A stretch of DNA of 57,348 nucleotides from assembly GCA_038746285.1 (NCBI GenBank), contig JBCDKT010000023.1, positions 1 through 57,348 of the forward strand, given 5' to 3'. A program made the translations under genes and the position numbers. This document shows positions 1-57,348 of the stretch, piece by piece. Origin of the DNA: Bacteroidota bacterium (GTDB lineage Bacteria; Bacteroidota; Rhodothermia; Rhodothermales; JANQRZ01). The notes beneath the pieces were generated by a model, which saw only the letters and a program-made list of their open reading frames with translations, did no database searches and had not been told where the DNA came from. Each line of letters begins with the position of its first letter. Position 1 is the stretch's first letter.

Positions 1-1277
<1,277 letters not shown>

Positions 1278-1350
1278 CGCCGAACGCCGAGCGACGGGTT
1301 GTCGGTCAGCACCCACTCGGCATTCGACATCCACAAATCGACACTCCGAG

Positions 1351-1662
1351 ATGAGCCGCCGCCAGACTGCTTCGGGCTCGCGCTTTCGGCGCGGGCTGCT
1401 GCTGCTCGGCCTCGCCGTGGCGGCGGTGTGGTTTGCGTTCTTCGACAGCCACAGCCTCGTCCAGCGCGTGCGGTACTACGCCGAGGCGCAGGCACTCGCA
1501 GCGGAGAACACCCGGCTCCAGGAGGCCAACCGCGCACTCGAGCGCGACCTCGACGCGGGACTGTCGGACGAGGTGGTCGAGCAGGTAGCCCGCGAGCAGT
1601 ACGGGATGCGACGTCCCGGCGAGACGGTCTACCCGGTTAAAGAGTCGGAGGATAGAGAATAG
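1351..1662 (+). CDS. ftsB: Septum formation initiator, FtsB/DivIC family
   Basis: A small bitopic division protein of 103 residues. It has a basic cytoplasmic N-terminus, one membrane helix (about residues 14-30, LLLLGLAVAAVWFAFF), then a periplasmic coiled coil (about 40-72, rich in E/A/L heptads such as EAQALAAENTRLQEANRAL) and a short C-terminal region ending EQYGMRRPGETVYPV. That last motif is typical of FtsB/DivIC. Known members bridge FtsL and FtsQ/DivIB in the divisome. Its position directly after eno is the conserved neighbourhood of ftsB in many bacteria. The last codons (ESEDRE-stop) lie inside the left arm of an intergenic inverted repeat, so the C-terminal tail was probably shaped by that repeat. 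The ATG start is the only sensible one, placed just before the basic segment. Confidence 0.9.
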   Translation: MSRRQTASGSRFRRGLLLLGLAVAAVWFAFFDSHSLVQRVRYYAEAQALAAENTRLQEANRALERDLDAGLSDEVVEQVAREQYGMRRPGETVYPVKESEDRE

Positions 1663-1735
1663 CGGGCAGAGGACGGAACGCGAGCGCGCTTCCGTTCTCT
1701 ATCTTCCACCCTCCACCCTCCATCCTCTACCCTCC
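1647..1735. repeat. Long inverted repeat with pyrimidine-rich right arm (copy B)
   Basis: GATAGAGAA (1651-1659) pairs with TTCTCTATC (1695-1703), and CGGAA (1674-1678) with TTCCG (1690-1694), around a CGCGAGCGCGC core. The right arm continues as a C/T-only tract up to the ROK kinase start. The left arm contains the ftsB stop codon. It resembles copies near 2.75, 18.35 and 43.2 kb. Confidence 0.6.
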
Positions 1736-1739
1736 TCCC

Positions 1740-2711
1740 ATGTCAAAGCAGGTCGCTGTCGGGATAGACTTCGGCGGTACGAACATCAAGGCGGGCCTCG
1801 TCGACGCGGACGGGGCGATCCTCTGCGATGCCCGCGTGCGCACCCAGGCGAAGCAGGGCGCGGACCACGTCCTCGGCCGCCTCGCCGAGGCCATCGAGCA
1901 GGTCGCGCAGCATTGCCCGGGCGGGTCCCGGATCTGCGGCGTTGGGATCGGCGCGCCGGGCAAGGTCTCGCTCGACCAGACGACGCTCATCAAGCCGCCC
2001 AATTTTTCGGGCTGGGACGAGGTCAACCTCAGCGAAGCGCTCGCCGACGTTGCCCGCGGGCCGGTCGTGGTCGAGAACGATGCCAACTGCGCGGGCCTCG
2101 GCTCGGCCTCGTGGGGGGCGGGCCGCGACTTCGACTCGTTCGTCATGGTGACGCTCGGCACGGGCGTCGGCGGCGCAATCATCCACGAGAACAAGCTCTT
2201 CCGGGGCGCGACCGGCGGCGCGGGCGAACTCGGGCACATGTCGATCGACTACGAGGGGCCCTACGACCGGAGCGGCGTCGCGGGGGCCGCCGAGGCGTAC
2301 CTCGGGCTGAACTACCTCTCGCACCACGCCCGCTACCAGCTCCACACCCGTCCCAGCGTCCTCCACGCGTGGGCGGGGCGCGACCTCGGCCGCCTCTCCC
2401 CGAAGATGCTCCACCAGGCCGCCGAGCAGGGCGACGAGCCGGCGCGCGAAGTCCTCGCGTGGGCCGGGCACAAGCTCGGCTGCGTCCTCGCCTCGGTCGT
2501 CAACCTCCTCGACATCCGCAAACTCGTCGTCGGCGGCGGCGTCTCGGCGGCGGGCGACTACCTCCTCGGCCCGGCGCGCCTGGCGCTGCAGGGGGCCGTC
2601 ATGCCGAGCTTCGCCGAGGGGCTCGAGCTGGTGCGCGAGACGCGGGGCAACGAGGTGGGCATCCTCGGCGCAGCGCGGCTGGCCTTCGAAGCCGCCGCCG
2701 AGGGTGGGTGA
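1740..2711 (+). CDS. ROK-family sugar kinase, glucokinase-like, without the zinc motif
   Basis: Probable cytoplasmic hexose kinase (ATP + sugar to sugar 6-phosphate), 323 residues, the normal ROK length. The N-terminal phosphate-binding loop reads VGIDFGGTNIKAGLVD; the sugar-binding/catalytic segment is VENDANCAGLG (catalytic Asp in END); the second ATP-binding segment is VTLGTGVGGAII; GGAGELGHM precedes the place where ROK proteins carry the CxCGxxGCxE zinc site. Here that stretch reads SIDYEGPYDRSGVAGAAEAY and has no cysteine, so the structural zinc of classical ROK proteins cannot form. No N-terminal helix-turn-helix is present, so it is a kinase rather than a ROK repressor. It lies 28 codons' length beyond ftsB and is separated from it by an inverted repeat. 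Substrate is inferred; glucose is most likely. Confidence 0.88.
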   Translation: MSKQVAVGIDFGGTNIKAGLVDADGAILCDARVRTQAKQGADHVLGRLAEAIEQVAQHCPGGSRICGVGIGAPGKVSLDQTTLIKPPNFSGWDEVNLSEALADVARGPVVVENDANCAGLGSASWGAGRDFDSFVMVTLGTGVGGAIIHENKLFRGATGGAGELGHMSIDYEGPYDRSGVAGAAEAYLGLNYLSHHARYQLHTRPSVLHAWAGRDLGRLSPKMLHQAAEQGDEPAREVLAWAGHKLGCVLASVVNLLDIRKLVVGGGVSAAGDYLLGPARLALQGAVMPSFAEGLELVRETRGNEVGILGAARLAFEAAAEGG

Positions 2712-2857
2712 GTGGGGCAGCACCTTCGGTGCAGGATGGGAGGAACGGAAGGAATGGGGAGGTGCTTCGGCGCAGAGCGCAAGGGCGTTGGTACCTTTCT
2801 CGGCTTTTCTTCCCACTCCTCCCACTCCTCCCACTCCTCCCACTCCTCCGCGCTCCG
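2711..2857. repeat. Long inverted repeat with four CCCACTCCT units (copy A)
   Basis: The spacer between the ROK kinase and lptD holds a G-rich arm (2742-2762, GGAACGGAAGGAATGGGGAGG) and a C-rich arm (2807-2828) that are imperfect reverse complements. Between them is the core GGCGCAGAGCGCAAGGGC. The right arm continues as four tandem CCCACTCCT units (2812-2847). A small perfect hairpin GCACC-TTC-GGTGC sits at 2720-2732. The core matches copy C near 18.37 kb. Confidence 0.7.
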
Positions 2858-2910
2858 TACGAAGTCCGAAGGCGGACGCGTTGTCTGAATAGTCAGAACA
2901 ACCAGCACTC

Positions 2911-5706
2911 GTGAGCACGCGGCGACTTCTTGCGGTGGGGCTTTGGGCGGCGCTGCTCGGCGCGGGCACGGCGGGCGCGCAGGAGGCCGACACGCTCGGC
3001 TTTGAGCGACCGCCAGCACCTCGGGACTCCCTGGCGCTGCCGGACTCAGTCGCACCCGTCACGGCAGCGCAGGTCGGGTTCCCGCGCACCCCGACACCGC
3101 CGCTGCCGGACGGCGAGGGTCTGGAGGAGCCCATCGACTTCGCGGCGACGGACTCGCTCGTCATCCTCTTCGCCGACGCGGGCGACGCCTCGGGCGACGG
3201 CGACCTCGGCACGCTCTTCGGCGAAGCGCAGGTGAGCTACGAGGAGGCGAGCTTGGAGGCCGCCGAGATCGACCTGGTGTTCGGGCGCGAGGAGTTGCGC
3301 GCGCGCGGCCCCTCGTCGGCCGGGGTGGTCCTAGACTCGCTCGGCGCGCCGGTCGGGATGCCGTACTTCGAGCGCGGCGAGGAGACCCTGTCGGGCCGGG
3401 AGGTGGCCTACAACCTCGCGTCGCAGCGCGGGCGGATCGTCGGGGCGCGCACGGCGATCCAGGACGGCTTCCTCCTCGGCGGCGTCGTCAAGCAGGTCGG
3501 GCCGCGCGTCACCTTCGCCCGGGACGCCACCTACACGACGTGCGACAACCCCGAGCACCCGCACTACGGCCTCCGGGCGGGCCGCCTCAAGGTCGTCGAC
3601 GGCGAGTGGGTCTACACCGGCCCGGCCCGGCTCTACATCCTCGGCGTCCCGACGCCGCTCTGGCTGCCGTTCGGGTTCTTCCCCGCCGCCGAGGGCCGCC
3701 GCAGCGGGCCGCTCCCGCCGACCTACGGCGAGGACGCCGACCTCGGCTTCTACCTCCGCAACCTCGGGTGGTACTGGGCGATCTCGGACTACATGGACGC
3801 CACCGTCAGCGGCGCGCTCTGGACGCGGGGCAGCTTCGAGATCAACCCGTCGTACCGCTACGCCAAGCAGTACGCCTTCCGGGGCAACCTCAACCTCGCC
3901 TACGCCCGCCTGCGCCGGGGCGAGCGCCAGGACCCCGGCGCGACGGTGCAGACGAACGTGCGCGTGGCGTGGCAGCACAACCAGCAGCTCTTCAACAACA
4001 CTGGGAGCCTGCGCGGCAGTGTCAACCTCGCCTCGACCGGCTACCTCCGCGCCATCTCCGAGAACTTCGACGACCGCGTCACGCAAACGACCCAGTCGAC
4101 GGTCGCCTTCGCCAAGCGGTGGCAGCGCACCGGGCGCTCGCTCTCGCTGGACCTCAACCAGCGGCAGAACCTGACGACGGGCCGCGCCGACCTCACCTTC
4201 CCCAGCCTCTCGTTCACCCAGACCCAGCGCTTCCCGCTCCGCCGCGAGGGGACGAGCGCCCAGAACCAGCGGTGGTACGAGCGGATCGGCTACTCGTACA
4301 CCGGCCGGCTCACCAACGACTACAGCTTCCAGCCCGACACCTCGCTCGCCGGGAGCGACGGTGTCTCGTGGCTCGACGGCCTCTTCGACTACGATGCCTT
4401 CGTCGGGGCCACGGGCCAGACCGAACGTTTCGAGACAAGAGCGACGCACACCGTGCCCGTCAGCGCTGCCTTCTCGCTGACGCGGATCCCCTTCACCTCG
4501 ATCCCCTTCAACCTCAACCTCACGCCGAACGTGAACTACCAGGAGGACTGGTACACACGCTCAGAGCGCGTCCCCGTCGACGCGAACGGCGTCGCGATCC
4601 TCGACAGCCTCGGGCGGATCCAGCGCGTGCAGGAGGACGGCTTCACCGCCATCCGGCAGGTCCGGGGCGGGCTGAGCGCCAACAGCCGGTTCTTCGGGAC
4701 GTTTCCCCTCCGCGTCGGGGTGCTCGACGGGTTCCGCCACATCGTCGAGCCGAGCCTCACCTTCACGTTCTCGCCGGACTACGCGAAGGCCCCGTTCAAC
4801 TACTTCCGCAGCTACACCGACTCGACCGGGCAGGTCGTCGAGTACCCCATCGTGAGCGGCATCAGCGCCCGCGAGACGCAGAGCCTTTCCTTCCGCCTCG
4901 GCAACACGTTCCAGACGCGGGTCGCGCGGACGGACTCGACCGGCGAGGTGCAGCGCCGGGCCGTGCAGCTGCTCCGCCTCACGCTCTCGTCGAGCTACAA
5001 CCGCGCGGCCGACTCGCTCCGCCTCGCCCCCGTCGTAGTACAGGGCAACTCGCAGGTCGGGCCCCTCGCGCTCACCCTGGGGGCGCGCTACTCGGCCTAC
5101 GCGCTGAGCCCGCAGGGGCGCCAGGTCAACCGGCTGCAGTTCGACGAGACTGGGGGCTTCCTCCGGTTCCTCTCGCTCAATTTCACCGCGAGCACGCGGT
5201 TCCGCGCCCAGGCCCGCCGGGGCGCGACGCCCAGCACGCCGCGCCGCCGCACGCCGGTCTACCCCGACCTGATCCCCGACCCCGCCGAGGCCTACGGCCT
5301 GCGCCCCTACGACTACCGGCGCCGCGACCTGGCCTACGTGGACTTCGCCATCCCGTGGTCGCTCTCGCTCAACTTCAGCTACAGCGACACCGCCGTGCCC
5401 AACCAGGAGAACCGCGTCGTCGCCTCGCTCGGGACGCAGTTCGACCTGAGCCTGACAGACTCCTGGAAGATCGCCGGCAGTTCGGGCTACGACTTCGAGG
5501 CGAAGGAGATCACCACGACCAACCTCTCGATCCTGCGCGACCTCCACTGCTGGGAGATGAGCTTCAACTGGATCCCCTTCGGCACCTTCCGGTCGTTCGG
5601 GTTCTCGATCTACGTCAAGAGCGGGCAGCTCGCCGACCTCCTCCGGTTCGACGTGCCGAAGAGCGACGTGCGCGGGCGGCTCGACCTCGCAGGCGGTGGC
5701 TTTTGA
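2911..5706 (+). CDS. lptD: LPS-assembly outer-membrane protein LptD
   Basis: Outer-membrane beta-barrel that receives lipopolysaccharide from the periplasmic Lpt bridge and inserts it into the outer leaflet. The 931-residue product starts at GTG 2911 with a signal peptide (MSTRRLLAVGLWAALLGAG, cleavage near AGAQ-EA). An OstA-like N-terminal domain follows (about residues 75-200), then a long region of alternating aromatic/polar beta strands ending in RSFGFSIYVKSGQLADLLRFDVPKS. The central FFPAAEGRRSGPLPPTYGEDADLGFYLRNLGWYWAISDYMD-type segment (split here only by description) and repeated Y-R-G-N strand patterns fit Bacteroidota-type LptD. It sits apart from lptC-lptA-lptB (31.3-34.6 kb, opposite strand). 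Two cysteines near the start of the barrel (TTCDNPEH) and one near the end (LHCWEM) might form a disulfide, but this is speculative. Confidence 0.88.
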   Translation: MSTRRLLAVGLWAALLGAGTAGAQEADTLGFERPPAPRDSLALPDSVAPVTAAQVGFPRTPTPPLPDGEGLEEPIDFAATDSLVILFADAGDASGDGDLGTLFGEAQVSYEEASLEAAEIDLVFGREELRARGPSSAGVVLDSLGAPVGMPYFERGEETLSGREVAYNLASQRGRIVGARTAIQDGFLLGGVVKQVGPRVTFARDATYTTCDNPEHPHYGLRAGRLKVVDGEWVYTGPARLYILGVPTPLWLPFGFFPAAEGRRSGPLPPTYGEDADLGFYLRNLGWYWAISDYMDATVSGALWTRGSFEINPSYRYAKQYAFRGNLNLAYARLRRGERQDPGATVQTNVRVAWQHNQQLFNNTGSLRGSVNLASTGYLRAISENFDDRVTQTTQSTVAFAKRWQRTGRSLSLDLNQRQNLTTGRADLTFPSLSFTQTQRFPLRREGTSAQNQRWYERIGYSYTGRLTNDYSFQPDTSLAGSDGVSWLDGLFDYDAFVGATGQTERFETRATHTVPVSAAFSLTRIPFTSIPFNLNLTPNVNYQEDWYTRSERVPVDANGVAILDSLGRIQRVQEDGFTAIRQVRGGLSANSRFFGTFPLRVGVLDGFRHIVEPSLTFTFSPDYAKAPFNYFRSYTDSTGQVVEYPIVSGISARETQSLSFRLGNTFQTRVARTDSTGEVQRRAVQLLRLTLSSSYNRAADSLRLAPVVVQGNSQVGPLALTLGARYSAYALSPQGRQVNRLQFDETGGFLRFLSLNFTASTRFRAQARRGATPSTPRRRTPVYPDLIPDPAEAYGLRPYDYRRRDLAYVDFAIPWSLSLNFSYSDTAVPNQENRVVASLGTQFDLSLTDSWKIAGSSGYDFEAKEITTTNLSILRDLHCWEMSFNWIPFGTFRSFGFSIYVKSGQLADLLRFDVPKSDVRGRLDLAGGGF

Positions 5707-5774
5707 GCGCGCGTGGTGTTTCGGTAACGTACCCGCGTAGAGAGGTAAACCGCTCCGGCGGTACCGTGGCGGCA

Positions 5775-5798
5775 CCGTCTGGCGGCAGACGGCGTTTT
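5775..5798 (+). terminator. Probable intrinsic terminator after lptD
   Basis: A perfect 7-bp stem CCGTCTG/CAGACGG with a four-base loop GCGG, followed two bases later by TTTT, lies 70 bases after the lptD stop codon on the same strand. Confidence 0.55.
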
Positions 5799-5809
5799 CT
5801 CGGGGGCTA

Positions 5810-5840
5810 TTTACGGAATCAGCTCCTGTGGCTATCTTCT
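5810..5840 (+). promoter_or_regulatory. Candidate Bacteroidota-type promoter for the BON protein
   Basis: TTTA (5810-5813), a 19-base spacer and TATCTTCT (5833-5840) resemble the TTTG-N19-TAnnTTTG consensus. It lies between the lptD terminator and the ATG at 5897. Motif match only. Confidence 0.35.
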
Positions 5841-5896
5841 GCGCCCCCCGCGCTGCCTCCCCCACGGCGCGGCATACCCTTTGCCCGACCCCCTTC

Positions 5897-6265
5897 ATGC
5901 CACGCCCCGCCTTTCTCCCGTCCGACGCCCCCCGCCTCCCCGACGTAGGAACCTTGCTCGCGACGGTGCGCGCACGCCGGAAGCAGACGGAGCGGGACCG
6001 CCGGATCGCCGGCCACGTCTTTGTCGCCTTCGAGCGCCTGCAGCGCGGCGCGGCGCATGAGTCGGTCCAGGGCCTGCACTTCTACGTCTTCGAAGGCACC
6101 GTCTCGGTCTACGGCACCGTCCTGACGCACGAGCAGCACGCCGCCGTCCTCGGCGACCTCGGAGCACTCCCCGGCGTCCTCCGCGTCGCGGACCACCTCC
6201 GCGTCAAGGACCGCCGCCCGCCGGCCCCGTTTACCATCCGGCCGTTCGCCTTCGAGGCCAGCTAG
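5897..6265 (+). CDS. Small BON-domain protein
   Basis: A 122-residue protein whose second half is a BON domain (about residues 34-105): a helix with repeated basic/acidic residues (RDRRIAGHVFVAFERL), then GLHFYVFEGTVSVYGTV, a second helix (EQHAAVLGDLGAL) and PGVLRVADHLRV. This alternation of helix, V-x-V-x-G-x-V-x-L-x-G strand and a closing GV-x-V strand defines the family, which binds membranes, phospholipids or other ligands. No signal peptide is evident, so it may be cytoplasmic; most BON proteins of this kind are periplasmic. The start is taken at ATG 5897 because it follows a promoter-like motif and the longer reading adds only low-complexity sequence. Function cannot be stated more precisely. 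Confidence 0.72.
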   Translation: MPRPAFLPSDAPRLPDVGTLLATVRARRKQTERDRRIAGHVFVAFERLQRGAAHESVQGLHFYVFEGTVSVYGTVLTHEQHAAVLGDLGALPGVLRVADHLRVKDRRPPAPFTIRPFAFEAS

Positions 6266-6364
6266 CGCAGGAGACCCTGCGAACCTCGCGCACGCCTGCA
6301 CGTTCTGGTCGCGGGCCCACGCTGCGGGCTACCCCTCTCCCTTCCTGATCTCTCGGAGGCTACC

Positions 6365-7000
6365 ATGCCCGTCTCCCGCTCGTCCCTCCTCGCCCTCGCT
6401 CTTCTCCTCGCCGTCACGACCGGCTGCGCCACGGCCCAGCAGCCCGACGCGTTCACCCAGGTCGAAGACGTGGCTCTCCTGACCGCGCTTCGCAGCGGAG
6501 GCCATGTGATCTACTTCCGGCACGCCCAGACCGAGAAGGACTACGCCGACCAGGTCACCGCCGACCCCAACGACGGCTCGACGCAGCGCGTGCTGAGCGA
6601 GTTCGGCTGGCACCAGGCCAAAGGAATCGGCCAGGCGTTCCGCGACCTCGAGATCCCGGTCGGCGACGTCGTCAGCAGCGAGTACTTCCGGGCGTGGCAG
6701 ACGGCCGACCTCGCCTTCGGCCGCTACGAGAAGGACCCGGCGCTGAACTTCGAGCCGGCCGAGGACTACACCGACGAGCAGTTCGAGGCGATGCGCGCGC
6801 GCGTGATGCCGCTCGTCACGGCAGCCCCCGACGCGGGCGTCAACACCGTCATCGTCGGGCACGACGACCCCTTCGAGGCCGTGACCGGGATCTACCCCGA
6901 GCCGCAGGGCGTCGCCTACGTGCTCCGGCCCGATGGTGCCGGCGGCTACGCGATCCTCGCTCGCCTAGCGTCAGACGACTGGAATCGCCTCGGCGACTGA
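6365..7000 (+). CDS. Histidine-phosphatase-family lipoprotein
   Basis: A 211-residue exported phosphatase-like protein. The N-terminus is a hydrophobic signal ending LLLAVTTGCATA; the cysteine at about residue 21 suggests lipidation, although the residues before it (VTTG) are a weak lipobox. The mature part has the branch-1 histidine phosphatase signature. The RHG-like YFRHAQTEKDYAD carries the phospho-accepting His. LSEFGWHQAKGIGQAF and SSEYFRAWQTADLAFG follow, the latter supplying a second conserved Arg. VIVGHDDPFEAVTG carries the second catalytic His. The acid residue between the halves is plausible in the NFEPAEDY region. Substrate is unknown; relatives act on small phosphate esters. The ATG at 6365 is preceded by GGAG at a good distance, one of the few Shine-Dalgarno-like sites in the window. 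It seems to be a single-gene unit. Confidence 0.82.
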   Translation: MPVSRSSLLALALLLAVTTGCATAQQPDAFTQVEDVALLTALRSGGHVIYFRHAQTEKDYADQVTADPNDGSTQRVLSEFGWHQAKGIGQAFRDLEIPVGDVVSSEYFRAWQTADLAFGRYEKDPALNFEPAEDYTDEQFEAMRARVMPLVTAAPDAGVNTVIVGHDDPFEAVTGIYPEPQGVAYVLRPDGAGGYAILARLASDDWNRLGD

Positions 7001-7013
7001 CCCTTGCCGGAGC

Positions 7014-7274
7014 TCAGCCGAAGAGGATGGACAGGGCGATGATGACGCCGGCCCCCACCACGACCAGGCCGGCCTGCGGGGCTCCTTTCCAGCGCCGCGC
7101 GGACCCCATCAGGTAGAGCAGCGTGCCGAGCGCGAGGAGCAGCGACGCAAACGCGTACCCGCTCTCGCCCAGGACCAGCAGCAGCAGGGCAACGGCAGCG
7201 AACACGCCGGGGGCCAGAAACGGGTGCTGCCATGCGGGACGCGTAGGAGGAGTAGAGGTGGAGCGCGTAGCCAT
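7014..7274 (-). CDS. Small two- to three-helix membrane protein of unknown function
   Basis: An 86-residue product beginning MATRSTSTPPTRPAWQHP at ATG 7274; an upstream in-frame start would add 17 residues of unlikely composition. After a polar N-terminus it has hydrophobic segments at about residues 22-38 (GVFAAVALLLLVLGESG), 40-53 (AFASLLLALGTLLYLMG) and 66-85 (GLVVVGAGVIIALSILFG), separated by a short basic loop (SARRWKGAP). I do not recognise a family. It converges with the phosphatase lipoprotein (13 bases between stops) and stands upstream of nothing on its own strand, so there is no operon context. A real gene is likely because hydrophobic periodicity and codon use are good, but it is not certain. 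Confidence 0.5.
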   Translation of the reverse strand: MATRSTSTPPTRPAWQHPFLAPGVFAAVALLLLVLGESGYAFASLLLALGTLLYLMGSARRWKGAPQAGLVVVGAGVIIALSILFG

Positions 7275-7432
7275 GGCGTTGACCAGTTCGTGATACACAG
7301 GGGGGCAGCAGGGAAAGCTACTCACCAGGGATCGACCCGAGGCATAATACCAACGCCGAGCGGCTGAAGATATCTCCCAGCCGGATTCGGGCGGACGAGT
7401 CCGCTCTGTCCACTAACGCAAGGCCCGGACGA

Positions 7433-8902
7433 TTACGCCTGCAGCGTCTTGAGTTCAGAGACCACCTCGGCGACCGAGTCTTTGGCGTCGCCGAAGAGCA
7501 TCTGCGTGTTGTCGCCGTAGAAGAGCAGGTTGTCCACGCCCGCGTAGCCCGGCCGCATCGAGCGCTTGAGGACGATCACGTTCTGCGCCTTGTCCGCGTC
7601 CAGGATCGGCATCCCGTAGATCGGCGAGCCGGGGTCGGTCCGCGCCGCCGGGTTGACGACGTCGTTGGCACCCACGACGAGCGCCACGTCGGTCGTCTCG
7701 AAGTCGGCGTTGACGTCGTCCATGTCGAAGAGCTGATCGTACGGGACGTTGGCTTCGGCGAGGAGGACGTTCATGTGGCCCGGCATCCGGCCCGCGACCG
7801 GGTGGATGGCGTACTTCACCTCGACGCCCTCTTTCTGCAGAAGGTCGGCCATCTCGCGGACTTGGTGCTGCGCCTGCGCCACGGCGAGGCCGTAGCCCGG
7901 GATGACGATCACCTTCTGCGCGTAGCTCATCAGGATCGCCGCGTCGTCGGCCGTGGTCTCGCGGACACTCAGGCCCTCGGCCGAGACCGTGGGGCCGCTG
8001 CCCGCCGCGCCGTCGCCCCCGCCGAAGCCGCCGAGGAGGACGTTCGCGAGCGAGCGGTTCATCGCCTCGCACATGATCCGCGTCAGGATCAGCCCGCTCG
8101 CCCCGACGAGCGCCCCGCTCACGATCAGCGCGTAGTTGCCGAGCACGAACCCCGCCGCGCTCGCCGCGAGGCCCGAGTACGAGTTGAGGAGCGCGACCAC
8201 AACCGGCATGTCGGCCCCGCCGATGGGGACGACGAGGAGGATGCCGAGCAGGAGCGCAAGCGCCGCGAGCGCCGCGAGGCCCCACACGATGGGGTCGTTG
8301 AAGCCGGGAAAGTCCGCCGCGCCTCGCACGATCCACACCGTCGCCGCGACGACGCCGAGGGCGATGACGACAGAGAAGAGCCGGAGGCCGGGGAACGCGA
8401 CCGGGTTGCCGCTGAGCCGCCCGCTCAGCTTGCCGAAGGCGACAAAGCTCCCCGAGAATGTCACCGCACCGATCAGCACAGAGAGCGCGACCGTGAACGC
8501 CGTCAGCCCCGTAAACGGCTCGGTCATGGCGACGCCCGGCTGCGCTGACGCCAGCGTCAGCGGCACCTGCTCGGCGTAGCGCGCCGCCTCGGCCGCCGCC
8601 ACGAGCGCCGACGCCCCGCCGCCGAACCCGTTGAACGCCGCCACCAGCTCCGGCATCTTCGTCATCTCAACCGTCCGCGCCAGCCACACCCCGGCGGCCC
8701 CGCCGAGCACGAGGCCGAGCACCATCTCGACCGGGCTCAGAATCTGCTGCATGAACAGGGTCGCCACCACGGCCAGCAGCATCCCGCCCGCGGCGAGCCG
8801 GTTGCCGTCGCGCGCCGTGAGCGGCGACGAGAGCCGCTTCAGCCCGACGATGAAGAGCGAGGCCGCCACGAGGTAGGCGACGGTGATGAGGGTTTCTTTC
8901 AT
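7433..8902 (-). CDS. pntB: NAD(P) transhydrogenase subunit beta
   Basis: Membrane and NADP(H)-binding subunit of the proton-translocating transhydrogenase, which uses the proton gradient to reduce NADP+ with NADH. The 489-residue product begins MKETLITVAYLVAAS at ATG 8902; the reading frame stays open upstream but that part is low-complexity and crosses an intergenic palindrome. About nine hydrophobic helices fill residues 1-270. The C-terminal NADP domain is clear: VIVIPGYGLAVAQAQHQVRE, HPVAGRMPGHMNVLLAEANVPYD, VGANDVVNPAARTDPGSPIYGMPILD and KRSMRPGYAGVDN. It is the last gene of pntA1-pntA2-pntB; the 65-base gap to pntA2 contains a 28-nt palindrome of a repeat family found three more times in this window. 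Confidence 0.97.
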   Translation of the reverse strand: MKETLITVAYLVAASLFIVGLKRLSSPLTARDGNRLAAGGMLLAVVATLFMQQILSPVEMVLGLVLGGAAGVWLARTVEMTKMPELVAAFNGFGGGASALVAAAEAARYAEQVPLTLASAQPGVAMTEPFTGLTAFTVALSVLIGAVTFSGSFVAFGKLSGRLSGNPVAFPGLRLFSVVIALGVVAATVWIVRGAADFPGFNDPIVWGLAALAALALLLGILLVVPIGGADMPVVVALLNSYSGLAASAAGFVLGNYALIVSGALVGASGLILTRIMCEAMNRSLANVLLGGFGGGDGAAGSGPTVSAEGLSVRETTADDAAILMSYAQKVIVIPGYGLAVAQAQHQVREMADLLQKEGVEVKYAIHPVAGRMPGHMNVLLAEANVPYDQLFDMDDVNADFETTDVALVVGANDVVNPAARTDPGSPIYGMPILDADKAQNVIVLKRSMRPGYAGVDNLLFYGDNTQMLFGDAKDSVAEVVSELKTLQA

Positions 8903-8926
8903 CGGAGAATTAGAGGTGGGTGCGCG

Positions 8927-8954
8927 GCAGGGGCGCACGGCCGTGCGCCCGTAC
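8927..8954. repeat. 28-nt palindromic repeat (REP-like), copy 1
   Basis: GCAGGGGCGCA-CGGCCG-TGCGCCCGTAC; the inner 20 bases (8931-8950) are a perfect palindrome. Same length, flanks and spacing as the copies at 48.2 and 50.7 kb. It lies between pntA2 and pntB and could form a hairpin in the pnt transcript. Confidence 0.7.
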
Positions 8955-8967
8955 GACCGTCGGAGGT

Positions 8968-9312
8968 TCACACCTGCGCCGGTTCGCGGGCGGCCTCGCC
9001 GGTCGCGGCTGCTTTGCCGCCAGCGGCCGGCGGCGGGCGGTCCTTCTTCCTGAACATCTGCAGCATCCGGTCGGTGACGAGGAAGCCACCGACGACGTTG
9101 GTCGTTGCCAGGACGAGCGCGGCGAAGCCGAGCCACTTCGCCCACGGCGTCCCGACCATCCCGGCCACGACGAGCGCCCCGACGATCGTGATGCCGCTGA
9201 TGGCGTTCGAGCCGGACATGAGCGGGGTGTGGAGCGTCGCCGGCACCTTCGAGATGACCTCCATCCCGACGAACGCAGCGAGCACGAAGACGACGACGAG
9301 GGCGATGTCCAT
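8968..9312 (-). CDS. pntA2: NAD(P) transhydrogenase alpha subunit, membrane part (alpha-2)
   Basis: A 114-residue membrane subunit corresponding to the C-terminal membrane segment of Escherichia coli PntA, encoded separately here as in Rhodospirillum. It has three to four helices: residues 3-19 (IALVVVFVLAAFVGMEV), 38-57 (ISGITIVGALVVAGM) and 60-83 (WAKWLGFAALVLATTNVVGGFL). The conserved KVPATLHTPLMSGSNAISGI segment precedes the first long helix, and NVVGGFLVTDRMLQMF follows. The C-terminus after KKDRPPP is a low-complexity Ala-rich tail. It sits between pntA1 (101 bases upstream) and pntB (65 bases downstream) in the same direction and presumably forms one membrane complex with them. Start at ATG 9312 gives the expected family N-terminus. 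Confidence 0.95.
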   Translation of the reverse strand: MDIALVVVFVLAAFVGMEVISKVPATLHTPLMSGSNAISGITIVGALVVAGMVGTPWAKWLGFAALVLATTNVVGGFLVTDRMLQMFRKKDRPPPAAGGKAAATGEAAREPAQV

Positions 9313-9333
9313 AGTACCTATTGGGCGATGGGG

Positions 9334-9432
9334 TGATTCGCCGATTGGGTGATTGAGGTCACAGGAAGCGGTACGCGGTCAAGGGACGCAAGGGGAGCGA
9401 TTCAATCAGCAAATCAGCCATTTAGCGAATCA
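9334..9432. repeat. Imperfect inverted repeat in the pnt operon
   Basis: TGATTCGCCGATTGGGTGATT (9334-9354) matches the reverse complement of 9412-9432 at 17 of 21 positions. The right arm covers the last codons and the stop of pntA1 (its DSLNG tail), so the repeat supplies the end of that protein. GATTG-type words recur on both sides. Confidence 0.55.
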
Positions 9433-10553
9433 GTCAACGGCTTCACCCGCTCGTGGACGACGGCACCGTCGCGGGTGACGCACGCGCCTTGCGCGATCTC
9501 GTCGTCGAAGTCGGGTGCGAACGCGCCGTCCTCGGTGAACTCGGTAACGAGGGCGGCGAGCGTGCGGGCGTACATCTGGCTCGCGTGGAGCGGCATCGAC
9601 GCCGGGAGGTTCATCGGGCCGAGGACGTGGACGCCGGCGTGGACGACCCGCTCGTCGGGCTGCGTCGCGGCGCAGTTGCCGCCGTTGGGCGCGGCGAGGT
9701 CCACGATGACCGAGCCGGGCTGCATACCCTCGACGCCGGCCTCGGTGATGAGGACCGGCGCGGGCCGGCCGGGGATGAGCGCTGTCGAGATCACGATGTC
9801 GGCCTTCGCCACGTAGCGGGCGAGGCGTTCGACCTGCTGCGCCTGCTGGTCCTCGGCGAGGGCCTTCGCGTAGCCGCCCCGGTCCTCCGCGTCGCCCGTG
9901 TCGAGGTCTAGCTCGACGAACGTAGCCCCGACGGACTCGACCTGCTCGCGGGCAGCGGGCCGCACGTCGTAGCCGCTCGTCACCGCGCCGAGCCTCCGCG
10001 CCGTGGCGAGGGCCTGGAGCCCCGTCACGCCGGCCCCGAGGACGAGGACCTGGGCCGGTCGTATCGTGCCGGCGGCGGTCGTGAGGAGCGGGAAAAACTT
10101 GGGGAGGGTGTCGGCGGCGAGGAGGACGGCCTTGTAGCCGGCGACGGTACTCATCGCCGAGAGCGCGTCCATCTTCTGGGCGCGCGTGATGCGCGGGACG
10201 AGTTCCATCGAGAACGCCGTCACGCCCCGCTCGGCGAGGCGGGCGGCCCGCTCCGGCCGGTCGAGCGGCTGGAGAAATCCGATCAGGACAGCCCCGGAGC
10301 GGAGCGCGCCGAGGTCGTCCTCCGGCGGCCGGACGGTCGCAACGAGGTCGGCCCCGAGCGCCTCGTCCCGGCCTACCGTGCGGGCACCGACCGTCTCGTA
10401 GTCGGCGTCCTGGAAGTGGGCGCGCGCGCCGGCCCCGCGCTCGACCGCGACCGTGTAGCCGGCTTTGGCGAGCCGCGCCGCCACGTCCGGGGTGAGCGCG
10501 ACGCGGTGCTCGCCCCGAGCCGTCTCGCGGGGAACGCCGATCGTAACAGCCAT
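9414..10553 (-). CDS. pntA1: NAD(P) transhydrogenase alpha subunit, NAD-binding part (alpha-1)
   Basis: Soluble NAD(H)-binding domain I of the transhydrogenase, 379 residues, beginning MAVTIGVPRETARGEHRVALTPD at ATG 10553. It is homologous to alanine dehydrogenase: N-terminal VPRE...RVALTP motif, VERGAGARAHFQDADYE, LIGFLQPLDRPE, the interaction loop around RITRAQKMDALSAMS, the Rossmann nucleotide-binding stretch VLVLGAGVTGLQALATARRLGA followed by YDVRPAAREQVESVGA, and IVDLAAPNGGNC. Together with pntA2 and pntB it should form the dimeric proton-pumping complex that supplies NADPH. First gene of the operon. A short dyad GGTTT-AAC-AAACC lies 11 bases before the start and might be a regulatory site. 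The final residues are encoded inside an inverted repeat. Confidence 0.96.
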   Translation of the reverse strand: MAVTIGVPRETARGEHRVALTPDVAARLAKAGYTVAVERGAGARAHFQDADYETVGARTVGRDEALGADLVATVRPPEDDLGALRSGAVLIGFLQPLDRPERAARLAERGVTAFSMELVPRITRAQKMDALSAMSTVAGYKAVLLAADTLPKFFPLLTTAAGTIRPAQVLVLGAGVTGLQALATARRLGAVTSGYDVRPAAREQVESVGATFVELDLDTGDAEDRGGYAKALAEDQQAQQVERLARYVAKADIVISTALIPGRPAPVLITEAGVEGMQPGSVIVDLAAPNGGNCAATQPDERVVHAGVHVLGPMNLPASMPLHASQMYARTLAALVTEFTEDGAFAPDFDDEIAQGACVTRDGAVVHERVKPLTDSLNG

Positions 10554-10824
10554 GCTTTAGAACGGGTTTAACAAACCACTAGATACGATCCCGCTGCGAA
10601 ACCGCGCAATGGGGGAAAACCGTACGGGTCCCGCCATGCTGACGCCCAGCGAGGCCAGGAACACGAGGCGACGGACTCCGTGTTCCGCTCTACCGCAGAG
10701 CACTCCAACTGAAGCCCTTGCGATCCAGGCGCGCCAGAGGTTCGAGGTGCTCGCAGCCTGGCGAATCCCCTTGTGCCGAGGGGCGAGGTCGTAGTACCCT
10801 TCCGCGCGCTCTTCGGTACAGCCC
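10554..10824. other. Intergenic region between divergent pntA1 and the LytS kinase
   Basis: 271 bases. Contains the dyad GGTTT-AAC-AAACC (10565-10577) next to the pntA1 start. It also contains a 34-base stretch (10720-10753) that matches the 5' coding part of the nitroreductase gene at 15419-15452 in 30 of 34 positions. The 61-codon reading frame here has no convincing protein character, so I see no gene. A promoter for either flanking gene is expected but I cannot point to one. Confidence 0.5.
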
Positions 10825-11988
10825 ATGCCCTCGTCCTCCCGTTCCCGCCGGTTCTGGCTCCCGGCCGCGTACACCGCGCTGGCCCTCGGCTGGTCGGCGC
10901 TGTGGCTGGCGGCTACCGGGCAAGGCTTCGGGATGGCGACCCTGCTCAACCAGGTCGTGCCCGAGGTGATCTTCTGGAACGCGTGGGCTGCGGTGACACC
11001 CGTCGTGTTTTGGCTCGCGCGGCAGTTTGCGTTTCCGGTGCAGCCGCTCTCGTGGAAATGGAGCCTGCACCTGCTCCTCGCGGCGCTCGTGACGGTCGCC
11101 GTATACCTCCTCAGCTTCGGGCTCCACAGCCTCTACCACGTCGCCGTCACCGCACTCGGAGGCTCACTCGCCCTGACCCTCGGCGAGCAGTTCAGCCAGC
11201 GGATGGTCGGCATGCTCAGCTTCGGGCTTCCGCTGGGCGGCTTCGTCTACGCGCTCCTCGTGGCCCTCACCCTGACCGGCGACTACGTCCGGCGGCTCCG
11301 CGCCGAGGAGCGGCACTCGGCGGCGCTCGAAGCCCAGCTCGCGCAGGCGGAGTTGCAGGCGCTCAAGATGCAGCTCCACCCGCACTTCCTCTTCAACGCG
11401 CTCAACACGATCTCGGCCACGCTCCAGACCCACCCGCCGACGGCCGACCGCATGCTGGCCGAACTCGGGGACTTCCTCCGGCTGACGCTGGAGCATGTCC
11501 ACCGCGCGACGGTCCCGCTGGCAGAGGAGGTCGATTTTGTGCGGCGCTACCTCCAGATCGAGCAGCACCGGCTCGAAGACGGGCTCGCGGTCGAGATCGA
11601 CGTCAGCGACGACGTGCAGGAGGCGGCAGTCCCCTACCTGATCCTGCAGCCGCTTGTCGAGAACGCGCTGCGCCACGGCATCGGACGGCGTGTTGAGCCG
11701 GGCCGCGTGACGGTCCGGGCGGAGCGCGAGGGAGACGACACGGTTCTCTGCGTCATCAACACCGGTCCCCCACTCGACCCGACGCCCTCGCTGGGCGACG
11801 GGGCCCCGCCGCGTGGCATCGGCCTAGCCAACACCCGGGCGCGGCTCCAGCAGAGCTACGGCGAGGCGGCGTCCCTGCACCTCGCCGACACCACCGAAGG
11901 CGTGCAGGCCTGTGTCCGGCTGCCGTTCGCCCTCTGCGCCGCCGACCACCCCGCCCTGGAACCGGACAGTGAGACAGCGGATGCCTGA
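10825..11988 (+). CDS. LytS-type membrane sensor histidine kinase
   Basis: Inner-membrane sensor kinase of 387 residues in the His_kinase/HATPase (LytS, AlgZ) class. Four membrane helices occupy about residues 10-31, 47-66, 80-105 and 130-155, with almost no extracytoplasmic domain, so the stimulus is probably sensed in or at the membrane. A short coiled coil (EERHSAALEAQLAQAELQAL) leads to the phospho-acceptor block KMQLHPHFLFNALNTIS (His in HPHF). The ATPase domain has the N-box LQPLVENALRHGI and the G-box GIGLANTRARL. The stop codon overlaps the start of the LytTR response regulator by eight bases, so the two are co-translated partners. Two secreted T9SS proteins follow immediately and may be targets. 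Confidence 0.93.
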   Translation: MPSSSRSRRFWLPAAYTALALGWSALWLAATGQGFGMATLLNQVVPEVIFWNAWAAVTPVVFWLARQFAFPVQPLSWKWSLHLLLAALVTVAVYLLSFGLHSLYHVAVTALGGSLALTLGEQFSQRMVGMLSFGLPLGGFVYALLVALTLTGDYVRRLRAEERHSAALEAQLAQAELQALKMQLHPHFLFNALNTISATLQTHPPTADRMLAELGDFLRLTLEHVHRATVPLAEEVDFVRRYLQIEQHRLEDGLAVEIDVSDDVQEAAVPYLILQPLVENALRHGIGRRVEPGRVTVRAEREGDDTVLCVINTGPPLDPTPSLGDGAPPRGIGLANTRARLQQSYGEAASLHLADTTEGVQACVRLPFALCAADHPALEPDSETADA

Positions 11989-12769
11989 CCGCACGCTCGA
12001 GGCCCGGCTGCGCGTGGTCGTGGTCGACGACGAGCCGCCGGCGCGGCGCAAGCTGGCCGCGTGGCTGGAGCGCGACGCGGAGGTGGAGATCGTCGCGCTG
12101 TGCGCCAATGGGTACGAGGCCCTCGACGTGCTCGCCGAGGGACCGGTGGATGTCCTCTTCCTCGACGTGCAGATGCCGGAGCTGAGCGGGTTCGACGTGC
12201 TCGCGCAGCGCCCGCCCGGCCCGGCCCCGCTCGTCGTCTTCGCCACCGCCTTCGACCACTACGCGGTCCGGGCGTTCGAGCATCACGCCGCCGACTACCT
12301 GCTCAAGCCCTACGACTACGCGCGCTTCTCGGCGACCCTGGCCCACGTCAAAGAGCGGCACCGGCACCGACAAGCCCGCGAGGTGCAGGACCGCCTGGGC
12401 AGCCTCCTCGACGCCGTCCAGCCGCCGCGCCCTTACCTCGACCGCCTTGCCGTCAAGCACGCCGACCGCGTCGAACTCGTGTCGGTCGATCAGGTAGACT
12501 GGATCCGGGCTGAGGGCAACTACGTGCTCGTCCGAGCCGGTGGGCGGGAGCACCTGATCCGGGAGCGCCTCAGCAAGGTCGCAAGCACCCTCGACCCGCG
12601 CCGGTTCCCGCGCATCCACCGCTCCACGATTGTCAACCTCGACCGGGTGGCGGCGCTCCACCCGGCGTCGCACGGCGACTACACCGTCGTGCTCCGCGAC
12701 GGGACCGAGTTGGCAATGAGCAGGACCTACCGAGAGGCCCTGCGCGAGGTACTCCAGATCGGCTTCTGA
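11981..12769 (+). CDS. LytTR-family response regulator
   Basis: Cytoplasmic DNA-binding regulator of 262 residues, starting at ATG 11981 inside the last codons of the kinase gene (longer upstream reading would run far into the kinase). The receiver domain (about residues 10-125) has the acidic pair Asp16/Asp17, phospho-acceptor Asp62 in VLFLDVQMPELSG, the Thr in VFATAFDHYAV and the conserved Lys in YLLKPYDYARF. A linker of roughly 40 residues leads to a LytTR domain (about 150-258): VDQVDWIRAEGNYVLV, RFPRIHRSTIVNLDRV and the closing strand-turn DGTELAMSRTYREAL. LytTR proteins bind pairs of about 9-bp direct repeats; I did not find an obvious pair upstream of the next gene. Target genes are unknown. 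Confidence 0.93.
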   Translation: MPDRTLEARLRVVVVDDEPPARRKLAAWLERDAEVEIVALCANGYEALDVLAEGPVDVLFLDVQMPELSGFDVLAQRPPGPAPLVVFATAFDHYAVRAFEHHAADYLLKPYDYARFSATLAHVKERHRHRQAREVQDRLGSLLDAVQPPRPYLDRLAVKHADRVELVSVDQVDWIRAEGNYVLVRAGGREHLIRERLSKVASTLDPRRFPRIHRSTIVNLDRVAALHPASHGDYTVVLRDGTELAMSRTYREALREVLQIGF

Positions 12770-12913
12770 CGGCGCGCGGCGGACCGGGTCGTGTGTCTCC
12801 TGTCCGTCTTGCCCCGGCGCTGTCCGCGCTGTCCCAAAGTACGTGACGTCGGCCAGGAGGCCGGCTAGGTTGCAGTTCGCGGCACTCTTCTGCCTCCGAA
12901 CCTGACCTGACCT

Positions 12914-14077
12914 ATGCGCCTTCTTACGCTCGCGCTCTTTGTTCTTCTCGCCCCCGCTGCCTCAGCCCAGGTCGTGACGAGCTTTCCGCTCGACGCGCCG
13001 ACCAGCATGGACGCCATCTCGACCGGGATCGACGGCACGCTCTACGCCGCCGCCGGCTTCCGGGGCTCCGCAGTCTACACCCTCAGCCGGACCGGCACCG
13101 TCACCGCGATTGCGGACGGACTAGACGGCCCCATCGAGGTCGCGCAGGCACCCGACGGCACGCTCTTCGCCACCAACTTCAACGCTGCCGAGGTCAGCCG
13201 CATCAGCGCGACCGGCGAGGTGGAACCCTATGCCTCGACGCGCCCAGGTCCGGCCGGCCTCCTGGCCGGACCCGATGGCACGCTCTACCTGACGGAGTAC
13301 GGACCACCCACGTCGCTCGGCGGCACGACGGTCGCGGAGATCGAGCCGGAGGGCTTCGCCAAGCCGTACGCTTCGGGCGGTACGCTGTCGAGCCCGGTCG
13401 GGATCGCCCGCAGCGAGGACGGCACCCTCTACGTGGCCAACATCTTCGACGGGCGGATCACCCGCGTCACGCCGGACGGCACGCAGTCGCTGTTCGCCTC
13501 GCTCCCCCCGACGAGTCCATTCACGATTGGCCACCTCGTCTGGGCAGGCGGACGGCTCTACGCTACCTATCTCGGGGCGAACCAGGTATGGGTGTTCGAG
13601 CCGGACGGCAGTGGGAGCGTCTACGCCGGCAGCGGGAGCGCAGGGCAGGACGACGGTCCAGCGAGCGAGGCCACGTTCGATCAGCCGAACGGCATCACGG
13701 CCTCCGTTACCGGCGACACGCTCTTCGTCTCCGAGTTGGGGGCCGGCCCCACCGACAGGATTCGGATGATTGTCCCGGCGACGACCGCGACGGAAGGCCC
13801 GGCTCCGCCTGCGCAGCGGCTCCAGCTTGCGCCGGGCTACCCCAACCCGTTCGCCAACGCCACCACGCTGCGCTTCACGCTCGGCGCGCCGGCCGAAGTC
13901 ACGCTGACGGTGTTCGACGTGCTCGGGCGCGAGGTGGACCGCGTGCCGGTCGGGCCGCGCCCGGCGGGGACTCACAGCGTCGCGTGGCGGCCGGACGGGC
14001 TCGCGGCAGGCGCGTACCTGCTCCGCCTCACGGCCGGCGGTGCCTACGCGACCCGCACCGTCGCCTACCGCCCCTGA
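12914..14077 (+). CDS. Secreted NHL/SMP-30-type beta-propeller protein with T9SS sorting domain (paralogue 1)
   Basis: A 387-residue exported protein. It has a signal peptide (MRLLTLALFVLLAPAASAQ), then a beta-propeller of repeated blades with the pattern DGTLYxAxxxxGxIxRxxxxG (for example DGTLYAAAGFRGSAVY, DGTLFATNFNAAEVSRI, DGTLYLTEYG, DGTLYVANIFDGRITRV). About the last 80 residues are a type A sorting domain (YPNPFANATTLRFTL, VFDVLGREV, GAYLLRLTAGG). The sorting domain should direct type IX secretion, so the mature protein is extracellular or cell-surface bound. Propellers of this kind bind ligands or act as lactonase-like enzymes; no catalytic set can be assigned. It is a tandem duplicate of the next gene, 29 bases apart, and lies downstream of the two-component system. 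Confidence 0.85.
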   Translation: MRLLTLALFVLLAPAASAQVVTSFPLDAPTSMDAISTGIDGTLYAAAGFRGSAVYTLSRTGTVTAIADGLDGPIEVAQAPDGTLFATNFNAAEVSRISATGEVEPYASTRPGPAGLLAGPDGTLYLTEYGPPTSLGGTTVAEIEPEGFAKPYASGGTLSSPVGIARSEDGTLYVANIFDGRITRVTPDGTQSLFASLPPTSPFTIGHLVWAGGRLYATYLGANQVWVFEPDGSGSVYAGSGSAGQDDGPASEATFDQPNGITASVTGDTLFVSELGAGPTDRIRMIVPATTATEGPAPPAQRLQLAPGYPNPFANATTLRFTLGAPAEVTLTVFDVLGREVDRVPVGPRPAGTHSVAWRPDGLAAGAYLLRLTAGGAYATRTVAYRP

Positions 14078-14106
14078 CCTCGCTCAACCTCTAAGCTCGC
14101 ACCCTC

Positions 14107-15303
14107 ATGCTGACCTCGATACTCCCCGCGCTCCTGCTCACGCTCGCCCTGCTCATCGTCCCGATGATGCCCGCTGCGGGGCAGACCGTGAGCAGCATCG
14201 TCTTCGACTCGTCGCAGTCGATGGACGGCCTCTACGTCGACCGCGACGGCACCCTCTTCGCCACGGGCGGCTTCGTCGGCACCGACATCTACCGCCTCAC
14301 GCTCGACGGCGACCTCTCGGTGTTCGCGACGGGGCTTGTCGGGCCGATCCACCTGACCCAGGCACCCAGCGGCACCTACTACGCGACGGAATTCAACGTG
14401 ACCTCGGCCACGCGGAGCTACGTCAGCGAGATCAGCCCCGATGGGACCGTGCGCCGGTTCGCCGACCTCAAGGCCGGCGCAAGCGACATCGTGGCCGACG
14501 CCGACGGCAATCTCTACGTGTCGCACTTCGGGTACATCCAGACCGCCAACGGGCGCAGCATCACCGAGGTCGCCGGCGGCTTCGTCGAAGACTTCTCCGA
14601 GAGTGGCCTCCTCAGCGCCCCCGTTGGGCTGGACTTCGACGACGAGGGCAACCTCTACGCGGCCAACATCTTCGACGGGCGGATCGTCAAGATGGCCCCG
14701 GACGGGACGCAGTCGCTCTTCGCCTCGCTCCCTCCGCTAGAGCCGTTTACGATTGGGCACCTCATTTGGGCGGGCGGGCGGCTCTACGCCACCTACCTCG
14801 GGGCGAGCCAGGTGTGGGTCTTCGAGCCGGACGGCACGGGCCGCGTGTACGCCGGCAGCGGCGAAACCGGTCAGCAGGACGGCCCCGCGAGCGAAGCCAC
14901 CTTCATCCAGCCTAACGGCATCGCGGCCTCCGTCACCGGCGACACGCTCTTCGTCAGCGAGTACGGCGCGCCGCGCGACCGGCTGCGCATGATTACGCCC
15001 GCTCCGGCGACGGACACGGAGGGCACCCGTCGCCTCCCGCAACCGCTTCGGATCGACGCGGCCTACCCCAACCCTTTCGGCACCGCTACGACGCTCAACT
15101 TCACGCTGGGGACTCCGGCTGAGGTCTCGCTGACGGTGTACGACGTGCTGGGCCGAGTCGTGGACCGCGTGGAGGCCGGGGCTCGGGCCGCCGGGTTCCA
15201 CGCGCTGGAGTGGCACCCGCCGTCGCTCTCGGGCGGGACCTATCTGCTCCGCCTGAGCGCCGGCCGCGCCCGGGCCAGCCGACCCATCGTCTATCGTCCC
15301 TGA
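14107..15303 (+). CDS. Secreted NHL/SMP-30-type beta-propeller protein with T9SS sorting domain (paralogue 2)
   Basis: A 398-residue paralogue of the preceding gene, with the same architecture: signal peptide (MLTSILPALLLTLALLIVPMMPAAGQ), propeller blades, and type A sorting domain (YPNPFGTATTLNFTL, VYDVLGRVV, GGTYLLRLSAGRA). Long stretches are shared with paralogue 1, such as NLYAANIFDGRIVKMAPDGTQ against TLYVANIFDGRITRVTPDGTQ and a common segment around FTIGHLxWAGGRLYATYLGA. The N-terminal halves have diverged most, with an extra insertion (NVTSATRSYVSE) here. This points to a tandem duplication followed by divergence of the first blades. Predicted destination is the cell surface or medium by type IX secretion. 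Ligand unknown. Confidence 0.85.
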   Translation: MLTSILPALLLTLALLIVPMMPAAGQTVSSIVFDSSQSMDGLYVDRDGTLFATGGFVGTDIYRLTLDGDLSVFATGLVGPIHLTQAPSGTYYATEFNVTSATRSYVSEISPDGTVRRFADLKAGASDIVADADGNLYVSHFGYIQTANGRSITEVAGGFVEDFSESGLLSAPVGLDFDDEGNLYAANIFDGRIVKMAPDGTQSLFASLPPLEPFTIGHLIWAGGRLYATYLGASQVWVFEPDGTGRVYAGSGETGQQDGPASEATFIQPNGIAASVTGDTLFVSEYGAPRDRLRMITPAPATDTEGTRRLPQPLRIDAAYPNPFGTATTLNFTLGTPAEVSLTVYDVLGRVVDRVEAGARAAGFHALEWHPPSLSGGTYLLRLSAGRARASRPIVYRP

Positions 15304-15391
15304 AGCCTAAATACCGCTCGGTCAGAACTGAGCACCCCCTCTCCGGTAGGAGCACGGCCCCCACGCATGCACCGACCCGGAGGAGACGCTG

Positions 15392-16051
15392 ATGTTCGAC
15401 CCGAAAGCCGTTGCCGCCGCAATCCAGGCGCGCCAGACGTTCAAGGTGCTTGGCGACCCCGACGCCCCCGTCCAGTTCTCCGCCGAGGCGGCTGCGCAGA
15501 ACCAGCAGGTCGTGCTGGAGGCGCTGCGCGTGGCGGGGTGGGCCCCGTTTCACTACGCTCGCGGCACCGGCGGCCTGGCCGAGCCGTGGCGCGCCCACGT
15601 CCTGTGGCACGAGCCGTGCCAACACCTAGCCCACCGGCTCTTCGAGTGGTTCCCCGACCTGAGCCCGTCCAGCAAAATCCCGCGGATGCTGGCGGCGTGC
15701 GGCGCGCTCGCCCTCGTGACGTGGCTCCCGCAGTTCGGCCACGTCGAGGACCCCAAGCCGGCCCAGGTGCGGACCGACGAGGAGCACCTGATGGCGAGTT
15801 CGGCGATGGTCCAGAACCTCCTCCTGCTGCTCACCGCGCACGGCATGGGCACCTACTGGTCCAGCGGCGGCGTCCTCGGGTCGGCGCCGCTCTTTCGCCA
15901 CCTCGGGATTCCCGAGACCGAGCGACTCCTGGCCGCCGTCTTCGTCGAGTACCCCGAGACGCTCGGCGAGGACCGGGAGCGCCGGCCGGGCAAGCACCGC
16001 GCGAGCCGGTCCGACGGCTGGATCAGCGAGGTCGCCGTCGAGGGGGCATAG
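15392..16051 (+). CDS. Nitroreductase-family protein
   Basis: A 219-residue flavin-fold protein, probably cytoplasmic. It has the N-terminal helix plus IQARQTFKVL, then VVLEALRVAGWAPFHYARGTG, the FMN-contacting region typical of nitroreductases (the usual RRSxRxF...A..AP pattern is altered). Later come EEHLMASSAMVQNLLLLLTAHGMGTYWSSGG and LRHL-type GIPETERLLAAVFVEYPE; the ASSAMVQNLLLxxxxxGxGxxW block and the closing LxxxxxxGYP-like strand are family marks. Such proteins reduce nitro, quinone or other substrates with NAD(P)H. The HVLWHEPCQHLAHRLFEWFPDL stretch is unusual. Divergent enough that a non-redox role is possible. It starts at ATG 15392, 88 bases after paralogue 2, and is convergent with the actin gene. 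Confidence 0.7.
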   Translation: MFDPKAVAAAIQARQTFKVLGDPDAPVQFSAEAAAQNQQVVLEALRVAGWAPFHYARGTGGLAEPWRAHVLWHEPCQHLAHRLFEWFPDLSPSSKIPRMLAACGALALVTWLPQFGHVEDPKPAQVRTDEEHLMASSAMVQNLLLLLTAHGMGTYWSSGGVLGSAPLFRHLGIPETERLLAAVFVEYPETLGEDRERRPGKHRASRSDGWISEVAVEGA

Positions 16052-16083
16052 CGGCCTGACGAGCTCAGCTCTCCCGGTTGGCC

Positions 16084-16120
16084 TGATGCGTACCCCTCGT
16101 CCGGGCACCCTCACGCATCA
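16084..16120. repeat. Inverted repeat between convergent genes
   Basis: Perfect 8-bp arms TGATGCGT (16084-16091) and ACGCATCA (16113-16120) in the 86-base gap between the nitroreductase and the actin gene. It has no T-tract but may act as a shared 3' structure. Confidence 0.35.
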
Positions 16121-16137
16121 CGTCTCACTCGTCACGC

Positions 16138-17175
16138 TCACATGTCCTCCCAGAACGCCTCGGGCATGTCCTGGGCGAGCGCGAGCGCGCCCTCGGCCCC
16201 GGCGAAGAGCGGGTCGTCCACGACGCGGACGCGGCAGGGGCCGTACTCCTTCAGCCCGTCCTCCACGGCCTCGGCGATGCCCTTGATCTGGCTCCCGCCG
16301 CCGGCGAGGAAGATGTTTTTCTTGACCACCTCCTGGAAGTCGGGCTCGTAGCGCGCGACGAGTTCGATGGCCGTCTCGACGATGGCCGGGATAATCGCCT
16401 CGCACGCCTCCCGCAGTTCCTTCGACACGTCCACGTCGGTGATCTTGCCGCCGACCGAGGCCGTCATGGCGAGCTTGCCGTTCTCCGAGCCGACGTAGCC
16501 GTGCTGCTCCTTGAAGTGCCGGACCGCGACGTCGGAGAACTTGGCCTCGGGGTGGCGCTCTTCGAGGAGCCCGTGGAGCTGGCGGTCCACGAAGTCGCCC
16601 GCCATCGTGAGCGTGCGCTGGTCCTCCTCGGTCGGCATCGTGCCGTGCATGACGCAGAAGTCGACCGTGCCCGCGCCGATGTCGATCACGAGGGCGTTCG
16701 TGAGCGCGTCGAGGCCGTAGGCGACGGCGAAAGGCTCGGAGACGACCATGAGCGCGTCGGCGTACGCCTTGACCGCGTCGCGGATGGCGAGCTTGTTGAC
16801 CTTGAGCGCCTCGGCCGGGACCCCGACCGCGGCGTGGATCGGCTGCCCGTCCTTCGGCTCGACCTGCTCGATGAGGTGGTGGATCAGCTCGCGCACGGCC
16901 TCCTCGTCGCGCTCGGTGCCGTCGCGGATGACGCCGTTTTCGAGCGGCCGCACGAGGTCGACCGACAGCCGGTTCTCGACCGCGTGCTCGCCGAACAGGA
17001 TCGCCTCGCCGAGCATCTTCCGGGCGACGAAGTCCTTCGGCCAGGCGACGTAGCTCTCGACCCAGGTGCGCTTGCCGTTCGAGGCGACGACCGCGCTGCG
17101 GGACGTGCCGAGGTCGATGCCGATGTGAAGTGGGGCGGTGGATTTCTTGGTGGGCTTAGCGGTCTTCTTCGCCAT
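16138..17175 (-). CDS. MamK-like bacterial actin
   Basis: A 345-residue filament-forming actin homologue. After a Lys-rich tail (MAKKTAKPTKKS) come the actin-fold motifs: phosphate-1 loop IGIDLGTSRSAVV (residues 18-30), connect/catalytic region VVSEPFAVAYG with Glu147, phosphate-2 loop VIDIGAGTVDFCVM with Asp165, and adenosine loop IFLAGGGSQIKGI (288-300). The sequence between motifs follows magnetosome MamK rather than MreB or ParM: YVAWPKDFVARKMLG, VGVPAEALKVNK, GTMPTEEDQRTLTMAGDFVD, LLEERHPEAKFSDVAVRHFKEQHGYVG, and the C-terminal MPEAFWEDM like MamK's LPPQYWRQL (comparison from memory). No other mam gene is present. Start ATG 17175 lies inside the last codons of the upstream amidase gene (20-base overlap), so the two are translationally coupled. 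It probably organises something at the cell envelope; the function is unknown. Confidence 0.88.
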   Translation of the reverse strand: MAKKTAKPTKKSTAPLHIGIDLGTSRSAVVASNGKRTWVESYVAWPKDFVARKMLGEAILFGEHAVENRLSVDLVRPLENGVIRDGTERDEEAVRELIHHLIEQVEPKDGQPIHAAVGVPAEALKVNKLAIRDAVKAYADALMVVSEPFAVAYGLDALTNALVIDIGAGTVDFCVMHGTMPTEEDQRTLTMAGDFVDRQLHGLLEERHPEAKFSDVAVRHFKEQHGYVGSENGKLAMTASVGGKITDVDVSKELREACEAIIPAIVETAIELVARYEPDFQEVVKKNIFLAGGGSQIKGIAEAVEDGLKEYGPCRVRVVDDPLFAGAEGALALAQDMPEAFWEDM

Positions 17176-18235
17176 CGTGGGGGGGGATCGGGGTAGGTGC
17201 GTTGAGGAGCGGCCGGGCTTGAAGGTACGCCGCAATGCCTTCTTCGAGCGAGCGGGCGAGGCGTTCGCGGTGGGCGTCGGTGTCGAGGCGCGCCTCCTCG
17301 TCGGGGTTGCTGATCGCGGCCATCTCGGCGAGGATTGCGGGCGCCTCCACGCCGAGGAGCACGACGAACGGCCCGGCCTTGACGCCCCAGTCGCTGGCCC
17401 CGGCGTTCGCCCGGCGGACGGTCTCGACGAGCGACGTCTGAACCGACTGCGCGAGGTTGCGCGATTCCTGGAACTTGACCGTGTTCCCAGCCCGCTGGAT
17501 CATCGTGTTGAACTCGGCCACCGAGTAGTCCGCCGCCGCGTTCTCGCCGTGGGCGAGGCGGAGCGTCGCGTCGTCGCCTCGGAGGCCAAAGTAGTAGGTC
17601 TCGAGCGGTGCGACGGACGCGTCGGGGATCGAGTTGACGTGGAGCGAGACGAAGAGGTCGGCACCGTTCTCGTTGGCGAAGGCCACGCGCTCGCCGAGCG
17701 GTACTTCGACGTCGGTCTCCCGCGTCATTAGAACACGGGCACCGTGGCGGCGGGCGAGGCGGTCGCGGAGCCGCAGCCCCACGTCGAGCGTGATGTCTTT
17801 CTCCAGCCCCCCCGCTACGCCGACGGCACCCGGGTCACGCCCCCCGTGCCCGGGGTCGATCACGATCGTGTTGACCTTGAGGTTGAACAGTTCGGCAATC
17901 GGCAACCGACCGGGATTCGGCACCGCGAGGCGGCCGGCCGGCTCGGCGACCGGCTTGAGGCGCGGCGAGCCGTCGAGGCGTACGGCCGTCTGGACGCGCG
18001 GGACCGGCGGCTCCAGCCGGAGGCCCTGCACCAAAAGTCCCGCCAGCAGCACCCCGACGAGCCCGACGAGCACCGCCGGGACGGTCCGCCATGCCGAACG
18101 CGGAGCCGGGTCCTGCCGGGCCGGACGGCGCACGCGCCGGGGCCGCGCGGTGGGCGTGGCCGTGTGCAGGTTGTCCTCGTAGACAGCCTGCAGGATGTCG
18201 CGCTTGTTGGACCGAGAGTCGGAGACGGAGGACAC
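17156..18235 (-). CDS. Membrane-anchored N-acetylmuramoyl-L-alanine amidase (Amidase_3)
   Basis: Peptidoglycan hydrolase that cuts the bond between MurNAc and L-Ala. The 359-residue product has a basic cytoplasmic N-terminus (residues 1-48), one membrane helix (about 49-71, WRTVPAVLVGLVGVLLAGLLV), a linker and a zinc amidase domain (122-342). Zinc ligands and catalytic Glu are in place: His130 in VIDPGHGG, Glu145 in GGLEKDITLDV, His199 in FVSLHVNS and Glu304 in ILAEMAAISNPDEE. Most family members are exported freely; here the enzyme is tethered with about 48 residues in the cytosol, which could contact the co-translated MamK-like actin encoded by the overlapping next gene. No SPOR or AMIN domain is visible. 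A division or envelope-remodelling role is likely. Confidence 0.93.
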   Translation of the reverse strand: MSSVSDSRSNKRDILQAVYEDNLHTATPTARPRRVRRPARQDPAPRSAWRTVPAVLVGLVGVLLAGLLVQGLRLEPPVPRVQTAVRLDGSPRLKPVAEPAGRLAVPNPGRLPIAELFNLKVNTIVIDPGHGGRDPGAVGVAGGLEKDITLDVGLRLRDRLARRHGARVLMTRETDVEVPLGERVAFANENGADLFVSLHVNSIPDASVAPLETYYFGLRGDDATLRLAHGENAAADYSVAEFNTMIQRAGNTVKFQESRNLAQSVQTSLVETVRRANAGASDWGVKAGPFVVLLGVEAPAILAEMAAISNPDEEARLDTDAHRERLARSLEEGIAAYLQARPLLNAPTPIPPHDGEEDR

Positions 18236-18314
18236 GGCAGCGGATGGAAGCGTCCGGTAGTGTATCGGCTACGGGACCGACGGAGTATACCGACGGCCGG
18301 TGCGCCGCTGGCAC

Positions 18315-18422
18315 GGAATGGGAGGACTGGGGAGAACGGAGGGAAAGGGGAGAACAAACACCGGCGCGGAGCGCGACGGCCTCGCCAACTTTCGTGGTTT
18401 TTCTTTCCACTCCTCCCACTCC
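18315..18422. repeat. Long inverted repeat with pyrimidine-rich right arm (copy C)
   Basis: The G-rich arm 18315-18336 and the reverse complement of the C-rich arm 18401-18422 match at 18 of 22 positions. The core between them includes CGGAGCGCGACGGCCTCGCC, close to copies A and D. The right arm holds two CCACTCCT-type units, against four in copy A. Confidence 0.7.
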
Positions 18423-18606
18423 TCAGTACAGCAGCCGGGCCGCCACGCTGCCGACCTCGGCCGGTACCTCGAACGGGGCCACGAAATCAGCCTGGGCTCC
18501 ACTCTTTCTCGGGAACTATCTCCGGCGGCAGCGGCAGCGTTCGCGACGAGCTACAGCCCGTGGCGAAGACAAGCAGGGCAAGAACGGGGACGAGGTGCAG
18601 ACGCAT
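18423..18606 (-). pseudogene. Small lipoprotein gene, apparently frameshifted
   Basis: On the minus strand an ATG at 18606 opens MRLHLVPVLALLVFATGC followed by SSSRTLPLPPEIVPEKEWSPG and a stop at 18487-18489, giving 39 residues. The first 18 form a lipoprotein signal with cysteine in ATGC. In the +1 frame the same DNA continues directly from the SP codons as ADFVAPFEVPAEVGSVAARLLY and a stop at 18423-18425, which reads like ordinary protein. A one-base insertion or deletion near 18488 would join the two into a lipoprotein of about 60 residues. So this is either a decayed gene, a sequencing error, or a genuine 39-residue lipoprotein with chance coding potential after it. The second stop abuts repeat copy C. 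It lies between rpsA and the amidase gene, same strand. Confidence 0.5.
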
Positions 18607-18714
18607 GAGCGTAGGGCGGTTGGCCGAACGTAAAAGACCACGCGCTTACCGGCAACAGAAAAGGGCGGCGACCCGTGCTGGATCGCCGCCCTGTGCTGCG
18701 TGCCGGGCGAGGGA

Positions 18715-21171
18715 TCAGCCTTCCTTCTCCTCGTCGGCGGTTTCTTCTTCGGCCTCCTCGACCTGCTCGGCGACGGCTTCGTCGGCGGGCTGGTCCAGCG
18801 TCTCGGGTGCCTGGCCGGCCTCGCCCTCGATCATGCCCGCGTCGGTGTCGGCGCTGGCGTTCTCGGGCGTGACCTCGGCCTCGGCCTCGGCGGTGGCTTC
18901 GGTCTCTTCAGCGTCCGCAGCCTCGGCCTCCTCTTCGGCGGCCTCCATCTTGGCCTTGAGCGCTTCGAGACCGCTGAGTTCGCCGATCGTGGCCGGGCCG
19001 CGCGACTGCGACTGGAACTCGCGCACGGCGCGCTGCTCCTCGCGCCGGACGGCCGACTTCTCGGCGCGCTCGGCGTTCTTCTCGGCGCGCTCGGCAGCCA
19101 TGCGCCGGGCGGTCTCCGAGAGGATAATGTCGCGGCTGTTGCGGTCGAGCCGGATGACGCGGAGCTCGAGCGTGTCGCCGACCTCATAGGCCTCCTCGGG
19201 CGCGCCGGAGCGCTCCAGGTGGCTGGCCGGGACGAAGCCCGCCGCTTCGAGCGGGAGCTCGATCCGCAGGCCGTCCGGCGTGACCTCGGTGACAGTCGCC
19301 GTCGTGTCCGTGTCCTCGGCGTAGGCCGTCGCGTACTGCTGCCACGGGTCGGTCTGGACCTGCTTGTGACCGAGCGAGAGGCGGCGCTGCGCCACGTCGA
19401 TGTCGAGCACCTGCACTTCGAGCTCCTGCCCCTTCTTGACGACTTCAGACGGGTGCTTGATGCGCTTGGTCCACGAGAGGTCCGAGACGTGCACGAGGCC
19501 GTCGATCCCGGGCTCGATCTCGACGAAGGCTCCGAAGCTCGTGATGTTGCGCACGATGCCGGTGGCCGTCTGCCCGACCGAGACGCGGTCGAGGATGCCC
19601 TCCCACGGGTCAGCCTCGAGCTGCTTCATGCCGAGCGAGATCTTCTTGTCCTCGGAGTCGATGTTGAGGATCTTCACGTCGACCATCTGCCCGAGCTGCA
19701 CCTTCTGGGTGGGGTGCTTGATGTGCTCGGTGTAGCTCATCTCGGAGATGTGGACGAGGCCCTCGATCCCCTTCTCGAGCTCGACGAACGCGCCGTAGTC
19801 GGTGATCGAGACGACGCGGCCCTGGACGGTCGAGCCCTCGCCGAAGCGCTCCTCGATGTTCTCCCACGGGTGTGGCTGGAGCTGCTTCAGGCCCAGCGAG
19901 ATGCGCTGGCGCTCCTTCTCGTAGTTGAGCACGACCACGTTCAGCTCCTGGTCGAGCTCGACGACCTCGGACGGGTGGCCGACGCGGCCCCACGAGAGGT
20001 CGGTGATGTGGAGGAGCCCGTCGACGCCGCCGAGGTCGATGAAGACGCCGAAGTCGACGATGTTCTTGACCTGGCCCTGGAGCACCTGCCCGACCTCCAT
20101 CGAGTCGAGGATCTTGTCGCGCTGCGCCTCGAGGTCCTTCTCGATGAGCGCCTTGTGGCTGACGACGACGTTGCCGTTGGCCGGGTTGAGCTTGACGACC
20201 TTGAACTCCATCGTCTTCTCGAGGTAGGCGTCGAAGTCGCGCACGGGGCGGACGTCGATCTGCGAGCCCGGCAGGAAGGCCTCGGCCCCGAGCAGGTCGA
20301 CGATCATGCCGCCCTTGATGCGGCGGATGATGGTCCCCTCGATGATGCCCTCGTTCTCGTGGGCCTCCTCGATCGTCTGCCAGCGGCGGAGGTCGTCGGC
20401 TTTGTGCTTGGAGAGGATGAGCTGGCCGTGGCGGTCTTCGAGGCGCTCCAGGAAGACATCAACTTCCTCGCCGACCTCGAGTGCGTCGTCGAACTCGCTC
20501 TTCGAGACGATCCCGTCCGACTTGAACCCGATGTCGATCACGATCTCCTTCTCGCCGATCGAGGCAACGCGGCCGTGGACGATCTCGCCCTCGGTGACGC
20601 TCGTCATCGACTTCTCGTAGAGCTCCATGAGCGCCTCGTCCTTGACCTCCGGCTCGTCGGGGTCGGCGCGGTTCTCGTACTCCTCGAGCTCGGCGAGCGA
20701 GATGACGTTACCCTGGATCTCGCCGGTGTAGCCGAAGCGGCCGGCGTCGGGCGCGAGGTCGTCGGCGCTCTCGACGGCGACCGGCGCGTCGGGGTCGACG
20801 GCTTCGGTGCTGCCGGTGATGCGCTCGACGACGTCCTCGGCCGCGTCCGTGACGGCCTCGATGGCATCGGCGGCGGTCTCTCGGACGGTGTCGACGGCTT
20901 CGTCGAGGAGCGTCTTAGCCTCCCCGGCAAGCTCGCCGGCCTTCTCGGCCACGTCTTCGACGACGTCGCCCGCGGCTTCCACCACGTCCTCGACGATGTC
21001 TTGGGCTTTTTCGAGGAGCGATTCGTCTTCGGCCTCAGCCGGTGCGGCTTCGGTCTCGTCGGCGGGTGTCACCTCGTCGAGGGTCGTCGGGGTGTCCTGC
21101 GGGGCAGCCTCCTGTTCTTCGACAGTCTCCTGCTCTTCGTTCGTGTTCTTGGTGTCCAGCTCTTCGGCCAT
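18715..21171 (-). CDS. rpsA: 30S ribosomal protein S1 with long acidic N-terminal extension
   Basis: Binds mRNA and helps load it on the 30S subunit, important where Shine-Dalgarno sequences are weak, as in this genome. The 818 residues contain six S1 (OB-fold) repeats between about residues 192 and 660, each with the pattern GxVxxIxxFGxFVxLxxGxxGLVHxSxxSW: for example GQVKNIVDFGVFIDLGGVDG, GRVVSITDYGAFVELEKGIEG and GIVRNITSFGAFVEIEPGIDG. E. coli S1 has 557 residues. The extra length is an N-terminal stretch of about 190 residues, very acidic, with amphipathic repeats (DVVEAAGDVVEDVAEKAGEL) reminiscent of LEA/apolipoprotein helices. There is also an acidic Ala/Glu-rich C-terminal tail of about 150 residues. 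Start ATG 21171 is the only early start. Cytidylate kinase lies upstream (138-base gap), the classical cmk-rpsA order. Confidence 0.96.
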   Translation of the reverse strand: MAEELDTKNTNEEQETVEEQEAAPQDTPTTLDEVTPADETEAAPAEAEDESLLEKAQDIVEDVVEAAGDVVEDVAEKAGELAGEAKTLLDEAVDTVRETAADAIEAVTDAAEDVVERITGSTEAVDPDAPVAVESADDLAPDAGRFGYTGEIQGNVISLAELEEYENRADPDEPEVKDEALMELYEKSMTSVTEGEIVHGRVASIGEKEIVIDIGFKSDGIVSKSEFDDALEVGEEVDVFLERLEDRHGQLILSKHKADDLRRWQTIEEAHENEGIIEGTIIRRIKGGMIVDLLGAEAFLPGSQIDVRPVRDFDAYLEKTMEFKVVKLNPANGNVVVSHKALIEKDLEAQRDKILDSMEVGQVLQGQVKNIVDFGVFIDLGGVDGLLHITDLSWGRVGHPSEVVELDQELNVVVLNYEKERQRISLGLKQLQPHPWENIEERFGEGSTVQGRVVSITDYGAFVELEKGIEGLVHISEMSYTEHIKHPTQKVQLGQMVDVKILNIDSEDKKISLGMKQLEADPWEGILDRVSVGQTATGIVRNITSFGAFVEIEPGIDGLVHVSDLSWTKRIKHPSEVVKKGQELEVQVLDIDVAQRRLSLGHKQVQTDPWQQYATAYAEDTDTTATVTEVTPDGLRIELPLEAAGFVPASHLERSGAPEEAYEVGDTLELRVIRLDRNSRDIILSETARRMAAERAEKNAERAEKSAVRREEQRAVREFQSQSRGPATIGELSGLEALKAKMEAAEEEAEAADAEETEATAEAEAEVTPENASADTDAGMIEGEAGQAPETLDQPADEAVAEQVEEAEEETADEEKEG

Positions 21172-21309
21172 GTGATTGGTAGTAGGGCGCGGCGGCTCCG
21201 TCGGGGGCGCGGGGGCCTCGGACGGTCGAGAGGCTACCGGTTGCGTGGGTTTTGGTTAGGGATACCCCGAAGCGGTCGGCGTCTCGTGCGACGGCCGCGT
21301 CGGGCTTCT

Positions 21310-22014
21310 TCAGGAAGAGGGTGTGGCGGGCACGGCCGCGTCGCGCTGCCGCGCCCGGATGAGGGCGACGACGCGCTCGACCTGCTCGTCGATGCCGAGG
21401 CCGGTCGTGTCGAGCACGACGGCGTCCTCGGCCTGCCGCAGCGGCGACATCGCGCGCGTCGCGTCGCGGGCGTCGCGCTCGGCAATGTCTTCGGCGACGG
21501 CCCCGATCGAGACGGCCTTGCCCTGGGCGACCAGCTCGCGGTGGCGGCGCTCGGCGCGCGCCTCCGGGTTGGCGACCATGTAGACCTTCACGTCGGCCTC
21601 GGGAAAGACGACCGTGCCGATGTCGCGGCCTTCTACTACGACGCCACGCCCGGTTTCGTTCTGCTGGCGCGCGATGCGGCGCTGCTCGTCGACGAGGCGG
21701 TGGCGCACGGCGGGCAGCGCGCTGACGCGGCTGGCGGCCTCCGACACAGCGGGCGTGCGGATGCGGCCCGTCACGTCCTCCCCGCCGAGCAGGGCGCTCA
21801 GCCCCTCGGGACCCATGCGCAGGTCGAGGTCGAGCGTGGCCAGCAGGTGGCCGGCTCCGTCCTCCGTCAGCGGCACCTCCCGGTCCAGGAACGCGAGGGC
21901 GATCGTACGGTACATGGCCCCGGTGTCGAGGTAGAGCCATCCCACGGCGTCCGCGACGCGGCGCGCGGTGGTGCTCTTGCCGGAACCGGCCGGACCGTCG
22001 ATGGCTACGATCAC
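21310..22014 (-). CDS. cmk: Cytidylate kinase
   Basis: Phosphorylates CMP and dCMP with ATP in pyrimidine nucleotide recycling; cytoplasmic. The 234-residue product starts at GTG 22014 with the P-loop IVAIDGPAGSGKSTTARRVA, followed by YLDTGAMYRTIAL (nucleotide-monophosphate binding), the CMP-specific insert region, VVVEGRDIGTVVFPEADVKVYMVAN and the lid segment with basic residues EARAERRHRELVAQGK. Length and motif order are those of the family. It precedes rpsA on the same strand, the widespread cmk-rpsA pair. A good TTG-N19-TTACTTTG promoter lies 38 bases upstream of the start. Confidence 0.96.
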   Translation of the reverse strand: MIVAIDGPAGSGKSTTARRVADAVGWLYLDTGAMYRTIALAFLDREVPLTEDGAGHLLATLDLDLRMGPEGLSALLGGEDVTGRIRTPAVSEAASRVSALPAVRHRLVDEQRRIARQQNETGRGVVVEGRDIGTVVFPEADVKVYMVANPEARAERRHRELVAQGKAVSIGAVAEDIAERDARDATRAMSPLRQAEDAVVLDTTGLGIDEQVERVVALIRARQRDAAVPATPSS

Positions 22015-22026
22015 GCGAGGCGGAGG

Positions 22027-22100
22027 GTGAATGGAGCGAGGACAGAACTGGCAAAGTAAGCCGAAATATTCCTCGCTCCAAGCGTTAACCCTCTATTCAC
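22027..22100. repeat. Inverted repeat spanning the cmk upstream region
   Basis: TGGAGCGAGG (22032-22041) and CCTCGCTCCA (22071-22080) are perfect 10-bp arms; outer GTGAAT (22027-22032) and ATTCAC (22095-22100) add a second possible pairing. The outer right arm includes the stop codon of the LEA-type lipoprotein. The cmk promoter lies in the loop and right arm. Confidence 0.55.
22052..22081 (-). promoter_or_regulatory. Candidate promoter for cmk-rpsA
   Basis: Read on the minus strand: TTG (22081-22079), 19-base spacer, TTACTTTG (22059-22052), a 7-of-8 match to the Bacteroidota TAnnTTTG element. Expected transcript start about 30 bases before the GTG of cmk. Motif evidence only. Confidence 0.45.
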
Positions 22101-22681
22101 TCGCCGATCTGCTGGCTCACGATCGTGATCTGCGACGGGTAGGTGATCGGGCCGATGGGCGTCGTGACCGTGGGGCGGGCGCGGAGCGCGATCTCGGACG
22201 AGCCCTGCCCGGTGATCGCGCCGACGAGGTTGACGATGTCCGGTAGATTGCTCCCGAAGAAGTCGATCAGGTCGAGCTCCATCGAGATCGGGATCAGCAC
22301 GTCGGACCCGGGCGGGATGACGCGCTCGTCGTTGAAGATGCCGCTGATGGTCTCGGTGTTATCCAGGAGCAGGGTCCAGTCGAGTTGGACGAGGCGGGCG
22401 TTGACGGAGTTCGTCTCAGGATTAGTCGCGCCGAGGTTGAGCGTGAACGAGAGCGGCATCCGGCCCGTGGCCAGCGTCGCGCCGACGCGGGCGACCTCCA
22501 GCGGACCCAGATCGTCGTAGCCGCGCACGTCTTGCACGTCCACGCCGGCGAGGTTGGTCTGGGTGACGCCGTCGATGGCGAAGTCGACGTTGCGGAGGTT
22601 GGCGATCTCCTGGAGCGCGGTGCAGGAGGCGAGGAGCGGAAGTGCGGAGACGAGGAGGAGCGGAAGCAGGAGGCGGCGCAT
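22097..22681 (-). CDS. LEA type 2 (WHy-domain) family lipoprotein
   Basis: A 194-residue envelope lipoprotein. The N-terminus MRRLLLPLLLVSALPLLASC has a good lipobox (LASC, Cys20). The rest reads as one WHy/LEA-14 beta-sandwich: LRNVDFAIDGVTQTNLAGVDVQDV, MPLSFTLNLGATNPETNSVNARLVQLDWTLLLD, then a polar segment and PPGSDVLIPISMELDL, with the closing IALRARPTVTTPIGPITYP. The NP-N-V pattern (ATNPETNSV) is the core of the family. Such proteins in Bacteroidota are outer-membrane or periplasmic lipoproteins linked with stress, function unknown. ATG 22681 is chosen because the lipoprotein signal begins there; longer in-frame readings cross a large hairpin. It is divergent from the SpoU methyltransferase. 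Confidence 0.8.
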   Translation of the reverse strand: MRRLLLPLLLVSALPLLASCTALQEIANLRNVDFAIDGVTQTNLAGVDVQDVRGYDDLGPLEVARVGATLATGRMPLSFTLNLGATNPETNSVNARLVQLDWTLLLDNTETISGIFNDERVIPPGSDVLIPISMELDLIDFFGSNLPDIVNLVGAITGQGSSEIALRARPTVTTPIGPITYPSQITIVSQQIGE

Positions 22682-22746
22682 AGCAGAGGAGGTGTGGTGG
22701 AGGGGATACATGACCCAAGCGGTGAGGTACAGAATCGGAGGGCTGA

Positions 22747-22817
22747 GACCGCAGACCGCTGACGGCGGACCGCTGGGTCTAGCACCCACGGCGGTCTGCC
22801 GTCCGTCGTCTGCGGTC
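22747..22817. repeat. Large intergenic hairpin (about 32-bp arms)
   Basis: Arms 22747-22778 and 22784-22817 around a five-base loop (CTAGC). The outer ten bases (GACCGCAGAC) and the inner GGGT/ACCC pair perfectly; the middle has a few mismatches and a two-base length difference. It lies between divergent genes and contains repeated CGGTCTGC/GCAGACCG words. Confidence 0.75.
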
Positions 22818-22883
22818 AACAAGCACGACGAGCAGATAGAGCACAACGTAGGTCATGCTAAGGTATCATCCCGCTCCCCTTCC

Positions 22884-23426
22884 ATGCTCGACGCTGTGAG
22901 AATACTCCGCCCCGACGAACTAGGCCGGCCCTCGCCCGAGGCCCTCACCTCGCTGCCGCGCCACCCCATCGCGGTGGTGCTCGACAATATCCGCTCGGCC
23001 TACAACGTCGGCTCGGTCCTCCGCACCGCCGACGCGGCTCGTCTCGCGCACGTCTGGGTCACTGGCTACACCCCGACGCCGGAGCACGTCCGCGTCGCCA
23101 AGACCGCCCTCGGGGCCGAGCATACCGTCCCGTGGACCCACGCGCCCAACCCGCTTGCACTCTTCGACCGACTTCGCGCGGACGGCTGGACCCTCGCCGC
23201 GCTCGAACAAACCGACACGCCGACCGCTATCGGAGCCGTCGCGGCGGACCAGTTCCCGCTCGCCTTCGTGCTCGGCAACGAGGTCAAGGGCGTCCGGCAG
23301 GAGATCCTCGACCGGTGCGACCTCGCGCTCGAAATCCCGCAGTACGGGGCGAAGCACTCGCTCAACGTCGCCGTCGCCTTCGGCATCGCCGCTTACGGAC
23401 TCGTGGAACGGTGGCAGGCCAAGTGA
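22884..23426 (+). CDS. SpoU/TrmH-family RNA 2'-O-methyltransferase
   Basis: A 180-residue knotted (SPOUT) methyltransferase that uses S-adenosylmethionine to methylate a ribose 2'-OH in tRNA or rRNA. All three family motifs are visible: motif 1 LDNIRSAYNVGSVLRTADA (Asn and catalytic Arg), motif 2 LAFVLGNEVKGVRQEIL (SAM-binding, Glu) and motif 3 LEIPQYGAKHSLNVAVAFGIAAYGL. There is no N-terminal RNA-binding extension, so it is of the short TrmH/TrmL-like type; the exact target cannot be read from the sequence. Start ATG 22884 (MLDAVRILRP) avoids the large hairpin upstream. It converges with the next gene with only three bases between stop codons. Confidence 0.92.
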   Translation: MLDAVRILRPDELGRPSPEALTSLPRHPIAVVLDNIRSAYNVGSVLRTADAARLAHVWVTGYTPTPEHVRVAKTALGAEHTVPWTHAPNPLALFDRLRADGWTLAALEQTDTPTAIGAVAADQFPLAFVLGNEVKGVRQEILDRCDLALEIPQYGAKHSLNVAVAFGIAAYGLVERWQAK

Positions 23427-23429
23427 GCC

Positions 23430-24266
23430 TCACGGGACTTGCTCGGCCCGGAGTGCTGCGCGGAGCGTCGGCAGGAAAAGCTCCACCTCAACTCTGCCGA
23501 GCAGTTGGTAGTCTGTGTCGAGATCGTACATACCGACCTCAGCGAGCCAGAGTGCTTTTCGCTCGTCGTCCCATCCGACGAGCAAGACTGCGTTGGCTCG
23601 TATCTCTTGGATCCCGGCCTCGGGGTCTCCCGAGGAAGCCACCCGAGCTCGAAAGATGCCATCGTACCTCCGAATCTCAGGATGCCAATACTCAGGTGTC
23701 CGGTGCGCCTCCAGCACGCGGCTCAGCACCTGCTCCCAATGCTCGAACGCGGCCTCCTCCGTCTCAGCCTCCAGAAGGATTTCACTCTCCTCCGTGATAA
23801 CCGGAACATAGCTCGTGGCAAGGACGGCGAAGGAGGCAACGAGCAGCGTAGGCACGACAGCCCATCGCGGAGATATCGCCGGGGCCTCGGGCGGAGACAG
23901 AACGAATCGTACGCTCCACGGCAACACGGCGAGTGCCACAAGATCTGTCGGGTCGGGCCAGAGACGCGGGCGCGGTACGAGGTCGGCGACAAACGGATAC
24001 CACGCATCCACCGGCACAAACTGCACGACGGCAAACAGACCTCCCACGACCGCGTGGACCGTCACGATTTCGCGCCGACTGCCACGCTCCAACCCGAGCA
24101 CGGCGCACACGAGTACGGGAGCCACGACGAGGCCCGCGAAGTCGCTGAGCTTCCCGGTGGCGACGCTCGGCCACATTGCCTTAAGCGCCCAGTCGTTGAG
24201 CAGGAGCACAGCGAGTGCAAACAGGAACAGTGGATGCAGCAGGAGACCGGTACGGAGGCGTTGCAT
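23430..24266 (-). CDS. Multi-pass membrane protein of unknown function with KLSDFAGL motif
   Basis: A 278-residue protein beginning MQRLRTGLLLHPLFLFALAVLLLNDWALK at ATG 24266; the longer frame upstream is Arg-rich and improbable. Five or so membrane helices fill the N-terminal 160 residues: about 8-24, 40-55 (DFAGLVVAPVLVCAVLG), 63-80, 100-118 and 127-145. These are followed by a soluble domain of about 125 residues with Trp/Tyr-rich strands (EYWHPEIRRYDGIFRARV, LLVGWDDERKALWLAEVGMYDLD). The N-terminal LLHP..LLNDWxLK...TGKLSDFAGL pattern recurs in unannotated membrane proteins of other bacteria as far as I recall; no function is known to me. GC content is visibly lower than in its neighbours, as for a recent arrival. 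Confidence 0.65.
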   Translation of the reverse strand: MQRLRTGLLLHPLFLFALAVLLLNDWALKAMWPSVATGKLSDFAGLVVAPVLVCAVLGLERGSRREIVTVHAVVGGLFAVVQFVPVDAWYPFVADLVPRPRLWPDPTDLVALAVLPWSVRFVLSPPEAPAISPRWAVVPTLLVASFAVLATSYVPVITEESEILLEAETEEAAFEHWEQVLSRVLEAHRTPEYWHPEIRRYDGIFRARVASSGDPEAGIQEIRANAVLLVGWDDERKALWLAEVGMYDLDTDYQLLGRVEVELFLPTLRAALRAEQVP

Positions 24267-24331
24267 CAGGACGGGCGGTTCAGCATGCAGTCCTCTCCGA
24301 AACGCCTTGAACCTGAACTTGGTACGTCCTC

Positions 24332-24799
24332 TCACGCCCCGAGGCGAGGGTCGATGGCGAACGGCTCCGGCTCGCCGATCTCGACCTGCCCGAAGTCCGG
24401 GTGGGCCGGGTTGAAGAGGAGATTGCGCGCCGAGCGGACGACCGCGCTCGGCACGTCGAGCACGGCGGAGCGCGCCTCGTCGATCCAGCGCCGACCGAGG
24501 TTTTGCGTCGCGACAGGCCACGGGAAACGCCACCAGTCGTCGGGCAACCCGTATGCGTCTTCGACCCGGACCGCGAGCGCCTCGTCGAACCGGGCGGGCA
24601 CCGTCACGAGGTCCATCGCCAGCAGGCGCGGGCGCTCGACGTGGACGAGCATTTCGAGGAGGGCTCCGGTGGCCGACTCGGCGGCGTAGACGACCGGCGT
24701 CCCGGCGCGGTGCCAGCGTCCGTCTACGCGCAGTGCCCCGGTGCCGGAGAACGCCGTGTCCGCGTAGCGACGCTGCGTCAGCCGGACGACCTCGCGCAT
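24332..24799 (-). CDS. RES-domain toxin (NAD+-degrading), of a RES-Xre pair
   Basis: Toxin of 155 residues from the RES family, whose characterised members degrade NAD+ and stop growth. The motifs are present: an Arg-rich first strand (VRLTQRRYADTAFSGTGALRVDGRWHRAGTPVVYAAES) giving the catalytic Arg and Tyr, ATGALLEMLVHVERP with the conserved Glu, and the end SARNLLFNPAHPDFGQVEIGEPEPFAIDPRL, where the N-P-x-H-P-x-F block is typical. Its ATG overlaps the antitoxin's TGA by one base (TGATG), so the antitoxin is translated first and the toxin is coupled to it. Start ATG 24799 is dictated by that overlap. Confidence 0.88.
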   Translation of the reverse strand: MREVVRLTQRRYADTAFSGTGALRVDGRWHRAGTPVVYAAESATGALLEMLVHVERPRLLAMDLVTVPARFDEALAVRVEDAYGLPDDWWRFPWPVATQNLGRRWIDEARSAVLDVPSAVVRSARNLLFNPAHPDFGQVEIGEPEPFAIDPRLGA

Positions 24800-25191
24800 C
24801 AAGCGGCCACGTTGTGCTGGATCACCGCGAGCATCTGGCGGACGGCGCGCAGCCCCGGCTCGGTGTCGGCGTGGCGGAGCGGCGTCTCGCCGCCGAGGAG
24901 CGTCTTGGGAGTGGTAAGCCACTCTTTCGCCTCGGCGGCATGCCCGTCGAAGGCTTCGACTGTGTCCGCCGCGAGGCGTTCGAGCCGGACGAGGCGGTCG
25001 CTCTCGGCCTGGGTCAGGCGTCCGTCGGACTGGCGGCGGGCCAGGGTGCGCTCGCTGATGAGCAGCAGCCCGGCCGCCTCGGCGAGCGTCAGGCCGAGCG
25101 CCGCGACGAGGCGCGTCAGGCTGCGGTACGGCAACCCGCGCCGGACGGCGGACGGGTTGTACCGGACGTCGGTCGGGAGATTCGAGGGCAT
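24799..25191 (-). CDS. Xre/MbcA/ParS-type antitoxin (DUF2384) of the RES pair
   Basis: Antitoxin of 130 residues that should bind the RES toxin and repress its own promoter. An N-terminal helix-turn-helix-like segment (LPYRSLTRLVAALGLTLAEAAGLLLISERTLARRQSDGRLTQAESDRLVRL, described here in parts) contains the ISERTLARR recognition helix and G-x-L-x-x-x-E-S-D-R element of the Xre-like antitoxins. The C-terminal toxin-binding part has EAKEWLTTPKTLLGGETPLRHADTEPGLRAV, where the W-L..P...L.G..PL...DT..G...V pattern is diagnostic of DUF2384. It lies directly upstream of the toxin with a one-base overlap, the usual order in RES-Xre modules. Confidence 0.9.
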   Translation of the reverse strand: MPSNLPTDVRYNPSAVRRGLPYRSLTRLVAALGLTLAEAAGLLLISERTLARRQSDGRLTQAESDRLVRLERLAADTVEAFDGHAAEAKEWLTTPKTLLGGETPLRHADTEPGLRAVRQMLAVIQHNVAA

Positions 25192-25281
25192 GGAAGCGGC
25201 AAGCTAGTAACGCCCCCTGCTACTGTCATATGGCAGGCAAGTTTCAGCACATGGCAGCACACTGCCGACCGCCTGCTTGCG

Positions 25282-25746
25282 TCACAGCCGCTGCTCTGCG
25301 GTTGGCCGCCGCCGCACCGTGCCGCCGACCACGAGCGCGGCGGCGATGATGACGAGGTTCTTGACGATGTACTGCCCCTCCAGCGTCAGCCCGAACGGGA
25401 ACGCCGTGAAGCAGACCTCGGGGAGCAGCACGAGCGGCAGGAATGTCCCTGGCATCTGGAGCGCGAGCAGGAAGATCGCTACGCGGATGAACGGCCGGAC
25501 GATCAGGAAGAGGCCGATCAGCACCTCCCACACGCCGAGGACCGGGAAGAACCAGCCGGGGTCGAAAAAATAGACCGTGTTCTTGACCAACTCCTCGGCC
25601 GGGCTCATCCCCGGAAACAACTTGAGCGCGCCAAACCAGATGAACACGATCCCGACGGTCCACCGAAGGGCAACGACGCCGTAGCGTTGCATGAACTGAG
25701 CGATGCGGGCGTCGAGGACGTCGAACTGCGAGAGGAAAGGCAGCAT
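25282..25746 (-). CDS. DoxX-like membrane protein
   Basis: A 154-residue inner-membrane protein with four helices at about residues 22-40 ([22 protein letters not shown]), 62-85 ([22 protein letters not shown]), 87-105 and 122-142 ([19 protein letters not shown]). The RxxxGxxFxxxGxxKL signature in helix 1 and the G-W/V-E-x-x-x-G segment in helix 2 are those of the DoxX/YkgB-like superfamily, whose members associate with quinone or redox reactions or are uncharacterised. The start is ATG 25746 ([23 protein letters not shown]); earlier in-frame codons have unlikely composition. No operon partner; divergent from the next gene. Confidence 0.72.
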
Positions 25747-25824
25747 GGTACCAGGGGCAACGGTCTGAGAGAAGCCAGCGTGTGCTTGAACGAGCCGTCC
25801 CCTGCGGCGTTGCCGGGTGCCCAC

Positions 25825-25853
25825 TTGAGTGGCTGCTTTGCACGCTATCTTCC
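25825..25853 (+). promoter_or_regulatory. Candidate promoter before the 25.9-kb membrane protein
   Basis: TTG (25825-25827), 18-base spacer, TATCTTCC (25846-25853), similar to the elements at 5810-5840 and 28654-28687. If real, the transcript starts near 25860, excluding the ATG at 25829 as translation start and favouring GTG 25880. Confidence 0.35.
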
Positions 25854-25879
25854 CGGCGTCACCCTCTCTCCTTCACGTC

Positions 25880-26442
25880 GTGCGGCTGGCCCTCCTTCTT
25901 CTCCTGCTCGGCACGGCTGCGGCGGACGCGCAGCCGGCGGTGGTCCCGGACTCGCTGCGCAGCGCCGAGGTCCCACGAAAGGGCTACGCACAGGCCTACA
26001 CCTACGCGCTCACCGGCACGGTCGTGCCCGTCCTCGCTGGCTCGGCCCTCGCAGACGGCGAGGGTGGTCTCTCGGCGCTCGGCGGGATTGTGATGGCGGG
26101 CGGGCTGCTCGTGGGTCCATCGGCGGGACGGATTTATGCAGGCGACGCCAGCGCCATCGTCACCATCGGGCTGCGGACGGCCGGCTTTCTCTCGTTTGGT
26201 GCCGGGCTGGGCTACCTGCTCGGCGGGACCTGCGCCGGGTCGGAGTGCACCTCCTACAACGACACCCTCGGCGGTGCCCTCGTGATCGGCGGTTCTGCCG
26301 CCATCAGTAGCAGCCTGCTCCTCGACCTCTTCCTGACGCGCCGCGCCGTCCGCACCCACAACGCGCGGGCCGTGCGCCTCCTGGTCACCCCCGGTTTCGA
26401 CGTGCGCTCGGGCACGCCGCGGCTGAGCTTGCGGGTGGCTTT

Positions 26443-26446
<4 letters not shown>
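25880..26446 (+). CDS. Exported or membrane protein of unknown function
   Basis: With the GTG start at 25880 the product has 188 residues: [18 protein letters not shown] is a clean signal peptide, followed by [41 protein letters not shown] and Gly/Ala-rich hydrophobic segments at about residues 55-85 ([25 protein letters not shown]), 92-115 ([23 protein letters not shown]) and 130-150. Two cysteines in [12 protein letters not shown] could form a disulfide. The C-terminus is basic ([13 protein letters not shown]) and ends in beta-like SLRVAF, an outer-membrane-style terminus. I do not recognise the family. An ATG at 25829 would add 17 residues but lies before the proposed promoter. Its stop codon overlaps that of the convergent mutase gene in a shared CTAG. 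Confidence 0.6.
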
Positions 26447-28032
<1,586 letters not shown>

Positions 28033-28063
28033 AATCGTATTGGGCAGGAGGAGAGGACGCGTG

Positions 28064-28651
28064 CTACGCCGGACCGGCGTGCGAGCGTTCCCAGTCGGCG
28101 CGGAGCAGCCCGTAGAGGAGGCTGTCGCACCATTCGTTGTAGAGGTACCACCGCTGCCGGAGCAGCCCCTCGCGCCGGAACCCGAGCCGCCGGAGCAAGC
28201 GCTCGGAGCCACCGTTGCGCGGGTCCAGCTCGGCTTCGATCCGGTGCAGGTCCATCCGCCCGAACCCGAAGCCGAGCACAGCGCGGACGGCCTCCGAGGC
28301 GTAGCCCGTCCCCCACTGCGCGGGGGCCAGCACGAACCCGACCTCGGCGTGGCGGTTGGTCCGGTCCCACGCCGTCAGCGTGACGGTCCCGATCAGCTGG
28401 TCAGGGTCGGGTTCGGTGATGGCCCACTGGAAGAGGACGCGCTCGGCGAAGCCGGTGTCGATCTCGGCGAGATAGCGCTGAGCGGCCCCGAGGTCTTCGA
28501 GCGGCTCGTGGCTCCAGTAGCGCATCGCCCGGATGTCGCCGAAGATAGCGAGCACGGCCTCGGCGTCAGCCGGGCGCGGGTGGCGGAGCCGGAGGCGCTC
28601 CGTGTCGAGCGTGGGTAGTACATCCCCGAAGAGGTCGGGCGTGGTTTCCAT
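28064..28651 (-). CDS. GNAT-family N-acetyltransferase, RimJ/RimL-like
   Basis: Acetyl-CoA-dependent acetyltransferase of 195 residues. It starts [25 protein letters not shown], the standard RimJ-type opening (T-x-R-L-x-L-R-x-x-x-x-x-D). [67 protein letters not shown] (acetyl-CoA-binding Q/R-x-x-G-x-G/A loop as QWGTGYA), [34 protein letters not shown] and a closing strand follow. Targets of the class include protein N-termini and small amines; this one is unassigned. It lies 31 bases upstream of the mutase start on the same strand and may share its transcript. Start ATG 28651. Confidence 0.88.
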
Positions 28652-28653
28652 GC

Positions 28654-28687
28654 TTGCAAAATAGGTGAAGCCGAGCGTTTATCTTCG
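28654..28687 (+). promoter_or_regulatory. Candidate promoter for the MarC-family gene
   Basis: TTG (28654-28656), 23-base spacer, TATCTTCG (28680-28687), 24 bases before the GTG start at 28712. The spacer is longer than the 19-21 usual for Bacteroidota; weak. Confidence 0.25.
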
Positions 28688-28711
28688 CGCCTCTCCCCTA
28701 ACCCGAACGCC

Positions 28712-29311
28712 GTGTTCGAGCCTGGAACCTCCGCCCTCGCTGCGGCCATCGTCCTGTTCTTCGTGATGGACCCGCTGGGGAACGCTCCGCTGTTCCTCTC
28801 CCTGCTGAAAGACCTCGGTCCAAAGCGCCGGCGGTTCATCATCGTGCGCGAGCTGCTGATCGCCCTCGCGATCCTGCTGACGTTCTTGTTTTTTGGTCAG
28901 GGCCTGCTGAACCTCCTCGCGCTGGAGCAGGAGTCGGTCACGATTGCGGGCGGGATCGTGCTGATGATCATCGGGCTGCGCATGATCTTCCCGACCGAGG
29001 AGGGCGTGATGGGCGACACCGGCGGCGGCGAGCCGTTCATTGTGCCGCTCGCGGTTCCGCTCGTCGCGGGGCCGTCGGCGCTCGCGACGCTGATCCTGAT
29101 GGTCCGCAGCGAGCCGGGGGCGATGGGCAAGTGGACGCTCGCCTTGCTCATGGCGTGGGGCGCGTCGGCGGCGGTACTCTCGGCGGCCCCGCTGCTCTAC
29201 CGCCTCCTCAAGCAGCGGGGGCTGTCGGCGCTGGAGCGGCTGATGGGGATGCTGCTGATTATGATCGCCGTGCAGATGCTCGTCAACGGCTTCCAGGCGG
29301 CCTTCGGCTGA
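28712..29311 (+). CDS. MarC-family integral membrane protein
   Basis: A 199-residue inner-membrane protein with six predicted helices (about residues 8-26, 44-62, 68-88, 108-128, 140-158, 175-195). Family marks are AAIVLFFVMDPLGNAPLFLSLLKD near the N-terminus, the repeated FFGQGLLNLLALEQESVTIAGGIVLMIIGLRMIF, the central polar loop, and FIVPLAVPLVAGPSALATLILM, the P-L-A-x-P-x-x-x-G-P signature of MarC. The end reads LERLMGMLLIMIAVQMLVNGF. MarC proteins were once linked with multiple antibiotic resistance but this was withdrawn; their function is unknown. Start is GTG 28712; convergent with the next gene. Confidence 0.92.
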   Translation: MFEPGTSALAAAIVLFFVMDPLGNAPLFLSLLKDLGPKRRRFIIVRELLIALAILLTFLFFGQGLLNLLALEQESVTIAGGIVLMIIGLRMIFPTEEGVMGDTGGGEPFIVPLAVPLVAGPSALATLILMVRSEPGAMGKWTLALLMAWGASAAVLSAAPLLYRLLKQRGLSALERLMGMLLIMIAVQMLVNGFQAAFG

Positions 29312-29330
29312 CAGCAGCGGCGCGCGGAGC

Positions 29331-29651
29331 TCACGCGCGGAGCTGGCTTTTCCCGCGCCATGCGAGGCTCCGCTGGTTCATCGTGCGCAAGAGCGGCGCG
29401 CCCTCGGCCGCGATCTCCTCGGCGAGGTCGACCGCGCGGCGAAGCTGCTCGCCGGTGAGGTGGCGGCAGGCCGGGCGGGCCTCGACGTGGTCGTACCACC
29501 GCCCGCCGAAGACGTGGTCGAGCACGATCCGCATGAAGCAGTGGTCATAGCGGACGGGCCAGTCGCCCGCCTCGGCGGCCTGGGCGGGGAGCACCTCGCG
29601 CGTGAGGTGGAGGTAGCGCGCCCGGAGCGCGTCGAGGTCAGCGGTGCTCAT
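29331..29651 (-). CDS. Small protein coupled to the photolyase gene
   Basis: A 106-residue probably soluble protein with no signal peptide: MSTADLDALRARYLHLTREVLPAQAAEAGDWPVRYDHCFMRIVLDHVFGG and so on (quoted in pieces). The WPVRYDHCFMRIVLDHVFGGRWYDHV segment, rich in His, Arg and aromatic residues, and the end TMNQRSLAWRGKSQLRA look conserved in character; I recall similar small proteins in other Bacteroidota but no assigned function. The ATG overlaps the TGA of the photolyase/cryptochrome gene in the sequence ATGA, so translation is coupled and a joint role (DNA repair or light response) is a fair inference. Helical content is high and a helical bundle is likely. Confidence 0.7.
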   Translation of the reverse strand: MSTADLDALRARYLHLTREVLPAQAAEAGDWPVRYDHCFMRIVLDHVFGGRWYDHVEARPACRHLTGEQLRRAVDLAEEIAAEGAPLLRTMNQRSLAWRGKSQLRA

Positions 29652-31219
29652 GCGGCGGCGAGTTCGCGGTCGAGCTTGTCGAAGAAGGCCTGGGCGTGGC
29701 GCTCGTGGCGCTCGCGCGTCTCGGCCTTCATCCGCCCGGCTTGGCTCACGATCATCGCCCAGCGCGGGTTGCCGCGCAGGCGCTCGGCGTAGTCGAAGAT
29801 GAACTGCCAGAAGAGCCCGTCCCAGGTGTCGCACCACGGCCCGCGCTCGTAGTGGCTCATCTTGAGGATATAGTTGGAGCCGCTGAAGTAGGGCTTCGTC
29901 AGGATCACCTCGCCCGCCGCATGCTGGCTCATCCCGTACGTGTTCGGGACCATCACCCAGTCGTAGGCGTCGATGAACAGCTCCATGAACCAGCGGTAGA
30001 CGGCGTCCGGGTGGATGCGGCTCAGGAAGAGCACCCCGCCGAGCACCATCAGCCGCTCGATGTGGTGGGCGTAGGCGAGGTCGAGGCAGCGGCGGATGGC
30101 GTCGTCGACGGGTGGGAGGCCGGTCGTGCCGTCATAGAACGAGGGCGGGAGGTCGCGCTCGAACCCCCACTCGTTGCCGGTGCGGAGCTCGACCCCGCGC
30201 AGGTCGTAGGCCGCCCGGATGTACTCGCGCCAGCCGATCACCTGGCGGAGGAACCCTTCGAGCGACTGGAGCGGGACGGCGTGCTCGGCGGCAAAATCGA
30301 GCGTCCGGTCGACGACCTCGCGCGCGGTGAGAAGCCCGGTGTTGAGCGCGGGCGTGAGGACGGCGTGGTAGAGGTACGGCCGCCCCGGCTCGAAGGCGTC
30401 CTCGAACGGTCCGAACGCGGCGAGGCGGTGGTGCAGGAAGTGGTCGAGCCAGCGCCCGGCCTCGGCGTGACTCGTCGGGTAGCAGAACTGCTCGGTCGAC
30501 CCGTAGTGGTCGCCGAAGTGCTCCTCGACGTAGGCCCGCGCCTCGCGCACGTAGTCGTCCTCCTTGACCTCTGGCAGCGGCGGCACCTCCGACAGCGCTT
30601 CTTCGGTGATCGGCTTGCGGTTCTTCTCGTCGAAGCTCCACTGCCCGCCCGCCGGCTCGCCGTCACCGTCCACGAGCACGCCCAGCCGCCGGCGCTGCTC
30701 TTTGTAGAACGACGCCATCACCCAGCGCTTCCGGCCCTCGAAGAAGCCCGCGTTTTCCCCTCGCGTGTTGAGCCACATCGGCGAGGGCACGACCTCCTGC
30801 TCGACCCCGAGCCGCTCGCACGCCGCGTCCAACCTCTTCTGGAGCGTAAAGTCGTGCGGGTCGGCGTAGCGCAGCGTCTCGACCCCGTCCTCCGCGAGGC
30901 GCTCGACCACGTCCTCGACGCGCTCGTGGTCGGGGAAGGCCTCGTAGCGGACGGCGTGGCCGCGCTCGGCGAGCCGGTCGGCGTAGCGCCGCATCGAGGC
31001 GCGGTGCAGGAGGAGGCGCTGCTTGTGGTAGCGCGCCGGGTACTGCGGGTCGCGGAAGAACAGGCTGTCCTCGACGAGCACGGCCGCGCCGCCCTCGGGA
31101 AGCGCGGGGTGGTCGCCGAAGAGTTGGTGCGGGAAGACAAGCGTAGCGGTGGCGTCCACGGTGGGGATCGGTGTGTGGGTGTACGGGAGGATGAGGGTGT
31201 GAGAGCGGCTTCGATTCAT
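29648..31219 (-). CDS. Cryptochrome/photolyase-related flavoprotein (COG3046-like) without Fe-S cysteines
   Basis: A 523-residue photolyase-like protein. The N-terminal alpha/beta antenna domain (about residues 25-180) starts ATLVFPHQLFGDHPAL and includes EDSLFFRDPQYPARYHKQRLLLHRASMRRY, a hallmark of the prokaryotic PhrB/FeS-BCP group. The FAD-binding helical domain includes TEQFCYPTSHAEAGRWLDHFL, LTPALNTGLLTAREVV, GFLRQVIGWREYIRAAYDL, AYAHHIERLMVLGGVLFLSRIHPDAVYRWFMELFIDAYDWVMVPNTYGMSQHA (in parts) and KMSHYERGPWCDTWDGLFWQFI. The FeS-BCP group uses four Cys, two of them in a YCxxC pair at the KMSxY position; here that position reads KMSHYERG, so the [4Fe-4S] cluster is probably lost. It may repair (6-4) photoproducts or act as a photoreceptor. 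Start ATG 31219, or GTG 31159. Confidence 0.85.
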   Translation of the reverse strand: MNRSRSHTLILPYTHTPIPTVDATATLVFPHQLFGDHPALPEGGAAVLVEDSLFFRDPQYPARYHKQRLLLHRASMRRYADRLAERGHAVRYEAFPDHERVEDVVERLAEDGVETLRYADPHDFTLQKRLDAACERLGVEQEVVPSPMWLNTRGENAGFFEGRKRWVMASFYKEQRRRLGVLVDGDGEPAGGQWSFDEKNRKPITEEALSEVPPLPEVKEDDYVREARAYVEEHFGDHYGSTEQFCYPTSHAEAGRWLDHFLHHRLAAFGPFEDAFEPGRPYLYHAVLTPALNTGLLTAREVVDRTLDFAAEHAVPLQSLEGFLRQVIGWREYIRAAYDLRGVELRTGNEWGFERDLPPSFYDGTTGLPPVDDAIRRCLDLAYAHHIERLMVLGGVLFLSRIHPDAVYRWFMELFIDAYDWVMVPNTYGMSQHAAGEVILTKPYFSGSNYILKMSHYERGPWCDTWDGLFWQFIFDYAERLRGNPRWAMIVSQAGRMKAETRERHERHAQAFFDKLDRELAAA

Positions 31220-31259
31220 GCGGGGCAACACCCCCCAACCTCCCACGCGCCCGACCACC

Positions 31260-32027
31260 CTACTCGCGCTGCTGGTAACGTTCCAGGGTGAACTGCTCGC
31301 CGAGGTAGCGGCGGCGCACCTCCTCGTCTTCTGCCAGTTCTTCTGCTGTGCCGTGCTTGAAGATGTGGCCCTCGTAGAGGAGGTACGCCCGGTCGGTGAT
31401 GGCGAGCGTCTCGTGGACGTTGTGGTCCGTGATGAGGACGCCGATCCCGCGGCCCTGAAGTCCAGCCACAACGTGCTGGATGTCCTCGACCGCAATCGGG
31501 TCGATGCCGGCGAAGGGTTCGTCGAGGAGGATGAACTTGGGGCGGGTGGCGAGGGCACGGGCGATCTCGGTGCGCCGCCGCTCGCCGCCGGAGAGGACGT
31601 AGCCCTTCGAGTCGCGCACGCGGTGGAGCCCGAACTCGCCCATGAGTTCGTCGACCCGGGCCGCGCGCGCCTCCTTCGAGATGGGCTGGAATTCGAGGAC
31701 GGCGTGGAGGTTCTCCTCGACCGTGAGGTTGCGGAAGACGCTCTCCTCCTGGGCGAGGTACCCGATCCCGCGCCGGGCGCGGCGGTACATCGGCAGCCGC
31801 GTGATGTCTTCGCCCCCGAGCCAGACCTGCCCCCCGTCCGGCCGCACCATCCCGACGACCATGTAGAACGTCGTCGTCTTCCCCGCCCCGTTCGGCCCGA
31901 GGAGGCCGACGACCTCGCCCTGCCTCACCTCGAGGGCCACGCCGTCGACGACGGTGCGCTTGCGGTAGCGCTTGGTGAGGCCCTCGGCGCGGAGGACGAG
32001 CGACGGTTCGGTTCGGGGTGCTTCCAC
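31260..32027 (-). CDS. lptB: LPS export ABC transporter ATP-binding protein
   Basis: ATPase that powers extraction of lipopolysaccharide from the inner membrane by LptFG. The 255-residue sequence has Walker [19 protein letters not shown], the Q-loop region ([23 protein letters not shown]), ABC signature [15 protein letters not shown], Walker [14 protein letters not shown] and the switch histidine in VLITDHNV. The segment [31 protein letters not shown] and the [13 protein letters not shown] wording are characteristic of LptB rather than branched-chain amino-acid ATPases. It follows lptC and lptA on the same strand. LptF and LptG are not in the window. Confidence 0.95.
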
Positions 32028-32065
32028 GGTGCTTGGTCGGGTTGGCAGGCAGAGTCTACGCGCGG

Positions 32066-34024
32066 CTAGCGGTCCGGTGCCTCGTCCTCACTCGGAACGA
32101 TCTCGCGGAGCGGTTCCGCCGGCAGGACGATGGGCTCCGGGGCCTCGGCCGGTTCGGCGGGCGGGTCGGGGCGGGCGCGGTTGCGCTCCAGCGGGTTGTC
32201 GGCCAGGAGCGAGGCGCGGGTGGGGCGGCGCTCGGGCGCGTAGCGGAAGCCGTCGAGGCGCAGCGGGCTTGGGACGAGGCCCGCGTCGTAGTAGGTCCCC
32301 TCGATGCCGCGCGTGCCCTGCACCCGGCGGAGCGCGTCGCCGTCGAAGCGGAAGGCGAGGCTGTCGGCCGAGAGGCGGACGGCTCCTTCGAGCGCGCCCG
32401 CGCTGTCGGCCCGGAAGAAGGCCGACTCGGCGTTGGGCCAGACGTGCATCCAGCGGAGGCTGTCTTGGGCGAAGAGCGCGAGCATCTGGCGCCCGCGCAT
32501 CTGGTTGACGCGGCCGAGGAGGCTGTCGGGCCGCGCCGCGAACGCCCGCCCGAGGACGCGGACCGAGTCCACGGCTTCGCTCCGCGCCGTGACGCGGATC
32601 GAGTCGCCGGAGACCTCGGTGACGAGCGTCGAGCCGCGCGCGTTCATCCACCCGACGGGGTCGCGGAAGAGCCAGACCTCGTCGTCCGTCGGCCCGGCCG
32701 CCGGGTCAGTCGCGGCAGAGCCAGTCGCCAGCGAGTCGGTAGGCGTCGAATCGGTCGCTAGCGAATCGGTCGCTGGTGAGCCCGCCGCGGCCGAGTCCGC
32801 CTCGAACTCGACGCGGTTGAAAACGGCCGAGTCGCCGACGGCGGCGAGCGAGGGGCCGTAGAGCCGCACGCTGCGCCGGGCGACGAGGCGCTGGAACGTC
32901 GCGCCCGGCGGCGGCGGGCGGCCCCCGACCGAGTCGGGCTGCGAGGCTTCGAGGATGTCGGCGCGGACGAGGAGCGTGTCGATTCCGGCCGAGTCGGCCT
33001 GGAGGCGCACCAGGAGGGGGTCGATCTCGACGCGGCTGAAGCGGGCGCGCTCGTCGTGGAACGCCTGCTCGCCGAAGAGGAGCGTCCGGCGCGTCGTGTC
33101 GGGCTCGGCGTCCTCGTCGTCCCTGCGCCCGCCGAAGCGCTCGACGAGCACGTCGCCGCGCGCCACCGAGACCTCGGGGGTGCGGAAGTGCGTGAGCGAG
33201 TCGGCCTCGACGCGGGTGCTCTGCCTGTGCCGGAGGCGAACGTTGCCCGAGAAGTCGGCGCGCTTGTCCTCGGTGCCGTAGCGGCCCCGCTCGCTCGTGA
33301 GCACGCTGAGGCTGTCCACGAGGCGGACGTTGTCGCGGAAGAAGGCCTCTTTTGTGCCGGAGAGGTAGCGCCCGCGCTCGCTCGTCAGGACGGCCGAACC
33401 GTCGCGCTCGACGAGGCGCACGGGCTCGTCGAACTCGGCCCGGCCCTCGGAGCGGAAGTGCGTGACGGAGTTCGAGAACAGTTCGGCCTCGTCGTCAGCC
33501 AGGCGCACGTCGCCCTCGGCACGGCCGACGCGGGTGCGGCTGCCGTAGGTCACCGTCCGCGCGTTCAGCGTGTCGACGCCGTCGGCGATCTCGACGGCTC
33601 CCTCGAAGAGGATCTCCTCGCGGTCGAGGAACTGGGTCGCCTGCCTTGCCCGGAGGTCAGTGGAGTCCTGAATAAGATGCACATTCCCAATGAGGGTGCG
33701 GACCCGCTCGCCGTCCACGACGGTCCCGGACACCGAGTCGGCGTTGACGATCGTGACGATGCGGACTTCCGCGTCGGGCACGCCCGGCGTCTCCGCGCCG
33801 AGCGTGTCGGGGGAGGGCCAGCTCTCCCAGACCGGGTCGCCGAGTGTCTGCACCGAGTCGGCGCGCACCGAGTCGGCGCGCACGGAGTCGGCGCGCACGG
33901 AGTCGGCTTCCTGCGCCTGCGCCGGGCGGGCGGCCATCGCCCCGAGCAGTCCTGCGAGGACGCAGGCGGCGAACCACAGAGCACGCCTTCGCTCTTCCCC
34001 TCTTCCGCTTGTCTGCTCGTCCAC
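32066..34024 (-). CDS. lptA: OstA-like LPS-transport protein (LptA-type), very large
   Basis: Periplasmic bridge protein for lipopolysaccharide, here 652 residues against about 185 in E. coli LptA. GTG 34024 begins two bases after the lptC stop; a signal peptide follows ([24 protein letters not shown]). The mature start is a minisatellite, ADSVR repeated about four times. Then come OstA-type beta strands typical of the LptA jellyroll: [90 protein letters not shown] and so on, through roughly residue 300. The rest is less conserved, with a Pro/Asp/Ser/Thr-rich low-complexity stretch ([13 protein letters not shown]) and a Pro/Glu-rich C-terminus. Bacteroidota encode such long OstA-like proteins. 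It could span more of the periplasm alone than short LptA. Confidence 0.82.
33840..33914 (-). repeat. 15-bp minisatellite coding ADSVR in lptA
   Basis: Three perfect or one-base-different copies of GAGTCGGCGCGCACC (33855-33869, 33870-33884, 33885-33899) with degenerate copies on each side. Units are multiples of three, so copy-number change would keep the frame and only change the length of the mature N-terminus. Confidence 0.8.
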
Positions 34025-34026
34025 GC

Positions 34027-34596
34027 CTACTCCTCCACCTTCACCTGCCCCGTGATGCGAGCCAGCGTGTAGGTCTCCATGTCCTCGTCCGAGACGAGCC
34101 GGTAGCCCTGAAGGTCCTCGTCGGGCGTCGTGATCTGCACGAAGCCGTCGGTCTGAAGGCTGCGCCCGGCCTCGTCCCAGGTCAGTTCCTCGCTGCGGAG
34201 CGTCTTGCCCGACTCGGTCCGCACGACGACGCGCCCCTCGGCGATGAAGCGGCGCTCCTCGTCGAAATAGAGGAGCCGGTCGGACCGGACCGTCGAAGTG
34301 AGGACACCGTCGTCGTCGAAGACCCTGACCGTGACGCGGGTCGTGTCCTCGGGCGCGGCCGGGCCGAACCGGGCGAAGGTGCTGTCGGCGCGCTCGAAGC
34401 GGGCGAGGTAGGCGGCCCGGACGAGGGCGCGCGGCCGCTCCCCCGTCGAGAGCGCCAGCGTCACGTCCCACGTCTCCTGCGCCGGCTGCTCGTCAAGGAG
34501 GGCACCGGACAGAATCGTGTCGGCGCGCCGGGTGCACCCCGTGAGCAGCGTCGCAGCAGCGAGCGTGAGGAGCGGGACGCGAACGGGAAAGCGCAC
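34027..34596 (-). CDS. lptC: LptC-like LPS export lipoprotein
   Basis: A 189-residue envelope protein that in other bacteria hands lipopolysaccharide from LptB2FG to LptA. MRFPVRVPLLTLAAATLLTGC is a lipoprotein signal (lipobox LTGC, Cys21), unlike E. coli LptC, which has an uncleaved membrane helix; lipoprotein forms are usual in Bacteroidota. The C-terminal half shows the OstA-like pattern: VRVFDDDGVLTSTVRSDRLLYFDEERRFIAEGRVVVRTESGKTLRSEELTWDEAGRSLQTDGFVQI, quoted in sections, with DGxxxxxxxSDxLxYFxExxxFxAxGxVVVRxxxGxxLxSEELxWDxxxxxLxTD, the LptC signature. lptA starts two bases after its stop codon; lptB follows. First gene of the cluster. Confidence 0.88.
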   Translation of the reverse strand: MRFPVRVPLLTLAAATLLTGCTRRADTILSGALLDEQPAQETWDVTLALSTGERPRALVRAAYLARFERADSTFARFGPAAPEDTTRVTVRVFDDDGVLTSTVRSDRLLYFDEERRFIAEGRVVVRTESGKTLRSEELTWDEAGRSLQTDGFVQITTPDEDLQGYRLVSDEDMETYTLARITGQVKVEE

Positions 34597-34966
34597 AGGC
34601 GGGGGACACGGGCAGCGAAACGGGGCCGGAGGGAAAATACGCTGTGGCCCTCCGGCAACTCTTTCCGAACGTTTCGAAAGGAACGAATCGTGTTACGAGG
34701 ATACCCTGGCGCACGCGCCCTGCCTGGACGCCTGCGCCGCCCGCCGCACTGCTGGGGCCACGCCTCTGTTATTCCGGCCTACCGGGTGCATGGCACTCCG
34801 CGCAGCCCCCGGTACCGCGCCTTTGCCGACCTATTTTGTCGCCCGCGTGCAACGCGCCTGTCGCCTCATCCTCCTGTCTGGTACGATATTAGACGGCGAC
34901 CTCGCGCGCACCGTGCCACTGCTCGGCTCGCCACCCTACCCCCGTGTCCCACCCTCCGCATTCCCC
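34597..34966. other. Intergenic region between divergent lptC and the STAS gene
   Basis: 370 bases with no convincing gene. A short imperfect dyad TTTCCGAA/TTTCGAAA lies near 34666-34682. The reading frame open across it has no protein-like composition before the STAS start at 34967. Promoters for both flanking operons are expected here; an AT-richer patch around 34835-34845 and 34880-34890 is the likeliest place but no element can be fixed. Confidence 0.4.
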
Positions 34967-35341
34967 ATGACCTTTTCTTTCCAGAGCATCACTCCCGACA
35001 CTACCGTCGTCCGCATCGGAAAGGCGCTCGATTTCCGCAATGCGGCTGAGTTCAAGTCGGCCTGCCAGGACCAGATCCAATCAGGCACCCGGAACTTCGT
35101 GCTCGACTTCTCCGGGACGGGCATTCTGGACTCCACCGGCTTGGGTGCCATCTTCTCGCTCTACCGGCAGTTGACGCCGCTCGGCGGCCAGGTGGTGTTC
35201 GCCGCCGTCAGCCGTCCGGTGCAGGTCGTGGTGCAGCTCACGCGGACGTACAAGGTCTTTCGGCAGTACCCCACCGTGGAGGCTGCGCACGAGCAGCTCC
35301 AGGGGCGGGCGGCGAGTGGGAGCCGGGCGGGCGCGGCGTAA
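34967..35341 (+). CDS. STAS-domain anti-sigma-factor antagonist
   Basis: A 124-residue SpoIIAA/RsbV-like protein, the switch element of a partner-switching module. It begins MTFSFQSITPDTTVVRIGKALDFRNAAEFKSACQDQI; the STAS core strand and loop are FVLDFSGTGILDSTGLGAIFSLYRQL, with Ser56 in DSTGLG the expected phosphorylation site. GGQVVFAAVSRPVQVVVQLTRTYKVFRQYPTVEAA completes the fold. Phosphorylated by the anti-sigma kinase encoded next, it would be inactive; dephosphorylated by the REC-PP2C phosphatase, it would bind that kinase and free its other target. ATG 34967 is chosen over much longer readings because the domain starts there. No sigma factor is encoded nearby. Confidence 0.92.
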   Translation: MTFSFQSITPDTTVVRIGKALDFRNAAEFKSACQDQIQSGTRNFVLDFSGTGILDSTGLGAIFSLYRQLTPLGGQVVFAAVSRPVQVVVQLTRTYKVFRQYPTVEAAHEQLQGRAASGSRAGAA

Positions 35342-35347
35342 AAGGCT

Positions 35348-35854
35348 ATGGCCTCCGCTCGCCCTCCAAGTCTGCGCTCTGCCATGACGTGCGTGCAGTC
35401 CAGGTTTACCGACCTCGAGACCGTCGTTGCCGAGGTGCATCCCCTGCTCGACGCGTGGGGCCGGGACGCGGCCTTCGCCTTCACGCTCGGGGAAACGCGC
35501 CTGCACCGGATCAAGCTGGTGATCCACGAGTGGATCGCCAACCTCGTCCAGCACGCCGACTTCGAGGCTCGCACGCCGCTGATCGACCTCTCGCTCACCC
35601 TCAACGCGCAGGACGTGCACTGCGTCATCGAGGACAACTCCAACGGGTTCGACTTTGGGCAGCAGATCACTGTGCAGCGCGCCAAGCTCGAAGATGAAGT
35701 AATGGCGGAGCGAGGGCGTGGCCTGCTGATCATGCTCAACGGTACCGATGACCTGCGCTACTTTCCGCTGCCCGCTGCCGCGAGCGAACCCCGTCAGCGT
35801 CTCGAATTCTGGATCTCCGCCACCTCTACGCCATGTCTCGACACTCCCTCCTGA
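35348..35854 (+). CDS. RsbW/SpoIIAB-like anti-sigma-factor serine kinase
   Basis: A 168-residue HATPase_c_2 protein (or 156 residues from ATG 35384), starting six bases after the STAS gene. Motifs: N-box IHEWIANLVQHADFEARTPLI (Glu and Asn for Mg-ATP), G1-box VIEDNSNGFDFG (a variant of DxGxG) and G2-box RGRGLLIMLNGTDDLRY. The EWxxNxxxHA box followed by a G-x-G-L-x-x-M segment marks kinases that phosphorylate STAS partners and sequester sigma factors or other outputs. Together with the STAS gene and the overlapping REC-PP2C gene it forms a complete phospho-switch. The altered G1 box (DNSNG rather than DxGxG) could mean weaker ATP binding. Confidence 0.88.
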   Translation: MASARPPSLRSAMTCVQSRFTDLETVVAEVHPLLDAWGRDAAFAFTLGETRLHRIKLVIHEWIANLVQHADFEARTPLIDLSLTLNAQDVHCVIEDNSNGFDFGQQITVQRAKLEDEVMAERGRGLLIMLNGTDDLRYFPLPAAASEPRQRLEFWISATSTPCLDTPS

Positions 35855-36996
35855 TCGTCGAGGATAACCAGACGCTGCGGCGTCTCCTCGAATACCGCCT
35901 CGGCAAGGTCTACGAGGTGCGCTCCGCCCAGAACGGCGAGGAAGCCCTCGTCCTCGTCGAGGAGGAGATCCCCGACCTCATCGTCTCGGACATCATGATG
36001 CCCAAGATGGACGGCTTCGCGCTGTTCTCACTCCTCCGGCAGGGCGAGCGCACGCGGACGATCCCGTTCATCTTCCTGACCGCCAAGACCGACGACACGA
36101 GCCGCTTCAAGGGCCTCGGCGAAGGCGTCGACGACTACATCACCAAGCCGTTCGACATCGAATTCCTGCTGACGCGCATCGAGCGCATCCTGGAACGGAT
36201 CGAGGTGCACCAGCAGCAGCTCAGCGCCCGGATCGGGCGCGACTTCTCGGACCGCCTCCTGCCGAAGTCGATGCCGCAGGTGCCGGGCTACCGGACCTTC
36301 TTCTACAACAAGCCCTTCGGCGACGGCGGCGGCGACCTCTTCGACTGGACCGAGGTCCGGCCCGGCTCGTACCTCTTCACCGTCGGCGACATCATGGGCA
36401 AGGGCCTCCAGGCCAAGTTCTACGCCTTCAGCTTCCTCTCCTACATCCGCTCCACGATCCACGCGATGCTCGAGCAGACGGACTCGCCGGCGGCGCTCAT
36501 GCACCGCGTCAACGGGATGCTGGTCCGCGACGAGCTTCTGGAAGAGACGTTCGCCTCGCTCCTCATCATGCGCTGGGACACCGAGACGAACACGATCACC
36601 TACGCCAACGCCGGCCACTGCCGCCCGATCTTCGTGACCCCGGACCGCTCCGGAATCGTCGAGCACTCGGAACTCATCCTCGGGCTGGACAAGGAGGAAG
36701 AGTACACCGACCGGAGCTTCCAGCTCCCGCCCGGCAGCGCGCTGATCACCTACACGGACGGCCTGATCGAGCAAGTGGCCGAGGGCGGCGAGCAGTTCGG
36801 CGAGAAGGGCGTCGCTGCCTCGGCCACGGACGCGCTGAGCGCCGAGCAGCCGGTGCAGGCGCTCCTCAAGACCATGCTCCGCCGCAGCGCCGAGCCCCGC
36901 TTCGCCGACGATATCCTCGTCTTCTGGCTCGAGCGCCAGCCCGTCGGGCAGACGACCGGCAGCCCGACGGCCACCCCGGCTACGAGCGCGGCTTGA
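35833..36996 (+). CDS. Response-regulator PP2C phosphatase (REC-SpoIIE type)
   Basis: A 387-residue protein joining a receiver domain to a serine phosphatase, the RsbP/RssB-like input component of a partner switch. Receiver (residues 5-120): Asp10/11 region LLIVEDNQ, phospho-acceptor Asp53 in LIVSDIMMPKMDG, Thr in FIFLTAKTDD and Lys in YITKPFDIEF. A helical linker with coiled-coil character (RIERILERIEVHQQQLSARIG) leads to the PP2C/SpoIIE domain (about 145-370): KPFGDGGGDLFDW (canonical GGDxYD), FTVGDIMGKGLQAKF, ITYANAGHCRPIF, LITYTDGLIEQ and ADDILVFWLER. The metal-binding acids are present. Its ATG lies 22 bases inside the kinase gene, so all three are co-translated. A histidine kinase elsewhere presumably phosphorylates it. 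The C-terminus ends in a Thr/Ala/Pro tail. Confidence 0.93.
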   Translation: MSRHSLLIVEDNQTLRRLLEYRLGKVYEVRSAQNGEEALVLVEEEIPDLIVSDIMMPKMDGFALFSLLRQGERTRTIPFIFLTAKTDDTSRFKGLGEGVDDYITKPFDIEFLLTRIERILERIEVHQQQLSARIGRDFSDRLLPKSMPQVPGYRTFFYNKPFGDGGGDLFDWTEVRPGSYLFTVGDIMGKGLQAKFYAFSFLSYIRSTIHAMLEQTDSPAALMHRVNGMLVRDELLEETFASLLIMRWDTETNTITYANAGHCRPIFVTPDRSGIVEHSELILGLDKEEEYTDRSFQLPPGSALITYTDGLIEQVAEGGEQFGEKGVAASATDALSAEQPVQALLKTMLRRSAEPRFADDILVFWLERQPVGQTTGSPTATPATSAA

Positions 36997-37055
36997 CGGC
37001 ACGAGCAGGCTGAGCACGGGCGGCCGGTTGGACGGGTCGTCCCCAGGTTCGTGCG

Positions 37056-39704
37056 CTACACGCCGAGCCAGTAGGTGGCTTTGACGAGGAAGATGTTCTG
37101 CACGTCCTCGCGGAAGATGGCCCCGACGTCGCGGTCGAGGTCGAAGTCGCCAAAATCCTCGAAGCCGTCGCGCTGCTGCTGCCAGACGAAGAACAGCGCC
37201 GAGCCGGGACGGTACTCCCAGCGCACGACGGCACTCCCGCGCAGCGACCGGAAGTTGAAGTCGGGCTTGTCGAAGGAGAACGCCTCCCCCCCGTCGCCGG
37301 GCGCGACCTCGAAGGCGTCCTCGCGCTCGGCGATCGTGCCGGTGTCGCGCCCGTAGACGTCGAAGTCGTAGGTGCCGGGCGCGCGGAGCTGCTTGTAGCC
37401 GGAATACCGGCCGGCGGTGACGAACGGCCGAGCGAAAAGCTGGAGCGTGAGGTCCGGCGTGAACGTCCAGCCCGCGCGGAGGCCGAGCGAGAACGAGGTC
37501 TGCCGGATGTCACCGAAGACGTAGCGCGTGCCGAAGGTGGCCTCGGCAGCCTCATCCTCGACGGCGGTGAGGTACTGGTCCGTGTCGAACTCGTTCGACA
37601 GTTCCGGGCTGAGGACAAACTCGAGCGAGGACGACGGACGCACCGTGAGGTCCACCCCGGCGTTCACGTCCCACTCGGGGTTCTCGGCGAACTCGGTGCG
37701 GATGAACGTGTAGGCGCTGCCCGAGACCACCCGGCGGTCGTCGCTGTGGACCCACGGGTTGACGCCGATGTCGGCGGGCCTCGTGGCGACCGGTCCGCCA
37801 CGCGTGAGGCGGTCGTTGAAGGTCTCGCCGAGGTTGCCACCGACGTAGAGGCCGGTGCCCCACAGGTTGGCAAACTGGAGGTTTGAGTTGAAGTTCAGCC
37901 GCCGGTTGATGGTCTGCCCAGCGCCGTTGACGGCGACGTTCCAGTTGACGTTGCCGCCCCAGCGCCGCAGCCAGGCCGGGCTGGGGTCGTTCTCGTTGTA
38001 GATCACGATGCCGGAGTGCGAGTACACGTCCGACCGGAACTGGAAACCCAGGTCATTCACGTCGAAGCCGGGGCTGACGTGGTTGGCCGTGAGCGAGCCG
38101 ATGAGCTTGCCGCTCGTCTTGGCGATGGAGACCTCGCCGTAGGCCCCGCTCAGGCTCGTCGCACCGTCGCCGACGCTGAGGTGGTCCGCATCGGGACGCT
38201 GGAGGTAGCGCTGCGGCGCGCGCTGCAAGGCATCGATCACCGCCTCGGAGCCACCCACGACGCTCCCAGCCACAACACCGCTGACGGTCCACGCCCGGTT
38301 ACCCCAGGCGTGCTCGAAGTCGAGGCCGCCGACGTAGGCACTCTCCGGCGTGATATCGGCGAAGGCGGGCTCGGCCATGCTCCGGTTCGTCGCGGTGAAC
38401 AGGCCGCCGACGACGGTCTGCCCGTCGCGGAAGTCGCGCTTGACGCGCCCGACGGCGTAGTTCGTCAGTGGCTCGACGGGCGTCTGGAGCCGCTCGCCAT
38501 CGGTGCTGAGGACCTGCGCCTGCTCCTCGACGGTGACCGCGTCGAGCACCCCAATCGACCAGTCGCCGACCTTGCCGCTCACCTTCGCGGCCGTCGCAAT
38601 CGTCGTCTGGTCCGGCGAGTCGGTGTAGACGAACTCCTCGCCGCTCAGCCCGCGCTGGGGCCGGCGCCCGATGCGGCGCGAGTAGAAAAAGGTCGGGCGG
38701 AAGTTGGTATTGAACGTCCGCGTCCGGCCGAACTGGAACACGTCGACCCCCTCGACGAAGAACGGTCGCCGCTCCTCGAAGAAGACCTCGAACTGCGATA
38801 GGTTCACCACCGCCGGGTCGGCCTCGACCTGCCCGAAATCTGGGTTGATGGTGGCCGAGAGCGTGAGGTTGCTCGTGAGGCCGTACTTCACGTCTGCACC
38901 GACCGAGCCGTGGAGGTCGTTCTCGCTGTAGAACGGATTGTCGGCCTCGCCCGGCTCGCGCGTGAGGCGGCTGGCGAGGTAGGGCTGCACTTCAAGCCGT
39001 CGGGGCGAGGCCAATCCGCTCAGCCCTTCGAGCGTTCCGAAGCGGGAGACGAACCCGTCCACATCCGGCAGAATCGGTGCCCAGAAGGTCTTCTCGTCGG
39101 TGCGGGCGATGTCGCGCTGGAACTGGATCCCCCATGCCCCGACACCCTCGCCGGTCTGGTAGCGAAGCTGGGAGAACGGGATCCGAAACTCGGCCGTCCA
39201 GCCCGTGTCGTTCCGGGCAACGGCCGCGTCCCACACCGCGTCCCAGCTCATGTCCTCGTTGTTGTCGTTGTAGGTGAGGATGTCGTACTTGACGCCGGCC
39301 GCGTTGACGCCGAACCCGAAGGCGGTCCGCCCGTCGCCGTAGGAGTCGAGCGAGACGAAGACCTTGTCGCTGATCGTCCAGTCGTCGCGCCGGGCGAGGC
39401 GGGCTACGACCGCATCGGGGTTGTCGTCGTAGCACCGGAAGCCGACCCAGAGCGCGTCGTCGTCGTAGAGGACGAACGCCTCGGTGTGCTGGGTGGCGGG
39501 TTCGCCTGCGTGAGGCCGGAGCTGGACGAACCCGGAAGCGGCCTCGGCGCTTCGCCACGCGGCTTCGCCGAGGCGACCGTCGAGCGCGGGCGAAGCCGCT
39601 GCCTCGACGCGGACGGCGCGGATGCTCCGCGGCGTGTCGTCATCCGGCTGTGCCGTACCGGCAGCCAGGAGAAAAGCGGCGAGGGTGAGGAGCAGCGTGT
39701 CCAT
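37056..39704 (-). CDS. DUF5916 outer-membrane protein with N-terminal CBM9-like domain
   Basis: An 882-residue exported protein. It has a signal peptide (MDTLLLTLAAFLLAAGTAQ), then a carbohydrate-binding family 9-like sandwich (about residues 30-220): SPALDGRLGEAAWRSAEAASGFVQ, TEAFVLYDDDALWVGFRCYDDNPDAVVARLARRDDW, FVSLDSYGDGRTAFGFGVNAAGVKYD and GWTAEFRIPFSQLRY. The rest matches the DUF5916 family (KYGLTSNLTLSATINPDFGQVEADPAVVNLSQFEVFFEERRPFFVEG, in sections) and continues as amphipathic strands of an outer-membrane beta-barrel ending in LVKATYWLGV. The terminal aromatic/hydrophobic residues suit barrel insertion. DUF5916 proteins are common in Bacteroidota and have no fixed role; a sugar- or ligand-linked surface function is plausible. 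Single gene, convergent with the PP2C gene. Confidence 0.88.
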   Translation of the reverse strand: MDTLLLTLAAFLLAAGTAQPDDDTPRSIRAVRVEAAASPALDGRLGEAAWRSAEAASGFVQLRPHAGEPATQHTEAFVLYDDDALWVGFRCYDDNPDAVVARLARRDDWTISDKVFVSLDSYGDGRTAFGFGVNAAGVKYDILTYNDNNEDMSWDAVWDAAVARNDTGWTAEFRIPFSQLRYQTGEGVGAWGIQFQRDIARTDEKTFWAPILPDVDGFVSRFGTLEGLSGLASPRRLEVQPYLASRLTREPGEADNPFYSENDLHGSVGADVKYGLTSNLTLSATINPDFGQVEADPAVVNLSQFEVFFEERRPFFVEGVDVFQFGRTRTFNTNFRPTFFYSRRIGRRPQRGLSGEEFVYTDSPDQTTIATAAKVSGKVGDWSIGVLDAVTVEEQAQVLSTDGERLQTPVEPLTNYAVGRVKRDFRDGQTVVGGLFTATNRSMAEPAFADITPESAYVGGLDFEHAWGNRAWTVSGVVAGSVVGGSEAVIDALQRAPQRYLQRPDADHLSVGDGATSLSGAYGEVSIAKTSGKLIGSLTANHVSPGFDVNDLGFQFRSDVYSHSGIVIYNENDPSPAWLRRWGGNVNWNVAVNGAGQTINRRLNFNSNLQFANLWGTGLYVGGNLGETFNDRLTRGGPVATRPADIGVNPWVHSDDRRVVSGSAYTFIRTEFAENPEWDVNAGVDLTVRPSSSLEFVLSPELSNEFDTDQYLTAVEDEAAEATFGTRYVFGDIRQTSFSLGLRAGWTFTPDLTLQLFARPFVTAGRYSGYKQLRAPGTYDFDVYGRDTGTIAEREDAFEVAPGDGGEAFSFDKPDFNFRSLRGSAVVRWEYRPGSALFFVWQQQRDGFEDFGDFDLDRDVGAIFREDVQNIFLVKATYWLGV

Positions 39705-39797
39705 GCATTGCTGGGGCTAGTCGTGAGCGGGCATACCTCACCCGCACAGGTGTCGTTGAGCAGGACACTGGAAGGTTAGAGGGGATGCTCGGCCGCG

Positions 39798-42443
39798 CTA
39801 GTGGTCGGCCGCGCCGTGTCTGCCGGATGCTTCGCGGTGCCGCATCTCGCGGAGGTAGCGCTTCAGCGCTCGCTCCTCCGCCCGCAGCGCCTCGCAGAGC
39901 ACCTGCAGCTCCTGTCGCTCGGCGAGAGTGAGCTCGTCTTCGGCGAGTTCCTCTTCGAGGTCGTCGAGTTCGTCGCGGAGATCATCAAGCTCATCGCGGA
40001 GGCCGTCTTCGGCCTCTTGCCAGACCTCGTCCCAGTCTGCGCTCTCCCACGCCCAGTCTATCTCGGCCAGAGCCGCCTCGACCTCGCGCTGAATGTCGAC
40101 CCGGTCGATGCCGGCGAGCGCCGATGCGATAGCCCCCTCAAAATCGACGGCGGCCAGGGCGCGCTCTGCCTCCTCCATCGCACGCTCCATCTCGGGCCCT
40201 ATGTCGGCGAGCGCCTGAAAGGCGAGGTCGCGGTGGCGCTCCTCCTGTACCCTCCGATCGTTCAGCCACTGCTCTTCGATGCGTGCCCGGCGCTCGTTGA
40301 GGCGCTGGTGCCGGTCGCGCGCAGCGTCTGCGCCCGTGGCCGCCCCGATAGCACCCGAGCCCCGGCGCAGCTTGATGCTGCCGTTGAGCACGGAGAGCGT
40401 CAGCCGGCGCGAGGCGCTGCCGACCTGCCCTTTCGCCGACGCTCCGGTGTAGCCGTCGCGGCGGATCTCCAGCGGGAAGTCGGACTTGATGCTGCCCGTC
40501 TGCGCCTCGGCGCGGACCGTCGCGCTGAAGTCGTCCGGCACGTCGAGGGTGATACTGCCGTTGACCGTCTCGAAGGCGAGCGTGCCGTCCCAGTCGGCGC
40601 GGCCCATGCGGAGGGTGAGGCTGCCGTTGACGGTGCCGGCGCGGACGAGCCCGGCCGCCTCGGCACGGACCGAGCCGTTGACGGTCTCGGCCGTCACGTC
40701 GCCCCGGCGCGAGGCCGTCTCCAAGCTGCCGTTGACAGTGCGGACTTCGACATCGGCCCCGAGCGGTTCAGTCTTGACGCTGCCGTTGACGGTTTGAGCG
40801 ACGAGCCGGACGCTCTCGGGTAACGTGATCTCGAACTGCACGTTCACGTCGCTGTCCCGGATGTCGCCGTCACCCGCCCCCTCGCCGGGGCGGCAGCGGC
40901 CGTCCTGCCCCGGATAGACCGCGCACACGACGACCCCGTTCGCAAACTCGTTGACGACGATCTCGACCTCGTCCTCCCGCCCCCGGCGCGACTTCTTCTC
41001 AGCCTCAATGCGGACACGGTCCCCCGCGCCGGTGCGCGCCTGGATCGACCCATTGATCCCGTAGACCTCGACGGAGCCACCCGAGGCCACGCGGCCCTCC
41101 CAGGTGACCGTGTCGTCACGCGTCGAGCTAGCGATCACCAGCACCTCGGGCTCCGGCGCGGGGGTCGGCTCCGCCACGTCCGGCGCGAGCAGCACTGCCT
41201 GTAGGTCCGGTTCAGCCTCTACCGGGTGGAACGCGGCCAGGGGCAAGATGAGCGCGAGCGCCAGCGCGCCGCAGACCGCGAGGCCCACCCGGCTTGCCGC
41301 GCTCCGGTTCTGGTCGGCGTCCAGGATCGAGAGGATGCGGCCTTCGAGGTTAGAGCGCCGGGCCATCGGGGCGGTCGCGGACAGGGAAAGGGAATCGCGC
41401 CGGAAGCGGCGGGCGATGCTCATCAGGTGGTCGGCGTAGTCCGAGGCGCGCGCGCCGTTGTTGATGACGTAGTCGTCGCAGGCGTGCTCGCGCTCGAGCA
41501 GGAACCGGCGGTGCGCTGCCCACGCGAGCGGGTTGAACCAGTGCACGACCAGGGCCGCCTGGGCGACGAGTTGCGACAGGCAGTCGCGCCGCAGGATGTG
41601 TGCTAGCTCGTGGGTCAGCACCACCTCACGCCGGTCCTCCGACCATGCGTCGGCACCGGCCGGCAGGAGCACGACGGGCGTGCTGACCCCGCACGCAACC
41701 GGGACCGTGATGCGGTCGCTGCGGAGCAGCCGGACCGGACGCTCCAGGCCCAGCCCGAACGCAATCCGCTCTTTGAGTTCCAGCCATTCCGGGTCGTGGA
41801 CCGGCTCGGCGCGCTGCACGAGCTGCCACGCCCCGAGCATCGCAATGAACCATCGCGCCGCGACGACGACGGTTCCGGCAACCCACGCCAGCAGCACCCA
41901 CGAGCGCCAGTCGTCCAGGGGCAGCGGCGACGATGGGCTGTGCCCCATCAGCGGAGCGGCAGCGGCCGACGCAGCCGCTTCGCGGCGCTCGATGACCACC
42001 GAGCGCGCACGCGTACCGTCATGATGGACGTGAACTTGCAGGTCCGACTGAGCCTCGGCGTCCGGGCGGGAGGAAGCATCCGGCCTCGGGATCACCAGAA
42101 CGCGCGGTGCACTCGGCGGGGACGGCGGCAGCGGCGGAGCCAAGAGCGACAGCGGTGCAGCCGGGGCGGCGGCCGGCGCTGGCGGGATCGGGGTGACGAA
42201 AGCGCCTGAGTCCGATGCGGGCAGCACCGGCACCTGCCAGCCGGGCAGGACGAGGAACAGCGCCGGCAGCACGAGCGCTGCCGCGAGGGCCAGCGTCCAG
42301 ACCGCGTGCCGCGTGGCCGCCGACGTGCGCCGCAGCAGGCCAACAACGAAGAAGGTCGCGAGGAAGAGCAGCGTACCCTTGACGGCGACCGCAGCAAGCA
42401 GCGCGGTCCAGTCGGACAGGTCGAGGTATGTGACAAAGTTCAT
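39798..42443 (-). CDS. M56 (BlaR1-like) membrane metalloprotease fused to DUF4097 beta-solenoid
   Basis: An 881-residue membrane protease of the BlaR1/MecR1 class. Helices at about residues 15-35, 45-66, 180-203 and near 375-395 flank the cytoplasmic zinc protease domain with HELAH (278-282) and the downstream EREHACDDYVI glutamate region. BlaR1 has an external penicillin-sensing transpeptidase domain; this protein instead carries, beyond residue 440, a DUF4097 (putative adhesin) beta-solenoid of repeats with TVNGS words (AQTVNGSVKTE, RTVNGSLETA, AETVNGSVRAE, RAGTVNGSLTLR, FETVNGSITLD). A long charged coiled coil ends the chain (ELDDLRDELDDLEEELAEDELTL). So the sensed signal is probably not a beta-lactam. 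The blaI-type repressor gene ends one base before its ATG; proteolysis of that repressor is the likely output. Its own targets are unknown. Confidence 0.88.
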   Translation of the reverse strand: MNFVTYLDLSDWTALLAAVAVKGTLLFLATFFVVGLLRRTSAATRHAVWTLALAAALVLPALFLVLPGWQVPVLPASDSGAFVTPIPPAPAAAPAAPLSLLAPPLPPSPPSAPRVLVIPRPDASSRPDAEAQSDLQVHVHHDGTRARSVVIERREAAASAAAAPLMGHSPSSPLPLDDWRSWVLLAWVAGTVVVAARWFIAMLGAWQLVQRAEPVHDPEWLELKERIAFGLGLERPVRLLRSDRITVPVACGVSTPVVLLPAGADAWSEDRREVVLTHELAHILRRDCLSQLVAQAALVVHWFNPLAWAAHRRFLLEREHACDDYVINNGARASDYADHLMSIARRFRRDSLSLSATAPMARRSNLEGRILSILDADQNRSAASRVGLAVCGALALALILPLAAFHPVEAEPDLQAVLLAPDVAEPTPAPEPEVLVIASSTRDDTVTWEGRVASGGSVEVYGINGSIQARTGAGDRVRIEAEKKSRRGREDEVEIVVNEFANGVVVCAVYPGQDGRCRPGEGAGDGDIRDSDVNVQFEITLPESVRLVAQTVNGSVKTEPLGADVEVRTVNGSLETASRRGDVTAETVNGSVRAEAAGLVRAGTVNGSLTLRMGRADWDGTLAFETVNGSITLDVPDDFSATVRAEAQTGSIKSDFPLEIRRDGYTGASAKGQVGSASRRLTLSVLNGSIKLRRGSGAIGAATGADAARDRHQRLNERRARIEEQWLNDRRVQEERHRDLAFQALADIGPEMERAMEEAERALAAVDFEGAIASALAGIDRVDIQREVEAALAEIDWAWESADWDEVWQEAEDGLRDELDDLRDELDDLEEELAEDELTLAERQELQVLCEALRAEERALKRYLREMRHREASGRHGAADH

Positions 42444-42444
42444 G

Positions 42445-42825
42445 CTAGCGGCCCTCCTTTCTGGCTTTCTCGATGAGCGAGGCGAGTCGGTCTAGCTCGT
42501 CGTCCGACAGGTTCTTACCCTCCGTATCGAGGAGCGCGGCCACCGCTCGGCCGGCCGAGTCGTCGAAGAATGTGCGGACTACGTGGCGCAGCGCCGAACG
42601 GCGCGCTTTCTCTGGCGCGACGGTCGGGTGGTAGACGTAGCGCGGTCCGTCCTGGGTGTGCGCGAGGTGGCCCTTCTCTTCGAGGATGCGGAGCAGGGCG
42701 CGGACGGCCGAGTAGCTTGGCGGATCGGCGAGGCCGTCCATGACCTCGGCGGCCGTAGCCTCACCGCGCCGGTAAACGACGTCCATAATTTGCCGCTCGC
42801 GGCGGCTGAGGTTGGGAGCAGGCAT
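42445..42825 (-). CDS. BlaI/MecI-type transcriptional repressor
   Basis: A 126-residue winged-helix repressor of the BlaI/MecI/CopY family. The N-terminal DNA-binding domain reads LSRREREQIMDVVYRRGEATAAEVMDGLADPPSYSAVRALLRILEEKGHL, with recognition helix SYSAVRALLRILEEKG (the sequence is RRERQIM in the protein), followed by the wing HTQDGPRYVYHPTVAPEKAR and a C-terminal dimerisation helix pair (SALRHVVRTFFDDSAGRAVAALLD, LSDDELDRLASLIEKARKEG). The M56 protease gene starts one base after its stop codon, a typical sensor-repressor pair. A 19-bp dyad (GCAGAG-N7-CTCTGC) lies 42 bases upstream of the ATG and is a likely autoregulatory operator. Confidence 0.92.
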   Translation of the reverse strand: MPAPNLSRRERQIMDVVYRRGEATAAEVMDGLADPPSYSAVRALLRILEEKGHLAHTQDGPRYVYHPTVAPEKARRSALRHVVRTFFDDSAGRAVAALLDTEGKNLSDDELDRLASLIEKARKEGR

Positions 42826-42866
42826 GGGGGATCCGTTGGTCGGGCGTCGCTACGGGCGCGGGAAAC

Positions 42867-42885
42867 GCAGAGTTACACGCTCTGC
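42867..42885. promoter_or_regulatory. Dyad upstream of the blaI-type gene, probable operator
   Basis: GCAGAG (42867-42872), seven bases, CTCTGC (42880-42885): perfect 6-bp arms. It lies next to an AT-rich stretch with TTGACA on the minus strand (42905-42900) that looks like promoter DNA. Confidence 0.45.
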
Positions 42886-42891
42886 TAAATT

Positions 42892-42906
42892 TTTAACACT
42901 GTCAAA
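42892..42906. promoter_or_regulatory. Weak match to the proposed fad operator
   Basis: Reverse complement TTTGACAGTGTTAAA resembles the dyad GTTWACAGYGTWAAC seen upstream of the acyl-CoA dehydrogenase genes, but the outer bases differ. It is next to the blaI-type promoter rather than a fad gene. Low confidence. Confidence 0.2.
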
Positions 42907-43178
42907 GTATGAGACGACGCGTACCCCTGTCAAGAGTCTATGCTAAAAAATCAGCATCTCTATCCCCTGACGAAACCTAGTTTCCCCTCTTCTGGCTTTC
43001 CAGCCCGGTGCGACGGACAGGCACACCCGTGCCGCCAGCAGGCTTGTGCCTTTTGTGCCCGGCCGGGGCTCGGCAGCGGATGCGGAGGCACTTCAGGGGC
43101 CTTCGGTCCTTCGGCCGCTGATTCGTCGCCGGGCCAGGTGTGCGGAAAATGCACCACCGGGTGGGATGACCCTGGCCC

Positions 43179-43206
43179 GGGCGTAGCACCGCTACGCCCC
43201 TACGGG
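43179..43206. repeat. 28-nt palindromic repeat (REP-like), divergent copy 4
   Basis: GGGCGTAGC (43179-43187), ACC, GCTACGCCC (43191-43199), then CTACGGG. The outer GGGCG/CGCCCCTAC frame matches the other copies while the centre differs. Confidence 0.5.
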
Positions 43207-43208
43207 AT

Positions 43209-43268
43209 TGGGGCGGAGCGCGGCGAGCTCGCTAACTCCGCCGATTTTCTTTCCTCTGCCCTCTACCG
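43209..43268. repeat. Pyrimidine-arm repeat (copy D)
   Basis: GGCGGAG (43212-43218) pairs with CTCCGCC (43236-43242) around GCGAGCTCGC, followed by ATTTTCTTTCC and a C/T-rich tract reaching the SDR stop codon. The core CGGAGCGCGGCGAGCTCGCTAACT matches copy C (20 of 26). The G-rich left arm of copies A and C is missing here. Confidence 0.55.
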
Positions 43269-43269
43269 C

Positions 43270-44124
43270 TCACCCTCCTCGCATCATTGATAGCACAGTC
43301 AGGACCCCCTCGCGCGGCATCTTGATGAAGTCGTTGAACTGCCCACCCGCTGCGAGCACCTCGCCGCCGTCGAGCGCGATGCACTCGCCGGAGAGGTAGG
43401 ACGAACCGTCGGAGAGGAGGAAGACGGCGAGGTCGCCGAGTTCGTGCGGCTCGCCGAAGCGCTTCAGGGGGACGCGCTTCTTCATGTTCTCGGCCATCTC
43501 CTCATCGGGGACGAGGCGGCTCCACGCACCTTCGGTCGGGAAGGGACCGGGGGCGATGCAGTTGAGGCGGATGCCGTAGGTCCCCCACTCCGCCGCGAGC
43601 GACTTGGTCATCGCCACGATGCCTGCCTTCGAGACGGCGCTCGGGAGGACGAACGCGCTGCCGGTCTCGGCGTAGGTCGTCGCAATCGAGAGAACGGCTC
43701 CGGGCGTGCCGCGCTCGATCCACCGCTGCCCGCACTGCTGGGTGCAGTAGAACGACCCGTAGAGGTTGGTTTTGACGATCGCGTCGAACCCGTTCGGGCT
43801 GAGGTCGGCCGAGGCCGCGAGGAAGTTGGCCGCCGCGTTGTTGACGAGCCGCGTCACCGGCCCCTGCCGGGCCTCCGCCTCGTCGAAGAAGGCGGCGACG
43901 CTCTCGGCCTCGCGGACGTTGCACGAGATGCCTTCGGCGGTGCCCCCGGCCTCTCGGATGTCGCTTGCGGTCTGCTCCAGGGGCTCCTCGCGGCGCCCGC
44001 AGATCGTGATGGCAGCGCCGAGCGCAGCGGCGCGCATCGCCATCACGCGGCCCAGCCCCGTACCCCCGCCGGTTACCACAACGTGTTCGCCGCTCAGGAG
44101 GTCGCTTCGGTAGATCTCTGCCAT
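43270..44124 (-). CDS. SDR oxidoreductase, 2,4-dienoyl-CoA-reductase-like
   Basis: A 284-residue short-chain dehydrogenase, NADP(H)-dependent by family. Motifs: TGGGTGLGRVMAMRAAALGA (TGxxxGxG cofactor loop), CGRREEPLEQ (Arg after the second strand favours NADPH), NNAAANF (NNAG-like), the KTNLYGSF helix, Ser/Tyr/Lys region with IATTYAETGSAFVLPSAVSKAGI (the usual catalytic YxxxK is replaced here by S-A-V-S-K, as in 2,4-dienoyl-CoA reductases, which lack the Tyr) and RLNCIAPGPFPTEGAW. The C-terminus (YLSGECIALDGGEVLAAGGQFNDF) also fits peroxisomal-type dienoyl-CoA reductase. It would remove double bonds of unsaturated fatty acids during beta-oxidation. Last gene of the fad cluster, 71 bases after fadE. 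Start ATG 44124. Confidence 0.85.
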   Translation of the reverse strand: MAEIYRSDLLSGEHVVVTGGGTGLGRVMAMRAAALGAAITICGRREEPLEQTASDIREAGGTAEGISCNVREAESVAAFFDEAEARQGPVTRLVNNAAANFLAASADLSPNGFDAIVKTNLYGSFYCTQQCGQRWIERGTPGAVLSIATTYAETGSAFVLPSAVSKAGIVAMTKSLAAEWGTYGIRLNCIAPGPFPTEGAWSRLVPDEEMAENMKKRVPLKRFGEPHELGDLAVFLLSDGSSYLSGECIALDGGEVLAAGGQFNDFIKMPREGVLTVLSMMRGG

Positions 44125-44195
44125 GTCAGGGTGAAATGAGCGAGGGCGTACCGGCGGCACGCCCTCGCGGGTGGTCGGTCGTGGGAAAGGTACGG

Positions 44196-46757
44196 CTAGA
44201 GGTCTTTGACGGCCGGCTCGGTCGGAGCCGTGGTGGCACCGTAGGCCGTGCCGCCCGAGCTTTCGAAGACGGTCTCGCTCGTCGCGCCGTCACCCGAGGT
44301 CGGAGCCGCAGGCACCGTCATGACTGCGCCTTGCTTGTACTCGTCGAGGGTGAAGCTGTCGACCTGGATAGCGTCCTGCCGGGCCGCGTTCGCGTCCTGG
44401 AGAAGCTGCGCTTCGGCTGGGGTGATGATCCCCTTCTCGACGGCCTGCTCGACGAGCACCTTCGGAGCCACCTTGCGCGGCAGCTCCTTCCGGCGGATTG
44501 CTTTCTTGACCTTCTGCATTACGCCTTCCGACTCGTAGGCGAGCCCCAGCGCGTGCTCCAGCCGGCCGAGCGCTTCCTCCTTGTCGGCAGGGACAAACAT
44601 GCCGCCGAGGAGCCGCTCGCGGTGCTCACCGGGGACCTGCACGGCCTGCGCCACCTTGTGCCCGAGGGCGTCCGACGGCTGCGTGCCGAGACGGTTAAAC
44701 CGGCTCCACGCGGCGATCGGCCCGCGGAAGAGCCAGGTCGCGCCCGGCACCTCGATGTTGGCGTACAGCCCGTCGAACGCCTCCTGGATCTGCTCGAAGG
44801 CGTGCTCCATCGCCCAGCGCATGAACGCCTCGTCTTCCTTGAGTCGGCCGTCGGTCTCGAACCGGTGCAGCACCGTCGCGCCGAGGTACATCCACGAGAA
44901 AATGTCGGCGAAGCGGCCGGTCAGCTTCTCCTTCCGCTTGAGGTCACCGCCGAGGGTGCCCATCGCAAGGTCGGCGAGGAAGGCGAATGAGGCGCTCGTC
45001 CAGGCCAGCTTCTGCCAGTAGCGCTTCGTCGGGCCCCCGGCCGGCGCACCGGCGAAGACGCCGCGCGTGGCGCTCAGCCCGGTGGCGCGGAACGCGTTGC
45101 GGACGACGTGCCCGATGTGCGGCCAGAACGCGGCGTCGAACGCCTTCGTGTCCTTCGCCATCAGCGCCTCGATCTCGCGGTAGGCGTAGGGGTGGCAGCG
45201 GATCGCGCCCTGCCCGAAGATCATCAGCGTCCGCGTGAGGATGTTCGCGCCCTCGACCGTGATGCCGATGAACGAGCTGGCCATCTGGGCCGCGAGCAGG
45301 TTGCGTGGGCCGCGGCTGATGCCGTTGCCGCCGACGACGTCCATCGCGTCGGTTAGCCCGGCGCGGCACAGCTCGGTCGACTGGTACTTCAGCATCGCCG
45401 TCACGACGGCCGGCTTGGCCCCGTGCATGATGCCGGCGCAGGTGTAGCGCCGCGCGGCGTCGAGGAGGTAGGTCGCCCCGCCGATGCGGGCAAGGGGCTC
45501 CTCGATCCCCTCGAACTTGCCGATCGGCAGGCCGAACTGCTGGCGGACGCGGGCGTGCGCGCCGGCCACGCGCGCCGCGAGCTTCGTCTTGCCCGCAGCC
45601 CCGGCCGGGAGCGTGACGCCGCGCCCGGCGGCCAGGCTCTCCATGAGCATCTTCCACCCCTGCCCCGCTCCCTCGCCCCCGCCGATGACGGCGAACTCCA
45701 GCGGGAGCACCACGTCGTGGCCCTCAGTCGGGCAGTTGTAGAACGGGATGCCGAGCGGGTCGTGGCGCCGGCCGAGCACGACGCCTTCGCTGTCGGTCGG
45801 GACGAGGGCGCAGGAGATGCCGAGGTCGGTGCCTTTGCCGAGCAGGTTGTCGGGGTCGTCGAGCTTGAAGGCGAGGCCGAGGACGGTCGAGACGGCGGCG
45901 AGCGTGATGTAGCGCTTGTGCCAGTTCAGGCGGACGTAGAGCTCGCCGTCCTCCCCCCGAAAGACCGTGCCGCGCGACGAGATCGCCCCCGCATCGGACC
46001 CGGCGTTCGGCTCCGTCAGCGCGAAGGCGGGGATGTCGGTGCCGTCAGCGAGGCGCGGGAGGTAGTAGTCGCGCTGCTCCTCGGTGCCGTAGTGGATCAG
46101 CAGCTCGGCCGGCCCAAGCGAGTTCGGCACCCCGACCGTCACCGCCGCCACCGCGTTACGCGTGTCGATCTTCTGCAGCACCTCGGACACACCGATAGCC
46201 GAGAATCCGAGGCCGCCGTACTTCTTCGGCACGATCATGCCGAGGAAGCGCTCGCGCTTGAGGAAGTCCCAGATCGCCTCCGAAAGCCCGCGCTCCTGCA
46301 TCGTCGTCCACTCGTCGGCCATGCGGCACAGCTCTTCTGCCGGTCCGTCGAGGAACGCCTGCTCCTCGGGCGTCAGGTCGGGGTAGGCCTCGTCCATGAT
46401 CCGCTTGAAGTCCGGCTTACCGCTGAAGAGCTCGCCCTCGACCCAGACCGTGCCCGCCTCGATGGCTGTCTGCTCGGTCGGCGAGATCGTCGGGAGGAAC
46501 CCGAGGGCGTCCATCAGCCCCATCACCGGGCGCGTGAGCAGGGCGCGCCGGACGGCCGGGATGTTGAAGACGACCGCTAGGACGGCGAACACGACCGTCA
46601 GCCACAGCGGCGCGCCGAAACCGACGAGTGCTGCGAGGCCGGCGGCGGCCCACAGCCAGAGGGGAGCACCGGTGAAGCCGAGCGCGAAGAGCACAGCGAG
46701 GACGCCGAGGGCAGCCCAGCCCCACGGGGTTTCGGCGAAGAGAGCGAGCGGTTCCAT
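44196..46757 (-). CDS. fadE: Acyl-CoA dehydrogenase of the FadE type, membrane-anchored
   Basis: FAD enzyme that introduces the trans-2 double bond into acyl-CoA in the first oxidative step of beta-oxidation. The 853 residues are close to E. coli FadE (814). Residues 1-70 hold three short hydrophobic helices (TPWGWAALGVLAVLFALGF and following) that should anchor it to the membrane. The acyl-CoA dehydrogenase core (about 100-560) includes FLKRERFLGMIVPKKYGGLGFSAIGVSEVLQKI, FALTEPNAGSDAGAISSRGTV (flavin-binding), HKRYITLAAVSTVLGLAFKL, and AARRYTCAGIMHGAKPAVVTAMLKYQSTELCRAGLTDAMDVVGGNGISRGPRN (in parts). The FadE-specific C-terminal region (from about 560) follows. Two operator-like dyads and a terminator-like hairpin lie in the 240 bases upstream. 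Confidence 0.94.
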   Translation of the reverse strand: MEPLALFAETPWGWAALGVLAVLFALGFTGAPLWLWAAAGLAALVGFGAPLWLTVVFAVLAVVFNIPAVRRALLTRPVMGLMDALGFLPTISPTEQTAIEAGTVWVEGELFSGKPDFKRIMDEAYPDLTPEEQAFLDGPAEELCRMADEWTTMQERGLSEAIWDFLKRERFLGMIVPKKYGGLGFSAIGVSEVLQKIDTRNAVAAVTVGVPNSLGPAELLIHYGTEEQRDYYLPRLADGTDIPAFALTEPNAGSDAGAISSRGTVFRGEDGELYVRLNWHKRYITLAAVSTVLGLAFKLDDPDNLLGKGTDLGISCALVPTDSEGVVLGRRHDPLGIPFYNCPTEGHDVVLPLEFAVIGGGEGAGQGWKMLMESLAAGRGVTLPAGAAGKTKLAARVAGAHARVRQQFGLPIGKFEGIEEPLARIGGATYLLDAARRYTCAGIMHGAKPAVVTAMLKYQSTELCRAGLTDAMDVVGGNGISRGPRNLLAAQMASSFIGITVEGANILTRTLMIFGQGAIRCHPYAYREIEALMAKDTKAFDAAFWPHIGHVVRNAFRATGLSATRGVFAGAPAGGPTKRYWQKLAWTSASFAFLADLAMGTLGGDLKRKEKLTGRFADIFSWMYLGATVLHRFETDGRLKEDEAFMRWAMEHAFEQIQEAFDGLYANIEVPGATWLFRGPIAAWSRFNRLGTQPSDALGHKVAQAVQVPGEHRERLLGGMFVPADKEEALGRLEHALGLAYESEGVMQKVKKAIRRKELPRKVAPKVLVEQAVEKGIITPAEAQLLQDANAARQDAIQVDSFTLDEYKQGAVMTVPAAPTSGDGATSETVFESSGGTAYGATTAPTEPAVKDL

Positions 46758-46770
46758 GTCGTTTCAGGTG

Positions 46771-46785
46771 GTTTACAGCGTTAAC
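46771..46785. promoter_or_regulatory. Proposed FadR-type operator 1, upstream of fadE
   Basis: GTTTACAGCGTTAAC: arms GTTTAC and GTTAAC around AGC, 14 bases before the fadE ATG. Matches the sites at 46853 and 52214 in 12 or more of 15 positions. Proposed binding site of the TetR regulator encoded at 54.4-55.0 kb. Confidence 0.55.
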
Positions 46786-46794
46786 TGAGCAGCG

Positions 46795-46837
46795 GAAACA
46801 AAACGCTTCGCGTTCTGGCGGCACCGCCGCGAAGCGT
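46795..46837 (-). terminator. Intrinsic terminator or attenuator between the two fadE operators
   Basis: On the minus strand a perfect 10-bp stem ACGCTTCGCG/CGCGAAGCGT (arms 46828-46837 and 46803-46812) with a nested GGCGG-TG-CCGCC hairpin in the loop is followed by TTTTGTTT (46802-46795). It sits between operators 2 and 1, upstream of fadE, so it ends the thiolase transcript or attenuates fadE. Confidence 0.6.
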
Positions 46838-46852
46838 CGTTCTCACCTCGTG

Positions 46853-46867
46853 GTTAACAGTGTAAAC
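46853..46867. promoter_or_regulatory. Proposed FadR-type operator 2, upstream of fadE
   Basis: GTTAACAGTGTAAAC: arms GTTAAC and GTAAAC around AGT. It overlaps TAGTTTAC on the minus strand (46870-46863), which resembles a TAnnTTTG promoter element, although no clear upstream TTG at the right distance is seen. Confidence 0.55.
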
Positions 46868-47000
46868 TATTTTTAGGGTTTACGCAAGAGGCAGGCGAAA
46901 TATCGCCGCCCACCTGCGGCGACTTTAGCCGGCAAGACCCGCCGAAACGGAACTGGGCACCCTCGCGGATGCCCCGGATCCGGCGTTTTGCCAGTGCCGT

Positions 47001-48191
47001 CTAGCGGCGCAGGTTCTCGAAGACGCCTGCCGCGCCCATCCCGCCGCCGACGCACATCGTGACGATGCCGTAGCGCTCGCCGCGGCGCTCCATCTCGTGG
47101 AGGAGCGTGGCCGTCAGCTTGGCTCCGGTGCAGCCGAGCGGGTGGCCGAGCGCAATCGCCCCACCGTTGACGTTGACCTTGTCCTGGTCTAGCCCCAGCT
47201 CGCGAATCACGGCGAGGGCCTGGCTGGCGAACGCCTCGTTGAGTTCGAGGAGGCCGATGTCGCCCAGCGCCAGGCCTGTCTGCCCCAGCACTTTCTTGAC
47301 CGCGTTGATCGGGCCGATGCCCATGATCTCGGGCGGCGCGCCGTGCACGGCGAACCCGACGAGCCGGGCGAGCGGCTCGGCTCCGGTCTCCTCCACCATC
47401 CGCTTGCTCATCACGACAGCGGCGGCCCCGCCGTCGTTCATCTGCGAGGCGTTGCCCGCCGTCACGCTCCCGCCCTGCTTGAACGCCGGGCGAAGCCGGG
47501 CGAGCGCTTCGAGCGTCGTGTCGGCGCGCGGGCCTTCGTCGGTGTCGTGAGTGAAGGAGCGTTCCTCGGTCTCGGTGCCACCGGCGTAGACGACCTCGTG
47601 CACCTCAACGGGGACGGTCTCGGCCCCGAACCGCCCGCTCTCAATCGCGTCGATGGCGCGCTGGTGCGACTGGAGCGCGAAGGCGTCCTGGTCCTCGCGG
47701 CTGATGTCGTACTGGTCGGCGACGTTCTCGGCGGTGATGCCCATCGAGGAATACACGTCGGGGTTCTCCTGAACGAGGTCGGTGTCGGGGCTGAAGAAGA
47801 ACCCGCCCATCGGGACCGAACTCATCGACTCGGTGCCGCCGGCGACGACGACCTCGCTCTGGCCGAGCGTGACGGCGGCGCTGGCCTGGGCAATCGTCTG
47901 GAGGCCGGACGAGCAGAAGCGGTTGACGGTGACGGCGGCGGCATCGTCCGGGAGGCCGGCCTTCTGCGAGATCACGCGGGCCATGTTCATCCCCTGCGGT
48001 CCCTCGGGGAAGGCGCATCCCATGATGACGTCTTCGATCTGCTCGGGGCTGAGGCTCCCAGCGCGGTCGATGGCAGCCTGCACGGCAGTCGCGCCGAGGA
48101 CCTCGGGCCGGACGTGGACGAGCGCGCCCCGGTTCGCCTTGCCGACGGGTGTGCGGACGCTGGATACGATAAAGGCTTCGTTGATTTGCAT
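47001..48191 (-). CDS. fadA: Acetyl-CoA C-acyltransferase (3-ketoacyl-CoA thiolase)
   Basis: Last step of beta-oxidation: cleaves 3-ketoacyl-CoA with CoA to acetyl-CoA and a shortened acyl-CoA. The 396 residues begin MQINEAFIVSSVRTPVGKANRGALVHVRPE at ATG 48191. The nucleophilic Cys is in VTVNRFCSSGLQTIAQA, the conserved LNEAFASQALAVIRE, the His of GGAIALGHPLGCTGAK and the second catalytic Cys in TMCVGGGMGAA are all present. Length is usual for thiolase II. It lies 78 bases downstream of fadN on the same strand, with a perfect palindrome in the gap, and 243 bases before fadE. Confidence 0.95.
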   Translation of the reverse strand: MQINEAFIVSSVRTPVGKANRGALVHVRPEVLGATAVQAAIDRAGSLSPEQIEDVIMGCAFPEGPQGMNMARVISQKAGLPDDAAAVTVNRFCSSGLQTIAQASAAVTLGQSEVVVAGGTESMSSVPMGGFFFSPDTDLVQENPDVYSSMGITAENVADQYDISREDQDAFALQSHQRAIDAIESGRFGAETVPVEVHEVVYAGGTETEERSFTHDTDEGPRADTTLEALARLRPAFKQGGSVTAGNASQMNDGGAAAVVMSKRMVEETGAEPLARLVGFAVHGAPPEIMGIGPINAVKKVLGQTGLALGDIGLLELNEAFASQALAVIRELGLDQDKVNVNGGAIALGHPLGCTGAKLTATLLHEMERRGERYGIVTMCVGGGMGAAGVFENLRR

Positions 48192-48222
48192 AGGTCTGTT
48201 GCGACGGTGGTGAGGCTTCGGG

Positions 48223-48252
48223 CGTAGGGGCGCAGCATGCTGCGCCCCTACG
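48223..48252. repeat. 28-nt palindromic repeat (REP-like), copy 3
   Basis: A perfect 30-bp palindrome whose half-site is CGTAGGGGCGCAGCA, centred at 48237/48238, between fadN (stop 48270) and fadA (start 48191). A near-identical copy lies on the other side of fadN. Confidence 0.8.
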
Positions 48253-48269
48253 GTAGGTCCCACACGGGC

Positions 48270-50681
48270 CTAGTTACGGAGCGGCTTGTTGGTCGTGAGG
48301 ATGCTCTGGATGCGGGCCTGGGTTTTCTCCTCGCCGAGGAGCGAGAGGAAGACCTCGCGTTCGAGCGCGAGCAGGTAGTCCTCGTGGACCTCTGTGCGGC
48401 CGGGAAGGTCGCCGCCGGTGAGCACGTAGGCGAGCTTCGAGGCGAGGAAATGGTCGTACTCGCTGATGTAGTTGCCCTCTTCGAACTGGTAGAGCGCGAC
48501 CTCGAACTGCCCCCGCCCCGGCTTGCCGAGGACCGGGATGCGGGTCCGCACCGGCGGCGGCAGGTAGCCCTGCTCGCTGAGGCGGACGACCTCGGCCTTG
48601 GCGACGTGGAACCGCCGGGCGTCGTTCATCACGATCACGGCCTCCGGCGGGAGGAAGTTCATCGCCTGCGCCATGTGCGCCGAGGTCGCCACCTTCGCCA
48701 TCGCGATCTGCTCGAAGTGCTGGCGGAGGAAGGGCTGAATCTCGCTCGGACGGTCGGGGTTGGCGGCGAGTTCGCCGGCCTTCGCCGCCATCATCATCGT
48801 CCCGCCGCCGCCGGGGATCAGCCCGACGCCGAGTTCGACGAGGCCGATGTAGGTCTCGGCCGCCGCGACGGGGTGCGGGCACGCCATCGTGATCTCGCAG
48901 CCGCCGCCGAGCACGCGCTGGTGCGTCGCCACGACGACCGGCTTGGTGCTGTAGCGGACCTTCATCACGGTGTCCTGGAAGCCTTCGAGGAAGCCGCCGA
49001 CCTGGTCTAGCTGCCCCATCGCAACCGCCATTGCCACCTCGCCGAGGTTGGCCCCGACCGAGAAGTTGGCCCCCTCGTTGCCGATCACGAGTCCGCGCAG
49101 GTCGCGGTCGTTCTCGACCTTGTCGATGGCTTCGCTCAGCCCCTGCATCACCTCCTGGCCGAGGCTATTGGCCTTGCTTCTAAACTCGAAGAGCGCGACG
49201 CCGTCGCCGAGGTCGAGGAGCGCGGCTTCGCTGTTCTTCCAGAGGGTCTTGCTTTCGTCCTGCTTGATGACGGCGAGGCCGAACTCGTCGGCCGGGCGCG
49301 GGTCGGCGACGTACTCGCCCTGGCCCGGCACCCAGACGTGGCGCGTCCCGCCCTCCTCTTTGTAGAACCCTTCCGAGGGCACGTCGGCCACCCAGCTGGG
49401 GACCTCGATGCCGTGCTCGTTCAGGTCGCTGCGGACGGTGTCCACGCCGAGGGCATCCCACATCTGGAACGGTCCCATCTCCCAGCCGAAGCCCCACGCG
49501 ACGGCGCGGTCGAGGTCCGCCGGGCTGTCAGTGATCTCGGGGACGCGGCGGGCGCTGTAGCCGAAGAGGTCGAGCGTGGTGGTGCGGAAGAACGAGCCGG
49601 CGCGGCCGTCGTCGGCGTAGAGCTTCGGCAGGCGGTCTTCGAGTTTGCCGCCCTTGAACGGGCTGATGTCGAGGTCGCTCTCGGCGGGGTCCTCATAGGC
49701 CATCGTCTGCATGTTGACGGACCGGATGACCTTGCCCTCCTTCTTGTAGAACCCGGCCTTCGTCTTCGCGCCGAGGTTGCCGTCGTCAACGAGCTTGTTC
49801 AGCACGTCGGGGACGCGGAAGGCGTCGCGGCTCTCGTCGTCCGGGACGGCGTCGTAGAGGTTCTGGGCGACGTGCCGGAGCGTGTCGAGCCCGACCACGT
49901 CGGCGGTGCGGAAGGTGGCGCTCTTGGGGTGACCGATGAGTTGGCCGGTGAGTTGGTCGATCTCCTCAACCGAGTAGTCGCCCTCGGTGGCCTGCCGGAG
50001 CGCCTGCATCATCGCGTAGACGCCGATCCGGTTGCCGATGAAGTTCGGCGTGTCTTTGGCGATCACGACGCCCTTGCCGAGGTGGACGCGCGCGAAGTGC
50101 GCCACGCGCTCGGTGACAGCCGGGTCGGTGTCCGGCGTCGGGATCATCTCGAAGAGCTTGAGGTAGCGCGGCGGGTTGAAAAAGTGGGTCCCGAGGAAGC
50201 GGCGCTTAAAGTCGTCGCTCCGGCCGCCAGCGATCTCGCCAATCGGCAGGCCCGAGGTGTTGGTCGAGATCACGGCCGCCTCGCTCGCGTGCTCCTCGAT
50301 CCGCGCTATGACCGACTGCTTGATGTCCATCCGCTCGACCACGACCTCGATCACCCAATCGACGCTGCTGATTTTGTCGAAGTCGTCGTCGAAGTTGCCG
50401 AGCGTCACCCGCTTCTGGACGGCAGGCGTGAAGAACGGCGCGGGGTTCATCTTCGTCGCCGCCTTGAAGGCCCCCTCGACGAGGCTGTTAGGCGTGCCCT
50501 CCTTGCCGATCGACTCCGGGGTGACATCGAGCAGCAGCACCTGGAGACCGGCGTTGGCGAGGTGGGCGGCAATCTGCGACCCCATCACGCCCGCGCCGAG
50601 CACGGCGGCGGTGCGGAAAGGCCGGGGCGCGGCGACGGGAGTGCGCTGCCCGTTGGTCGTGGTCTGGGTTAGCGTTTCCAT
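48270..50681 (-). CDS. fadN: Bifunctional 3-hydroxyacyl-CoA dehydrogenase / enoyl-CoA hydratase, FadN type
   Basis: Performs hydration of enoyl-CoA and oxidation of 3-hydroxyacyl-CoA in beta-oxidation. The 803-residue order is dehydrogenase first, hydratase second, as in Bacillus FadN and opposite to proteobacterial FadB. NAD domain: AAVLGAGVMGSQIAAHLANAGLQVLLLD, WVIEVVVERMDIKQSVIARIEEHA, STNTSGLPIGEIAGG, FLGTHFFNPPRYLKLFEMIPT (catalytic His), KDTPNFIGNRIGVY. C-terminal crotonase domain from about residue 490: VALFEFRSKANSLGQEVMQGL, VLGGGCEITMACPHPVAAAETYIGLVELGVGLIPGGGG with the two catalytic glutamates. It ends ILTTNKPLRN like FadN. It is flanked on both sides by copies of one palindromic repeat. 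ATG 50681. Confidence 0.95.
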   Translation of the reverse strand: METLTQTTTNGQRTPVAAPRPFRTAAVLGAGVMGSQIAAHLANAGLQVLLLDVTPESIGKEGTPNSLVEGAFKAATKMNPAPFFTPAVQKRVTLGNFDDDFDKISSVDWVIEVVVERMDIKQSVIARIEEHASEAAVISTNTSGLPIGEIAGGRSDDFKRRFLGTHFFNPPRYLKLFEMIPTPDTDPAVTERVAHFARVHLGKGVVIAKDTPNFIGNRIGVYAMMQALRQATEGDYSVEEIDQLTGQLIGHPKSATFRTADVVGLDTLRHVAQNLYDAVPDDESRDAFRVPDVLNKLVDDGNLGAKTKAGFYKKEGKVIRSVNMQTMAYEDPAESDLDISPFKGGKLEDRLPKLYADDGRAGSFFRTTTLDLFGYSARRVPEITDSPADLDRAVAWGFGWEMGPFQMWDALGVDTVRSDLNEHGIEVPSWVADVPSEGFYKEEGGTRHVWVPGQGEYVADPRPADEFGLAVIKQDESKTLWKNSEAALLDLGDGVALFEFRSKANSLGQEVMQGLSEAIDKVENDRDLRGLVIGNEGANFSVGANLGEVAMAVAMGQLDQVGGFLEGFQDTVMKVRYSTKPVVVATHQRVLGGGCEITMACPHPVAAAETYIGLVELGVGLIPGGGGTMMMAAKAGELAANPDRPSEIQPFLRQHFEQIAMAKVATSAHMAQAMNFLPPEAVIVMNDARRFHVAKAEVVRLSEQGYLPPPVRTRIPVLGKPGRGQFEVALYQFEEGNYISEYDHFLASKLAYVLTGGDLPGRTEVHEDYLLALEREVFLSLLGEEKTQARIQSILTTNKPLRN

Positions 50682-50702
50682 GGTTTGGGTGTTGGATTAT
50701 GG

Positions 50703-50730
50703 GTAGGGGCGCAGCATGTTGCGCCCGTAC
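50703..50730. repeat. 28-nt palindromic repeat (REP-like), copy 2
   Basis: GTAGGGGCGCA-GCATGT-TGCGCCCGTAC, arms matching at 12 of 14 positions, between the acyl-CoA dehydrogenase stop and the fadN start. Nearly the same sequence as copy 3 on the other side of fadN, and with the same right end as copy 1 in the pnt operon. Confidence 0.8.
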
Positions 50731-50744
50731 AGCATGAGACAGGG

Positions 50745-52133
50745 TCAGACGAACGCGCCGATGCCGGTGATGGCGCGGCCGACGATGAGGGTGTTGATTT
50801 CGTGCGTGCCCTCGTAGGAGTAGATCGCCTCGGCGTCGGCGAAGAAGCGGGCGACGTGGTGGTCGAGGAGGATGCCGTTGCCGCCGAGGAGTTCGCGGGC
50901 GAGGGCGACGGTCTCGCGGCAGCGGGTGGTGGTGAAGACCTTAGCGAGCGACGCCTGCTCGTCCGTCAGTCGTCCTTCGTCCTGGAGGCGCGAGAGCTTG
51001 AGGCACATCGTCTGCATCGCCGTGACGTTGCCAAGCATCTGGACAAGCTTGGCCTGGACGAGTTGGAACGACCCAATGGACCGGCCGAACTGCCGCCGCT
51101 GCTGGACATATGCGAGCGCGTGCTCGTAGGCTCCCATCGCGCAGCCAACGGCGATCCACGCCACGCCGGCGCGCGTCACGCGGAGCACGTCCGCCACGTC
51201 GCGGAACGAGGTGCAGCCCAGGAGCCGGTCCGATTCCGGCACGCGGCAGCCGGTGAGCGTGACGAGGCCGTTCTCGACGGCGCGCAGCGCAGTCTTGCCA
51301 GTGATCTTCTCGGCCGCGTAGCCGGGGTTTTCTTTCGCCCGGACGAGGAAGCCGCGCACGCTCGCGTCGGCCTCGTCCCGCGCCCACACGATGACGAGGT
51401 CGGCGAAGGTAGCGTTGCCGGTCCACTTCTTCTGACCGTTCAGCACCCAGCCGTCGCCGTCGCGGCGGCAGGTCGTGGTCAGGCCCCCGGCGGCGGCGCT
51501 GCCCACCTTCGGCTCGGCGAGGGCGAAGGCTCCCACCGCGTCGAGGTGGCGGAACTGGGGAAACCACTCCGCCTTCTGCTCGTCGCTGCCGCAGCGCAGA
51601 AGCGACTGCATCACGAGCCCGAACTGGACGCCGAAGAACGTCGCCGTGGACGGATCGACGCGTGCGATCTCCATCGTCGAAAGCCCTTCCAGCACGGCCG
51701 CGTGAGGGGCTCGCTTGTAGGTGCCGTCGCCGTAGATCCGCGTAGCCACGTCGAGCCGCCGGAACCCGTCGCGCAGCACCTCGACCGGCGTCTCGTCGCG
51801 CGCCCAGCAGCCGGCGATGACCGGGGCGACGTCGCTCACCATGAAGCTGTGGATCTGCTCCATCATCCGGCGCTCCTCGTCGGTCAGCGCGTCCCGGATG
51901 TCGTAGAGGTCGCTGTCGACGGGCGGGGGCCCGGCCTCGCCGCCCGCGGAGGACGCCATCATCTTCTTCATCGCCGCGAGCGTCCCCTCGTCCATCCGGG
52001 CGACGAGGCCGATGAGTTCGCCGAGGTCCACGCGCTCGGCCAGTTCGGCTACGGCGGCCAGGTCGAGGCCCTCGGCGAGCTTCATGAGCGGCCCGAGTTG
52101 GGCGAAGTCGAGCGGGAGGCTGTCAGTTTCCAT
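50745..52133 (-). CDS. Acyl-CoA dehydrogenase, glutaryl-CoA/short-chain-like
   Basis: A 462-residue flavin dehydrogenase, longer than the usual 380-400 because of an N-terminal helical extension of about 75 residues (METDSLPLDFAQLGPLMKLAEGLD, then a predicted helical part). Core motifs: FALAEPKVGSAAAGGLTTTCRRDGDGWVLNGQKKWTGNATFADLVIVWARDE (flavin and substrate loops), FLVRAKENPGY, and the C-terminal ARELLGGNGILLDHHVARFFADAEAIYSYEGTHEINTLIVGRAITGIGAF. The YEGTHxI/N-TLIxGRAITG wording is close to glutaryl-CoA dehydrogenase and related short-chain enzymes; Glu in YEGTH is the catalytic base. It is probably a beta-oxidation enzyme for shorter chains than FadE. A promoter with an operator-like dyad lies 77-107 bases upstream. 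Confidence 0.9.
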   Translation of the reverse strand: METDSLPLDFAQLGPLMKLAEGLDLAAVAELAERVDLGELIGLVARMDEGTLAAMKKMMASSAGGEAGPPPVDSDLYDIRDALTDEERRMMEQIHSFMVSDVAPVIAGCWARDETPVEVLRDGFRRLDVATRIYGDGTYKRAPHAAVLEGLSTMEIARVDPSTATFFGVQFGLVMQSLLRCGSDEQKAEWFPQFRHLDAVGAFALAEPKVGSAAAGGLTTTCRRDGDGWVLNGQKKWTGNATFADLVIVWARDEADASVRGFLVRAKENPGYAAEKITGKTALRAVENGLVTLTGCRVPESDRLLGCTSFRDVADVLRVTRAGVAWIAVGCAMGAYEHALAYVQQRRQFGRSIGSFQLVQAKLVQMLGNVTAMQTMCLKLSRLQDEGRLTDEQASLAKVFTTTRCRETVALARELLGGNGILLDHHVARFFADAEAIYSYEGTHEINTLIVGRAITGIGAFV

Positions 52134-52209
52134 GGGAAGGGTGATCGGACGGGTGGGGGCGCGCTTATATCCAGGGCGAGCGCGATGGGTCCGGTCCGAC
52201 GCTGTGCCT

Positions 52210-52240
52210 CGAAGTTAACAGCGTTAATCGGGAAGGTCAA
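52210..52240 (-). promoter_or_regulatory. Candidate promoter of the acyl-CoA dehydrogenase operon
   Basis: On the minus strand: TTG (52240-52238), 20-base spacer, TAACTTCG (52217-52210), 7 of 8 to TAnnTTTG. A 15-bp operator-like dyad overlaps the second element and spacer. Confidence 0.45.
52214..52228. promoter_or_regulatory. Proposed FadR-type operator 3
   Basis: GTTAACAGCGTTAAT: arms GTTAAC and GTTAAT around AGC, covering part of the -7 element and spacer of the candidate promoter. Consistent with steric repression by a TetR dimer. Confidence 0.6.
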
Positions 52241-52315
52241 GAAGGAGTGCAAGCGGGGCCGGCGACCTAGTCGCGCCGCCCGCTTCCGCTCGTCCCGTCC
52301 TCCGCTCGTCCGCGC

Positions 52316-54202
52316 CTACACCACGGCGACGCACTCGCGGCCGTCCTTGACCTCGGCGCTGTACATCTGCCCGATCTCGCCGTCGAAGGTCTTGCTGACC
52401 GCCGAGCGCTTGACCTTCATCGTCGGCGTCAGCAGCTCGTTCTCGACCGTCATCAGGTCCGGGACGAGCTTGAAGCGCTTGACCTGGTTCCAGCGGTCGA
52501 TGCCGGTGTTGGCCTTGTTGACGATGCGCTCGTACTCGGCGACGACCTGGGGGTCCTTGATCCAGTCGTGGAGGCCGCTTCCGGCGATGCCATGGTCCTC
52601 GGCCCACACGCCAAGGCCGTCCGCGCTCGGGAAGAGGAGCGCCGTGCAGAACTTGTAGCCCGAGCCGACGACGACGGCCTGCTCGATCAGCGGCTCGGCC
52701 GTCAGGCGGTTCTCGATGGGCGACGGGATGACGTACTTGCCGGTCGAGAGCTTGAAGAGCGCCTTCTTGCGGTCGGTGATCCGGAGGTAGCCTTCGGGGG
52801 TGAACTCGCCGATGTCGCCGGTGTGGAACCAGGCCTCCTCGTCTACGACCTCCTGGGTTTTCTCGGGGGCCTTGTAGTAGCCCTTCATGATGTGCGGCCC
52901 GCGGGAGATGATCTCGCCGTCCTCGGCAATCGCCACCTCGACCCCGGCAATCGGCGGGCCGACCGTGCCGGCGCGGATCATGCCGGGGAGGTTGTTGGTG
53001 ATGACGGGGCTGGTCTCGGTGAGGCCGTAGCCTTCGAGCACCTGGATGCCGAAGCCGTTGAAGGCGCGGGCGAGGTCGGCGCGGAGGGCGGCCCCGCCGG
53101 AGGTGACGGCCTTGATGCGGGTCAGGCCGAGCTTCTCGCGGAGCTTCGAGTAGACGAGCTTGTCGGCGAGGCCGTGCTTGACGGCGTCGAGGCCGGCGGG
53201 CTCCTTCGTGACGTCGTAGTTGACGGCGCGGTCGAGCGCCCAGCTGCCGATCTTCTTCTTGGCCCCCTCGGCCTGCGCGATGCCGAGCGCGACCTTGTCG
53301 AAGACCTTTTCGAGCACGCGCGGGACCGTCGCGAAGAACGTCGGCTTGACCTCGGCGAGGTGGTCGACGAGTTGGTCTGGGTTGGTATAGTACAGGGTGT
53401 GCCCCCAGCCCGCATTCGCAATCGTGAGCGTGCGGGCATAGATGTGGGTCATCGGGAGGAAGTTGAGCACCACCTCCTCAGCGTGCCCGAGAATCGCGAT
53501 CCCGGAGATTGCGGAGATGGCGTTCGAGGTGATGTTCTCGTGCGAGAGCATCACGCCCTTCGGCTGGCCGGTCGTGCCGGAGGTGTAGATGAGCGTCGCA
53601 AGGTCGCGCGCGTCGATCTGCTGGCGGAGTTCGTCCGGCAAGCCGGGGTGCTCCGCGAGGCGGCGGCGGCCGAGCCCGCGGAGGTCTTCCATCGTGAGGA
53701 GCTGCATCCCGTCGGGGAGCGTGACCCCGCTGCCGGTGCCCTCGGCGAGGACGACGAGGCGAACCTCCGGCACCTGGTCGGCCCAGCCGGCGAAGTTCTG
53801 GAGCATCTCCTCGTTCGAGACGACGAGGGCTTTGGACTCGCTGTGGGTGGCGACGAAGACGAGGTTCTCCGGCGCGTAGGTGGTGTAGAGCGGTACGTTG
53901 ACGATGCCCGCCAGGAGCGTCCCGAAGTCGAAGAGCTGGAAGTAGAGGTCACTGTTGGCGAAGAAGGCGACGTGCTCGCCGCGCTCGAAGCCGTGCTCGA
54001 GGAACCCAGCCGCGATCTCCTCGGTGGCCGTCCGAAACTCGGCGGTCGACATCGTCATCCAGCCGCCTTCGGGGCGCGGCTGGTTGAAGGCGCGCGGGTT
54101 GGGGTAGCGCTCGGCCGCCTCGACGAGCAGCGAGGGGATCGTCCGTCCGAGGACGACCTCGCCCTTGGACTGAGGGAGAGCAGTGTGGATTTGCAGCGGC
54201 AT
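52316..54202 (-). CDS. fadD: Long-chain acyl-CoA synthetase (AMP-forming)
   Basis: Activates fatty acids to acyl-CoA with ATP and CoA, the entry step to beta-oxidation, at the inner membrane. The 628-residue sequence shows the ANL superfamily motifs: P-loop TLIYTSGTTGQPKGVMLSHENI, VLNFLPMTHIYARTLTI, VTSGGAALRADLARAFNGFGIQVLEGYGLTETSPVITNN, WFHTGDIGEFTPEGYLRITDRKKALFKLSTGKYVIPSPIE (adenylate-binding A5-A8 with the hinge Asp and the Arg of DRKK). The C-terminal lysine region is STGKYV. The length is typical for eukaryotic-like long-chain ligases (FadD15 group) rather than E. coli FadD (561). First structural gene after the TetR gene; it runs toward the dehydrogenase gene. Confidence 0.95.
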   Translation of the reverse strand: MPLQIHTALPQSKGEVVLGRTIPSLLVEAAERYPNPRAFNQPRPEGGWMTMSTAEFRTATEEIAAGFLEHGFERGEHVAFFANSDLYFQLFDFGTLLAGIVNVPLYTTYAPENLVFVATHSESKALVVSNEEMLQNFAGWADQVPEVRLVVLAEGTGSGVTLPDGMQLLTMEDLRGLGRRRLAEHPGLPDELRQQIDARDLATLIYTSGTTGQPKGVMLSHENITSNAISAISGIAILGHAEEVVLNFLPMTHIYARTLTIANAGWGHTLYYTNPDQLVDHLAEVKPTFFATVPRVLEKVFDKVALGIAQAEGAKKKIGSWALDRAVNYDVTKEPAGLDAVKHGLADKLVYSKLREKLGLTRIKAVTSGGAALRADLARAFNGFGIQVLEGYGLTETSPVITNNLPGMIRAGTVGPPIAGVEVAIAEDGEIISRGPHIMKGYYKAPEKTQEVVDEEAWFHTGDIGEFTPEGYLRITDRKKALFKLSTGKYVIPSPIENRLTAEPLIEQAVVVGSGYKFCTALLFPSADGLGVWAEDHGIAGSGLHDWIKDPQVVAEYERIVNKANTGIDRWNQVKRFKLVPDLMTVENELLTPTMKVKRSAVSKTFDGEIGQMYSAEVKDGRECVAVV

Positions 54203-54368
54203 GGGATTCGGGGTCTTAGGGAAATGAAAGCACCTACGGGCACGCGCGCCTGCGTGAAGCCAAGGTAAAAATACGACGAACGCACTGAGCCGTGCGGACG
54301 CCTGACCTGCTCGCCTGTCGACGGGCGCGCGCGGCGGCCTGTGGGCCCCGGGTCCGCTACCTGCCGGC

Positions 54369-54989
54369 CTAGCCGTGCGGGGCGGGGTCGGCCTGGAAGC
54401 AGAAGCCGGCTATCGCGTGGCGGACGACGGCCTCGGCGATGGCGTCGCGCTCGAAGCGCACGTCCACGCGCTGCGCCAGCAGCAGCGCCACCGCCCCGTG
54501 GAGCCCCGCCCAGAGCACGCTCGCTGCCATCGCCGGGTCGGCCACGTCGAACTGGTCGGTCTCGGCTCCGGCCCCGAGGGCTTCGGCGAAGAGCTCCAGG
54601 TTGCGCCGGGCGCGGCGGTACTTCTCGGCCGGGTAGCGGGCCATCCGCTCCGGGTGGAGCATGAACATGACTTCGTAGTACTCCGGGTGGTCGAGCCCGA
54701 AGTGGACGTAGCCCCGGCTCATCGCTTCGAGGCGCTCAGCTGGGTCCGGGTGGGAGTCCGCGATCTTCTGGAGCGAGGCGTTGAGCTGCATCATCCCCTC
54801 GTCGATGAGCGCGTGCAGGAGCGCGTCCTTGTTCTCGAAGTGGAGGTAGATGCTCGTGGCGCTGCACCCGACCGACCGGGCGATCTTGCGCATCGAGAGG
54901 TTGTTGTAGCCGACCTCGACGAGCATCAGGCGCGTGCGGTCGAGGATGGCACGGCGCAGGTCGGAGCCGTTGGAGCGGGGGTCGGCCAT
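54369..54989 (-). CDS. TetR/AcrR-family regulator, probable FadR-type repressor of the fad cluster
   Basis: A 206-residue dimeric repressor. The N-terminal helix-turn-helix (about residues 10-55) reads AILDRTRLMLVEVGYNNLSMRKIARSVGCSATSIYLHFENKDALLHALIDEGM, with recognition helix CSATSIYLHF. The ligand-binding part is helical and starts with MQLNASLQKIADSHPDPAERLEAMSRGYVHFGLDHPEYYEVMFML, resembling TetR_C proteins such as FadR/PsrA that bind acyl-CoA. It lies upstream of fadD in the same direction (166-base gap) at the head of the beta-oxidation cluster; acyl-CoA would release it from DNA. Three conserved 15-bp dyads in the cluster are its proposed sites. ATG 54989. Confidence 0.85.
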   Translation of the reverse strand: MADPRSNGSDLRRAILDRTRLMLVEVGYNNLSMRKIARSVGCSATSIYLHFENKDALLHALIDEGMMQLNASLQKIADSHPDPAERLEAMSRGYVHFGLDHPEYYEVMFMLHPERMARYPAEKYRRARRNLELFAEALGAGAETDQFDVADPAMAASVLWAGLHGAVALLLAQRVDVRFERDAIAEAVVRHAIAGFCFQADPAPHG

Positions 54990-55197
54990 GAACGGGAGGG
55001 GTTAGCAGAGGGCGCTAGCGTACTCCAACATGCCCCCCGTTGTCAAGGTCCGCGCCCCACAGCCGGTGTCACCTTTGGCGCATTCTGCCCTAGTCTTGTC
55101 GCCCGTGGGGACAGTGAGGCGGTGGACGGTTGGCGCGTTGCACGGCGGTCTCGGTACCTTGCTCGACTTCGCCCTCGACCCTCGACCCCCGACGCCT

Positions 55198-55704
55198 GTG
55201 CACATCCACGTCTTCACCACCGGCGGCACGATCGACAAGGTCTACTTCGACGCCCGCAGCGACTACGAGATCGGCGACCCGCAGATCGTTGACATCCTCG
55301 GCGACGTCGGAGTCGCGGCGGAGGTCGAGGTGGAGACCCTGCTGCGCAAGGACAGCCTCGACCTCACCGACGCCGACCGAGCGCTCATCGCCGAGCGCGT
55401 CCGGGCAGCTTCCAGTCCGCGCATCCTCATCACCCACGGCACCGACACTATGACCGCGACGGCCCAGGCGCTCGGCGACGCAGGCGATAAAACGGTCGTC
55501 CTCGTCGGCTCGCTCAGTCCGGCGCGGTTCAAGGGCTCGGACGCCGAATTCAACATCGGGTTTGCCCTGGCGGCGGTCCAGACGCTCCCGCCGGGTGTCT
55601 ATGTGGCCATGAACGGCCTCGTGTTCCCGGCCGAAGGGGTCAGAAAGAACCGCCCTGCGAACAGGTTCGAGGGCGAACCGTACCAAGTCCCTGTTTCTGC
55701 GTGA
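55198..55704 (+). CDS. Short asparaginase-like domain protein (N-terminal half only)
   Basis: A 168-residue protein, from GTG 55198, corresponding to the N-terminal domain of bacterial L-asparaginase/glutaminase (usual length about 330). It has the catalytic motifs TTGGTIDKVYFD (first nucleophilic Thr), LITHGTDTMTATAQALG (second Thr-Asp pair) and KTVVLVGSLSPARFKGSDAEFNIGFALAAVQTLPPGVYVAMNG (in parts). The C-terminal domain that completes the tetramer active site is missing, and the protein ends REGVRKNRPANRFEG-like tail. Such standalone domains occur in Bacteroidota and related phyla; whether they hydrolyse asparagine is unclear. Earlier in-frame starts to 55030 exist but lead into unlikely sequence. 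Confidence 0.75.
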   Translation: MHIHVFTTGGTIDKVYFDARSDYEIGDPQIVDILGDVGVAAEVEVETLLRKDSLDLTDADRALIAERVRAASSPRILITHGTDTMTATAQALGDAGDKTVVLVGSLSPARFKGSDAEFNIGFALAAVQTLPPGVYVAMNGLVFPAEGVRKNRPANRFEGEPYQVPVSA

Positions 55705-55850
55705 GGCGAGCCGAGCAGTGGACCCGGCCCTCGAAAGCTTATCTGTGTGTGAAGTATCCGCGAAAGGATGTGAACCGAACGGCTCCAGCACGCCCTCGCG
55801 GTATCTACCGTCCGGTCCCGTTCATCCCCTGCACACCCAACCGCTCCCTG

Positions 55851-57348
55851 ATGCGACGACTCGTTTCGCTGTTCTCGTTCCTGCTGCTCGTCTCCCTCAC
55901 TCCCGACGCCGACGCGCAGCGAGCGAACTGCTCGGGCGGACTCGTCACGCCTCCGGGGTCGTCCACTGCTCACGCCTGCGACGGCGTGGACGTGCTCGGG
56001 CGGGTCTCCCTGGGCGAGATGGGCTCGCAGTACGCCAGCGACATCTGGGGCTGGACCGACCCGGACACCGGCAAGGAGTACGCGCTCGTCGCGCTCGTCG
56101 AAGGAACGGCGTTCGTCGACGTCTCCAGCCCGGAGGCTCCTAAGTACCTCGGCCGTCTTCCCACCCACGCCCCGGCTTCGGTCTGGCGCGACATCAAGGT
56201 CTACCAGAACCACGCCTTCATCGTCGCCGACTTCAGCGACACCCACGGCATGCAGGTCTTCGACCTGACACTGCTCCGCGGGGTGACGCAGCCGACCACG
56301 TTCGCCGAGACGGCGCACTACGACGCCATCGGCGGCGCGCACAACATCGCCATCAACGAGGACACGGGCTTTGCCTACATCGTCGGCGACCGCAGCGCCT
56401 GCGCCGGGGGCCTCCACATGGTCGACATCCAGACTCCGACGGAGCCGACGTTCGCCGGCTGCTTCAGCGATGACGGCTACACCCACGACGTGCAGTGCGT
56501 CACCTACGATGGCCCCGACACCGACTACACCGGAAGTGAGGTCTGCTTCGCCCTCAACGAAGACACCGTCACGATCGTCGACGTGACCGACAAGGCGAAC
56601 CCGGTGCAGCTCTCGCAGATCATCTATCCCAACTTCGACTACGTCCACCAGGGGTGGCTCACCGAGGACAGCCGTTACCTGATCAGCAACGACGAGGGGG
56701 ACGAGAGCACGTTCGGCCTCAACACCCGGACGCTGGTCTCCGACGTGTCGGACCTCGACGACCCCGAGTTCTTGGACGCCTACGACCACGGGACGCGCGC
56801 CGTCGACCACAACCTGTACGTCAGCGGGCGCTACGTCTACGCCTCGAACTACGCTGCCGGCCTCCGCATCCTGGACACCCAGGCGATTGAGGGCGACGGC
56901 CCCCAGGTTCTGGAAGAGATCGCTTTCTTCGACACCAACCCGGACAGCGAAGGCACGACGTTCAGCGGCACTTGGAGCAACTACCCCTTCTTCGAGAGCG
57001 GCGTCGTCGTCGTCAGCGACACGCAGCGCGGCCTGTTTGTCCTCGACCCGCAGTTCGACGGCTCCGTCGCGGCTGAGGACGGCACCACCGCCGCTGCCAG
57101 CCGCCTCCAGGCGGCCTTCCCCAACCCTGCCTCCGGGCGCACTACGCTGACGCTGACGCTGGACCAGGCCCAGGAGGTCTCCGTCGTGGTCTACGACGCG
57201 CTCGGGAGCCGCGTGGCGACGCTCTTCGAGGGCGCGCTCGGGGCGGAGGCGGCGCGCTCGCTGGTCTTCGACGGGTCGGGCCGCCCGGCGGGGCTCTACG
57301 TAGTGCGCGCCGTGGGCGAGACGTTCTCCGAGACCCAGCGCATCGTCA
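55851..57348 (+). CDS. Secreted LVIVD-repeat (choice-of-anchor B) protein with T9SS sorting domain, 3' end cut
   Basis: An exported protein running off the right edge, so it is not closed by a stop codon; about 499 residues are visible from ATG 55851. A signal peptide (MRRLVSLFSFLLLVSLTPDADAQ) is followed by a beta-propeller-like set of repeats with FVDVSSPEAPKYLGRLPTH, GMQVFDLTLLRGV, GLHMVDIQTPTEPTF, VTIVDVTDKANPVQLSQI and LRILDTQAIEG, the V-D-V-S/T-x-P-x-x-P pattern of LVIVD/choice-of-anchor B proteins. A disulfide-capable Cys pair lies in the propeller (SACAGG..GCFSDD). The last 80 residues are the type A sorting domain: AAFPNPASGRTTLTLTL, VVVYDALGSRVATLFEG, GLYVVRAVGETFSETQRIV. Destination: surface or medium by type IX secretion. 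Ligand unknown. Confidence 0.88.
   Translation, partial: MRRLVSLFSFLLLVSLTPDADAQRANCSGGLVTPPGSSTAHACDGVDVLGRVSLGEMGSQYASDIWGWTDPDTGKEYALVALVEGTAFVDVSSPEAPKYLGRLPTHAPASVWRDIKVYQNHAFIVADFSDTHGMQVFDLTLLRGVTQPTTFAETAHYDAIGGAHNIAINEDTGFAYIVGDRSACAGGLHMVDIQTPTEPTFAGCFSDDGYTHDVQCVTYDGPDTDYTGSEVCFALNEDTVTIVDVTDKANPVQLSQIIYPNFDYVHQGWLTEDSRYLISNDEGDESTFGLNTRTLVSDVSDLDDPEFLDAYDHGTRAVDHNLYVSGRYVYASNYAAGLRILDTQAIEGDGPQVLEEIAFFDTNPDSEGTTFSGTWSNYPFFESGVVVVSDTQRGLFVLDPQFDGSVAAEDGTTAAASRLQAAFPNPASGRTTLTLTLDQAQEVSVVVYDALGSRVATLFEGALGAEAARSLVFDGSGRPAGLYVVRAVGETFSETQRIV

Follow-up and report, generated by a model that had tools for sequence, protein, structure and literature searches.

A MamK-family actin gene of the Rhodothermales is paired with the gene for a bitopic amidase that carries a conserved cytosolic motif

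The magnetosome actin MamK works by anchoring cargo and organizes magnetosomes, and in MreB-RodZ a bacterial actin is joined to the envelope via the cytosolic portion of RodZ, which is bitopic. The amidases AmiA, AmiB, and AmiC are exported enzymes that are controlled from the periplasm. A MamK-related actin is also present in non-magnetotactic bacteria: BeeR of Verrucomicrobiota, a protein whose function is not known, which carries a disordered N-terminal extension of 30-50 residues (PMC11929497). A cytosolic polymer and a wall hydrolase are brought together in BacA-LmdC of Hyphomonas neptunium and Rhodospirillum rubrum, where adjacent genes overlapping by 17 bp encode a bactofilin (BacA) and an M23 endopeptidase (LmdC); LmdC is bitopic, with a short N-terminal cytosolic tail and one membrane helix, and its tail has been shown to bind the BacA polymer (PMC10945521).

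The window analyzed here is the whole 57,348-nucleotide stretch of contig JBCDKT010000023.1 (assembly GCA_038746285.1, a Bacteroidota bacterium of the order Rhodothermales). On its minus strand, a gene for a bitopic N-acetylmuramoyl-L-alanine amidase (P0001; 17156..18235, GTG at 18235, stop at 17156, 359 aa) is followed by a gene for a MamK-family actin (P0002; 16138..17175, ATG at 17175, stop at 16138, 345 aa). The two genes overlap by 20 nt (17156..17175, minus strand), and the start of the actin therefore lies within the amidase gene, 20 bases inside it, where the original prediction had placed it. The locus resembles BacA-LmdC in that the gene for a polymer adjoins and overlaps that for a bitopic wall hydrolase (by 20 nt, as against 17 bp in BacA-LmdC); it differs in combining an ATPase-type actin with an Amidase_3 enzyme instead of a bactofilin with an M23 enzyme, and in that the binding, which has been shown for LmdC, is here something that we infer. 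As in MreB-RodZ, a bitopic protein would link an actin to the envelope through its cytosolic part; RodZ, however, is not a hydrolase, and the window's genome encodes a separate MreB. Inspection of the translations identified a nitroreductase-like gene in the opposite orientation 3' of the pair and rpsA and cmk 5' of it. Further along the window, at 12914-14077 and 14107-15303 on the plus strand, lie two paralogous genes in tandem, whose secreted products have NHL/propeller-like repeats and a C-terminal tail resembling a type IX sorting domain. A mobile-element origin of the pair was ruled out; there were no plasmid matches and no relatives on viral contigs.

The actin had been described as having the character of MamK and not of MreB, FtsA, or ParM, and each comparison that we made agrees with this. 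Against the NCBIfam MamK model NF040964, the protein scores 408 bits and passes the cut-off of 400, whereas it fails both the BeeR model (221 bits; equivalog cut-off, 530) and the MreB model (86 bits; subfamily cut-off, 293); the name that follows from the NCBI model alone is "MamK family actin-like protein." The nearest solved structure by sequence is Magnetospirillum MamK (5ljw, E 9e-82; also 5ljv). The AF2 model of the actin has a mean pLDDT of 89, and fold comparison with the MamK filament gave a VIA Z of 41.5 and an rmsd of 1.5 Å over 323 residues, with BeeR second (Z 38.1) and MreB behind it (Z 32.4). In an actin tree that contained one MamK sequence, the Rhodothermales proteins formed one group (support 81/95) that stood beside MamK (92/68), with BeeR outside; the group was placed outside the MreB clade with support of 100/100, and the phylogeny suggested as a check on the prediction thus does not have the actin branching inside MreB. 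We consider MreB, FtsA, and ParM to be ruled out as identities for this protein: their scores are far weaker or there are none, and the genome has an MreB of its own. BeeR is similar in being a MamK-related actin outside magnetotactic bacteria and is the second-best structure match, but the window actin falls far below the BeeR cut-off and, with about 15 residues ahead of its first strand, lacks the BeeR-type extension of 30-50 residues.

The proposed link to MamK stands at the level of the family and not at that of magnetosome MamK itself. MamK-family actins of the order straddle the NF040964 cut-off, scoring 371-423 bits with 18 of the 34 genomes above 400, compared with 540 bits for the genuine MamK of AMB-1, and they are 35-42% identical to magnetosome MamK, 31-37% to BeeR, and 24-29% to MreB. 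From these scores, the identities, and the tree, we class the protein as a MamK-family actin and not as a demonstrated magnetosome MamK. It shares with magnetosome MamK the NCBIfam subfamily, the fold, and the active-site Glu and Asp; it differs in lying outside a magnetosome cluster and in having an amidase as its partner. The two active-site residues, Glu147 and Asp165, had been predicted to be kept and indeed are: 5ljw aligns at an offset of 4, so that they correspond to chain residues 143 and 161, and both are invariant in 24 relatives. Residues specific to the actins of the order are concentrated around positions 122-150 and at the C terminus, and these stretches are possible candidates for a docking face.

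As predicted, there is no mam gene nearby, in that no magnetosome-type gene was detected among the nine other large ORFs of the window that were scanned, and the neighbors of the pair in relatives are housekeeping genes. A search for MamI in 10 MamK-positive genomes gave no match, in a search where the positive control did not score either. With the MamQ model, matches of 81-113 bits came from 9 of the 10 genomes (e.g., G000:C24:28518-29048), against a cut-off of 250, and the MamQ family also scores below the cut-off in E. coli and other unrelated control genomes. Because the scores are low and the controls also give sub-cut-off scores, these matches, which are probably LemA-type proteins, were not counted as magnetosome genes; it is likely that such genes are absent genome-wide.

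The partner gene had been read as that of a zinc amidase tethered by a single membrane helix with about 48 cytosolic residues, and both parts of this description are borne out. Amidase_3 is the sole Pfam domain matched (E 1e-45), an AMIN domain is absent, and the best Foldseek matches are E. coli AmiA and AmiC. The catalytic domain (17231..17866; this and the following amidase features are all on the minus strand) has the conserved residues H130/E145/H199/E304, of which the Zn ligands H130, E145, and H199 and the catalytic E304 are invariant in 22 relatives. The AF2 model shows a helix at residues 8-26 (18158..18214; pLDDT of ~78 for residues 11-20), predicted to be cytosolic, followed by a flexible stretch, a membrane helix at residues 48-71 (18023..18094), a disordered periplasmic linker of ~40 residues, and the catalytic domain from residue ~120 onward. 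The membrane helix, which coincides with a hydropathy peak at residues 51-69, leaves 47 residues on its N-terminal side; the predicted topology is N-in, and in 29 of 32 relatives the 15-residue stretch ahead of the helix has a higher net charge than the sequence that follows it, as expected for such a protein. An AmiABC-type insertion at residues ~222-252 (17480..17572) aligns with the matching insertion of E. coli AmiA, and we take it to be a possible autoinhibitory segment. The enzyme thus has the Amidase_3 domain and the insertion in common with AmiA, AmiB, and AmiC; unlike them, it is bitopic and has a cytosolic motif, and it is without the AMIN targeting domain of AmiB and AmiC.

We surveyed the order for the pair; families f3 to f8 and genomes with G or L numbers are working labels here and not taxonomic names. 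The MamK-family gene is present in 34 of 114 Rhodothermales genomes (26 of the 77 of high quality), belonging to 17 of 49 genera and to 7 families. None was found at E≤1e-50 in the rest of the 245 genomes of the class, and none at comparable scores outside the order in 296 genomes of the phylum. The 34 genomes hold 35 loci because one genome has two identical copies; these are the inverted copies of the pair in G353 (contig C91, 102544-103536 on the minus strand and 130035-131027 on the plus strand), which are either a real inverted duplication or an assembly artifact.

The survey of amidase linkage suggested in the original prediction gave a uniform answer: the amidase lies directly upstream of the actin, on the same strand, in 35 of 35 MamK-family loci of the order. 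Most relatives have a spacing of -29 to +74 nt between the two genes; in a small number of loci among the 35, the genes lie more than 100 nt apart or the start is unclear, so translational coupling is not universal. Apart from the amidase, no neighboring gene is common to all 35 loci. thyA, with or without folA, neighbors the pair in f4, f7, and f8, EF-G lies upstream in f5, and rpsA adjoins the pair only in the window and not even in the sister genomes L066 and L071. Since the flanks vary between families and the pair stays, chance adjacency and simple operon drift were ruled out.

Presence and absence of the two genes follow the same line. A profile built from the paired amidases separates the genomes exactly: the 34 MamK-positive ones score 377-474 bits and the other 80 at most 231 bits, where the value of 231 comes from a single genome (G215) and all others score 168 or less; the low-scoring matches that were inspected are exported amidases with an AMIN-like front part. 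It follows from this split that a genome has either both genes or neither, and the same switch is seen inside f4, f5, f7, and f8. Distances between amidases and between actins are correlated (Mantel r, 0.86). In a Pfam Amidase_3 search, each of nine MamK-positive genomes of f8 had one Amidase_3 gene, the paired one. No Amidase_3 gene was found in G301 (f8, 92% complete), and three f3 genomes (G131, G034, and G013) have distant Amidase_3 genes only.

The cytosolic tail of the amidase contains a motif, [RK]xx[ILMV]LxxV[YF]E[DE]Nx[RK][IL], that is present in 33 of 33 paired amidases with a sequenced N terminus (32 complete sequences and that of G313, read across two contigs). In the window its core is ILQAVYEDN, at residues 14-22 (18170..18196, minus strand), which we propose as a putative actin-docking peptide. 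Mean pairwise identity among the paired amidases is 61% in this core and 51% in the catalytic domain, compared with 18% in the two linkers, cytosolic and periplasmic, and the membrane helix between them. The Asn is invariant in 30 distinct sequences, and the best-conserved positions include polar ones (E, D/E, and Asn); a few sequences depart from the motif at a single position, such as A for Y in G135 and F for L in G367. In the amidase of Roseithermus sacchariphilus (L075), the motif occurs twice in the cytosolic tail, at residues 15-23 and again ~30 residues on. Exported amidases of the AMIN-like type were checked in 10 genomes and do not have the motif. At the DNA level, a search of the window's 4.07-Mb genome for the coding pattern L-x-x-[VI]-Y-E-[DE]-N, on both strands and in any frame, gave a single match, which is in the paired amidase. 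Beyond amidases, the pattern had three matches in 2 of 14 genomes, in unrelated places, and in three genomes with divergent motifs the strict pattern gave no match. A general export or membrane signal was ruled out as an explanation of the motif, which is missing from the other amidases checked.

One MamK-negative genome of f8, G215, retains an amidase at the corresponding place: the amidase is followed directly by folA, where its relatives read thyA-amidase-actin-folA. This amidase is without the motif, and its ORF starts right after a tRNA-Cys, leaving no room for one; the insertion in its catalytic domain is shorter than in the paired amidases. In this single genome, the enzyme domain is still there, and both the actin and the motif are missing. 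A short distance upstream of the actin-less amidase, at L101 5629-5835 in G215, an Rfam model of group I introns matches with 65.8 bits (gathering cut-off, 50), and this intron apparently lies inside a tRNA gene.

We think it probable that these genes form a two-gene module in which a MamK-family filament captures the amidase by its tail helix and fixes the site at which peptidoglycan is cut. The actin would polymerize in the cytosol as MamK does, the short helix in the cytosolic tail of the amidase would bind the filament, and the filament would thereby set where in the envelope the AmiC-type amidase cuts peptidoglycan, with local wall cleavage as the outcome. Enzyme activity, polymerization, and binding are suggested by conservation and by what is known of the two families. 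The place of action would most likely be the division site or daughter-cell separation, which we propose because the paired enzyme is the only Amidase_3 found in f8. On the more specific reading, that the actin docks the amidase by a dedicated helix and that the actin-amidase module, providing the only Amidase_3 in f8, runs daughter-cell separation, we are evenly divided. The joint positioning role put forward in the original prediction is thus better supported than before, by the motif, the strict co-occurrence, and the relative that lacks both actin and motif; as to the binding and the site of action, we infer them.

Three other accounts were weighed. The polarity could be reversed: the amidase, bound to the wall, would serve mainly to anchor the filament in the membrane at a substrate-rich site, and the filament would organize DNA, an organelle, or the divisome. 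MamK does anchor cargo, the motif, topology, and co-occurrence data also fit this account, and the doubled motif in Roseithermus is compatible with either polarity; against it, the Zn ligands and catalytic Glu are invariant and the paired enzyme is the sole Amidase_3 in f8, from which we conclude that catalysis is kept and probably needed, and we regard a mainly anchoring amidase as unlikely. It is somewhat less likely still that the filament gates the enzyme, its assembly pulling or clustering the tails so that the autoinhibitory insertion is relieved, an inside-out activation like that of AmiA and AmiB by FtsEX-EnvC. The AmiABC-type insertion is kept in the paired amidases and shortened in the actin-less amidase of G215, as this account would have it, but a disordered periplasmic linker of ~40 residues would transmit a pull poorly, and the module is without an activator gene. 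Least credible, and in our view very improbable, is co-regulation only, in which the overlap (which by itself gives coupling) serves to balance the expression of genes that act in one process, the proteins make no contact, and the motif is for a different partner or for targeting to the membrane, since the motif is missing both in G215, the sole relative with the amidase and without the actin, and from the other amidases checked, and its conserved polar positions are unlike those of a membrane-targeting helix. Pairing and co-loss also fit genes that merely share a process, and the motif could instead bind another conserved cytosolic protein.

The system had been thought not to have been described before, and in the open literature that we searched we found no report of the actin-amidase pair or of the docking motif; the component families are known, and it is the conserved module and its motif for which that literature holds no report. 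Filament capture of the amidase, the reading that we prefer, assigns to a non-magnetosome MamK-family actin a definite partner as well as a docking peptide and a job that can both be tested. Roseithermus sacchariphilus, which is in culture and whose genome is complete, carries the module. If true, this reading would be the first function suggested for non-magnetosome MamK-family filaments, and it would extend to an actin what bactofilin and LmdC exemplify, the direct placement of a wall hydrolase by a polymer in the cytosol. It also suggests that the control of amidases, usually periplasmic, can come from the cytosol as well.
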